From assembly GCF_000373365.1 (NCBI RefSeq), contig NZ_KB891228.1, forward strand, positions 1 to 53,090: a DNA stretch of 53,090 nucleotides, in the 5' to 3' direction. Numbering within the stretch: the stretch's first letter is position 1; the number at the start of each line of letters is the position of its first letter. The translations under genes and the position numbers were made by a program. The notes under the pieces are model-generated. The model ran no database searches. It saw nothing but the letters and a program-made list of their open reading frames with translations, and was not told where the DNA came from. The DNA is from Parafrankia discariae (GTDB lineage: Bacteria > Actinomycetota > Actinomycetes > Frankiales > Frankiaceae). Positions 1-53,090 of the stretch are shown here, piece by piece.

Positions 1-213
1 CTTGAACATCTTCGGTCGCCAGCGGTTCTCCTCCGCGCGCCGCTGGGCGTCCGCTGCCCGGTAGTTCGCGTTACCCCCGTTGCGCGTCACCTCGCGGCTG
101 ATCACCGATTGGCTGCGATGCAGCAGCACCCCGATCGCCCGATGCGACAACTCCGCCGCCAGCCCCCTGGAGATCGACTCCCGATCCTCCAAGGTCAACT
201 CCACGCCCCGCAC
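1..213 (-). mobile_element. IS30-type transposase, N-terminal fragment cut by window edge
   Basis: Read on the minus strand from a GTG at 213, 71 codons stay open to the window edge. They give the typical start of IS30-family transposases: LTLEDRESISRGLAAELS, a helix-turn-helix with RSQSVISREVTRNGG, then YRAADAQRRAEENRW. A stop codon lies five codons upstream of the GTG. The DDE catalytic domain would lie outside the window, so whether the element is intact cannot be judged. A second GTG at 204 is an alternative start. No terminal inverted repeat was identified to the right. Confidence 0.8.
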
Positions 214-977
214 CCAGCCCTCCGATCAGCAGATCACCCTTCTACCAGGGCTGATGCACTGATCGCCTGAGACCACCGTCTCCACTCAGATAAGAGGCCC
301 ACAAAAGAGAACAAGGAGTCGATGCAGGAATCATGACGCACGTCACCGTTTCAACCAGTGGCCAAGTCTTGGGCTCTGCCGAAAGGCAGGATCTTCCAGT
401 TGAGGTGATCCGCGTCGACGGCCAGATCACGGCACTGGATCCCGAAGGCGGCCGAGACCCGCGTACGGCGAGCCGGACTGGGCTGGAGGCCGTCGGCGCA
501 CTTCCGGCGGGCACCGTCGCGGACGCGATCTACCCCCACTCCGGCGCGCGGCCCGACGGCTGTCGGGCCGCCAGCGCAAGGGCGCCACACGCTGAAAGCG
601 GCCTTCCGACGTTCTCGGACGGATACGACGCGATCGTCGGGGAGCACCGACTCGCACCAGTCGGCTGTGTCCGGGCCGGTTGGTGGTACCTGGCCGTTCC
701 GCAGTACGATTCTGAGCGGAAAGCTGCAGCTCAGACACATGATGACCGCTCGCACGGTGGTCCGTCGGCCAGCCGGGATCCATCGGCCGGCCAAGGATCC
801 GCCGCACAGACAGCCGCCGTCGGTGCAGTGCGCCGAATCCCCCGATCGGCGTCGGACGCGCCGACGGCGGCGCTGGCGGCGGGGGCCACTGGGTGCGACG
901 CAGTTGCAAGCCGGAGCGGTCGGGCGGCACCGCCCATACCCGGGGGACGGCGCGGCTCGACCTGTCTGACACGCGTG
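214..977. other. 764-nt stretch without a recognisable gene
   Basis: This lies between the IS30 fragment and the DUF6986 gene. The downstream reading frame stays open upstream to position 333, but its translation here has no recognisable family features and none of the conserved DUF6986 start. Reverse-strand frames are also open and featureless, as expected at this GC content. It may hold decayed sequence left by IS activity and the promoter of the downstream gene. No tRNA, hairpin terminator or repeat stood out. Confidence 0.4.
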
Positions 978-2270
978 ATGGAGACGACGCCCCGCCGTTG
1001 GCCTGACACTGAGGTCGTGCCGACGCTGTCCGACGACACCATTGCCGCGCTCACCGCGGACCTCGCCCCGCTCGACGCCGACCTGACCACCCGCTTCCCC
1101 GGCGATCCGGGCACCCGCCAGTCAGTCCACACCTGCTACCTGCCCGCCGACCGGCTGCACCCGGACGTCGTCCTCGAGTGGGGGGAAGCCGCCCGGGAGG
1201 CACTGCGCCGCCATGCGCCGGATCCCGATGCCCTGGCCGCCGCGACGGCCGGCGACTCCGACCCGGCGATCGCCGCTTCCGTCTATGCGCACGTCGTACA
1301 GGCGCTTACCGTCGAGCCGATCCAGGACCTGCGGGTCGATCTCGAGGACGGGTACGGGACCCGCCCGGACGAGGTCGAGGACGCCGACGCCGTGCAGGCG
1401 GCGCAGGCCCTGTGCACCGCGGCGGCGGCCGGCGCACTGCCCGTCTCCTACGGGCTGCGCCCCAAGTCGCTGGAACCCGCCGTGCGGGCTCGAGGGCTGC
1501 GCAGCCTTGACCTCTTCCTCACCACCCTCGTGGGTGAGGGCGGTGAGGACGGCCCGCCACCCGGCCTCGTCGTGACCCTGCCGAAGGTCAGCGCGCCTGA
1601 GCAGGTGGTCGTGTTCAGCGACGTCCTAGCCGAGCTGGAACGGCAGCTCGGTATCCCGCCGATCGCGCTGGAGATTCAGGTCGAGACGCCTGCCGCGGTC
1701 CTGAGCCTGCCGGGGCTGGTAGCTGCCGCACCGGAGCGTCTGACCGGGCTGCACGTGGGCACCTACGACTATTCCGCGGCGCTCGGGATCGCCGCCGAAC
1801 ACCAGGCCAGCGATCATCCGGCGGTCGAGCTTGCCACGGCGCTGATGCAGCTCGCCGCGGCGGGCACTGGGATCCGCGTCGCCGACGGCTCGTCCAACGT
1901 GCTGCCGGTGGGACGGGCCTCCGATGTGCGCTCCGCGTGGCGCCGGCATGCCGGACTGGTCCGCCGGGCCTGGTCGAGGGGTCTCTACCAGGGGTGGGAT
2001 CTGCACCCCGGCCAGCTCGTCAGCCGGCACGCGGCGGTGGCGGGCTGCCTGCTCACCGGGCTGCCCGAGGCGCTGCGGCGGCTGTCGGACTACGCGTCCG
2101 CCCGCACCTCGGGATCAGTCGCGGACGAGCCGGCGACGGCGCGGGCGCTCGCCGGCCACGTGCTGCGCGCGGTGGACGCCCGCCTGCTCGACGACGCGCG
2201 GTTGCGAGCCGCGGGTCTCGACGAGGCGATCGTCGCCCGCCTCGGAGGCCGGTCGCAGGTCCCACACTGA
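978..2270 (+). CDS. DUF6986 family protein, HpcH/HpaI aldolase / citrate-lyase-like
   Basis: The protein has 430 aa from the ATG at 978. This start was chosen because the conserved family sequence begins about there (TLSDDTIAALTADLAPLDADL), although the frame is open further upstream and no clear ribosome site is seen. The sequence RVDLEDGYGTRPDEVEDAD and the later LEIQVETPAAV followed by GLHVGTYDYSAALGIA resemble the acidic metal-binding strands of the malate synthase / citrate-lyase-beta TIM-barrel superfamily. A C-terminal segment with GWDLHPGQLVSRHAA ends the fold. It converges on the purine-degradation operon with a 25-nt gap. A role on glyoxylate or a ureidoglycolate-derived C2 unit is inference from the fold and context; no substrate is established. 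Confidence 0.75.
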   Translation: METTPRRWPDTEVVPTLSDDTIAALTADLAPLDADLTTRFPGDPGTRQSVHTCYLPADRLHPDVVLEWGEAAREALRRHAPDPDALAAATAGDSDPAIAASVYAHVVQALTVEPIQDLRVDLEDGYGTRPDEVEDADAVQAAQALCTAAAAGALPVSYGLRPKSLEPAVRARGLRSLDLFLTTLVGEGGEDGPPPGLVVTLPKVSAPEQVVVFSDVLAELERQLGIPPIALEIQVETPAAVLSLPGLVAAAPERLTGLHVGTYDYSAALGIAAEHQASDHPAVELATALMQLAAAGTGIRVADGSSNVLPVGRASDVRSAWRRHAGLVRRAWSRGLYQGWDLHPGQLVSRHAAVAGCLLTGLPEALRRLSDYASARTSGSVADEPATARALAGHVLRAVDARLLDDARLRAAGLDEAIVARLGGRSQVPH

Positions 2271-2295
2271 CCCGCCGGGCCGCTGCCGCGCCGGC

Positions 2296-2622
2296 TCAGC
2301 TGCCGCGGTACGTGGAGTAGCCGTAGGGCGCTAGTAGGAGGGGCACGTGATGATGGTCGGCCGGCTCCCGAATGACGAAGACGATCGCCACCTCGGGGTA
2401 GAAGGTCGAATGCCCCGTGGTGTCGAACACCAGGCGCCAGGCGCCGGTGCGGTCCGCTGGCAGGTCGCCGACGCGCCCGTCGTCGTCGGTCACCGCCTGG
2501 GCGACCGGGCGCCAGCCCTTGGTAGCGCCGTCAAGGGTGACCGCGGCCCGTTCGAGGCGCACCGGCACGCCGGCGGCCGGCTTCCCGGACGCGGTGTCCA
2601 GCACATGGGTCGACAAGCTCAC
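2296..2622 (-). CDS. uraH: 5-hydroxyisourate hydrolase (transthyretin-like)
   Basis: The 108-aa protein is the usual length for bacterial HIU hydrolase, which converts 5-hydroxyisourate to OHCU in urate breakdown. The family signature is complete: the N-terminal LSTHVLDTASGKPAAGVPV with its active-site His, a central FYPEVAIVF segment, HHHVPLLLAPYGYSTYRGS at the C-terminus, and the terminal YRGS box. It is the last gene of the leftward purine operon, 81 nt after the allantoicase/OHCU decarboxylase gene. It would hand its product directly to the decarboxylase domain encoded just upstream. Confidence 0.95.
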   Translation of the reverse strand: MSLSTHVLDTASGKPAAGVPVRLERAAVTLDGATKGWRPVAQAVTDDDGRVGDLPADRTGAWRLVFDTTGHSTFYPEVAIVFVIREPADHHHVPLLLAPYGYSTYRGS

Positions 2623-2703
2623 TCGCGTCGCCCTCCCCGGCTCGCCGCCGGGGTACCCGTCGGCGACCCACTCGTCGCTTCGCCACGACCCGGGAGCCGG
2701 GCG

Positions 2704-4266
2704 TCAGGCGCCGGTGATCAGATGGCGCAGCCGCAGCGCGGTGATCTCCGCCTGCTGACCGGCCGCCACCCGCAGCTCGGTCCCGGGGTCGTTCGCCATC
2801 CTCTCCCGGAGCAGCTCCAACATCTCCTGTGCGCCACGCCCCGCCGCGCGGACGAGGAAGATGAAACCGAAGCGGTCCTCGTATTCGGCGTTCCCCTCGG
2901 CGAAGGCCGTGCGGACGTCCTCGCTCGCCTGATCCAGGGCGGCCTGCTCCCGGCGGGGGGCGTCGAGGGAGACGACCGTGGCCCGCGAGGACGTCGGCGG
3001 CGTCGGCGCGGGTGCCGGGCGCTCGCCGATCCGCGGATGCGCGGTGAACGCCTCCAGCCAGGCGGTTTCGGGCAGGTTCCACCACTCCTGCTCGGCGGCG
3101 GGCAGCAGCGCGGTGAGGGTGCCGAAGGGCCGGCGGGCCACGACGGCGTCCGCCCAGTCCTCGGAGCCGCAGCAGGCCAGCAGTTCCTCACGGGCCGCCG
3201 CGGGCGTCAGGGAGTCGAACCAGCGCATGGCCAGCGACTCGCGTCCCGCCTCGGTCGGCGCGCCGACCAGCCGCAACCGGGCGAGACCGCCGTCCGGGAC
3301 CGCGTCCACCCGCACGTGCGTGGCCTCGACCGGCACCTCCAGGTCGAACAGGTGTCGGGTGTTCGGCTGGACCCGGGTGCGCGGCAGCAGCGGCCGCCAG
3401 TCGGTGATCGCCGACAGCGCGTCCGCGGCCAGGTCGTCGTCGCCGGTCGTGGGTGCGTTCGCGGCCCACAGCGCGACGGCGCGCGGCGCGTTGCCGCGGA
3501 AGTGCCTGGTGTCGACCTCGGCCCGCACGACGGTCCCCTCGGTGGCCAGCCGCACGACCGCCCAGTCGTGTCCCGGCCCACGGCGGCGGCGGGTTTCCCA
3601 GCCCTCCCCCATCGCCCGGGCGTCGCCGGAGGCGTTCAGGTTGTGCCGGTCGCCGTAGTGCATGTCGCTGGCGGCGACCACGACGCCGCCCAGGTAGGCG
3701 GCGGCCAGGTCGGAGGTGACCCGGTCGAGCAGCCGCGGATCGGGCACGACGACGCCGTGCACCCGCAGCCGGGCGACTCCCCCGTCCGGGTGGATCGTCA
3801 GCCGCAGGTGACTGATCCGGAACCGGCCCTCCGCCGACACGGGCAGGACGTTGACGGCGTCCGCGGCGACCGGGGTGCGGGCGACGAGGGGCACCCAGGT
3901 CACCGAGTCCTCGGCGACCTCCTCGGCGGACGGGTAGCCGGCGAGGGTGGCCCCGTGCAGCTCGACCGACTCCGGGGCGTTGCCGGTGAAATGGGTCGTG
4001 TCCACGGTCACCGCGTGCACGATGCCGGGGGCGCCGAGGCGGACGATCGCCCAGTCCGCCGCCGGCAGGTCGCGGCGGCGGCGGGTCTCCCAGCCGTCGG
4101 TCCACTGACCGCGTTCGGTGAACACCCCCGGGCGGACTATCGGCGGCTCCGCCAGGAGCATCCGCTCGGCGAGCGCGAAGAACTCGTCGTTGACGGCGAC
4201 GACGGACCCGCCGAACCGGGCGGCGGCGAGGTCGACGAGGTTCGTCAGGTCGGGCGCGTCGGTCAT
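2704..4266 (-). CDS. alc: Fused allantoicase and OHCU decarboxylase
   Basis: The 520-aa protein starts at the ATG at 4266, preceded by a good AAGGAG site; the frame is open 21 codons further upstream but without such support. Residues about 5-340 are a two-repeat allantoicase: each half has a GWETRRRR motif and DT.HFxGNAP, at roughly 75-120 and 225-270. This enzyme splits allantoate to ureidoglycolate and urea. Residues about 343-520 are a complete OHCU decarboxylase (UraD) with FTAHPRIGER carrying the catalytic His near 411, then NAEYEDRFGFIF and ELRVAAGQQ. UraD converts OHCU to S-allantoin. The fusion thus joins non-consecutive steps of one pathway, with allantoinase between them. Both halves look intact. 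Confidence 0.93.
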   Translation of the reverse strand: MTDAPDLTNLVDLAAARFGGSVVAVNDEFFALAERMLLAEPPIVRPGVFTERGQWTDGWETRRRRDLPAADWAIVRLGAPGIVHAVTVDTTHFTGNAPESVELHGATLAGYPSAEEVAEDSVTWVPLVARTPVAADAVNVLPVSAEGRFRISHLRLTIHPDGGVARLRVHGVVVPDPRLLDRVTSDLAAAYLGGVVVAASDMHYGDRHNLNASGDARAMGEGWETRRRRGPGHDWAVVRLATEGTVVRAEVDTRHFRGNAPRAVALWAANAPTTGDDDLAADALSAITDWRPLLPRTRVQPNTRHLFDLEVPVEATHVRVDAVPDGGLARLRLVGAPTEAGRESLAMRWFDSLTPAAAREELLACCGSEDWADAVVARRPFGTLTALLPAAEQEWWNLPETAWLEAFTAHPRIGERPAPAPTPPTSSRATVVSLDAPRREQAALDQASEDVRTAFAEGNAEYEDRFGFIFLVRAAGRGAQEMLELLRERMANDPGTELRVAAGQQAEITALRLRHLITGA

Positions 4267-4362
4267 GCCTACGGGCTCCTTCTGCTCGGGCTGTTCAGGC
4301 GGACAGGACGGGCGGCTGGACACGGGCACAGGCCCGCGACGAGCCGGGGCGTGGCTGGTGGG

Positions 4363-5790
4363 TCACCGGGCGAGCAGCCGGCCGCGTGCGGGCCGGTCGC
4401 CGTCCGCCCGCCGGCCCCGCAGGTAGGTCGCCAGAACGACGCCGTCAAGCGTTCGCCCAGCGTAGGGCGTGAGCGGATGGCGGTGGCGCAGCAGGGACGG
4501 TTCGACGACGAACGTGGCGTCGGGGTCGAAGACCACCAGGTCGGCATCGGCGCCGACGGCGATGCGTCCCTTGGTGCCACTCGGCGCGGAGCCCGCCCCG
4601 CCGGTGCCCGGTCCCGGGGTACCCAGCCCTGGGGCACCCAGTCCGACCAGGTCGGCGGGGCCGGAGCACATCCACCGGACGACGTCGGTGAGGCGGTGCC
4701 CGCGACGGCGCGCCTGGGTCCACACCGCGGCCAGTCCCAGCTGGATGGAGGCGATGCCACCCCAGGCCGTCCCGAAGTCACCGGTCTCGACGGACTTCAG
4801 CTCCGGGGTGGCCGGCGAGTGATCGGTGACGACGCCGGCGAACAGGCCGGCGGCCAGCCCGTCCCAGAGCCGGTCCAGGTTCGCGCGTTCCCGGATGGGT
4901 GGCGCGCACTTGAAGACGGTGGCCCCGTCGGGGACCTCCTCGGCGGTGAAGGTCAGGTAGTGCGGGCAGGTCTCAACGGTCATGGGCAGGCCGGCCTCGC
5001 GGGCGGAGACCACGTCGTCGAGGGCCCGGGCCGCCGCCAGGTGCAGGACGTGCAGGCGCGCGCCGGTCGAGGCGGTGAGCGCCGCGAGCGAGGCCACCGC
5101 GGCCTGCTCGGCGGCCGGCGGGCGGGAGCGCAGCCAGCTCGCGAACGTGCGGCCCGCCACCTCGGGCGCCTCGGCGAGCACGGAGGGTGACTCGGCGTGG
5201 ACGACGGTGAGGGCGTCCATCCGGGCGGTGTGCCGGGACGCCGCGGCGAGCACGTCGAGGCTCACGTGCGGGAACTCCTCGACCCCCGAGGGCGCCAGGA
5301 ACGCCTTGAACCCGAACACTCCGGCGTCGTGCAGCGCGGCGAGGTCGGCGCGCCGGCGGGCGTCGGCGCCGATGATTCCGCCCCAGAAGCCGACGTCGAC
5401 GGCGACCTGGCCCTCGGCCGCCGCCCGTTTGGCGGTCAGCGCGTCCAACGAGGTGGTGGGGGGGATCGAGTTCAGCGGCATGTCGATGATCGTTGTCACG
5501 CCGCCGGCCGCCGCGGCCCGGGTGGCGCTGGCGAAGCCCTCCCATTCCGTCCGGCCGGGCTCGTTGACGTGGACATGCGTGTCGACGACGCCGGGCATGA
5601 GCACGAGGTCACCGAGATCGGTGACGGCGACGCCCGGCGGTACCTCGCCCGGCGCGGTGATCGCGGTGATCCGGCCGCCGGCGACGTGGACGGCCGCGGG
5701 GCGCTCACCGTCGGGCAGTACGACCCGACGCGACCGGATCACCTCGACGGAGTCCGGCGGCGCCGCGGCGCCGGCCTGTCCACCACTCAT
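4363..5790 (-). CDS. allB: Allantoinase
   Basis: The 475-aa protein is a cyclic amidohydrolase that opens the hydantoin ring of allantoin to give allantoate. The metal motif DTHVHVNEPGRTEWEGF is near the N-terminus. GFKAFL supplies the carbamylated lysine, VVHAES and LHVLHLA carry further ligands, and VVTDHSPA carries the catalytic Asp. The ATG at 5790 was chosen, with GGGGAG upstream, although an in-frame ATG exists at 5850 inside the preceding gene. A Gly/Pro/Thr-rich loop (LGAPGLGTPGPGTGG) sits near residues 380-400. The gene lies 25 nt behind the xanthine dehydrogenase large subunit in the same operon. Confidence 0.95.
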   Translation of the reverse strand: MSGGQAGAAAPPDSVEVIRSRRVVLPDGERPAAVHVAGGRITAITAPGEVPPGVAVTDLGDLVLMPGVVDTHVHVNEPGRTEWEGFASATRAAAAGGVTTIIDMPLNSIPPTTSLDALTAKRAAAEGQVAVDVGFWGGIIGADARRRADLAALHDAGVFGFKAFLAPSGVEEFPHVSLDVLAAASRHTARMDALTVVHAESPSVLAEAPEVAGRTFASWLRSRPPAAEQAAVASLAALTASTGARLHVLHLAAARALDDVVSAREAGLPMTVETCPHYLTFTAEEVPDGATVFKCAPPIRERANLDRLWDGLAAGLFAGVVTDHSPATPELKSVETGDFGTAWGGIASIQLGLAAVWTQARRRGHRLTDVVRWMCSGPADLVGLGAPGLGTPGPGTGGAGSAPSGTKGRIAVGADADLVVFDPDATFVVEPSLLRHRHPLTPYAGRTLDGVVLATYLRGRRADGDRPARGRLLAR

Positions 5791-5815
5791 CCGCGTCTCA
5801 TCTCCCCAGGCTGCC

Positions 5816-8155
5816 TTATTCCCCAGTGGGAGACCCCCCAGGGGGAGCACCGCCCAACGGCGGTACGGCGAGATCGACGAGGTCCACCGGGCGCACCGGG
5901 ACCCGGCGCAGGTCCCGCCCGACCGCCGCCCGGACGGCGGCGAGGACCGCGGCGGTCGCCGTGCAGGTCGGGGTCTCCCCGACGCCCTTGACCCCGTAGG
6001 GCGCGTCCGGCTGCGGGTAGGTGAGCGCCACGAAGTCCAGCATGGGGACGTCCGCGGCGGTGGGCAGCAGGTAGTCGTGCAGGGTCGGGTTGGTCACCAC
6101 GCCGTCCACGGTCACCAGCTCCTCCATCACCGCCAGTCCGAGGCCCTGGGCGGTGCCGCCCTCGACCTGCCCGCGCAGTGACAGCGGATTCAGCACGGTG
6201 CCACAGTCCTGCGCGAGCGCCATCGACACGACGTGGACGAGCCCGAGGTCGAGGTCGACGTCGACCACGGCCCGGTGCGCCGCGGCGGCGAAGGCCACGT
6301 GCGGATCACCTTGGCCGGCTACGTCCAGGGCGGTCGTGCGCCGGTGATGGAAGGTGTGTTCGGCCTCGACCGGGCCCTCGGCGAGCGCCTCGGCCAGCGT
6401 GAGCCGGGTCCCCGTCTCGGCGCCGACGATCTCGCCCCCGGCGATCACCAGGGCGCGCCGGGGGGCCTCGACGACCTCCGGCGGCAGACCCAGCCGACGC
6501 GCGACCCGGGCCAGCAGCCGGTCGATCACCGCCACGCACGCACCACGCACCGCGCCGCCGCTCATCCACGTCTGCCGGGACGCGCTCGTCGACCCGGCGC
6601 TGCCCACCCCGGTGTCGGCGGGGAGCAGCACGACCTCGTCGACGCCGAGCTCGGTGCGCGCGATCTGCCCGGCGACCGTGACGAATCCCTGCCCGACCTC
6701 GGCGCACGCGCTGTGGATCGTGGCGGCCGGCCGGCCGCCCGCGTCGAGCTCGAGCCGCGCCCGCGCGGTGGAGGAGTCGTCGAAGCCCTCGGAGAACAGC
6801 AGGTTCTTGTAGGCCAGGGCGTATCCGACGCCGCGGCGGACCCGGGCGACGTCCGCGTGCGCGCCGCGTCCCCCGGGACGGGCTGTCACCGGAGAGGCCG
6901 CGGTGAGCGCCGCCGGCAGCGGGCGGGCCGCGACCGCCTCGATCGCCTCCCGCGCCGGCAGCGGCGGTCCGAGGACCTGACCGGTGGGCAGGACGTCGCC
7001 GGGCCGCAGCGCGTTGCGCACCCGCAGCTCGACCGGGCCGATCCCGAGGCGGTCGGCGAGCCGGTCCATCTGCGCCTCGTGCCCGATCGTGACCTGGGGA
7101 ACCCCGAATCCGCGCATCGCCCCGCACGGTGGGTTGTTGGTGCGCACGACGAGCCCGTCCAGCCGCGCGTTCGGCACCCGGTACGGGCCGGCGGCGTGCG
7201 TGACGGCGTTGGCGATCACCGCGGGTGACGACGAGGCGTACGCCCCACCGTCCATGATGATCCGCGCGTGCACGCTGACCAGGTCACCCGCCGCGGTCGC
7301 GGTGTGGCGGAACCACATCCGCGCGGGATGGCGGTGCGGGTGGCCCAGGAAGGACTCGACCCGGTCGTAGGCGATGCGGACCGGCGTCCCGGTGGCCCGG
7401 GCGAGCAGCGCGCCGTGGACCTGCAGCGTGACGTCCTCACGGCCGCCGAACGCGCCGCCGACACCGGCCAGTTCGAGCCGGACCAGTTCCTCGGGCAGTC
7501 CCAGGCAGGCGGCGATCTGCTCGCGGTCGGAGTGCAGCCACTGGGTGGCCAGCCGCAGGTCGACCCCGCCGTCGGCGGCCGGCACGACCAGCGCCGCCTC
7601 GGGCGCGAGGAAGGCCTGGTCCTGCATGCCGACGAGGTAGCTGTCCTCGACGACCACCGGGCCGGCCGCGTCGGGATCTCCGTGTCTCAGGGTGATCTCA
7701 CGGAACACGTTGCCGTCCGGGTGGAGCGGTGGGGCACCGAGCCCCGCGGCCACCTCGGGATCGACGACGGGTGGCAGCGGCTCGTACTCGACCTCGACGG
7801 CCGCCAGCGCGCGCCGGGCGGTCGGCGCGTCGACCGCGGCGACGACCGCGACCGGCTCGCCGGCGTAGCGGGTCTCGGTCGCGGCGAAGACCGGCTGGTC
7901 GGCCACGATGAGGCCGTAGGTCGCCACGCCGGGGACGTCCACCGCCGTCACCACGGCGGCGACACCCGGGATGCGCCGGGCCGCGGCGGTGTCGAGGCGG
8001 CGGATGCGCGCCCGCGGGTGGGGCGAGCGCAGGGTCCGGGCGTGCAGCATGCCGGGGATGCTGAGGTCGCCGGCGTAGGCGAACGTCCCGTCGGCCTTGG
8101 CCGGCCCGTCGGGCCGGGGCGCCGACCCCCCGACGCCTCGCGCCCGGCCGGTCAT
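5816..8155 (-). CDS. xdhA: Xanthine dehydrogenase, molybdenum-binding subunit
   Basis: This 779-aa subunit is the catalytic molybdopterin subunit of a three-subunit xanthine dehydrogenase, oxidising hypoxanthine and xanthine. Visible family motifs are QDQAFLAPEA, GGAFGGREDVTLQ, PCGAMRGFGVPQ and, near the C-terminus, GVKGVGETP with the catalytic Glu. The ATG overlaps the stop of the 2Fe-2S subunit gene as ATGA, which sets the start even though the frame is open far upstream inside that gene. Symbols follow the E. coli scheme (A = Mo, B = FAD, C = FeS). Related aldehyde oxidase-type enzymes have the same layout, but the allantoin genes downstream favour xanthine as substrate. Confidence 0.93.
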   Translation of the reverse strand: MTGRARGVGGSAPRPDGPAKADGTFAYAGDLSIPGMLHARTLRSPHPRARIRRLDTAAARRIPGVAAVVTAVDVPGVATYGLIVADQPVFAATETRYAGEPVAVVAAVDAPTARRALAAVEVEYEPLPPVVDPEVAAGLGAPPLHPDGNVFREITLRHGDPDAAGPVVVEDSYLVGMQDQAFLAPEAALVVPAADGGVDLRLATQWLHSDREQIAACLGLPEELVRLELAGVGGAFGGREDVTLQVHGALLARATGTPVRIAYDRVESFLGHPHRHPARMWFRHTATAAGDLVSVHARIIMDGGAYASSSPAVIANAVTHAAGPYRVPNARLDGLVVRTNNPPCGAMRGFGVPQVTIGHEAQMDRLADRLGIGPVELRVRNALRPGDVLPTGQVLGPPLPAREAIEAVAARPLPAALTAASPVTARPGGRGAHADVARVRRGVGYALAYKNLLFSEGFDDSSTARARLELDAGGRPAATIHSACAEVGQGFVTVAGQIARTELGVDEVVLLPADTGVGSAGSTSASRQTWMSGGAVRGACVAVIDRLLARVARRLGLPPEVVEAPRRALVIAGGEIVGAETGTRLTLAEALAEGPVEAEHTFHHRRTTALDVAGQGDPHVAFAAAAHRAVVDVDLDLGLVHVVSMALAQDCGTVLNPLSLRGQVEGGTAQGLGLAVMEELVTVDGVVTNPTLHDYLLPTAADVPMLDFVALTYPQPDAPYGVKGVGETPTCTATAAVLAAVRAAVGRDLRRVPVRPVDLVDLAVPPLGGAPPGGSPTGE

Positions 8156-8766
8156 GCCCACCCGGGCGAGTCGCCCCGCCCAGCCTGATCGCCCCGCCCA
8201 GCCTCGCCGTCCTGCCCAGCCGCCCCGCCCAGCCCCGTCCTGCCTCCCCGCCTCGCCGGGCCGCTCCGCCCAGCCAGGCCGCCCCGCCCCGCCTGGACGG
8301 CGCGGACCGCCTCGAGGATGCGGCCGTACCCGGTGCACCGGCAGATGTTGCCCGCCAGCGTCTCCCGGATCTCCTCCTCGTCGGCGCCCGGCCGGCGGGC
8401 GAGCAGGTCGGTCACCGCCACCACCAGGCCCGGCGTGCAGAAGCCGCACTGGACCGCCCCGTGCGCGACGAAGGCGGCGCGCACCGCGGCGGCCGGCCCG
8501 CCCGGCCCCAGCCCGGCCACGGTCACCACACGGGCGTCGGCGGCGTCGGCGGCGAGGATGGTGCAGGCCGTGACCAGCCGACCGTCCAGCAGCACCGAGC
8601 AGGCCCCGCACCGGCCCTGCTCGCAGGCGTCCTTCACCGAGGTGACGTCAAGCCGCTCCCGCAGGACCGTCAGCAGCGACTCCTCGAGCCGGGCCCCGGT
8701 CACGGCGCGCTGGGTGCCGTCGATGCTCAGGTGGTAGGAGAGTCTGCCGGGCACGTCGCCGCTCAC
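8152..8766 (-). CDS. xdhC: Xanthine dehydrogenase, 2Fe-2S subunit
   Basis: The 204-aa subunit starts at a GTG that overlaps the FAD-subunit stop (GTGA). It has both iron-sulfur clusters: the plant-ferredoxin type CEQGRCGACSVLLDG with a later Cys, and the helical type CGFCTPG followed by CRCTGY. It passes electrons from the molybdenum site to FAD. The conserved domain ends around residue 155. The remaining ~50 residues are a Gly/Arg/Ala repeat tail (AGRGGLAGRSGPARRGG and so on) that ordinary XDH small subunits lack. Confidence 0.93.
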   Translation of the reverse strand: MSGDVPGRLSYHLSIDGTQRAVTGARLEESLLTVLRERLDVTSVKDACEQGRCGACSVLLDGRLVTACTILAADAADARVVTVAGLGPGGPAAAVRAAFVAHGAVQCGFCTPGLVVAVTDLLARRPGADEEEIRETLAGNICRCTGYGRILEAVRAVQAGRGGLAGRSGPARRGGRTGLGGAAGQDGEAGRGDQAGRGDSPGWA

Positions 8767-9659
8767 GGAGTGTCCTCGCGGTGCGGCGCCGCCCGCGGTG
8801 CGAGGCACCGGGCGAAGGCGCGGGCCGCCAGCACACCGGCCGCGTGCACCCGGTACTCCAGCGGATGGCGCGGGTCCTCCCCCAGCGGCGGCGCCGCGCG
8901 GACGTCCGCCGCGGCCAGTTCACCGAAGCGCCGGGCCAGCCCGGTGGGTGCCGTCCCGGTGGACCAGTCGACGTCGGCGGCCAGCCGCTCGGCCTCAGCC
9001 ACCCGCCACGGCCGGGCCGCCACCCCGCCCACGGCGCAGCAGACCCGCTCGCGGACCCGGTCGACGAGCAACGCGCAGGACACCAGCGACGGGAACGCGG
9101 CCTGCCGACCGCCGATCTTGAGGTAGGTCTGCGGACCGCTCGGGCGGGGCACCCGGACCGCCGTCACCAGCTCGCCCGGCAGGCGGCCGGTGTTCAGGAA
9201 GTCGTCCAGGCCCGCGGCACGCGACCCGCTCTCGGAGGTGATCAGCACCTCGGCCTGGGCCGCGGTGAGGAACGTGAGGAGGTCGCCGCGCGGGTTGGCG
9301 GAGCCGAGCGCCCCGCCGACCGTCCCGCAGTTGCGGATCTGGACGGACCCGACCACCCGGGACGTCGCCGCCAGGCCGGGCGAGAGGGACCAGCCGGCCA
9401 GCTCGGTGTACGTGACCCCGGCGCCGATCGTGAGGGTGTCCGCGCCCGCCCCGCGCACCCGCAGCTCCAGCACCCGGCGCAGCGCGACGATCACCGCCGG
9501 CCGGCGCGTCCCGGTGCGCAGCGCGGGCACCAGATCGGTGCCTCCGGCCAGCAGTTCGACCGGCCGGCCCGCCCGCGCCTCGGCGGCCAGGGAGGCCACG
9601 GCCTCGCCGACCGTCCCGGGCCGGTGCAGTGCGGTCGACGGACCGCCGGGCGTCGTCAT
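8763..9659 (-). CDS. xdhB: Xanthine dehydrogenase, FAD-binding subunit
   Basis: The 298-aa subunit of the CoxM/XdhB family is the first gene of the leftward purine operon. The FAD-binding motifs are LLAGGTDLVPALR near residue 40 and IRNCGTVGGALGSANPRGD near residue 110. The C-terminal CO-dehydrogenase flavoprotein domain follows. It takes electrons from the 2Fe-2S clusters and passes them to NAD+ or another acceptor. No Shine-Dalgarno site precedes the ATG, which fits the closely placed promoter-like hexamers described at 9670-9699. Its stop overlaps the next gene's GTG. Confidence 0.93.
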   Translation of the reverse strand: MTTPGGPSTALHRPGTVGEAVASLAAEARAGRPVELLAGGTDLVPALRTGTRRPAVIVALRRVLELRVRGAGADTLTIGAGVTYTELAGWSLSPGLAATSRVVGSVQIRNCGTVGGALGSANPRGDLLTFLTAAQAEVLITSESGSRAAGLDDFLNTGRLPGELVTAVRVPRPSGPQTYLKIGGRQAAFPSLVSCALLVDRVRERVCCAVGGVAARPWRVAEAERLAADVDWSTGTAPTGLARRFGELAAADVRAAPPLGEDPRHPLEYRVHAAGVLAARAFARCLAPRAAPHREDTP

Positions 9660-9669
9660 GGGCCCGACG

Positions 9670-9699
9670 ATAGTGGTGGGACGTTACGTCGATGTTCAA
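9670..9699 (-). promoter_or_regulatory. Candidate promoter of the xdh/allantoin operon with overlapping palindrome
   Basis: On the minus strand TTGAAC (9699-9694) and CACTAT (9675-9670) are spaced 18 nt apart, as for a vegetative sigma factor. Transcription would begin about 4 nt before the xdhB ATG, giving an almost leaderless mRNA. The -35 hexamer lies inside TGTTCAACGAACA (9693-9705), a perfect 5-3-5 inverted repeat that could be a repressor operator. All of this is pattern-based; the regulator is unknown. Confidence 0.45.
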
Positions 9700-9732
9700 C
9701 GAACACTGCTCTACGTATCTTTACGTTCACTG

Positions 9733-9761
9733 TTGAGAGTCGCCGGAGACGAACCGATACG
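9733..9761 (+). promoter_or_regulatory. Candidate promoter of the Rieske oxygenase gene
   Basis: TTGAGA (9733-9738) and GATACG (9756-9761) are separated by 17 nt, with about 75 nt left to the ATG at 9842. It is divergent from the candidate xdh promoter and close to the TGTTCAACGAACA palindrome, so the two transcription units may share control. This is a motif match only. Confidence 0.4.
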
Positions 9762-9841
9762 CGCCGACAGCGACCATCCCGCAGAATGTGACGTATTGTT
9801 ACTTTCCGGACGCCGAGCCGAAATCCCGGGAGGCAGACCCG

Positions 9842-10903
9842 ATGACCGGTCGCCTGACCAACACCGATCCGGCGCTGCGGCACGGCTGGCATCCGGTCGC
9901 CCGGTCGTCCGAGGTCGTCGACGGGCCGATCGCCGTCCGGCTGCTCGGCGAGCCGTGGGTGCTGGCCCGGCTCGACGACCAGGTGGCGGCCTTCGCCGAC
10001 CGGTGCCCACACCGGCTCGCCCCGCTGTCGGCGGGGCGGGTGGAGGGCCACGAGCTCGTCTGCGGCTACCACGGATGGCGGTTCGCCGGGTCCGGGGAGT
10101 GCACCGCGGTACCGGCGCTCGGCCCGGCGACGCCGGCGCCGCGACGGGCCCGGGCCATCCCGCCCTGGGGGGTGACCGAGCGGCACGGGCTGGTGTGGAT
10201 CGCGCCCGCGGAGCCGTTCGCCGACATCATCGAGCTGCCGGAGGCGACCGAGGACGGGTTCGACGACGCCTGGTTGCCCGCCACGCGCACGACCGCCTGC
10301 GCCGGCCTGCTCGCCGACAACTTCCTCGACACCGCGCACTTCCCGTTCGTGCACGCCGCCACCATCGGCGCCGGCGAGGACACCGTCGTCGGGCCGTACC
10401 GGGTGGACGCCGACGGCGACGGCTTCCTGGTCCGGATGGACCAGCAGGTCGCCAACCCGGAGGATCCGGGGGTCGCGGCCGGGCTGCGGCCGCTCATCCA
10501 GCGCCGCACGTCGACGTACGTGTACCGCCCGCCGTTCATGCTGCGGCTGCGGCTGGAGTACCCCGACGCCGGGATCACGAACACGATCCTGTTCTGCCTA
10601 CAGCCCGAGGACACCGCCGCGACCCGCGTCCACACCCGCATCCTGCGCGACGACCTCGGCGGCGATCCCGCCCGGCTGGCCGAGGCCGTCCGTTTCGAGC
10701 AGGCGGTACTCGACGAGGATCTCGCCCTGCAGGAGCGCTTCACCATCGACGGCCTGCCGCTGATCTCCGGCGACGGCAGGGCGGCCGAGGAGGTCGGCAT
10801 CCGCGCGGACGCGGCGGGGGTGGCGCTGCGCCGGGTGCTGGCCGCGGTCGTCGCCAGGGCGGCCCGCGGCTCTCCCACCAGGGCAGCGGATATCCGACAC
10901 TGA
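9842..10903 (+). CDS. Rieske [2Fe-2S] non-haem iron oxygenase
   Basis: The 353-aa protein starts at the ATG at 9842, preceded by CGGGAGG. The Rieske cluster is seen as CPHR (Cys55, His57) and CGYHGW (Cys74, His77). The mononuclear iron site is DNFLDTAHFPFVHAA around residues 165-185. The overall layout is that of the ring-hydroxylating oxygenase large subunits of the vanillate-demethylase type. It needs a reductase partner that is not encoded nearby. Divergence from a xanthine dehydrogenase operon is reminiscent of HpxD, a Rieske oxygenase of purine use in Klebsiella. An oxidative step on a purine is therefore plausible but inferred. Confidence 0.88.
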   Translation: MTGRLTNTDPALRHGWHPVARSSEVVDGPIAVRLLGEPWVLARLDDQVAAFADRCPHRLAPLSAGRVEGHELVCGYHGWRFAGSGECTAVPALGPATPAPRRARAIPPWGVTERHGLVWIAPAEPFADIIELPEATEDGFDDAWLPATRTTACAGLLADNFLDTAHFPFVHAATIGAGEDTVVGPYRVDADGDGFLVRMDQQVANPEDPGVAAGLRPLIQRRTSTYVYRPPFMLRLRLEYPDAGITNTILFCLQPEDTAATRVHTRILRDDLGGDPARLAEAVRFEQAVLDEDLALQERFTIDGLPLISGDGRAAEEVGIRADAAGVALRRVLAAVVARAARGSPTRAADIRH

Positions 10904-10994
10904 GGCCGGCCCGGCGGGCGGCGGCACCGATCTACCATGTGATCAGGCAGGTGGCCGCACTGTCGGGCCGTGGGGCGCGGGCCGTGAGGCGCGG

Positions 10995-12245
10995 GTGGCA
11001 GTGGCCGACATGAAGGGCACCGATGTGACAGTGGCCGATGTGACAGTGGCCGACTTCGCCGCGAGCGTCTCGGCGGCGAGTTGGGACGACCTCGACCCGC
11101 GCGAGTTCGATCGGCTGCGCCGGCTGGTCGGGGCCGCCGGGGGCCGCGGCGACGGCACCCTCGCCGCGATGTCGGACGAACAGATCGCGCGGTCGCTGGG
11201 CGTCGCGCTGGTCGAGGACGGCCGCACCCGGCCGTGTGTCGGGGCGGTGCTGCTGTTCGGCCGGCCCGAGGCGCTGCGGGCGCACGTCCCCAACCACGAG
11301 GCCGCCATCCAGGTCATCGGGCCGGAGACCGGCGAGCCCTCGACCGGGATGAACGACTTCTTCCGCTGGCCGCTGCTGCGCCTCACCGAGGAGTTGCTGG
11401 CCCGTTTCCGGGCCCGCAACCCCGAGCGTGAGATCCGTTACGAGCTGGTGCGCACCGGTGTGCCCGCCTACGCCGAGCCGGCGTTCCGCGAGCTGCTCGC
11501 CAACGCCTTCGTCCACCGCGACTACACGGCGGCCGGTGCCGTCCACGTGCAGTGGACCGGCGAGGGCATCGAGATCTCCAGTCCGGGTGGCTACGCCGAC
11601 GCCGTGCGCGACCCCGCCGCCCGGCTGCTCGCGCGAGCACCACGGCCGCGCAGCCCGCTGCTGGCGGACGCGTTCCGCCGGGCGGGGATCACCGACCGCT
11701 CCGGGCGGGGGATCCGCCGGGCGCACGCCGCCCAGCTCCGCAACGGCCTGGCCGCGCCGGAGCACACCGGCTCGACCGCCGACGCCGTGGTCGCCGTCCT
11801 CCCCGGGCGACCCGCGGATCTGGCGTTCGCGTTGTTCGCCGTCGGCCGGGAGTACGGCGGCCACCCGCTGGCGCTGCCGGACCTGCTGGTCCTCACCGCC
11901 GGGCTGGGCGGGCGCACGCTGCGGACGGCCGACGTCGCCGAGCTGCTCGGCACCGACAAGGATCGGGCCCGCCGGCACCTGACGGCCATGGTTCACAACG
12001 GTCTGATGGAGGTCACCGGCGGGGGCGGTGTGCGGATCTGGGTGCCGTCCGCCCAGGTGCGGCGCGCGCTGCGGGAGGGCGTGAGCCAGCCGCACGCGCG
12101 TTCGCCGCGCCCCGCGGGGCGTGACGAACGCGCCGAGTCCGCGCCACCGGTCTCGGCCGCGCCACCGGTCTCGGCCGCGCCGCGGGGCTGGGTCCTCCCG
12201 GAGGGTGGCCCGGCGCTGCCGGCACGGCGGGTTTCGGACGGCTGA
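10995..12245 (+). CDS. ATP-binding transcriptional regulator (AlbA-type helicase-like, HATPase)
   Basis: The 416-aa protein has the HATPase_c_4 region typical of RecG-like/AlbA_2 regulators: FRELLANAFVHRDYTAAGAVHV, EISSPGGYAD, and NPLL-like SPLLADAFRRAGITDRSGRGI. A winged-helix-like segment follows (TADVAELLGTDKDRARRHLTAMVHNGLMEVTG). The usual N-terminal AlbA_2 domain appears absent; the protein begins around WDDLDPREFDRLRRLV. The start is uncertain: GTG at 10995 or ATG at 11010. The first codons lie in a perfect 15-bp tandem duplication (11022-11051). The C-terminus has an APPVSA repeat. Possible targets are the flanking purine genes, but nothing in the sequence proves it. Confidence 0.75.
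   Translation: MAVADMKGTDVTVADVTVADFAASVSAASWDDLDPREFDRLRRLVGAAGGRGDGTLAAMSDEQIARSLGVALVEDGRTRPCVGAVLLFGRPEALRAHVPNHEAAIQVIGPETGEPSTGMNDFFRWPLLRLTEELLARFRARNPEREIRYELVRTGVPAYAEPAFRELLANAFVHRDYTAAGAVHVQWTGEGIEISSPGGYADAVRDPAARLLARAPRPRSPLLADAFRRAGITDRSGRGIRRAHAAQLRNGLAAPEHTGSTADAVVAVLPGRPADLAFALFAVGREYGGHPLALPDLLVLTAGLGGRTLRTADVAELLGTDKDRARRHLTAMVHNGLMEVTGGGGVRIWVPSAQVRRALREGVSQPHARSPRPAGRDERAESAPPVSAAPPVSAAPRGWVLPEGGPALPARRVSDG
11022..11051 (+). repeat. Perfect 15-bp tandem duplication at a gene start
   Basis: Two adjacent copies of GATGTGACAGTGGCC lie in the 5' end of the regulator gene and encode the repeat DVTVA. A partial third copy (GCAGTGGCC) precedes them. Because 15 is a multiple of three, copy-number changes would not shift the frame. 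Confidence 0.9.
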
Positions 12246-12254
12246 CCCGCCGCG

Positions 12255-14219
12255 TCAGGGCCGGACGTACAGCTCCCTGCCGAGCTGGGCGATCAGGCGG
12301 AGCGGCGAGGCGAGCCGGCAACCGAGGTCGCGGGCCGCGGTGTCGACGGCCGCGAGCTGGCCGAGCACCGCCTCCCAGGGGGCGTCGCTCATCAGGCCCG
12401 CCACCGGCAGCGGGCAGGCGGCCAGCACCCAGCCGCGTTCGACGACGACGAACCCGCCGCCCATCCCCTCCAGCGCCCGGGCCGCGGTCAGCATGTCCGC
12501 GTCGCCGGCGCCGACGATCACCATGTCGCCGGGGGCCGCCCCCGCGGTCGCCCCCAGCGCCCCGCGGGTGAGCCCGAGCCCGCGGACCATCCCGACCCGC
12601 ACCCGGTCGGCCCGGCCGGACCGGTCGAGAACCGCCGTCTTGAGCAGGTCGCGGGACGGGTCGGCGACGACGACGCCGTCGCGCAGGGTCGGTTCCACCC
12701 GGGCGACGGTCACCCGCGGCGGTTCGCCGCCCGCACCGAGCGGCCCGAGCCCGACCGACGACGCGGGGACTCCCGAAGCCGAGACTCCCGAGACCCCGGC
12801 CGGGGCCGCGGGACTCGTGGCGACGGCGGGGGCCCGGACGTCGACGATGGTGAGCCTGGTGTCGCGCCGGCCGCCCCAGTGCATGCAGGGTGAGGTGAAC
12901 GAACCGGTGTAGAGGCCGGTGGGCAGCCGCACCGAGGACGACGCCCACGTCGGGGCCGGGTCGAGGTTGTCGAAGAGCGCGCGGCCACGCTCGGCCGCGA
13001 TCCGCCCGCCGGCCACCACGACGTCCGGTGGGACCCGCGCGGTCAGGTCCTGCACGATCTGCAGGTCGGCGAGCCGGGCCGGGGCGATCGAGCCGAGCAC
13101 GTGGTCGAGGCCGAAGGCACGGGCGGGAGTGAGGGTGGCCTCCCGGACGACCCGGACGGCGGCGCCGCCCGCGCGGATCTCCTCCCGCACCCGGTCGTCG
13201 AGATGATCGGAGATCAGCCCGCCGCCCACCGGCGGCACCTCGGTTCCGGCGGGGCCACCGACGAGACGCGCGGCGCCTGGCAGGAACGCGGCGGACCCGG
13301 CGCTCCCGCCGAACGGGCCGGGCATCCCCGCCAGCGGGCCCGCCTGCCGGGGAACGACACGCGCGACGTCCACGACAGCGTCCCCGGCGGCGTCCACGAC
13401 GGCCTGGTCCGGCCAGATGGCCTCGTGGGCGGCGCCGCCCACGTGCGGGGCGGTGGGACGGGACGGGACGGCGAGCCCGTCGCGGAGGCCGGCGGGACCG
13501 CGGGGCAGGACGCGCAGCGGGGTGCCGGTGTGCAGCACGAGCGAGCGGCCGCGCGGGCCGTGGATCTGCTCGATCTCGGCGAGGTCGGTCAGCACCGTCA
13601 CCGTGCCGCGCGGCACGACGAGCCGGGCGAGCTCCCCCGGGCCGAGCAGCGTCCGCTCGACCGACGCGCGGGCGTCGACATAGGCCGGGAGGACGAACCG
13701 GCCGGCCGCGTCCAGGCTGCGGCGGGCGCCCGTGGCGCTCGGCCGGGTCACCGCGGCGATGTAGCGGCCGGCGATGAGGATGTCGCGCCGCACCAGCTCG
13801 CCGGTCTGGACGACGAACACCACCCCGCCGCGGATCGCGAAGTCGGCTTCGGCCCGGCCGGTGGCGATGTCGCGCAGCCGCTCGAGCTCGGCAGGGGTGG
13901 GGGTGAGGGGCTCGCGCAGCGGGGTGGGAACCGTCCCCGGGCGGGCGGCCCGGCTGGCGCGCGCGGCACCGGTGCCGCCGGGGGCTGACGCCGCCCGGCG
14001 TCGGCCGGGCACCCTGGTCACCGGGGAAGCGGCGAGCGGTGGGAGCGACCGCAGCGGCCCGGCGGGGACCGCCCCCGGTACCAACGGTGCCGGCACCACC
14101 ACACCCGGCGCCAACGACCCGGGCGCCACCAGTCCGGGTGGCACCGGCACAGGTGCGGCCGGGAACGCATGGGAGGGGACGGCGTCGACCGTACGGTCGA
14201 CGTCCCGCTCAGCGGTCAT
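12255..14219 (-). CDS. Adenine-deaminase-like protein, probably catalytically altered
   Basis: The 654-aa protein is recognisable as the adenine deaminase (AdeC) family. The N-terminal barrel edge is DFAIRGGVVFVVQTGELVRRDI. LVVPRGTVTVLTDLAEI follows, then LTPARAFGLDHVLGSIAPARLADLQIVQDL. The C-terminal domain reads VGMVRGLGLTRGA then MGGGFVVVERGWVLAACPLPVAGLMSD, written here as two pieces. The metal motif DAHxHIE of active enzymes reads DARASVE (residues 182-188), so both His ligands are replaced. The later AHDSHN-type motif is AGAAPGD, and the central barrel is shortened. A ~110-residue Pro/Ala/Val-rich N-terminal extension precedes the fold. It may be non-catalytic or have another activity. 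Its stop lies 9 nt from the convergent regulator gene's stop. Confidence 0.8.
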   Translation of the reverse strand: MTAERDVDRTVDAVPSHAFPAAPVPVPPGLVAPGSLAPGVVVPAPLVPGAVPAGPLRSLPPLAASPVTRVPGRRRAASAPGGTGAARASRAARPGTVPTPLREPLTPTPAELERLRDIATGRAEADFAIRGGVVFVVQTGELVRRDILIAGRYIAAVTRPSATGARRSLDAAGRFVLPAYVDARASVERTLLGPGELARLVVPRGTVTVLTDLAEIEQIHGPRGRSLVLHTGTPLRVLPRGPAGLRDGLAVPSRPTAPHVGGAAHEAIWPDQAVVDAAGDAVVDVARVVPRQAGPLAGMPGPFGGSAGSAAFLPGAARLVGGPAGTEVPPVGGGLISDHLDDRVREEIRAGGAAVRVVREATLTPARAFGLDHVLGSIAPARLADLQIVQDLTARVPPDVVVAGGRIAAERGRALFDNLDPAPTWASSSVRLPTGLYTGSFTSPCMHWGGRRDTRLTIVDVRAPAVATSPAAPAGVSGVSASGVPASSVGLGPLGAGGEPPRVTVARVEPTLRDGVVVADPSRDLLKTAVLDRSGRADRVRVGMVRGLGLTRGALGATAGAAPGDMVIVGAGDADMLTAARALEGMGGGFVVVERGWVLAACPLPVAGLMSDAPWEAVLGQLAAVDTAARDLGCRLASPLRLIAQLGRELYVRP

Positions 14220-14499
14220 GACGCCCTCCGGAACTCACCGGTCGACGCCGCCGACCGCCCGGCCACGGACCCGCGCGGCGCGCCGCGCGGCGGCCGGGCC
14301 GACCTCGACCCCGCCACGACGCGCCCGCGCCCGCGGTTTCCGCCGCATTGCTCTACAGCCGCATTCTCGTACGAGAGGGACACGTCGCGTGGTGGGGTGT
14401 CAGGAAGCAAGCAATGCCACGTGCACCACATCACAGCCTGTGACCTGCGGTTGCGCACGTGAAAGACCGCCGGCCGCCCGCCGCGGAGTGCCACGCCGC
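14220..14499. promoter_or_regulatory. Upstream region of the adenine-deaminase-like gene with two palindromes
   Basis: This 280-nt gap holds no gene. It has a perfect 12-nt palindrome, TCTCGTACGAGA (14365-14376), and a 5-3-5 inverted repeat, TCACAGCCTGTGA (14431-14443). The region is upstream of the leftward 12255-14219 gene and downstream of the leftward ABC operon. The palindromes are therefore more likely operators for the former than terminators of the latter, but this is inference. Confidence 0.4.
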
Positions 14500-15324
14500 T
14501 CACCCGCGCCGGGCGGGGTCGGGGCCGTACCTGGCCAGCACGACGGCCTCGGCGAGGCCCAGCAGGGCGTAGACGGCGACGCTGGCGGCGGTGATCACAA
14601 CCACCGAGGCCCACACCCCGCCGTAGTCGAACGTCTGCTGCGCGCGTTGCATGAAGTAGCCCAGCCCCTTGCCGGTGGCCAGCCATTCCGCGAGCAGCGC
14701 GCCGATGATCGCCCCGGGCACCGAGATGCGCGCCGAGACGAACAGCGCGGGCAGCGCGCTCGGGAGCGCCACCTTGCGCAGCACCGTGAACGGCCCACCG
14801 CCGTAGGCGACGACGAGGTCGGCGGCCGCCGCGGGCCCGGAGCGGAGACCGAACACCAGGTTCACCAGGGACGGGAAGAACACGACGATCCCGGCGATCA
14901 CCGAGACCGCCAGCAGGCCGCGGCCGAAGACGAGGGTGAGCAGCGGCGTCATCGCGACCAGGGGCACCGAGCGCAGTGTCATCGCCACCGGCATCAGCGA
15001 CTGCTCGACCGCGCGGTTCAGCACGAACGCGACGGCCGCGCCGAGCGCGGCGAGGGTGCCGGCGACGTAGCCGACCGCCGCGTCGCCGAGGGTGTGCCAC
15101 AGGCCGCTGAGGATGACGTCGCGGTTCTGGGCGGCGTCCGGCTCGGTGAACAGGTACTCCCAGACGGCGCCGGGGTCCTTGGCGACGAGCGCGTTGAGGT
15201 CGAAGGCCTCGATGAACGCGTACCAGAGCCCGACGATCACCGCGGTGGACGCGACGACCGAGAGCAGCGTCCGACCGGCCCGCGCCACGATCACTCGGGC
15301 CGTGGTCGGCGTCAGGATGGTCAT
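14500..15324 (-). CDS. ABC transporter permease (NMT1-linked)
   Basis: The 274-aa integral membrane protein has about six helices and belongs to the BPD_transp_1 (SsuC/TauC/ThiX-like) family. The EAA loop is seen around ADLVVAYGGGPFTVLRKVALPSALPALF, given here in part as VLRKVALPSALPAL, then PGAIIGALLAEWLATGKGLGY. The ATG overlaps the stop of the second permease as ATGA. It is the last gene of the four-gene import operon. The substrate cannot be told from the permease. Confidence 0.88.
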   Translation of the reverse strand: MTILTPTTARVIVARAGRTLLSVVASTAVIVGLWYAFIEAFDLNALVAKDPGAVWEYLFTEPDAAQNRDVILSGLWHTLGDAAVGYVAGTLAALGAAVAFVLNRAVEQSLMPVAMTLRSVPLVAMTPLLTLVFGRGLLAVSVIAGIVVFFPSLVNLVFGLRSGPAAAADLVVAYGGGPFTVLRKVALPSALPALFVSARISVPGAIIGALLAEWLATGKGLGYFMQRAQQTFDYGGVWASVVVITAASVAVYALLGLAEAVVLARYGPDPARRG

Positions 15325-16093
15325 CGGGCGCCTCCGGGATCGCCGTGGGGGGCCCAGGGCGTGAGCAGCCGGGCCAGCAGCGCGGTCAGGGCGTAGCCGA
15401 GGCCGGCGACGGCGGAGGCGATCAGGGCGAGCGCCCAGGTGCGCGGCACCTCGAGCGCCTGCTGCGAGTTGACCATGGCGATGCCCAGGCCGCGGTCGGC
15501 GCCGAGGAACTCGCCGATGATCGCGCCCAGGACCGCGGCCGGCGCGGCGATCTGCAGCGCCGCGAAGGTACTCGGCAGGGCGGCGCGCAGCCGGACGTGG
15601 CGCAGCTGCGCCACGACGCCGCCGCCGCTGGCCCGGATCACGTCGAGGCTGGCCGGGTCGGCGGCGCGCAGGCCGAGCAGGGTGCCGACCAGCGTCGTGA
15701 AGAACACCGAGATGCCGGCCAGCGCCTTCTGCGGCGTGCTGCCGTCGAACACGGTGGTCAGAATCGGGCCGATCGCGATGATCGGCAGACAGTAGGAGGC
15801 CACTCCGATCTGGAGCAGCACCCGTTCGACGACGGGGACGCCGAAGAACAGCACCGCCAGGCCGACCGCCAGGCCGTTGCCGATGAGCCAGCCCTGGGCC
15901 GCGATCGACATCGTCGACCGGGCCGACGTCCAGAGCAGGCGGTGGTCGTCCCACAGGGCGCGGGCGACCTCCCAGGGTGTGGGCACGACGCCGCCGCGGT
16001 CGAGCAGCGTGACGGCGAGCAGCCACCACAGGGCGACCAGGCCGGCGACGCCGATCGTCCCGCCGAGCCACGCCGGCCGGGTCACCGGCCGGG

Positions 16094-16097
<4 letters not shown>
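15321..16097 (-). CDS. ABC transporter permease (NMT1-linked), second subunit
   Basis: The 258-aa membrane protein belongs to the same permease family as its neighbour, with the EAA-like loop [20 protein letters not shown] followed by [32 protein letters not shown], given here in part. Two different permeases suggest a heterodimeric channel. Start and stop are both ATGA overlaps with the flanking genes, so translation of the operon is tightly coupled. Confidence 0.88.
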
Positions 16098-16938
<841 letters not shown>

Positions 16939-16942
<4 letters not shown>

Positions 16943-18069
16943 GTGAGATCTGGCTTCTCCTGGTAGAGCTCCTTGATGATGGACAGGTCGAACAGCTCCT
17001 CGGCGGTGATGCTCACGCCCGCGATCCCGAGAGTCTCGATGTTCTCCTCGACAAGCTTGTCGGTGACCGTGAACAGGCCGTTCGCCTTCGTGTCGGCGGT
17101 CAGGATGAGAGCGTTCTGGTCCTTGCTCTCCAGGGTCTGCTCCTCCTCGTCCAGGCCGAGGTCCTTTCCGTAGACGGTCGCCGCCAGGTGCGCGCCGAGC
17201 GCGGGATCGGCCAGCGAGTCCTTCCATCCGCGGATCTCGGCGGTGAACGCGGCCTTGATCTTGTCCCGTTCCTTGTCGATGGACTCGGTACGGACCATGT
17301 AGGTCTCGGAGACCAGCGGATAGTTGTGGTCGGCGAGCAGGAAGGTGGTCACCTCGAAGCCCTTGACGCGCAGCAGGTTCGGCTCGTTCGTGACGAAGGA
17401 GAACCAGCCGTCCACGGTGCCCGTGGTGAGCGGCAGCGGGTCGAACTCGACCGGCACCTTTTCGATCGACTTCGAGTCGATCTTGTTCGCCTTGAGGAAG
17501 GCCGACCAGACGCTCTCGTTGGTCGCCTGCACCCCGATCTTCTTGCCGACCATGTCCCGCGGGCCGGCGATGGGCTTGTCCGCCATGGAGACGATCGCGA
17601 ACGGGTTCTTCTGGTACTGCGCGCCAATGATCTTGATCGGTGCGCCGTTGAGGATGGCGTTGCCGGTGATGTCGGGGGCGGAGATGCCGATGAACGCCTT
17701 GCCGGTCGCGACGTCGGTGTCCTGTGGCGTCGCGGACGGGCCGCCGGCGATCATGTTGACGCCGGAGAAGCCGGCCGCCTTGTAGTAGCCCCTCTGATCC
17801 GCGATGTAGGCACCGGCGAACTCGGCGTTCTTGATCCAGGAAAAGCGGATGTCGAGGACACCGAAACCGCTGCCGGACGAGCCGGCGTCGTCGCTGTCGT
17901 CGCCGCACGCGGCGAGCAGACCGCCACCCCCGAGCGCGAGCAGCGCCGCCCCGGCCGTCGCCCCCATTCCCCCGCGGAGGAACCCGCGTCTGTCGAATCC
18001 CGCGCTGCTGCCTGTCGCCACCGAACCCCCATCGAACGCGCCCGCGGCACCCCGTTCAGCCGTTCCCAT
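16939..18069 (-). CDS. NMT1/THI5-like ABC substrate-binding lipoprotein
   Basis: The 376-aa secreted binding protein has a twin-arginine motif (DRRGFLRGG) and a lipobox (LLAAC), so it is a TAT-exported lipoprotein. The mature part has the NMT1 fold: a start with [25 protein letters not shown] (shown here in pieces: [21 protein letters not shown]), [16 protein letters not shown], and [15 protein letters not shown]. Relatives bind thiamine-pyrimidine precursors, riboflavin, nitrate or sulfonates. Position between purine genes and urease suggests a nucleobase, pyrimidine or ureide ligand; this is inference. It is the first gene of the operon, divergent from ureA. Confidence 0.9.
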
Positions 18070-18417
18070 CCGACCTGCCAGGCGGTGCCACGGACGCTAG
18101 AAAGCAGGAGTATCGGACCTATCGCGGTCACGTGAACAACCAGTTACCAGACAGCGGGGCGCACGATACCCGGGACATCGGACAATTTCCCGATCCGGGC
18201 CACCGAATCCGAATACGAAGAGATCACCGATTTCATCTCGACGGCACTGACGGGAAACACCGGCGAGAAGTCGGATGCGCGGCGGCGCCAGTGGGGCTGA
18301 CCCGCGACCGGGGCGCGGGTGAAGCGTGGGTGGAGTGGGTGGATCTCGTGGAGTGGATGGAGTGGATGGAGTGCGGGTGGTTCGGGTCGACGGGAGGTGC
18401 GTGTAGGCTTCGCGCTC
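18070..18417. promoter_or_regulatory. Divergent intergenic region between the ABC operon and ureABC, with a GTGGAGTGG repeat
   Basis: This 348-nt region has no convincing gene. It contains the palindromic core TCACGTGA near 18129 and, at 18326-18380, a short G-rich repeat block with several copies of TGGAGTGG(A/G)TGG just before ureA. The repeat replaces a clear Shine-Dalgarno close to the start. Promoters for both directions must lie here, but no confident -35/-10 pair was found. Confidence 0.5.
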
Positions 18418-18720
18418 GTGCTGCTGAGCCCGCATGAACAGGAACGCCTGCTCATCCATGTGGCGGCCGGGCTGGCCCGGGAACGCCGCGCACGCGGGCT
18501 GCGCCTCAACTATCCGGAGGCGACCGCGCTGCTCACCTCGTTCCTGCTCGAGGGCGCGCGGGACGGGCGCACCGTCGCCGATCTCATGGCCGCCGGTCGG
18601 GGCGTGCTGACCCGCGACGACGTCATGGAGGGCGTGCCGGAGATGCTGGCCGAGGTCCAGGTCGAGGCCACCTTCCCGGACGGCACGAAACTCGTCACCG
18701 TCCACCAGCCGATCCCCTGA
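18418..18720 (+). CDS. ureA: Urease subunit gamma
   Basis: The 100-aa protein matches UreA over its whole length: [42 protein letters not shown], then [13 protein letters not shown]-like [13 protein letters not shown] and the terminal TVHQPIP. The GTG at 18418 was chosen because it aligns with the family's start, although the frame is open upstream. It is a structural subunit of nickel urease, which hydrolyses urea to ammonia and CO2, and the first gene of ureABC. Confidence 0.95.
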
Positions 18721-18734
18721 TCCCCGGTGACCCG

Positions 18735-19094
18735 TTGATCCCCGGCGAGATCGTCACCGCGCCCGGCACGGTGCGGCTCAACCCGGGCCGGCCGACCCGG
18801 CGGTTGGTCGTACGCAACACCGGTGACCGGCCCGTCCAGGTCGGGTCGCACTACCATTTCGCCGCCGCGAACCCCGCCCTCGACTTCGACCGCGAGGCCG
18901 CCTGGGGCTACCGGCTGGCCGTCGCGGCGGGCACCGCCGTCCGGTTCGAGCCCGGGGTCGAGCGCGAGGTCGAGCTGGTCGCCCTGGCCGGCGCCCGGGT
19001 CGTCCCGGGGCTGCGCCCGGAGTGGGCCGGCCCGCTCGACGGTGACCGTAATGACCCTGGTGACCGCGGCGACCGTAAGGGGAGCGGGGAGTGA
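18735..19094 (+). CDS. ureB: Urease subunit beta
   Basis: The 119-aa protein begins at a TTG, where [19 protein letters not shown] aligns with the UreB start; no ATG or GTG is available in frame nearby. [20 protein letters not shown] is the family signature. The last ~20 residues ([18 protein letters not shown]) are a charged tail beyond the usual end. It lies 14 nt after ureA, and its stop overlaps the ureC GTG (GTGA). Confidence 0.94.
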
Positions 19095-20818
19095 GCGAGC
19101 TGGAGCGGTCCCGTTACGCCACCCTGTACGGGCCGACGGTGGGCGACCGGATCCGCCTCGCGGACACCGACCTGTTCATCGAGGTCACCGACGACCTCAG
19201 CCGCGGCCCGGGCGGCATGGCCACCGGCGACGAGGCGGTGTTCGGCGGCGGCAAGGTCATCCGCGAGTCGATGGGCCAGGCCCGCGCCACCCGCGCGCAG
19301 GGCGCGCCCGACCTGGTGATCACCGGCGCGGTCGTGCTGGACCACTGGGGGGTCGTCAAGGCCGACGTCGGCATCCGGGACGGACGGATCAGCGCGCTGG
19401 GCAAGGCCGGCAACCCCGACACCATGGACGGCGTCCACCCGGACCTGGTGATCGGACCCGGCACGGAGATCATCGCGGGCAACGGGAAGATCCTGACCGC
19501 GGGCGCGGTCGACACCCACGTCCACTTCATCTGCCCGCAGCAGGTCCCCGAGGCGCTCGGCACGGGCGTCACCACGCTCATCGGCGGCGGCACCGGGCCG
19601 GCGGAGGGCACCAAGGCGACCACGGTCACCGCGTCGCCGTGGAACCTGCACCGGATGATGTCCGCGATGGACGGCTGGCCGGTCAACGTCGCCCTGCTCG
19701 GCAAGGGCAACACGGTCAGCGAGGACGCGATGTGGGAGCAGCTGCGTGCCGGCGCGGCCGGCTTCAAGCTGCACGAGGACTGGGGCACCACCCCGGCGGC
19801 GATCGACGCCTGCCTGCGCGTCGCCGACGCCTCAGGGGTGCAGGTGGCCCTGCACTCCGACACGCTCAACGAGGCCGGGTTCGTCGAGGACACCCTCGCC
19901 GCGATCGCCGGCCGGGCGATCCACGCCTACCACACCGAGGGCGCCGGCGGCGGGCACGCGCCGGACATCATCACCGTCGCCTCGTTCGCGAACATCCTGC
20001 CGTCGTCGACGAACCCCACCCGGCCGCACACCGTCAACACCCTCGACGAGCACCTCGACATGCTGATGGTCTGCCACCATCTGAACCCCGCGGTGCCCGA
20101 GGACCTGGCGTTCGCGGAGAGCCGCATCCGGCCGTCCACGATCGCGGCCGAGGACATCCTGCACGACCTGGGCGCGATCTCGATGATCGGCTCGGACTCG
20201 CAGGCGATGGGCCGCATCGGCGAGGTCGTCACCCGGACCTGGCAGACCGCGCACGTCATGAAGCGCCGCCGTGGCGCGCTGCCCGGCGACACGGCCGCCG
20301 ACAACAACCGGGCCCGGCGCTACGTCGCCAAGTACACGATCTGCCCGGCGGTGGCGCACGGCCTGGACGCCGAGATCGGGTCGGTCGAGGCCGGGAAGCT
20401 GGCCGACCTGGTGCTCTACGAGCCGGCCTTCTTCGGGGTGCGGCCGTCGCTGGTCCTCAAGGGCGGTTTCATCGCGTGGGCGGCGATGGGCGACGCGAAC
20501 GCCTCGATCCCGACCCCGCAGCCGGTGCTGCCGCGGCCCATGTTCGGCGCCGCCCCCGGCCCGGCCGCGGCGGGCTCGCTGATGTTCGTCGCGCCCGCGG
20601 CGCTGCAGGACGGCCTCGACGAGCGGCTGGGCCTGGCCAAGCCGATGGTCGCCACGGCGGACGTCCGCCGGCGGGGCAAGGCGGACCTGCCGGAGAACAC
20701 CGCGACCCCGGACATCCGCGTCGACCCGGACACCTTCACCGTGCGCGTCGATGGCGAGGCGGTGGAGGCGGCCCCGGCCACCGAACTGCCCATGGCCCAG
20801 CGGTACTTCCTCTTCTGA
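19091..20818 (+). CDS. ureC: Urease subunit alpha (catalytic)
   Basis: The 575-aa protein is full length for UreC. Nickel ligands and active-site elements are visible: [20 protein letters not shown] with the lysine that is carbamylated, [24 protein letters not shown], and [21 protein letters not shown] (mobile flap His region). It ends with QRYFLF, the usual urease C-terminus. The start GTG overlaps the ureB stop. It would consume urea released by allantoicase upstream. Confidence 0.97.
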
Positions 20819-21006
20819 TCCCGCTCCTGACCCCGCTCTCCTGATCCCGCCTGCCCGGTTTTCGGACCTCCGGGGACTTGACCCGCGGCCGCCGTCGTGC
20901 CCGCAGCCTGTAGTGGTCCCGTCTCGGCGTGTCGCCGTCGGAACGCGGCGCCGGTCGGGAATCATGTGCTGTGCCGCCCCTGGCCCGGCTCACGAAAGGC
21001 ACCTCG

Positions 21007-21351
21007 ATGGACGCGACCACGCCCCGAAAAGCCCGGGCCCGGGCCACCGTGCCCACCGTCGCGCCGATCAGTTACAACGACTTCTCCCAGCCGGTGGACC
21101 GCCTGCGCGACGGCATTCCCATGCTGGTGGACCTCGAGCGCGGCGGCGAGACCCTGGAGCGCCGGTTCCTCGACTTCGCCGCCGGCGCCGTCTACGCCCT
21201 GGCCGGGCACATCGAGCGGATCGCCCCGCACGCCTACCTCGTGGTGCCGGCCGGCGTGGAACTGCCCGTCGAGGACGTCCATCACCTGCGGGAGAAGTAC
21301 CTCGGGCGCGGCGAGAGCGCCGCGCCCGGCATCAGCGTGCGGCGTTCTTGA
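21007..21351 (+). CDS. SepF-like cell division protein
   Basis: The 114-aa protein starts at the ATG at 21007. The DUF552/SepF core is clear: NDFSQPVDRLRDGIPMLVDL, then RRFLDFAAGAVYALAGHIERIAPHAYLVVPAGVEL, given here in part. SepF anchors FtsZ to the membrane. This copy has a basic N-terminus instead of an obvious amphipathic membrane-targeting helix, and it lies outside any division cluster. It is probably a paralogue (SepF2/3-like) rather than the principal SepF. It sits between ureC and ureF, unrelated to urease. Its 3' end overlaps the convergent dioxygenase gene by 20 nt. Confidence 0.82.
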   Translation: MDATTPRKARARATVPTVAPISYNDFSQPVDRLRDGIPMLVDLERGGETLERRFLDFAAGAVYALAGHIERIAPHAYLVVPAGVELPVEDVHHLREKYLGRGESAAPGISVRRS

Positions 21352-22234
21352 CGAACTGCGGGCGGTAGGACGACTCGTCCCCGGCGAGGTACGAGCCGCG
21401 CACATGCCGGCGCACGGCCGTGTCCTCGGTCGCCCGCGCCGCCGAGTGCCAGGTGTAGGCGTCGTGGAGCAGGACGTCGCCCCGGTCGGCGTACACCGCG
21501 ATCTCGCCGGGGACCTTCTCGAACCCGAGCGGCATCCCGAACGGCGGTGGTGTGTCGGTGTAGCCGCCAGCCGGGCGGGCGTCGGCCGGGACGGCCACCC
21601 CGTTGATGTTGCGGTAGGGGGCGGGTGTGGCCCACTGGTGGCTGCCCGGCACCATCCGCAGGAAGCCGTTCGCCGGGCTCGTCGCGTCGATGTGGATGGT
21701 GAACGCCAGCCCGGGCCAGATGTCCAGGCTGGGCATCGCCTGCCAGTCGGAGTGCCAGCCGATGCGGCTGTAGCCGGACTCGCGGCCCGGGCGGGCGTCC
21801 TGGTAGATGATGCCGGCCTTGTCCGAGTCGTTCAGCCAGATCCCCGGGCCCGCTCCGGAACCGATCAGGTTACGGACGACGTCCACCAGCACCGGCAGGG
21901 CCGCCGCCGCGCGCACGGCCGGCGCGAGCTCCTCGACGTGCTCGACATAGTTGACGAAGCGCTCGACCTTGCCGGCGTCGTCGAGGTACTGGGTGGAGCC
22001 GTGCCGGACGGGAAGACCACCGGAGAGCACACCGGCCTGGGCGGCCGAGCACTCGGCCTCGATCCGGGTGACGAGCGGCTCGCCCAGGACACCGCGGAGG
22101 ACCACGAACCCGTACCGCCGGTAGAACGCCACGATCTCGTCCAGATCCAGCCCGTCGGGCGCCACCGGCCCGGCGGCGCCCGTGGGCTGGAAGACCCCCG
22201 GCTCGGCGAACGGTGTGAGCACGGACGATCCCAT
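21332..22234 (-). CDS. Phytanoyl-CoA dioxygenase (PhyH) family Fe(II)/2-oxoglutarate enzyme
   Basis: The 300-aa protein starts at the ATG at 22234 behind a strong GGAGG. The iron triad is HSD in IGWHSDWQAMPS plus the distal His in YTWHSAARAT; an Arg soon after could bind 2-oxoglutarate. VPGSHQWA and DRGDVLLHDAYTWH are typical of PhyH oxygenases that hydroxylate small molecules (ectoine hydroxylase and natural-product enzymes belong here). The substrate cannot be assigned. It lies inside the interrupted urease locus. Confidence 0.87.
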   Translation of the reverse strand: MGSSVLTPFAEPGVFQPTGAAGPVAPDGLDLDEIVAFYRRYGFVVLRGVLGEPLVTRIEAECSAAQAGVLSGGLPVRHGSTQYLDDAGKVERFVNYVEHVEELAPAVRAAAALPVLVDVVRNLIGSGAGPGIWLNDSDKAGIIYQDARPGRESGYSRIGWHSDWQAMPSLDIWPGLAFTIHIDATSPANGFLRMVPGSHQWATPAPYRNINGVAVPADARPAGGYTDTPPPFGMPLGFEKVPGEIAVYADRGDVLLHDAYTWHSAARATEDTAVRRHVRGSYLAGDESSYRPQFVKNAAR

Positions 22235-22382
22235 CGGTTTTCCTCCAGCGGCACATCGGACGGTGCCGGACAGCTGTCGGGCCGAGACCTGACAGCGGGT
22301 GATCAGACGTCTGACGGTGCGGGGCGCCTGACGGCGCGGGTCGCCCGCCGCCTGGCCGGGCGGCGGGTGCCTGACCGTGCGG

Positions 22383-22643
22383 TCAGCGGCGACCGGACCG
22401 GCGCGAGCCGGAGCTGCCGGAGGTGCCACTCGAGCTCGACGCCCGCCGCTCGCACTCCCACTCGTGGTCGTCATCATCCCATTCGGCCACGTAGCCGGCC
22501 CGGCAGCTGGGCTTCGGCGGCCGGTCCGAGCAGGCGGCCAGTCCCGAGGACAGCCCCAGGACCGTGACCAGGGTGAGCACGACCCGGGCCCGGGTGCCCC
22601 CGGGCCGCACGGGTCGGTCCGAGCTCAGAACAGACACGGTCAT
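22383..22643 (-). CDS. Small secreted lipoprotein, unknown function
   Basis: The 86-aa product has an N-terminal basic region, a hydrophobic segment and the lipobox LAAC, so it should be a lipoprotein with a mature part of only ~48 residues. That part is striking: CRAGYVAEWDDDDHEWECER, an acidic patch flanked by two Cys, then a Ser/Gly/Arg tail (ASSSSGTSGSSGSRRSGRR). No family is recognised. The ATG at 22643 was chosen for the signal peptide; no strong ribosome site was seen. The gene ends 148 nt before the PhyH gene's start. Confidence 0.65.
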   Translation of the reverse strand: MTVSVLSSDRPVRPGGTRARVVLTLVTVLGLSSGLAACSDRPPKPSCRAGYVAEWDDDDHEWECERRASSSSGTSGSSGSRRSGRR

Positions 22644-22795
22644 CCCCCATCTCCGACACGGCCGGACCGCTGCCGGCCGCACTCCCGGCGGGCGCCGTCC
22701 GGCCGGCGGGAAGCCGGCGGCCGGCTCCGCGGCGACGGGCGCAAACGCTGTCATATCCGGATGCCCGCGGTGGTGGATCTGTCGCCGACGTGACC

Positions 22796-22840
22796 GCCGA
22801 CCCGACCCGACCCGGCCCGACCCGGCCCGACCCGGCGAGG
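22796..22840 (+). repeat. CCCGACCCGG short tandem repeats
   Basis: About four imperfect copies of a GACCCG(A/G)CCCG unit lie upstream of ureF, in a 271-nt gap that otherwise shows no gene. The repeat may be slippage-prone. No promoter could be assigned here for ureF. Confidence 0.7.
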
Positions 22841-22914
22841 GATGCGACAACGCGCGCGATCCGGACTCCCGGCCCGGGCCGGGAGCACAGGGCGTGGTGG
22901 GCAAAGATAGGCGG

Positions 22915-23628
22915 ATGGACGCGGACCCACCAATGACAGGTCACGTGGAGGCACGGGCGGCGCTGCTGCTCCTGGCCGACGGGCGTCTACCCGCCGGCGG
23001 GCATGCCCACTCCGGAGGCGTCGAGGCCGCCGTGCTCGACGGGAGCATCACCGGGCTCGGGGACCTCGCCGAGTTCCTGCACGGCCGCCTCGCGACGTCG
23101 GGGCTGCTCGCCGCGTCCTTCGCGGCGGCGGTCTGCCGGTCGGTCCGCGCGGCCGGGCCCGCGACCGAGCTGGTGGCGGACGTTCTCGCCGTCTTCGAGG
23201 CCGAGGTCGACGCCCGCACCCCCTCGCCCGCCCAGCGGGCCGCCAGCCGCGCCCAGGGCCGCACCCTGATGCGGGTGGCCCGGGCGGCCTGGGCGGTCCC
23301 CGCTCATCCCCCGGCGCCGCACCACTGCGTCGCGCTCGGCATCGTCGCCGCCTCGGCCGGGCTCGAACCGCGGGACGCGGCGCTGGCGGCCGCCCACTCG
23401 TCCGTCAACGGCCCGGCGACGGCGGCCGTCCGCCTGCTGGGGCTCGACCCGCTGGCCGTCACCGGTGTCCTCGCCGAGATCGCCGCCGAGGTCGACCGCA
23501 CCGCGGCCGCCGCCGACGCGGCGTCGGCGCTGCGCTCCCCGGAGCGCCTGCCCGCCGGCAGCGCCCCCCAGCTGGACCTGCTGGCCGAACGGCACCGCAC
23601 GGCCGAGGTCCGGATGTTCACTTCCTGA
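22915..23628 (+). CDS. ureF: Urease accessory protein UreF
   Basis: The 237-aa protein is of typical length. The UreF marks are LLLADGRLPAGGHAHSGGVEAAV near the N-terminus, QRAASRAQGRTLMRVARAAW, and HSSVNGPATAAVRLLGLDP. With UreG and UreD it loads nickel into apo-urease. The ATG at 22915 is used; ATG at 22933 is possible. It is separated from ureC by 2.1 kb and from ureG by 2.4 kb of unrelated genes, so it needs its own promoter. Confidence 0.92.
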   Translation: MDADPPMTGHVEARAALLLLADGRLPAGGHAHSGGVEAAVLDGSITGLGDLAEFLHGRLATSGLLAASFAAAVCRSVRAAGPATELVADVLAVFEAEVDARTPSPAQRAASRAQGRTLMRVARAAWAVPAHPPAPHHCVALGIVAASAGLEPRDAALAAAHSSVNGPATAAVRLLGLDPLAVTGVLAEIAAEVDRTAAAADAASALRSPERLPAGSAPQLDLLAERHRTAEVRMFTS

Positions 23629-23705
23629 CCCACTCCCCACCCGCCGGGCAGGCTGCCCGGCCGGCCCGACTGCCCCTGCCCGGCTCGCCGGTCGGCCGGC
23701 CGCCT

Positions 23706-23795
23706 GCTCGCCGTTTGGTGTCCTGCTCGCCCTTCCGGGACGGAATCCAGCCTGGTTCGGCCCCATCAGGGCGAGGTGAACACCAAACGGCGAGC
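23706..23795. terminator. Large imperfect hairpin between convergent ureF and TetR genes
   Basis: A 16-nt arm (23706-23721) is the exact reverse complement of 23780-23795. Inside it an 8-nt arm (23726-23733, CTCGCCCT) pairs exactly with 23768-23775. The two stems are separated by a 4/4 internal mismatch (CCTG/GTGA), and the loop is 34 nt. Position between two converging genes suits a bidirectional terminator, but the arms are unusually long, the loop is large and there is no T-run. A small mobile or repeated palindromic element is possible. Confidence 0.6.
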
Positions 23796-23836
23796 CAGAC
23801 ACCGAAGGGGCACGGGCTGGGCACCAGCGGGGCGGG

Positions 23837-24457
23837 TCAGTGCGCGGTGGGACGCGCGCTCGCGGCGAAGGCCGCCGCGGTCAGCTCCCGGAAGCAGCGC
23901 AGGGCGCCCGCACCCTCCAGATGACCGGAGATCTCCAGGCTGACCGCGCCGTGGGCGGCGGCGTGCAGGAGACGGGCGACCGGCTCCGGATCATCACCGC
24001 CGAGCAGCCCGGCGGCCATCGCGTCACGCACCGCGTCGACGAGGACGGCCAGGCTCGCGCGGGCCACCTCCAGCGACTCCGGGCCGGGTTCATAGCCGGG
24101 TACGGCCCGCTCGAACATGACCGCGTAGAACGACCGGTCGGTGAGCGCGCTGCGCCGGTAGGCGTGGGCCAGTTCGTGCAGGCGGACGAGCGGGTCGGCC
24201 GCCACGACGGCTTCGAGCCGGGCCCGCAGCCGCTCGAACCCCGCCCGGTAGAGCGCGTCGGCCACGCCGTCCTTGCCACCGAAGACCGTGTAGAGCACGG
24301 TGGTCGACGCGCCGATCGCCGTGGCGACGCGGCGCATCGTCAGCGCCTGCGGGCCGGCGCTGACCAGCAGCCCGGCGGCCGCCTCGATCGCCTCCCGCCG
24401 CAGCGCCTCCCCCGCCACGGCGCGGGAACGGCGCACGGCGCCGTCCGCGACACTCAC
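23837..24457 (-). CDS. TetR/AcrR family regulator
   Basis: The 206-aa protein has the N-terminal helix-turn-helix of TetR proteins (ALTMRRVATAIGASTTVLYTVFGGKDGVADALY, in pieces: TMRRVATAIGAST, LYTVFGGKDGV). The ligand-binding domain resembles the WHG/TetR_C_33 group (RSFYAVMFERAVPGYEP, AAAHGAVSLEISG). The start GTG overlaps the stop of the TlpA-like gene (GTGA), so the two form one leftward unit and the repressor may control it. Confidence 0.88.
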   Translation of the reverse strand: MSVADGAVRRSRAVAGEALRREAIEAAAGLLVSAGPQALTMRRVATAIGASTTVLYTVFGGKDGVADALYRAGFERLRARLEAVVAADPLVRLHELAHAYRRSALTDRSFYAVMFERAVPGYEPGPESLEVARASLAVLVDAVRDAMAAGLLGGDDPEPVARLLHAAAHGAVSLEISGHLEGAGALRCFRELTAAAFAASARPTAH

Positions 24458-25779
24458 CGGTCCACCGACGAGCGCCCGCCGACGCCGTAACCCGACCCGC
24501 CCGCGTCGACAGGCGCGGGCCGTTCGGTCGCGTCGACGGGCGTCGGCCGCTCAGCCGCGTCGACAGGCGGAGTCGATCCGGCCGCGGCGACGGGCGGGGG
24601 CGGCTCCGTGCCGGTCTCCTCGGCCTGCCAGTCCGGGAGCGGACGGTAGATCGGGACACCGTTCGCCTCCAGCTCGGCCCGCAGGTCGAAGTACTCCTGG
24701 CCGAACGGGTCGGCGCCGCGCAGCCGCATCGTCCCGCGCCGGATCGCCACCTGGTGGGGTGACAGCCGACCCGCCTCCTCGAGGTGGCCCGCCGCCGCCT
24801 CGACCCAGCCGGCGCGGTACAGGTGGATCCCGATCGCGGCGGCCAGCCGGGCGCGCTGGTCGTCATCGGACGGCGGGCGCAGGTGCCGACGGACGTCCTC
24901 GGTGCCGAGCCCCGGACGCCCGGTGGTCACCCAGCGGCGCAGCGCCGCGAGCGCGCGGGCGGAGTCGATGCCGTTCATGGACCGGAAGGTGTCCGTGGCG
25001 GTCTGCGTGTCGGGCGGCCGGACGAGGTGACCGGCCTCGTCGATCCAGAACACGGTCGGGACGTTGGTCAGGCTGTACCGCTCGGCCAGCACCCCGTCGG
25101 TGTCGATCAGCGCGGGATGGGTTCCGCCGGCGGCCTCGATCCACTCTCTGGCGGCTGCCGGGTCCGCGTCCAGCGCGACCGTGACCAGGGTGAACCCCTG
25201 ATCGGCGAGTTCGTCGTGCTGGGCCGCCCAGGCCGGCAGGTCGTAGCGGCAACCGCACCAGGACGCCCAGGCGACGACGGCAACCTTGCGCCCCCGCAGG
25301 TCCGACAGCGCGGTCAGCCTGCCCTCCAGGTCGGGCAGCGCCACGTCGGGCGCGACACCGTCGTCGGGCGCTCCGCCGTCGAGCAGGCCGCGCAGTTCGT
25401 GGCTGGCCGCCGCCGGGCCGAGCGCGACCACCCGCCGGGCCGCGTCGACCATGGCGAGCCGCCCGGTCAGCTCGGCGAACTCGGCGACGTCGATCCAGTC
25501 CTCCGAACCGGGCCCCCGCTCCCCCACGCCGAGCCGGCGCGCGGTGACGGACGCGGGGATGCAGACATCACCGCGGCACCACCCCTGTGGCCGCAGGTGC
25601 CACCCGAGCAGCTCACCGCCCTCGGCCGACCGAACGAGCACCCGCCCCGGCGGCCCCGACCTCCCCGCACTCCCGGTAAACCCAGTGCGTTCCGGGCCAC
25701 CGGGCTCGATCCGCGCGGGCAGCAGGCTCGTTCGACCGGCCTCCAGAACCGTCACATCCACTGTCTCGATCTCGTCCAC
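24454..25779 (-). CDS. Thioredoxin/TlpA-like redoxin with C-terminal helical tail
   Basis: The 441-aa protein starts with a GTG. Residues ~145-285 are an AhpC/TSA-TlpA-like thioredoxin fold ([50 protein letters not shown] with the cis-Pro). The redox site reads WCGCRYD (Cys175, Cys177), so it is CXC rather than CXXC. An N-terminal region carries two more Cys ([10 protein letters not shown], 68 and 73). Residues ~300-380 look like a TPR-type helical tail ([25 protein letters not shown], in part). The C-terminus has a PVDA repeat. No signal peptide is seen, so it should be cytoplasmic. Confidence 0.75.
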
Positions 25780-25907
25780 CCATCAACCGTAACGCCGTTC
25801 TCAATAAAAAACAACGTTATCGATCTTCTTTTTCCATACTGTCGCAGCACGGGGCTACGCTGCGCACATCGGGCTGTGATGCCGGTCCGGGGCGCGCGTA
25901 CCGCGCC

Positions 25908-25960
25908 GACCAGCACGGCGCGAGCGCTGACCAAGCACGGCGCGAGCGCCGACCAAGCAG
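25908..25960 (+). repeat. Imperfect 21/22-bp direct repeats upstream of ureG
   Basis: Two near-identical copies of a unit starting GACCA(A)GCACGGCGCGAGCG lie at 25908-25928 and 25929-25950, and a third partial copy is at 25951-25960. They lie in the divergent gap between the TlpA-like gene and ureG, just before the ureG ribosome site. The AT-rich stretch at 25798-25850 next to it probably holds the promoters. Confidence 0.75.
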
Positions 25961-25985
25961 GACCCAGCGAGACGAGGAGCGACCG

Positions 25986-26723
25986 GTGCACCTGGAACAC
26001 GATCGGCCTCTCGGCGGCGGGGGCGCGCCGGCCGCGTCCAGGGGCGCGGGCCCGCGTTGGCAGAGCCCGCCGGGTACGCCCGCCACGCCGGCGCCCACCG
26101 ACCGGGCCCTGCGGGTGGGGGTCGGCGGCCCGGTGGGAAGCGGGAAGACGGCCCTGGTGGCCGCGCTGTGCCGGGAGCTGGCGGGGCGGATCAGGCTCGG
26201 TGTGGTGACGAACGACATCTACACCACCGAGGACGCCGACTTCCTGCGCTCGGCCGGGGTCCTCGACCCGGAGCGCATCCGCGCGGTCGAGACGGGGTGC
26301 TGCCCGCACACGGCGATCCGCGACGACATCACCGCCAATCTCGACGCGGTGGAGGATCTCGAGTCCGACCTCGGCCGGCTCGACCTCATCCTGGTCGAGA
26401 GCGGTGGCGACAATCTGACCGCGACCTTCAGCTACGGCCTCGTCGACCGGCAGATCTTCGTGATCGACGTCGCCGGCGGGGACAAGGTGCCCCGCAAGGG
26501 CGGGCCGGGTGTGGCCGGCAGCGACCTGCTGGTCGTCAACAAGACCGATCTCGCTCCGCTCGTCGGCGCCGACCTGGCCGTGATGGCCCGCGACGCCGCT
26601 GCCATGCGTGGCGGGCGGGCCGACCGGCCGGTGCTGTTCACCAGCCTTCGCTCAACCGCCGGAGCCGCGGACGTCGCCGGCTGGGTCCTCGCCCAGCTAC
26701 CGTCGCCCGCCCGTCCCGAGTGA
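25986..26723 (+). CDS. ureG: Urease accessory GTPase UreG
   Basis: The 245-aa SIMIBI GTPase drives nickel insertion into urease. It has the P-loop [22 protein letters not shown], the nickel-binding CPH in [21 protein letters not shown], and the guanine motif NKTD. The N-terminal ~38 residues are Pro/Gly/Ala-rich and lack the long His tract seen in some UreG proteins. The GTG start has GAGGAG upstream. With no ureE in the window, nickel delivery relies on UreG or another protein. Confidence 0.95.
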
Positions 26724-27682
26724 CCCCGCCCCCGGTGCTCCCGCCCGAGGTCGGCCCGTCGGCGGTCAGCCGCCCCGAGGCCGGCCCGCCGGAGGCCGGC
26801 ACACGGGCGGTGCCGTCCCACACGACCGTTCGGGCGCGCGCCGCGCTCCGGGTCGAGCTGGACGGCACCGGAACGGCCAGGCTCACCGAGCTGCGCGCGG
26901 CGGTGCCCGTGCTGCCGCGGCGCACCGGCGGGTCGGGGCGGGTCGTGGTGGTCCACCTCGTGGGCGGGGCGGGTGGCCCGCTCGCCGGCGACGATCTGGG
27001 CCTCGACATCGTCGTCGGTGCCGGGGCGCACCTGGTGGTGCGGTCGGTGGCCGCGACCGTGGCCCTGCCCGGCCACGGCGCCGGGCCGTCGACCTTCACG
27101 GTGCGGGCCCAGGTGGGTCCGGCCGCGATGCTGTCGTTCCTCCCGGAGCCGACCGTCATCGCCCGGGGGGCCCGGCACCGGATGATCACCGAGATCACCC
27201 TGGCGGCGGACGCGCGGCTGCGGTACCGCGAAGAGATCGTCCTTGGCCGGTTCGGCGAGCCGGGCGGCGACCTCGAGACCTCCCTGCGGGTGGAGCTCGA
27301 CCAGGCCCCGGGGCCGGACGGGCCCGACTGGCCCGACTGGCCCGACTGCCCTGATGGGCCCGCGCGGACCAGCACCGGGCCGTGGCGGCGGCCGCTGCTG
27401 CATCAGGAGCTGCGGCTGGGCCCGCGCGTCCCGGGGGTGGCCGGACCGGCGGTGCTCGCCGGCGCCCGGGCCGTCGGGTCAGTCCTGGTCGCCGGGCCGG
27501 CGGTCGGTCCCGAGCCGGTCGCCGCCGCGGTAGGGGACGGTGTCGCCCTGATGCCCCTGGCCGGACCAGGGGCCCTCGTCTGCGCGCTGGCGGACGACGC
27601 CCTCGTCCTGCGCCGCCGCCTCGACTCCCTGAGCGACACCCTGACCGGTTCCCTGGTCGACCCGCTTCCCGTCGGGAGCTGA
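26720..27682 (+). CDS. ureD: Urease accessory protein UreD
   Basis: The 320-aa UreD is the scaffold of the UreDFG activation complex. The GTG overlaps the ureG stop (GTGA). Family features are [36 protein letters not shown] (in part), [13 protein letters not shown] and [17 protein letters not shown] low-complexity Asp/Trp/Pro loop ([12 protein letters not shown], 27326-27362) made of TGGCCCGAC repeats interrupts it. The last ~68 codons overlap hpnB on the opposite strand. Confidence 0.9.
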
Positions 27683-28843
27683 GTAGGTGCGTCCCTTCCA
27701 GGCGGCGCCCCGGCCGGCCCGGTGCCGCCGGGCCGAGTCCATGGTCATGGCCAGGTAGAGGGTAGCGGTGAACGGCAGTGCCAGCGCGGAGAGCACAGGC
27801 TGGTCGTAGTACCGCAGCATCGGGCCGAAGGTCGTGATCATGATCGACCAGGCGAGCAGCCCGGCGACGGCCACCGCGACGTCACCGGTGGCGAGGCCGG
27901 CCACCGTCGCGACGATCGGGGCGACGAAGACCACACCGAGGCCGAGGACCGTGCCGACCAGGAGCAGCGGCGACCAGAACAGCTGCGCGTAGGCGGTGCG
28001 CGCCACCATGTCCCACAGATCCGCCAGCCTCGGGTACGGCCGGTGGCTCGAGACGTGGTCGGCGAGCCCGAGCCAGGTCCGCCCGCCGGACTTCTTGATC
28101 AGGCGGGCCAGCGCGACGTCGTCGATCACCGCGTCCCGGATGCCGTCCAGCCCACCGGCGTCGGCGAGCACCCGGCGCCGGACGAGTGAACATCCGCCGG
28201 CGGCGGCGGCGACCCGCGAGTCCGGGTCGTTCGACCACCGGAACGGATAGAGAAGCGCGAAGAAGTAGACGAAGGCCGGCACGATGAGCCGTTCCCAGCC
28301 GGTGCTGACCCGCAGCCGGGCCATCTGCGAGACGAGATCCAGCCGGCGGGCAGTCGCCGCCCGGACGAGCTCACGCACCGAGCTCGGATCGTGCGCGATG
28401 TCGGCGTCGGTCAGCAGCAGGAACTCGGGCGTGCCGGCCGCCGCGACGCCGTGCCGCAGCGCCCAGAGCTTGCCCGTCCAGCCGGCCGGCGGCTCGCTCG
28501 ATCCGATGACGGTGAGCGTCACCGCCGCCTCGGGCCGATCCGCGGCCGCCCGCGCCGCCAGCTCCCGGGCGAGCTCACCCGTTCCGTCGGTGCTGGCGTC
28601 GTCCACCAGAATGATGCCCAGACGTCCGGGATAGTCCTGCGCGAGCAGTGAGGGAAGCGTGTCGGGCAGAACCTCCACCTCGTCACGCGCGGGGACCACC
28701 GCGACTACCGCCGGCCACTGTTCCGGGGACGGTCCGTCGCCGGCGGGCAGCCTTTGATCAGTCCGCCAGAAGAATCCCCGGAACAGTGCCAGGAAAATCC
28801 AGGACGCGAGCGAGATCAGCGCAATCACCAGCAGCGGAAGCAC
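27479..28843 (-). CDS. hpnB: Hopanoid-associated glycosyltransferase HpnB
   Basis: The 454-aa family 2 glycosyltransferase matches HpnB: an N-terminal membrane helix (LLVIALISLASWIFLAL), AVVPARDEVEVLPDTLPSLL, LVDDASTDGTGE, LLLTDADIAHDP, AGGCSLVRRRVLADAGG, DDVALARLIK and three or four C-terminal helices. HpnB proteins normally end near the RGAAWKGRTY segment; here the frame continues ~70 residues that are antisense to ureD. Start is GTG. It follows the response regulator by 100 nt on the same strand and lies 8 kb from the rest of the hopanoid genes. Confidence 0.88.
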   Translation of the reverse strand: MLPLLVIALISLASWIFLALFRGFFWRTDQRLPAGDGPSPEQWPAVVAVVPARDEVEVLPDTLPSLLAQDYPGRLGIILVDDASTDGTGELARELAARAAADRPEAAVTLTVIGSSEPPAGWTGKLWALRHGVAAAGTPEFLLLTDADIAHDPSSVRELVRAATARRLDLVSQMARLRVSTGWERLIVPAFVYFFALLYPFRWSNDPDSRVAAAAGGCSLVRRRVLADAGGLDGIRDAVIDDVALARLIKKSGGRTWLGLADHVSSHRPYPRLADLWDMVARTAYAQLFWSPLLLVGTVLGLGVVFVAPIVATVAGLATGDVAVAVAGLLAWSIMITTFGPMLRYYDQPVLSALALPFTATLYLAMTMDSARRHRAGRGAAWKGRTYSAPDGKRVDQGTGQGVAQGVEAAAQDEGVVRQRADEGPWSGQGHQGDTVPYRGGDRLGTDRRPGDQD

Positions 28844-28943
28844 GCCAGGGACGATGCCACACGGCCGGCGCCGCCGGTATCCGAAGAAAGAATCGGGGGG
28901 TACCCGTCCGACTAATGTGGCAGGATGCGGTGAGCCAGACCCG

Positions 28944-29615
28944 TCAGGCTTCCAGCCGATATCCCATGCCGCGTACGGTGGTTATGCGGTCGGCGCCGAT
29001 CTTGCGGCGTAGATATCCGACGTAGACGTCCACGACGTTACTGCCCGGGTCGTAGTCGTAGCCCCAGACGGCGGAGAGCAGCTGTTCGCGGGCCAGCACC
29101 TGGCCGGGGTGGCGCAGGAACGTCTCCGCGAGCACGAACTCCCGGGCCGTCAGGTCGACCGTGCGGCCACCCACCTGGGCCCGGCGGGTGCGCAGGTCGA
29201 GGCTGACCCCCCGGACCCGTAGGACGGTCGCCTCGGGCGCCCGGTCCGCCCGCAGCCGCAGCCGGACGCGTGCCAGCAGCTCCTCGAACCGGAACGGCTT
29301 GGACATGTAGTCGTCGGCACCGCCCTCGAGCGCGGCCACGGTGTCACGCACGCCGTCGCGCGCGGTCAGCACGATTACCGGCACCTCCAACCCGGCCGCG
29401 CGCAGCCGCCGCAGCACGGAGAAGCCGTCCATGTCAGGCAGGCCAAGGTCGAGGACGATCAGGTCGACGTCGCCCCGTAGGGCGACCTCCAGCGCGGACG
29501 CGCCGTCACCGACGCGGACCGGCAGGAACCCGTTCGCCCGCAGGCCCTTCTCGATGAAGGAGGCGATCCGGTGCTCGTCCTCGGCGATCAGCACCCGGTT
29601 GGCCACCTCAGTCAC
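28944..29615 (-). CDS. OmpR-type response regulator
   Basis: The 223-aa protein has a receiver domain with the phospho-acceptor Asp56 (LIVLDLGLPDMDG), Thr in VLTARD and Lys in MSKPFRFEE. A winged-helix DNA-binding domain follows (LTAREFVLAETFLRHPGQVLAREQLL, in part LTAREFVLAETFLRHPG, then VDVYVGYLRRKI). GTG start. It overlaps the 3' end of the kinase gene by 8 nt, so the two are co-translated. Possible targets are hpnB downstream and the divergent sortase unit; this is inferred from position. Confidence 0.95.
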   Translation of the reverse strand: MTEVANRVLIAEDEHRIASFIEKGLRANGFLPVRVGDGASALEVALRGDVDLIVLDLGLPDMDGFSVLRRLRAAGLEVPVIVLTARDGVRDTVAALEGGADDYMSKPFRFEELLARVRLRLRADRAPEATVLRVRGVSLDLRTRRAQVGGRTVDLTAREFVLAETFLRHPGQVLAREQLLSAVWGYDYDPGSNVVDVYVGYLRRKIGADRITTVRGMGYRLEA

Positions 29616-31122
29616 TCTCCGCAGCCGCGACCGTGCCCGTGCCCGTGCCCGCGGCTGCGGCTGCGGCTGCGGCTGCGGGCCGCGCGGGGCCGACCGGGCC
29701 CTGGCGGGGCAGCGTCAGTTCGAAGGTCGCCCCCGCACCGGGCTCGCCGAGCACCCGGACACTCCCACCATGCGCCACCGCGATCGCCCGCACGATCGCC
29801 AGGCCGAGGCCGGCGCCCTCCGACGTCCCGCGGCCGGGGCGACCGCGGGCGAACCGCTCGAAGATCCGTTCCCGGTCCTCGGGGGCGACCCCCGGCCCGG
29901 AGTCGGCCACCCAGAAGCACACGGCGCCGGCGCGTGAGCGGGAGCCGAGGCGCACCTCGTCGCCGGCGGCGGTGTGCTGCACGGCGTTCTGCGCGAGCTG
30001 GACGAGGGCCTGGGTGATCCGATGGCGGTCCATCACCACCGTTCCCGAACCGCTGTCCACCCGTCGCCACCGCCGTGGCGCCAGCGCGCCGACCCGCGGC
30101 ATCAGGTCGTCGGTGAACGCGGCCAGATCGACCTCGTCGACCCGCAGGAAGTCGGGCCGACGCGCCTTCGCCAGGGTCAGCAGGTCGTCGACCATACGGC
30201 TCATCCGGTCCAGCTCGTCGGTGACCAGGGCGACGGTCTCGACGCGCTCCGCCGGATCGTCGGAGAGCAGTTCCAGATGCCCACGGATGATCGTGATGGG
30301 GGTCCGCAGCTCGTGCCCGGCGTCGTCGACGAACGCGCGCTGCGTCGCGAAGGCGTCCTCCAGCCGGTCGAGCATGCTGTTGAAGGTCCGGGCCAGTTCC
30401 GCGATCTCGTCCCGGCCCACCGCCGGGATGCGCCGGGAGAAGTCCGTGTCGCTGATGACCTGGGCGGTGCGGCGCAGCTCCCGCACCGGGGCGAGCACCC
30501 GGCCGGCCACCAGCCAGCCGCCGGCTCCGGCCAGGGCCAGCGCCGCGAAACCGACGATCGCCAGTACCCGGACCACCTCCTCCACCTCGGCCCGCTCCCG
30601 GTCGGCGAAGACCGCCGCGGCGAAGACGCCGCGCTCCGGGGCGCCCGCCACCTGGACCGGGACGGTGGCGAACCGCACCTCGCCGGCCGGCGTCATGATC
30701 GTCCCGTACCGCGGCTGCGGCCCAGCGCCGAAGGCGGCGACCACGGCCGGGTCGTTGTCGAGCCGGTAGACCGGCTCCTCGGCGCTGCGCCGGAACGGTC
30801 TGCCGTCGACGAGCGCGAGCATCGTCTCGTTGGATCCCGGGATGGTGCGCTCCAGGTGCGCCTCCAGAAGCTCACGCACGTCGGAGAACGGCCGGGACGT
30901 CCGCGGGTCGACACTGGCCGTGGCGAGGCGGCGCAACTCGGCGACCTGCCGCGCCAGGCCGCGGTCGACGCGCTCGTCCACCCGGGCCAGGAGCACCTCG
31001 CGCGAGACCAGCACCGACCCGGCGAGCGCGACCGCGACCAGCAGCACCTGCCAGCCGAGGATGTGCAGGCGCGCCGAGGTCGTGACAGGGCGCACGACGC
31101 GGCGCATCCGGGACGGCCTCAC
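29608..31122 (-). CDS. Sensor histidine kinase
   Basis: The 504-aa membrane kinase has a first helix at about residues 22-40, an extracytoplasmic sensor region of ~140 residues and a second helix at about 185-205. The HAMP domain follows (APVRELRRTAQVISDTDFSRRI in part), and HisKA has His270 in DDAGHELRTP. The HATPase has QNAVQH, DSGPGV and GAGLGLAIV. The C-terminal ~25 residues are a poly-Ala/Gly-Thr tail encoded by GCGGCT/GTGCCC-type repeats (29633-29690). GTG at 31122 is used; ATG at 31107 is an alternative. The signal is unknown. Confidence 0.94.
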   Translation of the reverse strand: MRPSRMRRVVRPVTTSARLHILGWQVLLVAVALAGSVLVSREVLLARVDERVDRGLARQVAELRRLATASVDPRTSRPFSDVRELLEAHLERTIPGSNETMLALVDGRPFRRSAEEPVYRLDNDPAVVAAFGAGPQPRYGTIMTPAGEVRFATVPVQVAGAPERGVFAAAVFADRERAEVEEVVRVLAIVGFAALALAGAGGWLVAGRVLAPVRELRRTAQVISDTDFSRRIPAVGRDEIAELARTFNSMLDRLEDAFATQRAFVDDAGHELRTPITIIRGHLELLSDDPAERVETVALVTDELDRMSRMVDDLLTLAKARRPDFLRVDEVDLAAFTDDLMPRVGALAPRRWRRVDSGSGTVVMDRHRITQALVQLAQNAVQHTAAGDEVRLGSRSRAGAVCFWVADSGPGVAPEDRERIFERFARGRPGRGTSEGAGLGLAIVRAIAVAHGGSVRVLGEPGAGATFELTLPRQGPVGPARPAAAAAAAAAGTGTGTVAAAESD

Positions 31123-31208
31123 GAGCTACCAGCCTGGTCGACGGATCCCCCGGCACGCATGTGCGCCGGATGAGAATCTCCTCATCTCCGCGGCGGCGGC
31201 GGCGACGG

Positions 31209-31751
31209 CTACGGCCCGGCCGGGGTGGACAGCGCCGGCCCGGGCGCCGACGAGGCTGCCGCAGTCGCCGGCCTGCGCCCCGGCACCGAGGTCGGCTCCG
31301 GTGCCGGGACCGACGCGGGCACCGAGGTCGGCTCCGGCACCGGCAGCGGTCGGTACGTCACCGCGGGGACCCCGGTCAGGTCGGCGAACCCCGGTGCCCC
31401 GGGTGAGAGCCGACCGGCCTCGACCATCGCCAGGAGCCGGCGCCGGGTGGCCGCGTCCAGCTCGCTCGCCGCCCGTGGCACGGGCTCGACGGGAACAGGC
31501 GCCGCGGACGGCGGGCTGGGCGACGCCGAGACGCCCGCCGGCAGGAGGATCGGCCCGCCGAGGTCGGGTGGCGGCGGCGGGCTGCCACCGGTCACGGCGA
31601 CCCCGAACCCGGGCGCGGCGATCGCGGCCGCGACGACCACCGCCAGCACGACACCGGGAACGGCGACGAGCAGCCGACGGACGACGTCCGCGGAGGTGGC
31701 ACGGGCGGAGGTGGTCCGTCGGTGCCACCGGATGGGCCTCACAGTGGCCAA
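31209..31751 (-). CDS. Proline-rich single-pass membrane protein, unknown function
   Basis: The 180-aa product has one hydrophobic helix (about residues 26-50, RLLVAVPGVVLAVVVAAAIA) after a basic N-terminus, so most of it should be outside. The outer part is Pro/Ser/Ala/Val-rich with one ordered-looking stretch, ASELDAATRRRLLAMVEAG. The start is uncertain: TTG at 31751 or GTG at 31742. It lies 86 nt ahead of the kinase gene in the same direction and may be part of that unit, perhaps as an accessory or sensed surface protein. No family recognised. Confidence 0.6.
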   Translation of the reverse strand: MATVRPIRWHRRTTSARATSADVVRRLLVAVPGVVLAVVVAAAIAAPGFGVAVTGGSPPPPPDLGGPILLPAGVSASPSPPSAAPVPVEPVPRAASELDAATRRRLLAMVEAGRLSPGAPGFADLTGVPAVTYRPLPVPEPTSVPASVPAPEPTSVPGRRPATAAASSAPGPALSTPAGP

Positions 31752-31924
31752 GGCTAACGGGGGTCCCCGGCTCCCGGCGCGGGCCGGGCTCCGCGGCCGG
31801 CGGGAGCGGCCGATGAGAAGGCTCTCACCCGCGTCTCACCGCGAGCCCATGGTCGGCGACGAGTGTCGCTTGCGCGTCGCGGGTTCGCCGCGGCGCGCAG
31901 GCACCGAAGCGAGGTCGCAACTCC

Positions 31925-32581
31925 ATGGATCACACCACTCAGGGTCACACCGCTGCGGGTCGCACCGCTCACGATCACGCGGCGCGGGGTCGCGAGACCG
32001 CCATCCGCCCGATCACCACCGGCCCGAGCGCCGCCCGCCGCCCGGCGGCAACCGGGTCCAGGCTGCTGGGCGCGGTCGGGCTGGCCGCCGTTCTCGTCGG
32101 CGTCGGCGCCGGCGGCACGGCGTTCGCCGCCAGCGCTCCGGCCGTGCCGACGCCGGCTCAGTCCACGCCGGCCCAGCCCACGCCGGCCCAGCCCACGCCA
32201 TCCGCGGCACCCGTGCCGTCCGAGCCGTCCGGGCCGCCCTCACCGGTCCCTCCCGTCCCGGGCGGCGGGGCGGTGCCGCTGGCCGTCCCCGACTGCGAGC
32301 ACCTGCCGACGACGCTGACCCGCGAGAAGCTGATCGAGATGCGCCGGGCCTGTGACGCCGCGGTGTCCGGGGACGACGACTCCACGCTGCCCGTCGGCGG
32401 GATCGACACGGGGGCCGGCGGCACCGCGCGCACCGCCACCGCCACCGCGGCCCGGCACGGGAGCGGGCGGGGGTCCGGGCTCGCGCTCGTTGTGGGCGGC
32501 ACCGGTATCGGGGCGCTGGCCGGTCTCGGCGTGCTGAGCGGCCTCGGCGTGCGGCGGCGCCAGGCGCGGGCCGAGAGCTGA
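31925..32581 (+). CDS. Secreted proline-rich protein with C-terminal membrane anchor, probable sortase partner
   Basis: The 218-aa product has a long N-terminus, then a signal-peptide-like helix (LLGAVGLAAVLVGVGAGG, AFA-A cleavage likely). An extracellular Pro-rich stretch with TPAQ repeats follows, then a short folded-looking part (PDCEHLPTTLTREKLIEMRRACD, in part) with two Cys. The C-terminal hydrophobic helix is followed by RRRQAR, the layout of a sortase sorting signal. No canonical LPXTG is present; LPTTL and LPVGG are the nearest strings. The class F sortase gene follows 140 nt downstream. The start is uncertain because the first ~40 codons are low-complexity. Confidence 0.6.
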   Translation: MDHTTQGHTAAGRTAHDHAARGRETAIRPITTGPSAARRPAATGSRLLGAVGLAAVLVGVGAGGTAFAASAPAVPTPAQSTPAQPTPAQPTPSAAPVPSEPSGPPSPVPPVPGGGAVPLAVPDCEHLPTTLTREKLIEMRRACDAAVSGDDDSTLPVGGIDTGAGGTARTATATAARHGSGRGSGLALVVGGTGIGALAGLGVLSGLGVRRRQARAES

Positions 32582-32721
32582 CCGGGACCAGAGCCGGAGC
32601 CGGGCACCGGCCCGGAGCACTCGGCGGGGCCCGGGGCGGCCCTGGGCCCCGCCGGCGGCGTGGCCCAGGCGGGCGGCGGGCCCCGCACGGGCCCCGCGCG
32701 TCGCTGCCGGCGGCGGCCCTC

Positions 32722-33342
32722 ATGCTGCTGCTCCCCTGGTCGCTTTCCTGCGGGCCGCGACCGGACCAGCGGGCTCCGGCGCCGGCGACCCCGAACCCGG
32801 TCACAGCCACGGCCACCGACCGGTCGTCGCTGCCGGCGGCGGCGGCAGCGTCCACCGTGGGGCCGGGCACCGCCGCCGGCACGGGCGCTGGTTCGGCCCA
32901 GGTCGCCGACCCGGTACGGGTCCGGATCCCGACCATCGGCGTCTCGGCGCCGGTCGTCGCGCTGTCCCTCGACGGTGGCGGGCGGCTGCGGGCGCCGGAC
33001 GGGTTCAGCGAGACCGGGTGGAACGCCGCGGGTCCCGAACCGGGTGAGACGGGCACCGCGGTGATCGCCGGTCACGTGGACTCGCGGACGGGGCCGGCGG
33101 TCTTCTTCCGCCTGCGGGACCTCGTCCCCGGGGACCGGGTGGAGGTCAGGCGGGCGGACGGGTCGTCCGTGACCTTCGTGGTGCGCCGGCTGGCCCGCTT
33201 CCCGAAGGACGCGGTGCCCGCGGCCGACGTCTACGGCTCCACAGGGGCGCCCGCGCTGCGGCTCATCACCTGCGGAGGCGTTTTCGACCAGGCCCGTTCC
33301 AGCTACCGCGACAACGTCGTGGTGTTCGCCGACCTGGTCTGA
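32722..33342 (+). CDS. Class F sortase
   Basis: The 206-aa protein has the catalytic triad of class F sortases: His in AVIAGHVDS, Cys in LRLITCGG and Arg in SSYRDNVVVFADLV near the end. The N-terminus (MLLLPWSLSCG) could be a lipobox-type signal or a membrane anchor, followed by ~40 Ala/Thr/Pro residues. ATG at 32722 is the only common start codon in frame after the previous gene's stop. These enzymes cleave LPXTG-like signals to anchor surface proteins. The natural partner here is the preceding gene. Confidence 0.88.
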   Translation: MLLLPWSLSCGPRPDQRAPAPATPNPVTATATDRSSLPAAAAASTVGPGTAAGTGAGSAQVADPVRVRIPTIGVSAPVVALSLDGGGRLRAPDGFSETGWNAAGPEPGETGTAVIAGHVDSRTGPAVFFRLRDLVPGDRVEVRRADGSSVTFVVRRLARFPKDAVPAADVYGSTGAPALRLITCGGVFDQARSSYRDNVVVFADLV

Positions 33343-33363
33343 GAAGCCGCCGGGCGGGAGTCG

Positions 33364-33401
33364 GTCGGGAGCCCGGTGGCCTGTCGCCGGCCGCTCCCGA
33401 C
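33364..33401 (+). terminator. Hairpin after the sortase gene
   Basis: GTCGGGAGC (33364-33372) and GCTCCCGAC (33393-33401) form a perfect 9-bp stem around a GC-rich 20-nt loop, 22 nt after the sortase stop. No T-run follows, which is common for actinobacterial terminators. Confidence 0.5.
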
Positions 33402-33492
33402 TGGTCACGGGAGCGCAAGCTCACACCCCTGCGGGGGGAAATTCGGCGCGGCCACTCCCCAACACCCCCCACCCCATGCTTTACTAAAATTT

Positions 33493-33548
33493 AGTTGTAA
33501 CAACCAAGCAATAACCACCAAGTTGCAACAACCAAGCGATAACGACCA
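33493..33548. promoter_or_regulatory. Two adjacent 28-bp direct repeats, probable operator of the exporter/TetR unit
   Basis: 33493-33520 and 33521-33548 match at 25 of 28 positions. Each copy starts with AGTTG(T/C)AACAACCAA, containing the inverted repeat GTTG-nnn-CAAC, and continues AGC(A/G)ATAAC. The block sits in an unusually AT-rich stretch 45 nt before the exporter gene. Its downstream partner is a TetR repressor, so autoregulated binding here is likely but unproven. Confidence 0.6.
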
Positions 33549-33593
33549 AGCAGTGGGGAACCAGTCACCAGGGAGCAGGCCACGTCGACCTCG

Positions 33594-35333
33594 ATGACGC
33601 CGCCCCCCGGCTTGCCGCCGGGCGGCCAACCGCATGCCATGATCCGCAGCGCGCCGGGAGCGGGCGGTGACTCGCCAGAGGAGCGGCGCCAGCGCCGGGC
33701 CAGCCCGGCGGGGCTGACCCACCGCGAGACCATGCGGGCCCTCTCCGGCCTGCTGATGGCCCTGTTCGTGGCGATGATCTCGTCCACGATCGTGACGAAC
33801 GCGCTGCCCAGGATCGTCTCCGATCTGCACGGCAGCTCGACCAGCTACACCTGGGTGATCACGGCGACGCTGCTGGCGATGACCGCCACCACGCCGATCT
33901 GGGGCAAGCTGGCGGACCTGTTCAACCGCAAGGTGCTGGTCCAGACGGCCCTCGGGATCTTCGTGGCCGGGTCCGTCCTGGCCGGGCTGTCGACGTCCAC
34001 GAGCATGCTCATCGCGTTCCGGGTGGTGCAGGGCGTCGGGATCGGCGGGTTGTCGGCGCTGGTCCAGATCGTGATGGCGGCGATGATCGCGCCGCGTGAG
34101 CGCGGACGCTACAACGGCTACCTGGGCGCGACCTTCGCCGTGTCGACGGTCAGCGGTCCGCTTCTCGGCGGTGTGATCGTCGACATCCCGGGCCTGGGCT
34201 GGCGCGGCTGCTTCTACCTGAGCCTGCCGATCGCCATCGTCGCCTTCGTGATTCTCGCGCGGACGCTGCGGCTGCCCACGGTGCGCCGGGAGATCTCCAT
34301 CGACTACGCGGGCGCGACCCTGATCGCCGCCGGGGTGAGCGCCCTGCTGATCTGGACGTCGCTGGCGGGGTCGAGCTTCCCGTGGATGTCGGCGCAGACG
34401 GCGCTGCTGCTCGGTGGGGGGCTGACGCTGCTCGCCGTGGCCGTCTGGGTCGAGGCGCGGGCCGCCGAGCCGATCGTCCCGCTGCGGCTGTTCCGTAACC
34501 GGACGGTCGTGCTGGCCGTGGCCGCGAGCGCCTGCGTCGGCACCGTCATGTACAGCGCGAACCTGCTGTTCAGCCAGTACTTCCAGCTCGGCCGCGGGGA
34601 GAGCCCGATCGCGTCGGGGCTGCTCACGGTGCCGATGGTGGGCGGCCTGGCCGTCGCGTCGCTGGTGGTGGGACGGGCCATCAGCCGCACCGGCTACTGG
34701 AAGCGCTACCTGATCGCCGGCACGATCCTGATCGGGACGGGCCTCGTCCTGCTGAGCACGATCAGCGAGCACACGAACCTCGTCGCGGTGTCGGTGTTCG
34801 CCAGCCTGGTGGGCGCCGGGCTGGGGATGACCCAGCAGAACCTGGTGCTCGCCGCGCAGAACTCCGCCGACACCGCCGATCTCGGGGTGACCAGCTCTAC
34901 CGTGGCGTTCTTCCGCAGCGTCGGGGGGACGAGCGGCGTCGCGGCGCTCGGCGTGCTGCTCACGCACCGGGTCAGCTCGTCGTCCGTCGCCGGACTGCGC
35001 TCGCACGGCCTGCCGGCCGACACTCTTGGGGACGGCGGCTCCGTGCCTGATCCCACAGCACTGCCCGGCCCGGTCGCCGAGGTCGTGCACCACGCGTACG
35101 GGCTCGGCGTCTCCGACGTGTTCCTCGCCAGCACGCCGCTCGCGCTGCTCGCGCTGGTCGCGGTGCTGTTCGTGCCGGCCACCCGGCTGCGTTCCAGCGC
35201 GGGGGTCGCGGGCGGCGAACGTGTAACGCCCGAGCAGGCCCACCCCGGAGGGATCGCGCCGGACCCGGACGAGGATGTGGAACGGACCGCGTGGCGGGCG
35301 GCCGCCGGTGTCTCGGCCGAACCTGCACCATAA
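33594..35333 (+). CDS. MFS drug exporter, DHA2 (EmrB/QacA) type
   Basis: The 579-aa protein has 14 predicted membrane helices, as in the DHA2 family of proton-driven multidrug exporters. Seen: LMALFVAMISSTIVTNALPRI, the motif A-like WGKLADLFNRKVL, the motif C-like GATFAVSTVSGPLLGGVIVD (in part) and a later ADTADLGVTSSTVAFFRSVGG. It has a ~45-residue hydrophilic N-terminus; ATG at 33639 is an alternative start and no clear ribosome site decides. The C-terminus is a ~45-residue acidic tail. It is followed after 7 nt by its TetR gene. Confidence 0.9.
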   Translation: MTPPPGLPPGGQPHAMIRSAPGAGGDSPEERRQRRASPAGLTHRETMRALSGLLMALFVAMISSTIVTNALPRIVSDLHGSSTSYTWVITATLLAMTATTPIWGKLADLFNRKVLVQTALGIFVAGSVLAGLSTSTSMLIAFRVVQGVGIGGLSALVQIVMAAMIAPRERGRYNGYLGATFAVSTVSGPLLGGVIVDIPGLGWRGCFYLSLPIAIVAFVILARTLRLPTVRREISIDYAGATLIAAGVSALLIWTSLAGSSFPWMSAQTALLLGGGLTLLAVAVWVEARAAEPIVPLRLFRNRTVVLAVAASACVGTVMYSANLLFSQYFQLGRGESPIASGLLTVPMVGGLAVASLVVGRAISRTGYWKRYLIAGTILIGTGLVLLSTISEHTNLVAVSVFASLVGAGLGMTQQNLVLAAQNSADTADLGVTSSTVAFFRSVGGTSGVAALGVLLTHRVSSSSVAGLRSHGLPADTLGDGGSVPDPTALPGPVAEVVHHAYGLGVSDVFLASTPLALLALVAVLFVPATRLRSSAGVAGGERVTPEQAHPGGIAPDPDEDVERTAWRAAAGVSAEPAP

Positions 35334-35340
35334 TCAAGGG

Positions 35341-36033
35341 GTGACACGCAGCCGTCGGCCCGAACAGACGGCCGATACCCGACAGGCACTACTGGCCGCG
35401 GCAAGGCGCCGGTTCGCCGAACAGGGCTATGCCGCGACCGGCACCGAAGAGATCGTCGCGGACGCGCGGGTCACCCGGGGAGCGCTTTACCATCATTTCC
35501 GCGACAAGGCCGACCTGTTCCGCACGGTCATGGAACAGGTCGCGATGGAGGTCGCGGAGCAGCTGGTCGCGGGTGAGCTGGCCCGCGGCGCGGAGCTGCC
35601 CAGCGACGCCTGGACGCAGCTGCGTACCGGTTTCCAGTCGCTGCTGGACATCTCCACCACCGACAGCGACTTCCAGCGCATCGTGCTCATCGACGGCCCG
35701 GCGGTCCTCGGCAACGACGCCTGGGACCAGCTCGTCGAACAGCACGGCTACCGCCTGCTCTCGGAGTGGCTCGAGCGGGCCGTGGCCGAGGGCCGCATCG
35801 ACCCGCTGCCGGTGGCACCGCTGACCCGGCTCGTCGCGGCGTTGCTGTCCGAGGCGAGCCTGTACACCGCGCGGGCGGCGGATCCCGACCGGGCCCGCAC
35901 CGATGTCGGGATCGTGCTCGACCGTCTCCTGCGCGGTCTGGGCCGGCGTGGCGGCGACCTGGCCGACCAGCCCGCCGTCAGCGCCGGCGAACCCGCCGTC
36001 AGCGCCGGTGTTCCTCCCGCGTCCGACGACTGA
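35341..36033 (+). CDS. TetR family regulator of the exporter
   Basis: The 230-aa protein starts at GTG 35341. The N-terminal helix-turn-helix is typical (RFAEQGYAATGTEEIVADARVTRGALYHHFRDK, in part GTEEIVADARVTRGALYHHF). The C-terminal domain (DFQRIVLIDGPAVLG, ALLSEASLYTARAADPD) is of the kind found in repressors of efflux pumps. The C-terminus has an in-frame duplication (PAVSAGEPAVSAG). Coupled behind the exporter gene, it probably binds the repeats at 33493-33548. Confidence 0.9.
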   Translation: MTRSRRPEQTADTRQALLAAARRRFAEQGYAATGTEEIVADARVTRGALYHHFRDKADLFRTVMEQVAMEVAEQLVAGELARGAELPSDAWTQLRTGFQSLLDISTTDSDFQRIVLIDGPAVLGNDAWDQLVEQHGYRLLSEWLERAVAEGRIDPLPVAPLTRLVAALLSEASLYTARAADPDRARTDVGIVLDRLLRGLGRRGGDLADQPAVSAGEPAVSAGVPPASDD

Positions 36034-36120
36034 CCAACGAAGACATCCGGCCGCCTACCGCTGTCCCGCGGGCCCGTCCCGCGGGACAGCACGACGGTGG
36101 GAACGAAACGGGGCCGGCGA

Positions 36121-36169
36121 ACGACAAACGCCGCCCCGACCCGTCTCCGGGTCGGGGCGGCGTTGTCGT
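36121..36169. terminator. Strong bidirectional terminator hairpin
   Basis: 36127-36143 pairs perfectly with 36148-36164 (17 bp, starting AACGCCGCCCC) across the 4-nt loop TCTC. The stem extends five more pairs (ACGAC/GTCGT) past a single bulged A at 36126. It lies between the stops of the rightward TetR gene and leftward hpnH, with short A/T flanks. Hence it can end transcription from both sides. Confidence 0.9.
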
Positions 36170-36188
36170 CAACGCGCCGAGCTGGGTG

Positions 36189-37196
36189 TCAGGCACCCAT
36201 CCGCGCGGCCCGGATGGACTCCTTGAGGGAACCCATCGTCGCCAGCACGGCGGACGTCTCATAGCCGCAGTGCGCCATGCAGTTGGCGCAGCGCGGGTCC
36301 TTGCCGCGGCCGTAGGCGTCCCAGTCCGTCGTCTCGACGAGCTCCTTGTAGGACGTCACGTACCCGTCCGACATCAGGTAGCAGGGCTTCTGCCAGCCGA
36401 ACAGCGAGTAGCTCGGAATCCCCCACGCGGTGCAGGAGAGTTCCTTCTTGCCCTCGAGGAAGTCCAGGAAGACCGGCGAGTGGTTGAGGCGCCACTTCTT
36501 GCGCCGACCGTCGCCGAACACCTTCGAGAACATCTGCCGGGTCTCCTCGACCGCGAGGAAGTGCTCCTGGTCAGGAGCCTTCTCGTAGGCGTAGCCCGGC
36601 GAGAGCTGGATCTGGTCGACCTTGAGGTCGTCGTTCAGGAAGTTGATGATGTCGATGACATCCTGCGGGCTGTCGTTGTTGAAGAAGGTCGAGTTGCTGC
36701 CGACCTGGAAGCCCGCGGCCTTGGCCGCCTTGAAGGCCTCGATGCACTCGTCGAACGTGCCCGGCTTCTCGACGATCGCGTCGTGACGCTCCTTCAGCCC
36801 GTCGATGTGCAGCACGAAGGTGAAGTACGGCGACGGAGTGAAGTTCTTCAGCTTCTTACGGAGCAGCAGCCCGTTGGTGCAGAGGATGACGAACTTCTTG
36901 CGCTTCACGAGGGCGTTGACGATCTCATGCATCTGAGGGTGCATCAACGGCTCGCCGCCGGCGATCGCGACGACGGGCGCCCCGCACTCCTCCACCGCGG
37001 CAAGTGCGTCCTCGACGCTCATACGCTGCTTGAGGACGGACGCGGGGTGCTGGATCTTGCCACAACCCGTGCAGGACAGGTTGCAGGCGAACAGTGGTTC
37101 GAGCTCCAGAACGAGCGGAAAGTGCTTCCGGCGGAGCAGCTTCTGCTTCGCCAGATACGTTCCAACGCGGAGTGAGTACCGCCAGGCGACAGCCAC
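36189..37196 (-). CDS. hpnH: Adenosyl-hopene transferase HpnH (radical SAM)
   Basis: The 335-aa radical SAM enzyme joins the 5'-deoxyadenosyl group to hopene (diploptene), the first step to C35 hopanoids. The 4Fe-4S motif is CNLSCTGC (Cys38, 42, 45), with PVVAIAGGEPLMHPQ following. Further conserved Cys occur in ELSCTAWGIPSYS, QKPCYLM and DPRCANCMAHCGYE. Codon use is less extreme than its neighbours, as expected for a well-conserved enzyme. GTG start with a GGGGGG run upstream. It is transcribed separately from the hpnG-ispH/shc genes, behind a 560-nt gap. Confidence 0.96.
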   Translation of the reverse strand: MAVAWRYSLRVGTYLAKQKLLRRKHFPLVLELEPLFACNLSCTGCGKIQHPASVLKQRMSVEDALAAVEECGAPVVAIAGGEPLMHPQMHEIVNALVKRKKFVILCTNGLLLRKKLKNFTPSPYFTFVLHIDGLKERHDAIVEKPGTFDECIEAFKAAKAAGFQVGSNSTFFNNDSPQDVIDIINFLNDDLKVDQIQLSPGYAYEKAPDQEHFLAVEETRQMFSKVFGDGRRKKWRLNHSPVFLDFLEGKKELSCTAWGIPSYSLFGWQKPCYLMSDGYVTSYKELVETTDWDAYGRGKDPRCANCMAHCGYETSAVLATMGSLKESIRAARMGA

Positions 37197-37756
37197 GGCT
37201 CACGCCCCCCTTTCGTCGGCCGCTCAGAGGCGACCCGAGGTCTATGGGAAGACCATACAGCGTGTACGTACAGGCTGCATGTGGATCAGCGAATGAGCTC
37301 TGGCACACACCGCGGGCAAACAGCGGGCAGTCGCCGCGGATGTGTCGCCGAGAAGTCCGGCAGCCGACACCGCGAACACCGGCCAGAGGTCGGGACTCCC
37401 CGGGCGCACTACTGGTGGTGACCAGGACCAGGGCATTTACCGGCCTGTGGTCACCCTGCGCGAATCAGCTCCGGCGCCCGGTCCACAAATCCCGGAGGCG
37501 ACGGCGGGCCCTTCCCGGTCGGTCGCCGGGTGAGTGACCTCCGGAGCCGGAGGTCCACTCTCCCGCCTGACATTTTCGCGACACGTACGCGGCCGGGCAG
37601 ATACCCGAACGGGCCACTTACCCCGGCTTGATGTCAGGAATTGACCGTTGGCACGCCCGATGTCCGGAACCGGCCGGCAACGGCGACGGCCCGGGTTCGC
37701 ATCGGAACCCGGGCCGCCGGCGCTGGAGCTGGCTGACGTCTGCCTGTCTGACCGCG
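37197..37756. other. 560-nt intergenic region upstream of hpnH
   Basis: No gene is recognised. It contains the perfect palindrome TGTACGTACA (37263-37272) about 70 nt upstream of hpnH, an inverted pair around GGTGACC/GGTCACC (about 37418-37454), and the terminator of the upstream gene (37687-37716). It must hold the hpnH promoter. Some of it could be a long 5' leader, but no known riboswitch consensus was recognised. Confidence 0.5.
37687..37716 (-). terminator. Hairpin terminator after hpnG-ispH
   Basis: CGGCCCGGGTTC (37687-37698) and GAACCCGGGCCG (37705-37716) form a perfect 12-bp stem with a 6-nt loop, 40 nt past the stop of the leftward fusion gene. This separates the fusion gene from hpnH. 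Confidence 0.8.
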
Positions 37757-39793
37757 TCATCTCCGTTCGGAGAGCGGTCGACGGACCTCCTTCGGCAGGT
37801 GGAAGGAGATCGATTCCGCGCCCACGGACCGGACCGACACCGAGGCCGACCCCAGCCCCGACAGGGCCGCCGTCAGCTCCTCGACGAGCAGCGGCGGCGC
37901 GGACGCCCCGGCGGAGATGCCGATGGTCCGCACCCCCTTGAGCCAGTGGAGCTGGACGTCCTCGACACTCTCGACGAGATGCGCGGCGGCGCCGTCCCGC
38001 TCGCTGACCTCGACCAGCCGGCGCGAGTTCGAGCTGTTCTCCGAGCCGACGACCAGGACGAGCTCCGCCTCGGCGGCCACCCGGCGGACCGCGTTCTGCC
38101 GGTTGGACGTCGCGTAGCAGATGTCGGCCGAGCCGGGGCCGACGACGGCCGGGAAGCGGTCGCGCAGCGCGTCGACGACCTCTTCGGCCTCGTCCACGGC
38201 GAGCGTGGTCTGCATGAGGTAGGTGACCCGCTCGGGATCCGCGACCGCGAGGTCCTCGACCGCCTCGGCGGACTCGACCAGCTGGATCCGCCCCGGCGCC
38301 TCGCCGAGGGTCCCGTCCACCTCCTCGTGACCGGAGTGTCCGATGAGCAGGACGGTGTCACCGCGCGCGGTGAACCGCCGCGCCTCGGCGTGCACCTTCT
38401 CCACCAGCGGACAGGTGGCGTCAATGACCGCCAGCTCACGCTCGCCCGCCTCGTCCCAGATCGCGGGGGCGACGCCGTGCGCGGAGAACACCACGGTCGC
38501 GCCGGGCGGGACCTCGTCCAGTTCCTCGACGAAGACCGCGCCGCGGCTGGCCAGGTCGGCCACGACGTGGGTGTTGTGCACGATCTGCTTGCGGACGTAG
38601 ACCGGCGCGCCGTGGATCTCCAGCGCCCGCTCGACGACTTCGATGGCGCGCTCGACCCCGGCGCAGAAGGCGCGCGGCTCGGCGAGGAGCAGCCGCCGGC
38701 TGCTGACCGCCTCCACCCAGGTCCGGATCGCCGGGCCGAGCTGGTTGATCGTGCGCAGCCCGGCCACCCCGCGGCGGACCAGGTCGAGCCGGCCGAGCGG
38801 CTGGTCAGGGGTGTCCACGATCACCCGGATCACCGCGAACGGACGGGTGCCGGCACCGGGGGGGAGAGCGGCGGACTCCATGTCCACGGCGATGGCGCCG
38901 GTCGCGGCCAGCTCGGCGCGGACCGCTCCGACCGCCACCTGGGCCACCGACACGACCGGGCCGACGTGCACCCGCAGGCCGGCCCGGCGCAGCTCGCCGG
39001 CCAGCAGCGGGGCGGTCGGGCAGGTCCCGGTCACCGTGCCGTCGGCGAGGCGCACCTCGCTCGCGACGACCACGTCACCGGGCTTCGTCTCGGCGGTCAG
39101 CCCGCCGGCGAGACCGACGACGGCCACCGCGTCCGGCCGGGCGTCGCGGATCACGCGGTTCGCGCGGTGCGCCTTGTCGGGACCCATCCCGGTCCGCACG
39201 ATCACGGTGCCGGGCGGCAGGTCCGCCCGCCCGATCGCGAAGCCCTCGAGGCGCAGCGGCGCGGCGATGACGAGGCGCGGCGTGCGGGGCGCCGGCTGGA
39301 CCGGCGACCCCTTGGCCCCCATCGCGCGGACGCGGGCCGGGGTCACGTCCTCGGCCGGCCCCCCGTGCTCGGCCGCGGTCCCCGCCGCGGCCACCGCCCG
39401 GGTCGCCAGCGGGCTCGCGACCGGGGCCGCCCCCCGCCGGAACCCGGCCGACGGCAGCGCCGAACCGGCCCGCGACGGTCCACCGGCCGGCGGCACCGCT
39501 CCGGCCTGCTCGGGGATGGCCGCCCGCGGCGCCGCACCGGTGTGCACCGCGGCACCCGCGGGCAGCACCGGCGCCGGCGCCACCGCCGGTACGACCGGCG
39601 AGGCGGGCACGACCGATGACGCCGGCACGACGGGCGACATGGACGAGGCGGGCACGACGGGCGACGCGGGCCGCACGGCGGCCGGGCCGAAGCCCGGCGG
39701 TCCGATGCTCTGCGCCGCGCCTTCGCGCGGGGTGACGGGGGGCGAACCGCCGAGGTCGGCGTCGCCCCCGTTGTCTGCTGCCGGGATGCTCAT
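37757..39793 (-). CDS. ispH: Fused HpnG nucleosidase/phosphorylase and IspH (HMBPP reductase)
   Basis: The 678-aa protein starts at an ATG overlapping the shc stop (ATGA). Residues 1-170 are a Pro/Ala/Val-rich disordered stretch with VVPASS repeats. Residues ~171-365 are an HpnG-like nucleoside phosphorylase domain (VVGLAGGLTAETKPGDVVVASEV in part, AVDMESAAL), which removes adenine from adenosylhopane. Residues ~366-678 are a full IspH: FCAGVERAIE (Cys377), HNTHVV, DATCPLV (Cys461), GHSGHEEVDGT, CYATSNRQ (Cys559) and GISAGASAP. IspH makes IPP and DMAPP, the precursors for squalene. One protein therefore serves both the start and a late step of hopanoid synthesis. Confidence 0.93.
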   Translation of the reverse strand: MSIPAADNGGDADLGGSPPVTPREGAAQSIGPPGFGPAAVRPASPVVPASSMSPVVPASSVVPASPVVPAVAPAPVLPAGAAVHTGAAPRAAIPEQAGAVPPAGGPSRAGSALPSAGFRRGAAPVASPLATRAVAAAGTAAEHGGPAEDVTPARVRAMGAKGSPVQPAPRTPRLVIAAPLRLEGFAIGRADLPPGTVIVRTGMGPDKAHRANRVIRDARPDAVAVVGLAGGLTAETKPGDVVVASEVRLADGTVTGTCPTAPLLAGELRRAGLRVHVGPVVSVAQVAVGAVRAELAATGAIAVDMESAALPPGAGTRPFAVIRVIVDTPDQPLGRLDLVRRGVAGLRTINQLGPAIRTWVEAVSSRRLLLAEPRAFCAGVERAIEVVERALEIHGAPVYVRKQIVHNTHVVADLASRGAVFVEELDEVPPGATVVFSAHGVAPAIWDEAGERELAVIDATCPLVEKVHAEARRFTARGDTVLLIGHSGHEEVDGTLGEAPGRIQLVESAEAVEDLAVADPERVTYLMQTTLAVDEAEEVVDALRDRFPAVVGPGSADICYATSNRQNAVRRVAAEAELVLVVGSENSSNSRRLVEVSERDGAAAHLVESVEDVQLHWLKGVRTIGISAGASAPPLLVEELTAALSGLGSASVSVRSVGAESISFHLPKEVRRPLSERR

Positions 39794-41967
39794 GACGTCG
39801 ACCTGCCGGTGAGGGTCACGTACCGACCGAGTGCCGTCACGGGAAACACCAGCCGGTACAGGTGATAGTTGATGGAGAAGTCCCAGGGGAAGCCCGTGCC
39901 GGTGAACTGCGGCTCGTCCCAGGTGCCGTCGGCGCGCTGGGTGTCGCAGAGCCAGCGCACGCCGCGCTCGACCGCCGCCCACTCCGCGGTGCCGGACGCC
40001 GGTTCGGCGGCCAGCAGCGCCAGCAGCGCCCAGGCGGTCTGCGAGGCGGTCGGCTCCCCGCGCCCGATCCACTTCTCTTCGCGGTAGGAGCGCAGGTCCT
40101 CGCCCCAGCCGCCCTCGGGCGTCTGGTGCTCGACCAACCAGTGCATCGCGGAGACGATCGCCGGGTGCTCCGCGCTGACCCCCGCGGAGATCAGCGCCGG
40201 CACGACCGCACCGGTGCCGTAGACGTGGTTCACGCCCCAGCGACCGAACCACGACCCGCCGGCCTCCTGGTTGTCCAGCAGCCAGCGGACCCCGCGCTGG
40301 GTGATCGGGTGGTCGGAGCGGCCCAGCAGCGCGAGCATCTCGACCATGTGCGCGGTGACGTCCGCCGACGGCGGGTCGACGACCTCGCCGAAGTCGCAGA
40401 ACGGGATCTTGGTGACCAGGGTGCGCACGTTGTCGGCGTCGAACGCGGCCCAGGCCCCGTTCGACGAACGCATGCCCACCGACCAGTCGACGCCCCGTTC
40501 CGCGGCGGCGCGCAGCCGGGCGGCGAGCTCCGGGTCCGCGGCGGCGATCGTGCCGGTCGCGGCGGAGGCCGCCGAGGCAGCCGCCGAAGCGGCGGCCGAG
40601 CCGGGGCCGGAGCCGTCGGAGTGGTCCACCGGGCCGTGGCCGTCACCGAGCAGGCGGCGGATGGCGATGACCACCTCGGCGGTGTCGTCGACGTCCGGGT
40701 AGAAGTCGTTGTCGAACTCGAACGCCCAGCCGCCCGGCGCGAGGGTGGGACGGCGCACCGCCCAGTCACCGGCGACGAGCACCTCCTCGTCGGCGAGCCA
40801 GCGACCGGCCCGGACCATCGCCGGGTGGTCACCGCCCAGGCCGGCGTCCGCGAGCGCGACGACGGCCAGCGCCGTGTCCCAGACCGGCGACTGGCACGCC
40901 TCGATGCGGCGCACCGTGCCCTCCGGGGTCTCCTCGCGGATCGTGAACCGGTCGAGGGCGCGGAACGCCATCGAGATCACCGGGTGGTTCAGGGGGTAGC
41001 CCATGAGGTGCAGGGCCATGATCGAGTAGACCATCGGCGGCTGGATGCCGCCCCAGCAGCCGTCCGCCTCCTGCCGGGCGATCACCCACTCCGCGGCGCG
41101 GCGCAGCGCGAGCCGGCGCAGTGGCTGGAAGGGCCGCTTCTCGTAACGGTGCAGCACCGCGTCGAGCCGTTCGAACGCGCCGGCCCAGCTGCGCACCGGC
41201 GACTTCGGCGCCTTGGGTGCCGGGACCCGCAGCTCGTCCAGGGTGAACCCGAACGAGCGCACCGGCCGCAGCGAGCCGACGATCGTCAGCGCCACCACGG
41301 TCTGGCGGGCCCAGCAGGCGAAGTCGTAGATGTTCAGCGGGAACCACGGCGGCAGGAAGGTCATCTCCGCCGGCAGCACCGGGACGTCGTCCCAGGACCA
41401 CTCGCCGAACAGCGCCAGCCAGATCCGGGTGAACACCCGGGCGGCGGCGATGCCACCCGCGGAGCGCACCAGCTCGGCGGCGGAACGCATGTGCGGGGCG
41501 TCCGGGTCGTCCCCGGCGAGCCGCAGCGCGACGTAGGCCTCGATGGTGGTCGACAGGTCGGACGGGCCGCCGTAGAAGGTGGCCCAGCCGCCGTCGGAGA
41601 GCTGCTGGGAACGGATCCAGCGTCCGGTCTCAGTGGCCGTGGACGGGGTCAGGATGCCGAGGAACTGCCGAAGCATGAGGTCCTCGGCGTCCATGGTGAC
41701 GTTGGTCTCCAGCTCGCCCTTCCACCAGCCCTCCTCAGCCTGCAGGGAGAGCAGATGGTCGCGGCCGCGGCGCATCGCGTCCACCGCCGGGTCGGCCGGC
41801 GCGCCGGTCGACACCGGGTCGGTCGACACCGGGTCTGTCAGCACCGCGCCGGCGGGCGCGAACGATCCGGCGTCCGCCGACGGCCGTGCCACCGACGGGC
41901 TCGGGATCTTCGGGTTCTGCGCCGCGGCCGTCGGGGCAGCCGAGGACTGGTCCGAGGTCAGGCTCAT
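39790..41967 (-). CDS. shc: Squalene-hopene cyclase
   Basis: The 725-aa membrane-associated cyclase has the catalytic DVDD (residues 425-428) and several QW repeats (for example QLSDGGWATFYG, QEADGCWGG, QEAGGSWFGRWG, QTPEGGWGED). It converts squalene to hopene. The first ~60 residues are Ser/Ala/Pro-rich with a DPVST repeat. A ~40-residue Ala/Ser/Gly insert (about 441-480) follows the catalytic motif. The gene begins 85 nt after the polyprenyl synthase gene and couples to hpnG-ispH by ATGA. Confidence 0.97.
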   Translation of the reverse strand: MSLTSDQSSAAPTAAAQNPKIPSPSVARPSADAGSFAPAGAVLTDPVSTDPVSTGAPADPAVDAMRRGRDHLLSLQAEEGWWKGELETNVTMDAEDLMLRQFLGILTPSTATETGRWIRSQQLSDGGWATFYGGPSDLSTTIEAYVALRLAGDDPDAPHMRSAAELVRSAGGIAAARVFTRIWLALFGEWSWDDVPVLPAEMTFLPPWFPLNIYDFACWARQTVVALTIVGSLRPVRSFGFTLDELRVPAPKAPKSPVRSWAGAFERLDAVLHRYEKRPFQPLRRLALRRAAEWVIARQEADGCWGGIQPPMVYSIMALHLMGYPLNHPVISMAFRALDRFTIREETPEGTVRRIEACQSPVWDTALAVVALADAGLGGDHPAMVRAGRWLADEEVLVAGDWAVRRPTLAPGGWAFEFDNDFYPDVDDTAEVVIAIRRLLGDGHGPVDHSDGSGPGSAAASAAASAASAATGTIAAADPELAARLRAAAERGVDWSVGMRSSNGAWAAFDADNVRTLVTKIPFCDFGEVVDPPSADVTAHMVEMLALLGRSDHPITQRGVRWLLDNQEAGGSWFGRWGVNHVYGTGAVVPALISAGVSAEHPAIVSAMHWLVEHQTPEGGWGEDLRSYREEKWIGRGEPTASQTAWALLALLAAEPASGTAEWAAVERGVRWLCDTQRADGTWDEPQFTGTGFPWDFSINYHLYRLVFPVTALGRYVTLTGRSTS

Positions 41968-41985
41968 CGACGACTCCCCTCGTCG
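41968..41985 (-). promoter_or_regulatory. Small hairpin presenting the shc ribosome-binding site
   Basis: CGACGA (41968-41973) pairs with TCGTCG (41980-41985). On the transcribed strand the 6-nt loop is GGGGAG, the shc Shine-Dalgarno sequence, ending 8 nt before the ATG. A hairpin with the ribosome site in its loop could tune translation of the cyclase. Confidence 0.5.
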
Positions 41986-42052
41986 TATATGTACTGGTCG
42001 TGCGGATGACCGCCGGGAGACCGGCGGGCGGGTACTGCCACCTCGCTCCCCC

Positions 42053-43069
42053 TCAGCGATCTCGTTCGGTCACGAACCGCGCCATCGCCAGCAGTTCCGC
42101 CTCGGCCGACGCCGGGATCGAGATCGAACGCAGCGCGTTCTCACACGCCTTGAGCTGGCGGTCCGCCTCGGCCGTGGTCCAGTCGCGGCCACCGGCCCGC
42201 TCGACCAGGGCCGCGATGCGGTGCAGGTCGTCCTCGGAGGCCTCACCCTCCTCGGTGAGGAAGGCCCGCAGCTCGTCGGCGTCGGCTCCGCCCGCCTCGA
42301 GCGCGACGACCACCGGCACCGACTTCTTCCGTGAGCGCAGGTCGTTGAGCACCGGCTTGCCGGTCACCGCCGGGTCGCCCCAGATGCCGAGCAGGTCGTC
42401 GATGAGCTGGAAGGCGGTGCCCAGCCGCGAGCCGTACTCGGCGAGGCCGTCGACGACCTCGTCGGGCGCGCCGGCGAGGACCGCGCCGAGGGAGGCCGAG
42501 CAGGCCAGCAGAGCGCCGGTCTTGCCGTCCTCCATGTGCAGCGTCTCCGCCACCGAGACGTCCGAGCGGCTCTCGAAGAGGAGGTCCTCGGCCTGCCCGC
42601 GGACCAGGTCCTGGACGCCCGCGCCGAGGATCACCGCGGCGCGCCGGCCCGGCTCGCCCTCCACCTCGAGCAGGACCTGGGTGGCGAGACCGAGCAGCGC
42701 GTCACCGGCGAGGATGGCGCCGTCGGCACCGAAGACCGTCCAGGCGGTGGCCCGGTGGCGGCGCTCGCGGTCGCCGTCCATCAGGTCGTCGTGCAGCAGT
42801 GAGAAGTCGTGCACCAGCTCGACCGCGACCGCGGCCGGCAGGCCGACCTCGGCCGGGGCGCCGGCCGCCTCGGCGGAGAGCAGCGCGAGCGCGGGCCGGA
42901 CGAGCTTGCCGCCGCTGCCGGACAGCGGCTCACCGGCCGCGTCCACCCAGCCGCGGTGGTAGGCGACGACGTGGCGCAACCGGGGGTGGAGCCGGTCCAC
43001 CGTGGCGCGCAGCGCGGGCACCGCCAAGGCACGCCCGCGCTCGATCGCTTCCGGAACCGTTGTGGTCAT
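42053..43069 (-). CDS. Polyprenyl (farnesyl/geranylgeranyl) diphosphate synthase
   Basis: The 338-aa trans-isoprenyl diphosphate synthase has the first Asp-rich motif DDLMD (residues 94-98), GGKLVRPAL for IPP binding, and the second motif QLIDDLLGIWGD. The first motif has two residues between the Asp groups, as in most bacterial FPP/GGPP synthases; chain length cannot be set from sequence alone, but farnesyl-PP for squalene is the expected product here. ATGA overlap with the hpnE stop. Confidence 0.94.
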   Translation of the reverse strand: MTTTVPEAIERGRALAVPALRATVDRLHPRLRHVVAYHRGWVDAAGEPLSGSGGKLVRPALALLSAEAAGAPAEVGLPAAVAVELVHDFSLLHDDLMDGDRERRHRATAWTVFGADGAILAGDALLGLATQVLLEVEGEPGRRAAVILGAGVQDLVRGQAEDLLFESRSDVSVAETLHMEDGKTGALLACSASLGAVLAGAPDEVVDGLAEYGSRLGTAFQLIDDLLGIWGDPAVTGKPVLNDLRSRKKSVPVVVALEAGGADADELRAFLTEEGEASEDDLHRIAALVERAGGRDWTTAEADRQLKACENALRSISIPASAEAELLAMARFVTERDR

Positions 43070-44802
43070 ACCGGGAATCCCCCCGTGGACTGAGACGTCT
43101 CTGTCTGGGCCGTCGCTGTGTGTGGCGTCGCTGTGTGTGGCGCCGCCGGTTCAGCCGCCGTCGCCGCGGCGCTGACCGTCCGCACGTCCACCGTGCCTGC
43201 CTCCGTCGCGACGGCGGAGGCCGGGGTGAGACCTTCGGTGTCCCCAGAACGGGTCGGTGTCTCGCCGCGCGACTCGCCACGTTGCCCAGGCGGGCCGTGG
43301 CCGACCGCAGACAGTGTGCTCCCAGCTACCCCCATGCCGGCGAGCGTCTCACGGGCAGCAACGATCCCGCTACGCACAGCGCCTTCCATGGTCGCCGGCC
43401 ACCCGGTGTCCGTCCAGGTGCCGGCCAACGCGAACCCGGGCAGGCTGGTCGCCTGATCCGGGCGCAACCCGAGCGAACCGGGCGCCTGCCGGAAGGTCGC
43501 GGTGCGCTCCCTGGTCACGAAGACCTCGAGCAGCTCGGCGGCCCGGGCAGCCGGGAACAACCGGCGCATCTCCTCGACGAACAGCTTGCGCAGGTCGTTC
43601 GCGGGCTGGTCGACCCATTCCTCCGCCGCCGACTGCGACAGCGCGAGGTACTGGGCCCCGGGCGGGCCCACCTCGGCGAGGCCGGAGGAGACCGTCCGGT
43701 CGAAGATCCACTGGATCGGCGAGCCGACGACCGCGAGCATCGGGCCGTCGAGCACCGGCCGATCGAAGATCATGTGCACGTTGATGATGGGCGAGACGCC
43801 GAGCTCGCGCAGCTTCGCCGGGTCGACGCCGGAACCCTCGGGCAGCAGGCCGGCGGCGGCCGGCGGCGGGACCGCCAGCACCACCCCGTCCGCGGTCAGG
43901 ACCTCGCCGCCGTCCAGGGTGACCTCCCACCCGGTCGCCGACCGGGTGATCGCCCGGGCCTTGGTCGCCGTGCGGACCGTGCCGCCCGCCGCCTCCAACG
44001 CCCGCACCGCCGCGTCGCCGTGCAGCTCCTGCAACGGGGCCTCGGGCCAGCCCAGGTCACCCGCATCGGCCCCGTCGAGCAGGCCGGTGCGGACCACCTT
44101 GGCGGCCAGGCCGAGCGAGGCCTCGGCGGCCGGCGCGTTGAGGGTGGCGACGGTCAGCAGCTCCCACAGCGCCTCGGTGGCCGCGGCGCTCTGGCCGTGC
44201 CGGCCGAGCCAGCCGCCGAAGGAGTCACCGTCCACCGAGGGGTCCCGCTGGTCGAGGCGGCCGATCCGGAAGGCCGCCAGCGCCGCGCGGATCCGGTCGA
44301 CGGGCGGGATCGCCCGGTACCCCAGCAGGGCCGGGGCGAGGTGCAGCGGGGCCGGCAGCGGCACCCTGGTCCGGCGCAGCCTGGTCCGGGTCAGCGAGTC
44401 GGCGATCAGCACCTCGACGTCCAGCCGGTCCTGGAGCGTGGTGAGGTGGGTGACCCCCAGGCGGGCCAGCAGCCCGCGGTAGGCGGTGCAGCACCGCATG
44501 AACACGTGCTGACCGGTGTCGATCCACAGCGTGCCGTCCTGGAACTTGCGCTGGAACGAGGTCGTCGCCCCGCCCAGCCGCGGCCGGGCCTCCAGCAGCA
44601 CCGCCTCGGCGCCCTCGTCCGCCGCGACCAGCGCGGCGGCGATGCCGGCGAGGCCGCCGCCGACGACGACCACCCGCCGCCCCCGCGCCGCGGCACCGGC
44701 CCCCGTCCCGGTGCCGGCTCCCGTCCCGGGGCCGCTTCCGCTTCCGGTCCAGGTTCGAGTTCCCGACCGGTCGCCCGGCCGCGTGTCCCCCTCGGTGCTC
44801 AT
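43066..44802 (-). CDS. hpnE: Hydroxysqualene-related FAD amine oxidoreductase HpnE
   Basis: The 578-aa flavoprotein completes squalene formation by reducing hydroxysqualene. The Rossmann motif VVVVGGGLAGIAAALVAAD lies after a ~40-residue Gly/Thr/Ser tail-like N-terminus (SGSGPGTGAGTGTGAG). Later motifs are LLEARPRLGGATTSF, WIDTGQHVFMRCC and FALAGTWTDTGWPATMEGAV near the end of the fold. About 90 residues of Thr/Ala/Pro-rich sequence follow (HTATPHTATAQTETS). ATGA couplings to hpnD and the polyprenyl synthase genes fix both ends. Confidence 0.94.
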   Translation of the reverse strand: MSTEGDTRPGDRSGTRTWTGSGSGPGTGAGTGTGAGAAARGRRVVVVGGGLAGIAAALVAADEGAEAVLLEARPRLGGATTSFQRKFQDGTLWIDTGQHVFMRCCTAYRGLLARLGVTHLTTLQDRLDVEVLIADSLTRTRLRRTRVPLPAPLHLAPALLGYRAIPPVDRIRAALAAFRIGRLDQRDPSVDGDSFGGWLGRHGQSAAATEALWELLTVATLNAPAAEASLGLAAKVVRTGLLDGADAGDLGWPEAPLQELHGDAAVRALEAAGGTVRTATKARAITRSATGWEVTLDGGEVLTADGVVLAVPPPAAAGLLPEGSGVDPAKLRELGVSPIINVHMIFDRPVLDGPMLAVVGSPIQWIFDRTVSSGLAEVGPPGAQYLALSQSAAEEWVDQPANDLRKLFVEEMRRLFPAARAAELLEVFVTRERTATFRQAPGSLGLRPDQATSLPGFALAGTWTDTGWPATMEGAVRSGIVAARETLAGMGVAGSTLSAVGHGPPGQRGESRGETPTRSGDTEGLTPASAVATEAGTVDVRTVSAAATAAEPAAPHTATPHTATAQTETSQSTGGFPV

Positions 44803-45701
44803 GCCGCTCTCGCCTCCGTTCTGCCGGCGAGGCTGCGAGCGGCCACGACCGCCTTCTCCCAGCCCGGCAGGGACAGCCGGCGTTCCAGGACCGCGGTCGG
44901 GTCCTGCCGGATGCGCCGGTTCAGGCGCAGGTAGATCCCGGCCATGGCACCGCAGCAGGCGGCGCTGCGCCGGTCGAGCAGGCCGAGCAGCGCCAGGCCC
45001 CGCGAGTACCACTCGTCGGCCCGCGCGGCACAGTCGCGCAGGTAGTCCACCAGCGCGTCCTCCGGCCCGCCGAGACGCCCGGCCGGGCTCACCACCAGGG
45101 TGACGCCGGCCTTCTCCAGCTCCGTCGAGGGCAGGTAGATCCGGCCGTTGAGGAGGTCCTCGCGGACGTCGCGCAGGATGTTGGTCTGCTGCAGCGCCAC
45201 GCCGAGCGCGTCGGCGATCTCCGCCGAGCGGGCGTCGCCGGCCGAGCCGTCCACGCCGAAGATGCCCAGCGAGAGCCGGCCGATGGTGCCCGCGACCAGT
45301 CGGCAGTAGCCGACCATGTCGTCGAACGTCTCGTAGGTGGCCCCGTGCACGTCGCTCTCGACCCCGTCGGCCAGCTCGATGAAGGCCTCCATCGGGACGG
45401 GGAAGCGGCGCGCGGTGTCCGCGAGGGCCACCATCACCGGGTCGGAGCTGTTGATGTCCAGCGCGCGGACGTCGGCGCGGACCTTCTCCAGCCCGGCGAG
45501 CTTCTCGTCGTTCGGCAGGTCGCCGTCGCCGATGTCGTCGAGGCGGCGCGCCAGCGCATACACCGCGGACAGCGCGCCGCGCTTCTCGGCGGGCAGCAGC
45601 CGGATGCCGTAGCTGAAGTTGCGCGCGGCCTCCCGCGTCAACGCCTCGCAGGAGGCATAGGCCTCGGCGACGGTGGAGCTGCCCGGCACACCCGCGCTCA
45701 T
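44799..45701 (-). CDS. hpnD: Presqualene diphosphate synthase HpnD
   Basis: The 300-aa squalene/phytoene synthase-family enzyme joins two farnesyl-PP to presqualene-PP. The Asp-rich motifs are RRLDDIGDGD (Asp55, 56, 59) and NILRDVREDLLNGRIYLP. DDMVGYCRLVAGTIGRL is the family's conserved middle. The ATG overlaps the hpnC stop as ATGA, so the much longer open frame upstream is not used. Confidence 0.95.
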   Translation of the reverse strand: MSAGVPGSSTVAEAYASCEALTREAARNFSYGIRLLPAEKRGALSAVYALARRLDDIGDGDLPNDEKLAGLEKVRADVRALDINSSDPVMVALADTARRFPVPMEAFIELADGVESDVHGATYETFDDMVGYCRLVAGTIGRLSLGIFGVDGSAGDARSAEIADALGVALQQTNILRDVREDLLNGRIYLPSTELEKAGVTLVVSPAGRLGGPEDALVDYLRDCAARADEWYSRGLALLGLLDRRSAACCGAMAGIYLRLNRRIRQDPTAVLERRLSLPGWEKAVVAARSLAGRTEARAA

Positions 45702-46825
45702 CTGGCACCCTCCGGGACGTCGACGTCGGACCCGGCGGGCGCCGGAGCCGGGACGGCACTCGCCACCGCGGCGCCCCCGCCGGGGGCGGTGGTGGCGGGA
45801 ACGGTGCCGCCGGGAACAGCGGTGGTACTGGAAGCCGCGGCGGCGGTGCTGGAAGCCGTGGTGCTGGGAGCCGTGGTGCTGGGAGCCGTGGCGGCGGTGC
45901 CGGCGGCGCGGGCGGCCGCGGCCTGCCCGGGCACCAGCGACCGGGCCCACGCGGCCGCGGCGAAGGCCGCCATCCGAGGCTTGGGGGCCTTGGGCGCCCC
46001 GCCGAGCATGTCGTAGTCGGCGCGGCGGATCGCGTCGAGCGCGGCCCGGCCGCCCCCCACGAATCCGGCCATCGCCAACCGCAGCCGGCCGCCGACCAGG
46101 TTCACCAGCGGTGCCCCCTGGTCCAGCAGGGTCCGGGCCCGGGCCACCTCGAAGGCCATCAGGTGCCGTACCGCGGGCGAGGCGACCGGCGCGGCCAGGT
46201 CGGCCTCGGTCACCCCGAACGCGTCCAGGTCCTCCAGCGGCACGTAGATCCGGCCGGCCTCGAGGTCCTCGGCGACGTCCTGGAAGTGCTCGGCGAGCTG
46301 CAGCGCGGTACAGATGCGGTCGGACAGCGCGATCCGCGCCGGGGTCGCCAGACCGAACACCCCGAGCACCATGCGGCCGATCGGATCCGCCGACAGCGTG
46401 CAGTACCGCACGAGGTCCTCGTAGGTGTCGTACCTGGTGACGACCTGGTCCTGCCGGTTGGCCTGCACAAGCCGCCGGAACGGCTCGGCCGGCAGGTCGC
46501 AGGCCCGCACGGTGCGCGCGAGCCGACGGTGGACGGGCAGCTTCGGCTCGCCGCCCGACCAGATCAGCTCGAGGTCGGCGGCAAGCTCGTCGAGCAGTGC
46601 CAGGCGGTCACCGGGGGCCTCGTCGCCGATGTCGTCGACGAGACGTCCGAAGACGTACAGCGCGTTGAGGTGATCGCGGGTCGCGGCGGGCAGCAGCCGC
46701 GAGGCGACCGGGAAGTTCTCGGCGGGCGCGGCCAGCAACACCTGCTCGGTGGGCGTGGTGAGGTCGGTCGCGCCGGGGTGGGCAGACGGTCGCGGTGGGC
46801 CGGTTCGGGCGTCGATTGCGGTCAT
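45698..46825 (-). CDS. hpnC: Hydroxysqualene synthase HpnC
   Basis: The 375-aa protein is the first gene of the leftward squalene operon, with a good AAGGAG site before its ATG. HpnC converts presqualene-PP to hydroxysqualene. Motifs: GRLVDDIGDE (Asp64, 65, 68), YEDLVRYCTLSADPIGRMVLG and EHFQDVAEDLEAGRIYVP. The family fold ends near residue 300. The remaining ~75 residues are a Thr/Ala/Ser/Pro tail encoded by 15-18-bp repeats (about 45800-45900). Confidence 0.95.
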   Translation of the reverse strand: MTAIDARTGPPRPSAHPGATDLTTPTEQVLLAAPAENFPVASRLLPAATRDHLNALYVFGRLVDDIGDEAPGDRLALLDELAADLELIWSGGEPKLPVHRRLARTVRACDLPAEPFRRLVQANRQDQVVTRYDTYEDLVRYCTLSADPIGRMVLGVFGLATPARIALSDRICTALQLAEHFQDVAEDLEAGRIYVPLEDLDAFGVTEADLAAPVASPAVRHLMAFEVARARTLLDQGAPLVNLVGGRLRLAMAGFVGGGRAALDAIRRADYDMLGGAPKAPKPRMAAFAAAAWARSLVPGQAAAARAAGTAATAPSTTAPSTTASSTAAAASSTTAVPGGTVPATTAPGGGAAVASAVPAPAPAGSDVDVPEGAR

Positions 46826-47509
46826 ACGCCTCTCCTTAACGTGGCGGTCTGCGCTCCGGGTGCGCGGTGCGGTGTGCGTCGTGTGCGTCGTCCGTGCGGT
46901 GGTGGCACGTGCCGGTCGTGGCGCGTGCCGGCCGCCGGTACGCGCCGGGTCGCCGCCAGCCGCCTCCGGTGACCGGGTGGACGCGGCCGGTGGGCACCGG
47001 TCGGACCGCCGCCGCGAGGGCCGGAGGAGGCTTGGTCCCGGTGACGGAGCCCGGTCGTCGGGACGGAGTCCGGTCTCGGTAGCGTGACCGGGTCACCCGG
47101 TTCCGTGGCCCGTCCCGGCACCGCTTCCAAATCCCCGCCGCCGGCTCCCCGCCGCCGACGCACCCACTCGATCAGGTGACGACGCGGCGAGCCACTCGAC
47201 AGGCACCTCCGGGGACCTCCCAGGTTGTGTTCGACGGCGACCTGGTCAGCGTTTCGGTCAGGCGGAGCGCGAACCCGGGCGGTGGTCCACCCGGACAGAG
47301 CACGCCATGGTCAGGGGCGCGGCGGACGGCATTCCCGGAGTCGGGTGCCCGGGGCAACGGGCACCCTCCCGGTCCGCGGACGGACCGCCCCCACCGCCGC
47401 TGGGACGGCGGGGGCGCGCCGCGGGGAGTCGCCGCGCCGCCGGTGACGGTGCCACCGGCGGCGACTCAGTAGTCGACCTGCTCACTCACCTCCCGGGCCG
47501 GCCTCGGAC
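46826..47509. other. 684-nt intergenic region upstream of the squalene operon
   Basis: No gene is supported; open frames here lack family features. The segment at 46860-46990 has repeated GTGCG/CGTGCCGG strings. The right end carries the putative terminator of the short-chain dehydrogenase gene (47426-47467). The hpnC promoter must be here, but no clear hexamer pair was found. Confidence 0.45.
47426..47467 (-). terminator. Hairpin terminator after the short-chain dehydrogenase gene
   Basis: GCCGCCGGTG (47436-47445) pairs with CACCGGCGGC (47453-47462) around a 7-nt loop. An outer GAGTC/GACTC pair extends it past a 5-nt bulge. It lies 43 nt past the leftward gene's stop. Confidence 0.7.
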
Positions 47510-48340
47510 TCATCCGAAGACACCGGCCAGGCGGCGGTACAGAGAGGGAGCCGCGCCATGCACGCGCGCGGCCGCGGACAACCACCGTGGCACCCACACT
47601 TCGGCGTCTCCCCGACCGGCGGCAGCGATCATGCGCTGCGCCACCAGACCGGCCGGGATGGGACGCGGCCACCGGCGCACATACGGTGCGCCACGCCGGT
47701 GGAAGAAGGGGGTGTCTACCACTCCCGGTAAACACAACGTCACGCTGATGCCGCGTCCAGCTACTTCGGAGCGAAGCGCGTCGGCGAAGCCCAGCATCGC
47801 CGCCTTCGTGGCCGAGTACACGACCTCACCCCGCACGCCGAGCGCACCGGCGACACTGCCGACCAGGAGGATTCGCCCCTCCCCCCGGTCGAGCATCGCC
47901 GGCAGCATCGCCCGGACCAGCATCATCGGGGCCAGGATGTTCACGGCGACGAGATCGTTGATGGCGGATGGGGGCATCACGTCGAACGGCCCCGCGGCCC
48001 CCAGGCCCGCCGAGCAGATCACCAGGTCCACGTCGCCGAGCAGCTCCGCGGCGCGGGAGGCCACCGTGACCTCGGAGCCGGGACGTGCGAGGTCCACGGC
48101 GATCCGATGGCCCTGTGTCGCGGCCGCCACCTCGTCCAGAGCCGGGCCGTTCCGCCCGACCAGGAGCGATCGGCAGTTCTGGTCGGCGAGCAGGAGCGCC
48201 GCCTCCCGGCCGATGCCGGAGCTGGCTCCGGTCACCACGGCTGTCCGTGGTGGCCATCCCCCCGGCGAGGCGGATCGCGCACCGCTGGACACGACGGTCA
48301 GGCCCCCCTCGCGGGCAGCTGCGCGGGGCCGGGTGTTCAC
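47510..48340 (-). CDS. Short-chain dehydrogenase/reductase
   Basis: The 276-aa classical SDR has the cofactor motif TGASSGIG, NILAPMM in place of the NAG region (SAGLGAAG), the active Ser in LLVGSVAG and YSATK with the catalytic Tyr and Lys. VTLCLPGVVDTPFF follows. Arg in VGRNGP suggests NADP(H). The substrate is not predictable. GTG start with a ~30-residue leader before the fold; a later start is possible. Next to the hopanoid operon but not coupled to it. Confidence 0.88.
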   Translation of the reverse strand: MNTRPRAAAREGGLTVVSSGARSASPGGWPPRTAVVTGASSGIGREAALLLADQNCRSLLVGRNGPALDEVAAATQGHRIAVDLARPGSEVTVASRAAELLGDVDLVICSAGLGAAGPFDVMPPSAINDLVAVNILAPMMLVRAMLPAMLDRGEGRILLVGSVAGALGVRGEVVYSATKAAMLGFADALRSEVAGRGISVTLCLPGVVDTPFFHRRGAPYVRRWPRPIPAGLVAQRMIAAAGRGDAEVWVPRWLSAAARVHGAAPSLYRRLAGVFG

Positions 48341-48751
48341 GGCCCACCACCTCGGGTCACACGGTCCCCCCCGTGGTCCCGTTCCGGCACAGGTTTCACG
48401 TCACCTACTGCTTCCGTTTATGTCGCCCTCCACCATCGGCGTTCCACGTGTGGCGGGATCAGACCTGCGCTCCCGCCCACCGCCGGCTCGCTTCGAGCGG
48501 CTCCACCATTTCATCGTCCCGAGGCCGGGTCGTCCATCGTCAGATGGACGACATCGGACCTTAGCTCCCTTACCACACATTCCTGAGACCAGCGGCAGAC
48601 CAGATGCGGATTCACCTCACCGAAGCCACCAGTCAATTCCACCCAGGTTTTCGGCGTGGAATGACACAGCATTGACATCTACCGGACATGGAGACGTAGC
48701 TCACGCCCGTGGGAGCCACCACACCTGCCGACCATCGGCTACACCCTGCCG
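48341..48751. other. 411-nt intergenic region with a 9-bp palindrome
   Basis: No gene is recognised. GTCGTCCAT (48529-48537) and ATGGACGAC (48544-48552) form a perfect inverted repeat with a 6-nt spacer. It lies upstream of the leftward dehydrogenase gene and downstream of the leftward DUF192 gene. It may be an operator for the former or a terminator hairpin for the latter. Confidence 0.5.
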
Positions 48752-49285
48752 TCAGTCCGAACCGATCGCCACCGGATCACCGGTGGCGACTCCGGCGAAG
48801 GTGTGTGCCGGTGCCTCCACTGCGTGTGTGTATGCCCCGTCCGGGTAGTAGACCGGGCAGGCCGAAGGATCGTCGCCCGAACACGGCGTCATCTCCCGCA
48901 CGCTGACAACCCTACCGTCCCGGACAAACATGATCGAAAGAGGCAGCAACGTCCGGAACATGTAGAAGCCGGACGTCGTCTCACCGCCAAAATCAAAGAT
49001 CATGCCGTGGTCGGGCGGAAGCCAGGTCCGATACATCAGGCCACGGCGCCGCTCGTCGTCACTGTCGGCGACTTCCGCCGTGACCATCAGGTCACGAACC
49101 CGAACGGTGACGGTCCGGGTGACCGCCCCCGACGCTCCCGCGCCCGTCAGGTTCCGGGCAGCCGCGCCGGGCGGCTCGGGCACCGGCACACTGCCGGTAC
49201 CCGTGAGCCCGGCGCACGCCGCCACGGCGGACGCCAGGGCGACCGCCGCGAGCAGCGCGCCGGCCGCCTGTCGGCTGGCCGACAT
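48752..49285 (-). CDS. DUF192 family lipoprotein
   Basis: The 177-aa protein starts at ATG 49285, chosen because it gives a proper signal peptide with lipobox VAAC. The DUF192 domain is clear: ADSDDERRRGLMYRTWLPPDHGMIFDF (in part RRRGLMYRTWLPP), FYMFRTLLPLSIMFV, VSVREMTPCSGDDPS and AVEAPAHTFAGVATGDPV. The family is small, often secreted, of unknown function. An upstream in-frame ATG at 49408 would overlap the TetR gene and lacks a signal-peptide layout. Confidence 0.87.
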   Translation of the reverse strand: MSASRQAAGALLAAVALASAVAACAGLTGTGSVPVPEPPGAAARNLTGAGASGAVTRTVTVRVRDLMVTAEVADSDDERRRGLMYRTWLPPDHGMIFDFGGETTSGFYMFRTLLPLSIMFVRDGRVVSVREMTPCSGDDPSACPVYYPDGAYTHAVEAPAHTFAGVATGDPVAIGSD

Positions 49286-49361
49286 CCCACTGGCCGGCAC
49301 CCCGCCGGTGCCATGACGCGGGGGGACGACGGGCCCGTGGGCCGCGTCGCCCCGCCACCCG

Positions 49362-50267
49362 TCACCGCGCCGGCGGGTCCACCGGCCGCTCGGGTCCGAG
49401 CGCGGCAAGAGCAGCCTCCACGATCACACGCTGAAGTTCGGTCGGCAGCAGCGGCGCGAGTGGGGACAGCGCACCGACGCCGCCCGGAGCGCGGACACCC
49501 CTGTCCTGTCCTACCTGTCCTGGGGTGTCAGTCACGGTGCGCACCGGGCGGGCGTCGCCGGCCGTCCGGATGCCGTCCGCCGCGGGAGTACCCGGCTGCG
49601 ATGCCGGTACCGCCGCGCCGTTCGGAACAGCCGCGCCGCCACATCCAGTAAAGCCGCTCAGCGCCTGGATGCCGCGCGCGATCCCCACGCCGGTGGTGGT
49701 GGCGCTGGTGGCGGCGTCAGTGGCGGCGCGTCCGGCGCCGGGGACCTCGGCCGTGCCCGCGGCGCCCCGGACCCGCTCGAGGGCGGCGCCGAGGACCCCG
49801 CTCTGGATGCACCCGATCGCGCAGCGGGCCCGCAGCATCCGGACCGGGGTGGGATCCGCGCCGGCGATCGCCCGGACGATCACCTCCTGCTGGGAGGTGA
49901 TGTCGTCCTTGCCGATCCGTCGGTGCAGCACCGACGGATCGTTCGCGAAGGCGCAGAGCACTCCCCCGGTCTCCACCAGCAGGGCGACCATTCCCTCGAG
50001 GACGACCCGCGGCGGCGGCGGCGGATCCTGGCGGGCGAGCTCGACCAGTTGCCCCAGCCTGGAGACGAACGGGGAGATCAACGCGTCAAGGATCGTCTCC
50101 TTGGACGAGAAGTGGTAATAAAGCGCGGCCTTCGTCACTCCGAGTCGCTCAGAGATGTCACGGACCGAGGTACCCGCATAACCTCGTTCCGCGAAGAGCT
50201 CCACAGCGGCCGACAGGATCCGCGCGCGAGTGTCCACCCCCTGCGGACGCACGTGCCCAGCGACCAT
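49362..50267 (-). CDS. TetR family regulator with a large low-complexity insert
   Basis: The 301-aa protein is longer than the usual ~200 aa. The helix-turn-helix is standard: AERGYAGTSVRDISERLGVT then KAALYYHFSSKETILDAL. The ligand domain starts normally (LVETGGVLCAFANDPSVLHRR). About 90 residues of Ala/Gly/Thr/Pro-rich sequence (~176-265) then precede the final helix LLPTELQRVIVEAALAALGP. It is divergent from the MMPL exporter and probably represses it through the palindrome at 50324-50341. Confidence 0.88.
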   Translation of the reverse strand: MVAGHVRPQGVDTRARILSAAVELFAERGYAGTSVRDISERLGVTKAALYYHFSSKETILDALISPFVSRLGQLVELARQDPPPPPRVVLEGMVALLVETGGVLCAFANDPSVLHRRIGKDDITSQQEVIVRAIAGADPTPVRMLRARCAIGCIQSGVLGAALERVRGAAGTAEVPGAGRAATDAATSATTTGVGIARGIQALSGFTGCGGAAVPNGAAVPASQPGTPAADGIRTAGDARPVRTVTDTPGQVGQDRGVRAPGGVGALSPLAPLLPTELQRVIVEAALAALGPERPVDPPAR

Positions 50268-50558
50268 CAGCTCCGCACCCCCAGAGGACGAGTCAGCCGC
50301 GAATGTTACTCTGACTCCTACCTACTGAACGATCGGTAAGTTGGTAGCCGACCGGATCCTCCGACCAGGGTCCACTCGGTCGGTCCACTCGATCACGTCC
50401 ACCTCGATCACGTCCGTCTCTATCCGGTCCGCCAGGTCCGCGACGAACGCCGCTGCCGACCAGATCGATCAGGTCGACCAGATCGACCAGTAAGTCAGGT
50501 GGCAGAACAGCCACCGACCAGCCACAGACCGGCACAACCAGCATCTCGAGGGGAAATC
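50268..50558. promoter_or_regulatory. Divergent regulatory region between TetR and MMPL exporter genes
   Basis: An imperfect palindrome, ACTGAACGATCGGTAAGT (50324-50341, 14 of 18 positions symmetric, core CGATCG), is typical of TetR operators and is flanked by CTACC/GGTAG. From 50360 to 50490 the sequence has short repeats: TCGATCACGTCC(A/G)(C/T)C twice and GACCAGATCGA twice. These may be further binding sites or slippage products. No other gene is seen. Confidence 0.6.
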
Positions 50559-52817
50559 GTGGCAACGCTCGCGCGCTGGTGCTTCCAGCACCGCCGGCTC
50601 GTCCTGTTCCTGTGGATCACCGCCCTCGTGGGGCTGACGGCGCTCGGCCGGGTGACGGGCAGCGACTACAAGGACGCCTTCTCCCTGCCTGGGACCGACT
50701 CCCAGAAGGCCATCGACATCCTCGAACGCGACTTCCCGGCACAGTCCGGCGACAGCGCGTCCATCGTGCTGCACGCCCGCAGCGGGGCGTTGAGCGATCC
50801 CGCGCTCGAGTCACGCGCGACGGAGATGCTGACGAAGATCGCCGACCTGCCGCACGTCGCCGAGGTGGTCAGCCCGTTCACCGCCGACGGCGAGGGCCAG
50901 AGCAACCCCGACGGCACCACCGCCTTCGCGACCGTCGCGCTCGACCTGCCCGGCAACGAGCTGCCGCTCGACGACATCGAGCGCGTGGTCGACACGGCCC
51001 GCTCCTACGACTCCGGTGCGCTGCAGGTCGAACTGACCGGGCAGGTCGTCTCCATCGTCGAGCAGCCGGCGCAGAGCGCGAGCGAGCTCATCGGTGTCGT
51101 CGCCGCCGCGGTCATCCTGTTCCTCGCCTTCGGCTCCCTGCTCGCGGTGACCCTCCCCCTGCTCACCGCGATCATGGCGCTCGGCGTCGGCATGGCCCTC
51201 ATCGTCCAGGTCTCGCACCTGACGACCGTCGCGGAGTTCAGCACCATGCTGGCGACGCTGATCGGCCTCGGCGTCGGCATCGACTACGCCCTGTTCATCG
51301 TCAACCGCCACCGCATCGGCCTGCGCGCCGGCCGCACGCCGGAGGAGGCCGCCGTCACCGCGGTCAACACCTCCGGCCGCGCCGTGATCTTCGCCGGCAT
51401 GACGGTCTGCATCGCGCTGCTGGGCCTGTTCGCGCTCGGTGTGACCTTCCTCTACGGGGTCGCCCTCGCCGCGGCCCTGACCGTCGCGATGACGATGCTC
51501 GCCTCGGTCACCCTGCTGCCCGCCCTGCTCGGCTTCTACGGGTCGAAGGTGCTCAGCCGCCGGCAGCGGCGGCGGATGGCCGAGCACGGCCCCGAGCCGG
51601 AGCAGCCCTCCGGGTTCTGGTGGCGGTGGGCCAAGGGCGTGGAACGCCGCCCGGCGGTGCTCGCCCTGCTCAGCGCCGGTGTGATCGTCCTGATCGCGAT
51701 CCCGTTCCTGTCGCTGCGGCTCGGCTCGTCCGACCTCGGGAACGGCGCCGACACCAAGACCAGCAAGCGCGGCTACGACCTGCTCGCCGACGGCTTCGGC
51801 CCCGGTTTCAACGGCCCGTTCATGCTGGTCACCGAGATCAACTCGCCGGCTGACCTGCAGACCATGAACCGGGCCGTCGAGGCGGCCCGCGGGGCGGAGG
51901 GTGTCGCCTCGGTGACCCCGCCGCGCCAGAGCCCGAACGGCCACGCCGCGATCGCCACTCTCTACCCGACGACGAGCCCGCAGGCGGCCGAGACCGCCAC
52001 CCTGCTCGACCGGCTGCGCGACGACGTCATCCCGCAGGCCACCGGGAACACCGCCTCCCCGGTCTACGTCGGCGGCATCACCGCGGTCTTCGAGGACTTC
52101 TCCGGGGTCCTGACGAGCAAGCTGCCGCTGTTCATCGGGATCGTCGTGGTCCTCGCGTTCCTGCTGCTGGTCGTGGTCTTCCGCAGCCTGCTCATTCCGC
52201 TGACCGCCTCGCTGATGAACCTGCTGGCGGTGGGCGCTGCCTTCGGCGCCGTGGTGGCCGTGTTCCAGTGGGGCTGGCTGTCGGACCTGCTCGGCATCAG
52301 CCCCGGGCCGATCGAGTCGTTCCTTCCGGTCATGCTCTTCGCGATCCTGTTCGGGCTTTCCATGGACTACGAGGTGTTCCTGGTCAGCCGGATGCACGAG
52401 GAGTGGACGGCCCGGCGGGACAACCGCATCGCGGTCTCCCTCGGCCAGGCCGAGACCGGCCGGGTCATTTCCGCCGCCGGCGCCATCATGACCCTGGTGT
52501 TCGCGTCGTTCATCCTCGGCGACGACCGGGTCATCAAACTGTTCGGCCTCGGCCTGGCGCTCGCGATCCTGCTGGACGCGTTCGTCATCCGCACGATTCT
52601 GGTGCCGGCCCTCATGCACCTGTTCGGCCGCGCGAACTGGTGGCTGCCGAAGGGCCTCGACCGGGTCCTGCCGCACGTCTCCGTGGAGACCGCGGAGGAC
52701 ATCGAGGAGATCCGCCACACGCCGCTGCCCGCGGACGCGATCGGTGACGGCGTGCCCGAGCAGCCGCACCGCCCCGGCGACGGCCGGGACGCCACCGAGC
52801 CCGAGCGCACCCACTAG
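50559..52817 (+). CDS. MMPL/RND family exporter
   Basis: The 752-aa protein starts at the GTG at 50559, which has GAGGGG just upstream; the frame is open from a GTG at 50499 without such a site. It has the MMPL layout: N-terminal helix, extracytoplasmic domain, five to six helices, a cytoplasmic basic loop (SRRQRRRMAEH), then a repeat of domain and helices. LIGLGVGIDYALFIVNRHR and LLFGLSMDYEVFLVSRMHEEW (in part) carry the conserved Asp-Tyr pairs of helices 4 and 10 for proton coupling. It probably exports lipids or hydrophobic compounds. Its stop overlaps the transposase remnant by 4 nt. Confidence 0.92.
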   Translation: MATLARWCFQHRRLVLFLWITALVGLTALGRVTGSDYKDAFSLPGTDSQKAIDILERDFPAQSGDSASIVLHARSGALSDPALESRATEMLTKIADLPHVAEVVSPFTADGEGQSNPDGTTAFATVALDLPGNELPLDDIERVVDTARSYDSGALQVELTGQVVSIVEQPAQSASELIGVVAAAVILFLAFGSLLAVTLPLLTAIMALGVGMALIVQVSHLTTVAEFSTMLATLIGLGVGIDYALFIVNRHRIGLRAGRTPEEAAVTAVNTSGRAVIFAGMTVCIALLGLFALGVTFLYGVALAAALTVAMTMLASVTLLPALLGFYGSKVLSRRQRRRMAEHGPEPEQPSGFWWRWAKGVERRPAVLALLSAGVIVLIAIPFLSLRLGSSDLGNGADTKTSKRGYDLLADGFGPGFNGPFMLVTEINSPADLQTMNRAVEAARGAEGVASVTPPRQSPNGHAAIATLYPTTSPQAAETATLLDRLRDDVIPQATGNTASPVYVGGITAVFEDFSGVLTSKLPLFIGIVVVLAFLLLVVVFRSLLIPLTASLMNLLAVGAAFGAVVAVFQWGWLSDLLGISPGPIESFLPVMLFAILFGLSMDYEVFLVSRMHEEWTARRDNRIAVSLGQAETGRVISAAGAIMTLVFASFILGDDRVIKLFGLGLALAILLDAFVIRTILVPALMHLFGRANWWLPKGLDRVLPHVSVETAEDIEEIRHTPLPADAIGDGVPEQPHRPGDGRDATEPERTH

Positions 52818-53090
52818 TACTGCAACGGCACTTGTGGGTGTCCTCGCCGTCGGTAGTGGCAGCGTCTGGCCTGGTGTTGACGGCGTCTGCGCCAGGTCGA
52901 CCAGGCCCAGACGAAGGCGGGTGGGTGGAGCCGGTGGAGGAGGGTGGCGATCAGTCTGCGGATCTCCGGTACTGTCAGTCCGATCATGTCCTGACAGGTG
53001 TGGGTGCTGCCCCTTTTACCTGCTCGGCGCGGACGGCGGCGAGGGTGGCGTAGGCGAGCATGGACAGGGTGATGTGGGCGTACCAGGCCC
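52814..53090 (-). pseudogene. IS701-type transposase C-terminus, frameshifted and cut by window edge
   Basis: Minus-strand translation from the edge gives AWYAHITLSMLAYATLAAVR then AEQVKGAAPT in one frame, which soon meets a stop. The family's continuation DMIGLTVPEIRRLIATLL and WAWSTWRRRRQHQARRCHYRR is in the -1 frame and ends at TAG 52816-52814. The switch falls at the AAAAGGGG run (53010-53017). This could be a decayed copy, a sequencing error or a -1 programmed frameshift; a defect near the C-terminus of an old copy is simplest. The family name rests on the C-terminal motif and is moderately sure. Confidence 0.7.

What the first reader, a model, noticed from the sequence alone, without database searches (positions are those of the whole stretch)
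37757..39793. HpnG-IspH fusion linking isoprenoid supply to hopanoid side-chain synthesis
One protein carries the nucleosidase that acts on adenosylhopane and the oxygen-sensitive HMBPP reductase, both with intact motifs, preceded by a 170-residue disordered repeat region. The gene is translationally coupled to the cyclase. This joins the first and late parts of the pathway in one polypeptide and may co-localise them at the membrane.
Basis: partly seen in the sequence, partly recalled or inferred. Interest (0 to 1): 0.65.

Follow-up and report, generated by a model that had tools for sequence, protein, structure and literature searches.

The report
Hopanoid-operon HpnG–IspH fusion enzyme
A soil bacterium of the nitrogen-fixing Frankia group makes one long protein that joins an enzyme finishing isoprenoid building blocks to an enzyme trimming hopanoid membrane lipids; it is a second copy apparently reserved for these lipids, and the same join recurs in related bacteria, so it is real and old.

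Summary
Confirmed. window:37757-39793 (-) is one unbroken 678-codon frame: a low-complexity leader, an HpnG-type nucleosidase and a complete IspH (HMBPP reductase), in a hopanoid operon, its ATG overlapping the shc stop. It is no assembly error: 32 of 35 Frankiaceae genomes carry the locus (frame broken in one), as do other families and at least one other class of the phylum.

The genome also has a stand-alone ispH. The fused half does not look dead: 13 of 14 active-site positions are invariant in 53 of 53 fused sequences, dN/dS is about 0.1, and those 53 form one clade apart from 53 stand-alone copies (four unfused, specialised IspHs join it in a wider, weaker tree). Best reading: an HMBPP reductase paralogue dedicated to hopanoid synthesis, fused to HpnG. 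Membrane co-localisation has no support.

Prior art: Rao et al. 2015 (PMC4746011) listed "UDP-IspH from Frankia sp." and allowed that it might be random, without mentioning hopanoids. What I add is the partner's identity, the operon, the paralogue clade and the breadth. Both activities are inferred, not shown.

The parts
37757..39793 (-). fused hpnG-ispH gene, 678 aa
   Evidence: open frame; Pfam PNP_UDP_1 + LYTB
39284..39793 (-). leader, residues 1-170: low-complexity, P/A/G/S/V-rich, probably disordered, weakly constrained
   Evidence: composition; dN/dS 0.38-0.85 for residues 1-157
38708..39283 (-). HpnG-type nucleosidase domain, residues 171-362; E183, E306 and D327 at presumed catalytic positions
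   Evidence: model pLDDT 95.8, best Foldseek matches are MTA/SAH nucleosidases
37760..38707 (-). IspH (HMBPP reductase) domain, residues 363-678; cysteines 377, 461 and 559
   Evidence: model matches the IspH:HMBPP complex 3ke8, TM 0.95 by target length
39790..39793 (-). ATGA overlap of the shc stop and the fused-gene start
   Evidence: sequence
39790..41967 (-). shc, squalene-hopene cyclase
   Evidence: TIGR01507, 704 bits, over cut-off
36189..37196 (-). hpnH, adenosyl-hopene transferase (radical SAM); 560 bp downstream of the fused gene
   Evidence: TIGR03470, 511 bits, over cut-off; gap
42053..43069 (-). prenyl diphosphate synthase of the operon
   Evidence: NF041169 418.2 bits (cut-off 450), NF045549 294.6 bits (cut-off 475): family clear, subfamily not
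43066..44577 (-). hpnE, hydroxysqualene dehydroxylase (true start not determined)
   Evidence: TIGR03467, 362.9 bits, over cut-off
44799..45701 (-). hpnD, presqualene diphosphate synthase
   Evidence: TIGR03465, 292.4 bits, over cut-off
45698..46825 (-). hpnC, squalene synthase
   Evidence: TIGR03464, 318.5 bits, over cut-off

Best explanation
The gene encodes a two-enzyme protein. The C-terminal half is a second HMBPP reductase (the last MEP-pathway step, making IPP and DMAPP) dedicated to hopanoid synthesis. The N-terminal half is the genome's only HpnG-type match and should remove adenine from adenosylhopane to give ribosylhopane. Both halves are probably active. The fusion most likely ties extra isoprenoid supply to expression of the hopanoid operon, as dxs and ispG genes beside many Streptomyces hopanoid operons may do; it is not a substrate channel, since the two steps are not consecutive. 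Shown: architecture, operon, conserved catalytic positions, purifying selection, separate paralogue clade, wide distribution. Inferred: both activities, and the supply role.
For: Two IspH, one IspG and one full Dxs match in the genome; one HpnG-type match at E 1e-10 or better. 13 of 14 IspH active-site positions invariant in 53 of 53 fused sequences. dN/dS of the IspH half 0.08-0.11. The fused halves are one side of a branch with support 100/99 and in all of 200 bootstrap trees. 25 of 26 genomes outside the window's family with the fusion have a further IspH. Of 55 unfused named loci, 46 have at least 1.5 kb behind hpnH, and 26 of these 46 carry dxs, 14 of them ispG too. One fused locus (L111) has dxs behind hpnH. 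Three of four unfused members of the wider IspH clade sit beside dxs, a prenyl synthase or shc/hpnH.
Against: No activity has been measured. A stand-alone ispH accompanies the fusion in every genome searched but one incomplete MAG (G309), so nothing forces the fused half to make IPP. S226 is Ala in 24 of 53 fused sequences. Constraint on the fused IspH is somewhat weaker than on the stand-alone copy (0.04-0.06). A second IspH is not peculiar to the fusion: of 11 genomes of family f18 (Streptomyces-like, unfused hpnG) listed, nine have one match but G118 has two and G149 three. G022 carries a broken fused frame. Two of three long IspH equivalog models are narrowly missed and the HpnG score is far under its cut-off.
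Confidence: 0.72

Rival explanations
1. The fusion is real and both enzymes work, but the join has no function of its own: co-expression from the operon is all that matters, and the join is a neutral, old accident kept by descent.
For: The steps are not consecutive; the leader is variable; L240 has an unfused ispH in the slot between shc and hpnH; the 55 unfused named loci, mostly Streptomycetaceae, do without the fusion.
Against: The join persists in one IspH clade that spans at least two classes; among the loci read, only L240 has that slot occupied by an unfused ispH.
Confidence: 0.17
2. One half is catalytically dead and serves as a scaffold or regulator.
For: A stand-alone ispH is present; constraint is relaxed compared with it.
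Against: Invariant cluster cysteines and HMBPP-site residues, and nearly invariant nucleosidase residues; dN/dS about 0.1 in the IspH half.
Confidence: 0.05
3. The IspH half has a new substrate in side-chain synthesis, for example it supplies the unassigned reduction of ribosylhopane to bacteriohopanetetrol.
For: It is fused to the enzyme expected to make ribosylhopane; the reductase is still unassigned (PMC12583986, passage); an aminotransferase like that behind hpnH in L116 is found in 31 of 46 unfused loci but 2 of 33 fused ones, some of the 33 being the same record twice.
Against: HMBPP-binding residues are kept. IspH chemistry is reductive dehydroxylation of an allylic diphosphate (known). 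Two fused loci, L114 and L123, do have the aminotransferase. The contrast is confounded with phylogeny and with locus length: about 2 kb behind hpnH in the non-Frankiaceae fused loci, about 2.9 kb in most unfused ones whose length was printed.
Confidence: 0.05
4. Sequencing or assembly artefact joining two genes.
For: None in the window; one relative (G022) has a broken frame.
Against: Same join in 31 of 34 other Frankiaceae loci (one broken further on), five of them from single-contig genomes.
Confidence: 0.01

Closest known systems
UDP/PNP-IspH of Frankia sp. QA3, EUN1f and EAN1pec (Rao et al. 2015, PMC4746011)
   Same: Same two domains in the same bacterial group; EUN1f is also in this set (L101).
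   Different: [quoted passage not shown] 'hopanoid' occurs 0 times. Here: HpnG, hopanoid operon, second dedicated ispH, several families.
[quoted passage not shown]
   Same: IspH fused to a second protein; for IspH-UbiA that paper likewise suggests local supply of IPP/DMAPP.
   Different: Other partners, other phyla; organisms with IspH-RPS1 were said to have no other ispH, unlike here.
Streptomyces hopanoid loci with dxs and ispG
   Same: MEP genes beside shc-hpnG-hpnH.
   Different: Other MEP steps, separate genes, hpnG unfused.
IspDF fusions
   Same: Join non-consecutive isoprenoid steps (PMC13001223, passage).
   Different: Both halves lie in the MEP pathway.

Membership tests
IspH / LytB (HMBPP reductase) | Three [4Fe-4S] cysteines (C12, C96, C197 in E. 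coli numbering; roles recalled) | tested here: met
   C377, C461, C559; invariant in 53 of 53 fused sequences
IspH / LytB (HMBPP reductase) | HMBPP-site residues H41, H74, H124, E126, T167, S225, N227, S269 (roles recalled; E126 and T167 also appear in PDB titles) | tested here: met
   all eight invariant in 53 of 53 fused sequences; the neighbour S226 is Ala in 24 of 53
IspH / LytB (HMBPP reductase) | Profile score over curated cut-off | tested here: met
   TIGR00216 298.1 vs 187.85, NF002190 395.9 vs 389, PF02401 302.1 vs 24.5; but NF002189 436 vs 444 and NF002188 416.5 vs 420 are narrowly missed
IspH / LytB (HMBPP reductase) | Reduces HMBPP to IPP and DMAPP | not testable with these tools
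   needs an assay
HpnG (hopanoid nucleosidase) | TIGR03468 score over cut-off 187.1 | tested here: not met
   76.9 bits; 0 of 296 class genomes reach the cut-off and an unfused Streptomyces HpnG scores 84.6, so it excludes this class as a whole. By this test the half is called HpnG-type, not a TIGR03468 member.
HpnG (hopanoid nucleosidase) | Position beside shc and hpnH | tested here: met
   window order; shc in 22 of 25 and hpnH in 22 of 25 named fused loci, the stretch held being limited
HpnG (hopanoid nucleosidase) | Nucleosidase catalytic residues (Glu/Glu/Asp as in MTAN; roles partly recalled) | tested here: met
   E183 in 46 of 55 (9 gaps), E306 in 55 of 55, D327 in 54 of 55; E306 and D327 line up with an MTAN, E183 was not covered there
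HpnG (hopanoid nucleosidase) | Releases adenine from adenosylhopane | not testable with these tools
   needs an assay
Hopanoid operon gene | Co-directional and overlapping with shc | tested here: met
   ATGA overlap

The most novel reading that the evidence does not exclude
The fused IspH is a neofunctionalised [4Fe-4S] reductase that acts with HpnG on the side chain, supplying the unassigned reduction of ribosylhopane to bacteriohopanetetrol (or an electron for the HpnH step), which would name a missing hopanoid enzyme.
Probability: 0.05. Interest if true: 0.85.

Novelty: new member of a known kind. Interest (0 to 1): 0.42.

Why it matters
Hopanoids are thought to form the oxygen barrier around nitrogenase in Frankia vesicles (Berry et al. 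1993, seen only as cited in passages of PMC4447401 and PMC4058466), and hopanoid-cluster proteins rise in nodules (PMC8951365, passages). A dedicated HMBPP reductase welded to a hopanoid enzyme would show how a cell earmarks a shared precursor for one product. It also turns a fusion that the literature left open as possibly random into an old, recurrent and testable arrangement, and gives metabolic engineers a natural supply-and-demand fusion to try.

Tried and rejected
Sequencing error: rejected, the same join is in relatives. Sole ispH of the genome: rejected. Membrane anchoring: no support. Leader as a conserved domain: not supported, weakly constrained; an internal start at Met158 cannot be excluded. 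HpnG tree: fused and unfused need 4 changes, support is weak and the program warns that long branches meet, so I do not say whether Streptomycetaceae lost the IspH half or never had it. Clustering of genes downstream of hpnH was uninformative because shadow frames merged; replaced by direct queries. A slip: the HpnD query used was out of frame; its hits are not used, and the correct stretch was scanned. Phylum draw: 5 of 396 full-length fused matches including the own genome; matches above E 1e-125 were not asked for and the list is cut, so this is a lower bound. G164 was searched but not counted (weak HpnG match, 2.2e-12). In one search, 9 of 55 unfused and some fused loci were left out for lack of sequence behind hpnH. 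PMC5462960 says in one passage that ispH clusters with shc and hpnH in Acidobacteria, but its Results name ispA; not used.

Full report
What is there. The frame 37757-39793 (-) reads through 678 codons. Residues 197-327 match PNP_UDP_1 and 369-644 match LYTB, both over the Pfam cut-offs. The NCBIfam HpnG model scores 76.9 bits, under its 187.1 cut-off; but that cut-off is met by 0 of 296 genomes of the class, and an unfused Streptomyces HpnG beside shc and hpnH scores 84.6, so the threshold does not fit this class. The IspH part scores 298.1 bits against a cut-off of 187.85 and matches solved IspH chains with E down to 4.7e-102. AlphaFold models of the nucleosidase half (pLDDT 95.8) and of the fused core (pLDDT 92.2, pTM 0.87) match MTA/SAH nucleosidases, and for the core first E. 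coli IspH and its HMBPP complex.

Setting. The window carries hpnC, hpnD, hpnE, a prenyl diphosphate synthase, shc, the fused gene and hpnH in one direction. The stop of shc overlaps the start of the fused gene as ATGA; hpnH follows after 560 bp. The leader of about 170 residues is 75% P/A/G/S/V, and no stretch of the protein looks transmembrane.

Copies. The genome has two IspH matches, the fused one and a 365-residue stand-alone one, one IspG, one full Dxs plus two weak partial matches, three PNP_UDP_1 matches of which one is HpnG-type at E 1e-10 or better. The two IspH copies are 55.6% identical.

Distribution in Frankiaceae. 35 of 35 genomes have IspH; 32 of 35 (own included) have the fused locus besides a stand-alone copy; three (G014, 94% complete; G016, 63%; G026, 87%) have the stand-alone only; the fused frame is broken in G022.

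Distribution elsewhere. A named scan with the HpnG half kept the best 80 of 437 relatives: 25 fused, 55 unfused. The fused ones are Parafrankia, Frankia and Pseudofrankia, Pseudonocardia sp. CNS-139 (frame broken), and MAGs labelled among others Thermoleophilaceae, Conexibacter, Acidimicrobiaceae (cut by the contig end), Streptosporangiaceae, Nanopelagicales and Jatrophihabitans; the unfused ones are mainly Streptomyces and Actinacidiphila. Several of these are the same records as loci read. I count 26 distinct genomes with the fusion outside the window's family, by group code or record title: 24 read as loci, while G045 and G192 were judged from shared open frames; G127 and G229 are counted once with the loci that lie in them. 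Of these 26, 25 have a further IspH; the exception, G309, has one partial match. Against this, a second IspH also occurs without the fusion: of 11 Streptomyces-like (f18) genomes listed, nine have one match at E 1e-125, G118 two and G149 three. In that phylum draw, 5 of 396 genomes gave a full-length fused match, the own genome and four outside its class; those four were read as one frame.

Selection and residues. Against five same-genus relatives, dN/dS is 0.08-0.11 for the IspH half, 0.10-0.28 for the HpnG half and 0.38-0.85 for residues 1-157; for the stand-alone IspH of the same genomes it is 0.04-0.06. Of 14 IspH active-site positions, 13 are invariant in 53 of 53 fused and all 14 in 53 of 53 stand-alone sequences; S226 is Ala in 24 fused ones (identical copies and those with a short or broken IspH, such as L066, L112 and L117, are not among the 53; residue roles recalled). 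The nucleosidase positions E306 and D327 hold in 55 of 55 and 54 of 55, and E183 in 46 of 55 with 9 gaps.

History. In the careful tree the 53 fused IspH halves stand on one side of a branch with support 100/99 and in all of 200 bootstrap trees. When IspHs from the phylum draw are added in a quick tree, four unfused proteins fall inside that clade: L218 beside dxs, L227 between a prenyl synthase and dxs, L219 in a terpene-type locus, and L240 between shc and hpnH without hpnG. L240, L227 and L219 are flagged as long branches there, so their places are unsure. If right, the clade is a set of pathway-dedicated IspHs, most of those sampled being fused to HpnG. Of unfused named loci with at least 1.5 kb behind hpnH, 26 of 46 carry dxs (14 of them ispG too); of fused ones, 0 of 20 in Frankiaceae (some records counted twice) and 1 of 13 elsewhere, with less sequence behind hpnH in the latter. 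Different lineages thus seem to have drawn different MEP steps into the hopanoid operon.

Reading. The simplest account is an HMBPP reductase dedicated to hopanoids, joined to HpnG and made in step with shc. A hopanoid needs six C5 units (known), so extra IPP/DMAPP when hopanoids are induced makes sense. In F. alni nodules the squalene lipid cluster FRAAL1427-FRAAL1435 and the MEP proteins Dxs and Dxr are reported as more abundant (PMC8951365, passages); the fused protein itself was not named in the passages seen. In Frankia CcI3, sqhC and hpnC mRNA rise under high oxygen (PMC4058466, passages). The steps are not consecutive, so channelling is unlikely; IspDF fusions are a precedent (PMC13001223, passage).

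Prior art. Rao et al. 2015 (PMC4746011, passages and outline) list [quoted passage not shown], say such fusions occur only in single species or strains of one species, and allow that they may be random, though noting that the partners belong to phosphorus metabolism. The held text does not contain the word hopanoid. The architecture is therefore not new. The partner's identity as HpnG, the operon, the paralogue status and the spread were not found in print by searches; these cover open-licence papers only, and of several only the top of the list was shown.

Noticed in passing
window 42053-43069 (-): The operon's prenyl synthase scores best with NCBIfam 'family 2 encapsulin nanocompartment cargo protein polyprenyl transferase' (418.2 bits, cut-off 450). 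No encapsulin gene was looked for.
   Followed up: no
L219 1498-3027 (-): An unfused IspH placed in the fused clade lies between what look like a cyclic-nucleotide-domain encapsulin-type protein and a 2-methylisoborneol-type terpene cyclase (labels from reading the frames, not scanned).
   Followed up: partly
L240 1-3954: shc-ispH-hpnH with an ispH placed in the fused clade but no hpnG part: a fission or an unfused relic.
   Followed up: partly
L102 253-3264 (+), the same record as L057 1-2826 (+): One frame holds part of the prenyl synthase and shc in Candidatus Frankia meridionalis: a possible ids-shc fusion after truncation, or an assembly fault.
   Followed up: no
L066 3347-6032 (+): The fused gene of G022 is broken inside the IspH half, about 65 residues in.
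   Followed up: no
window 33594-36033 (+): A DHA2-type MFS efflux pump and a TetR-type regulator next to the hopanoid operon; matches are under the curated cut-offs.
   Followed up: no
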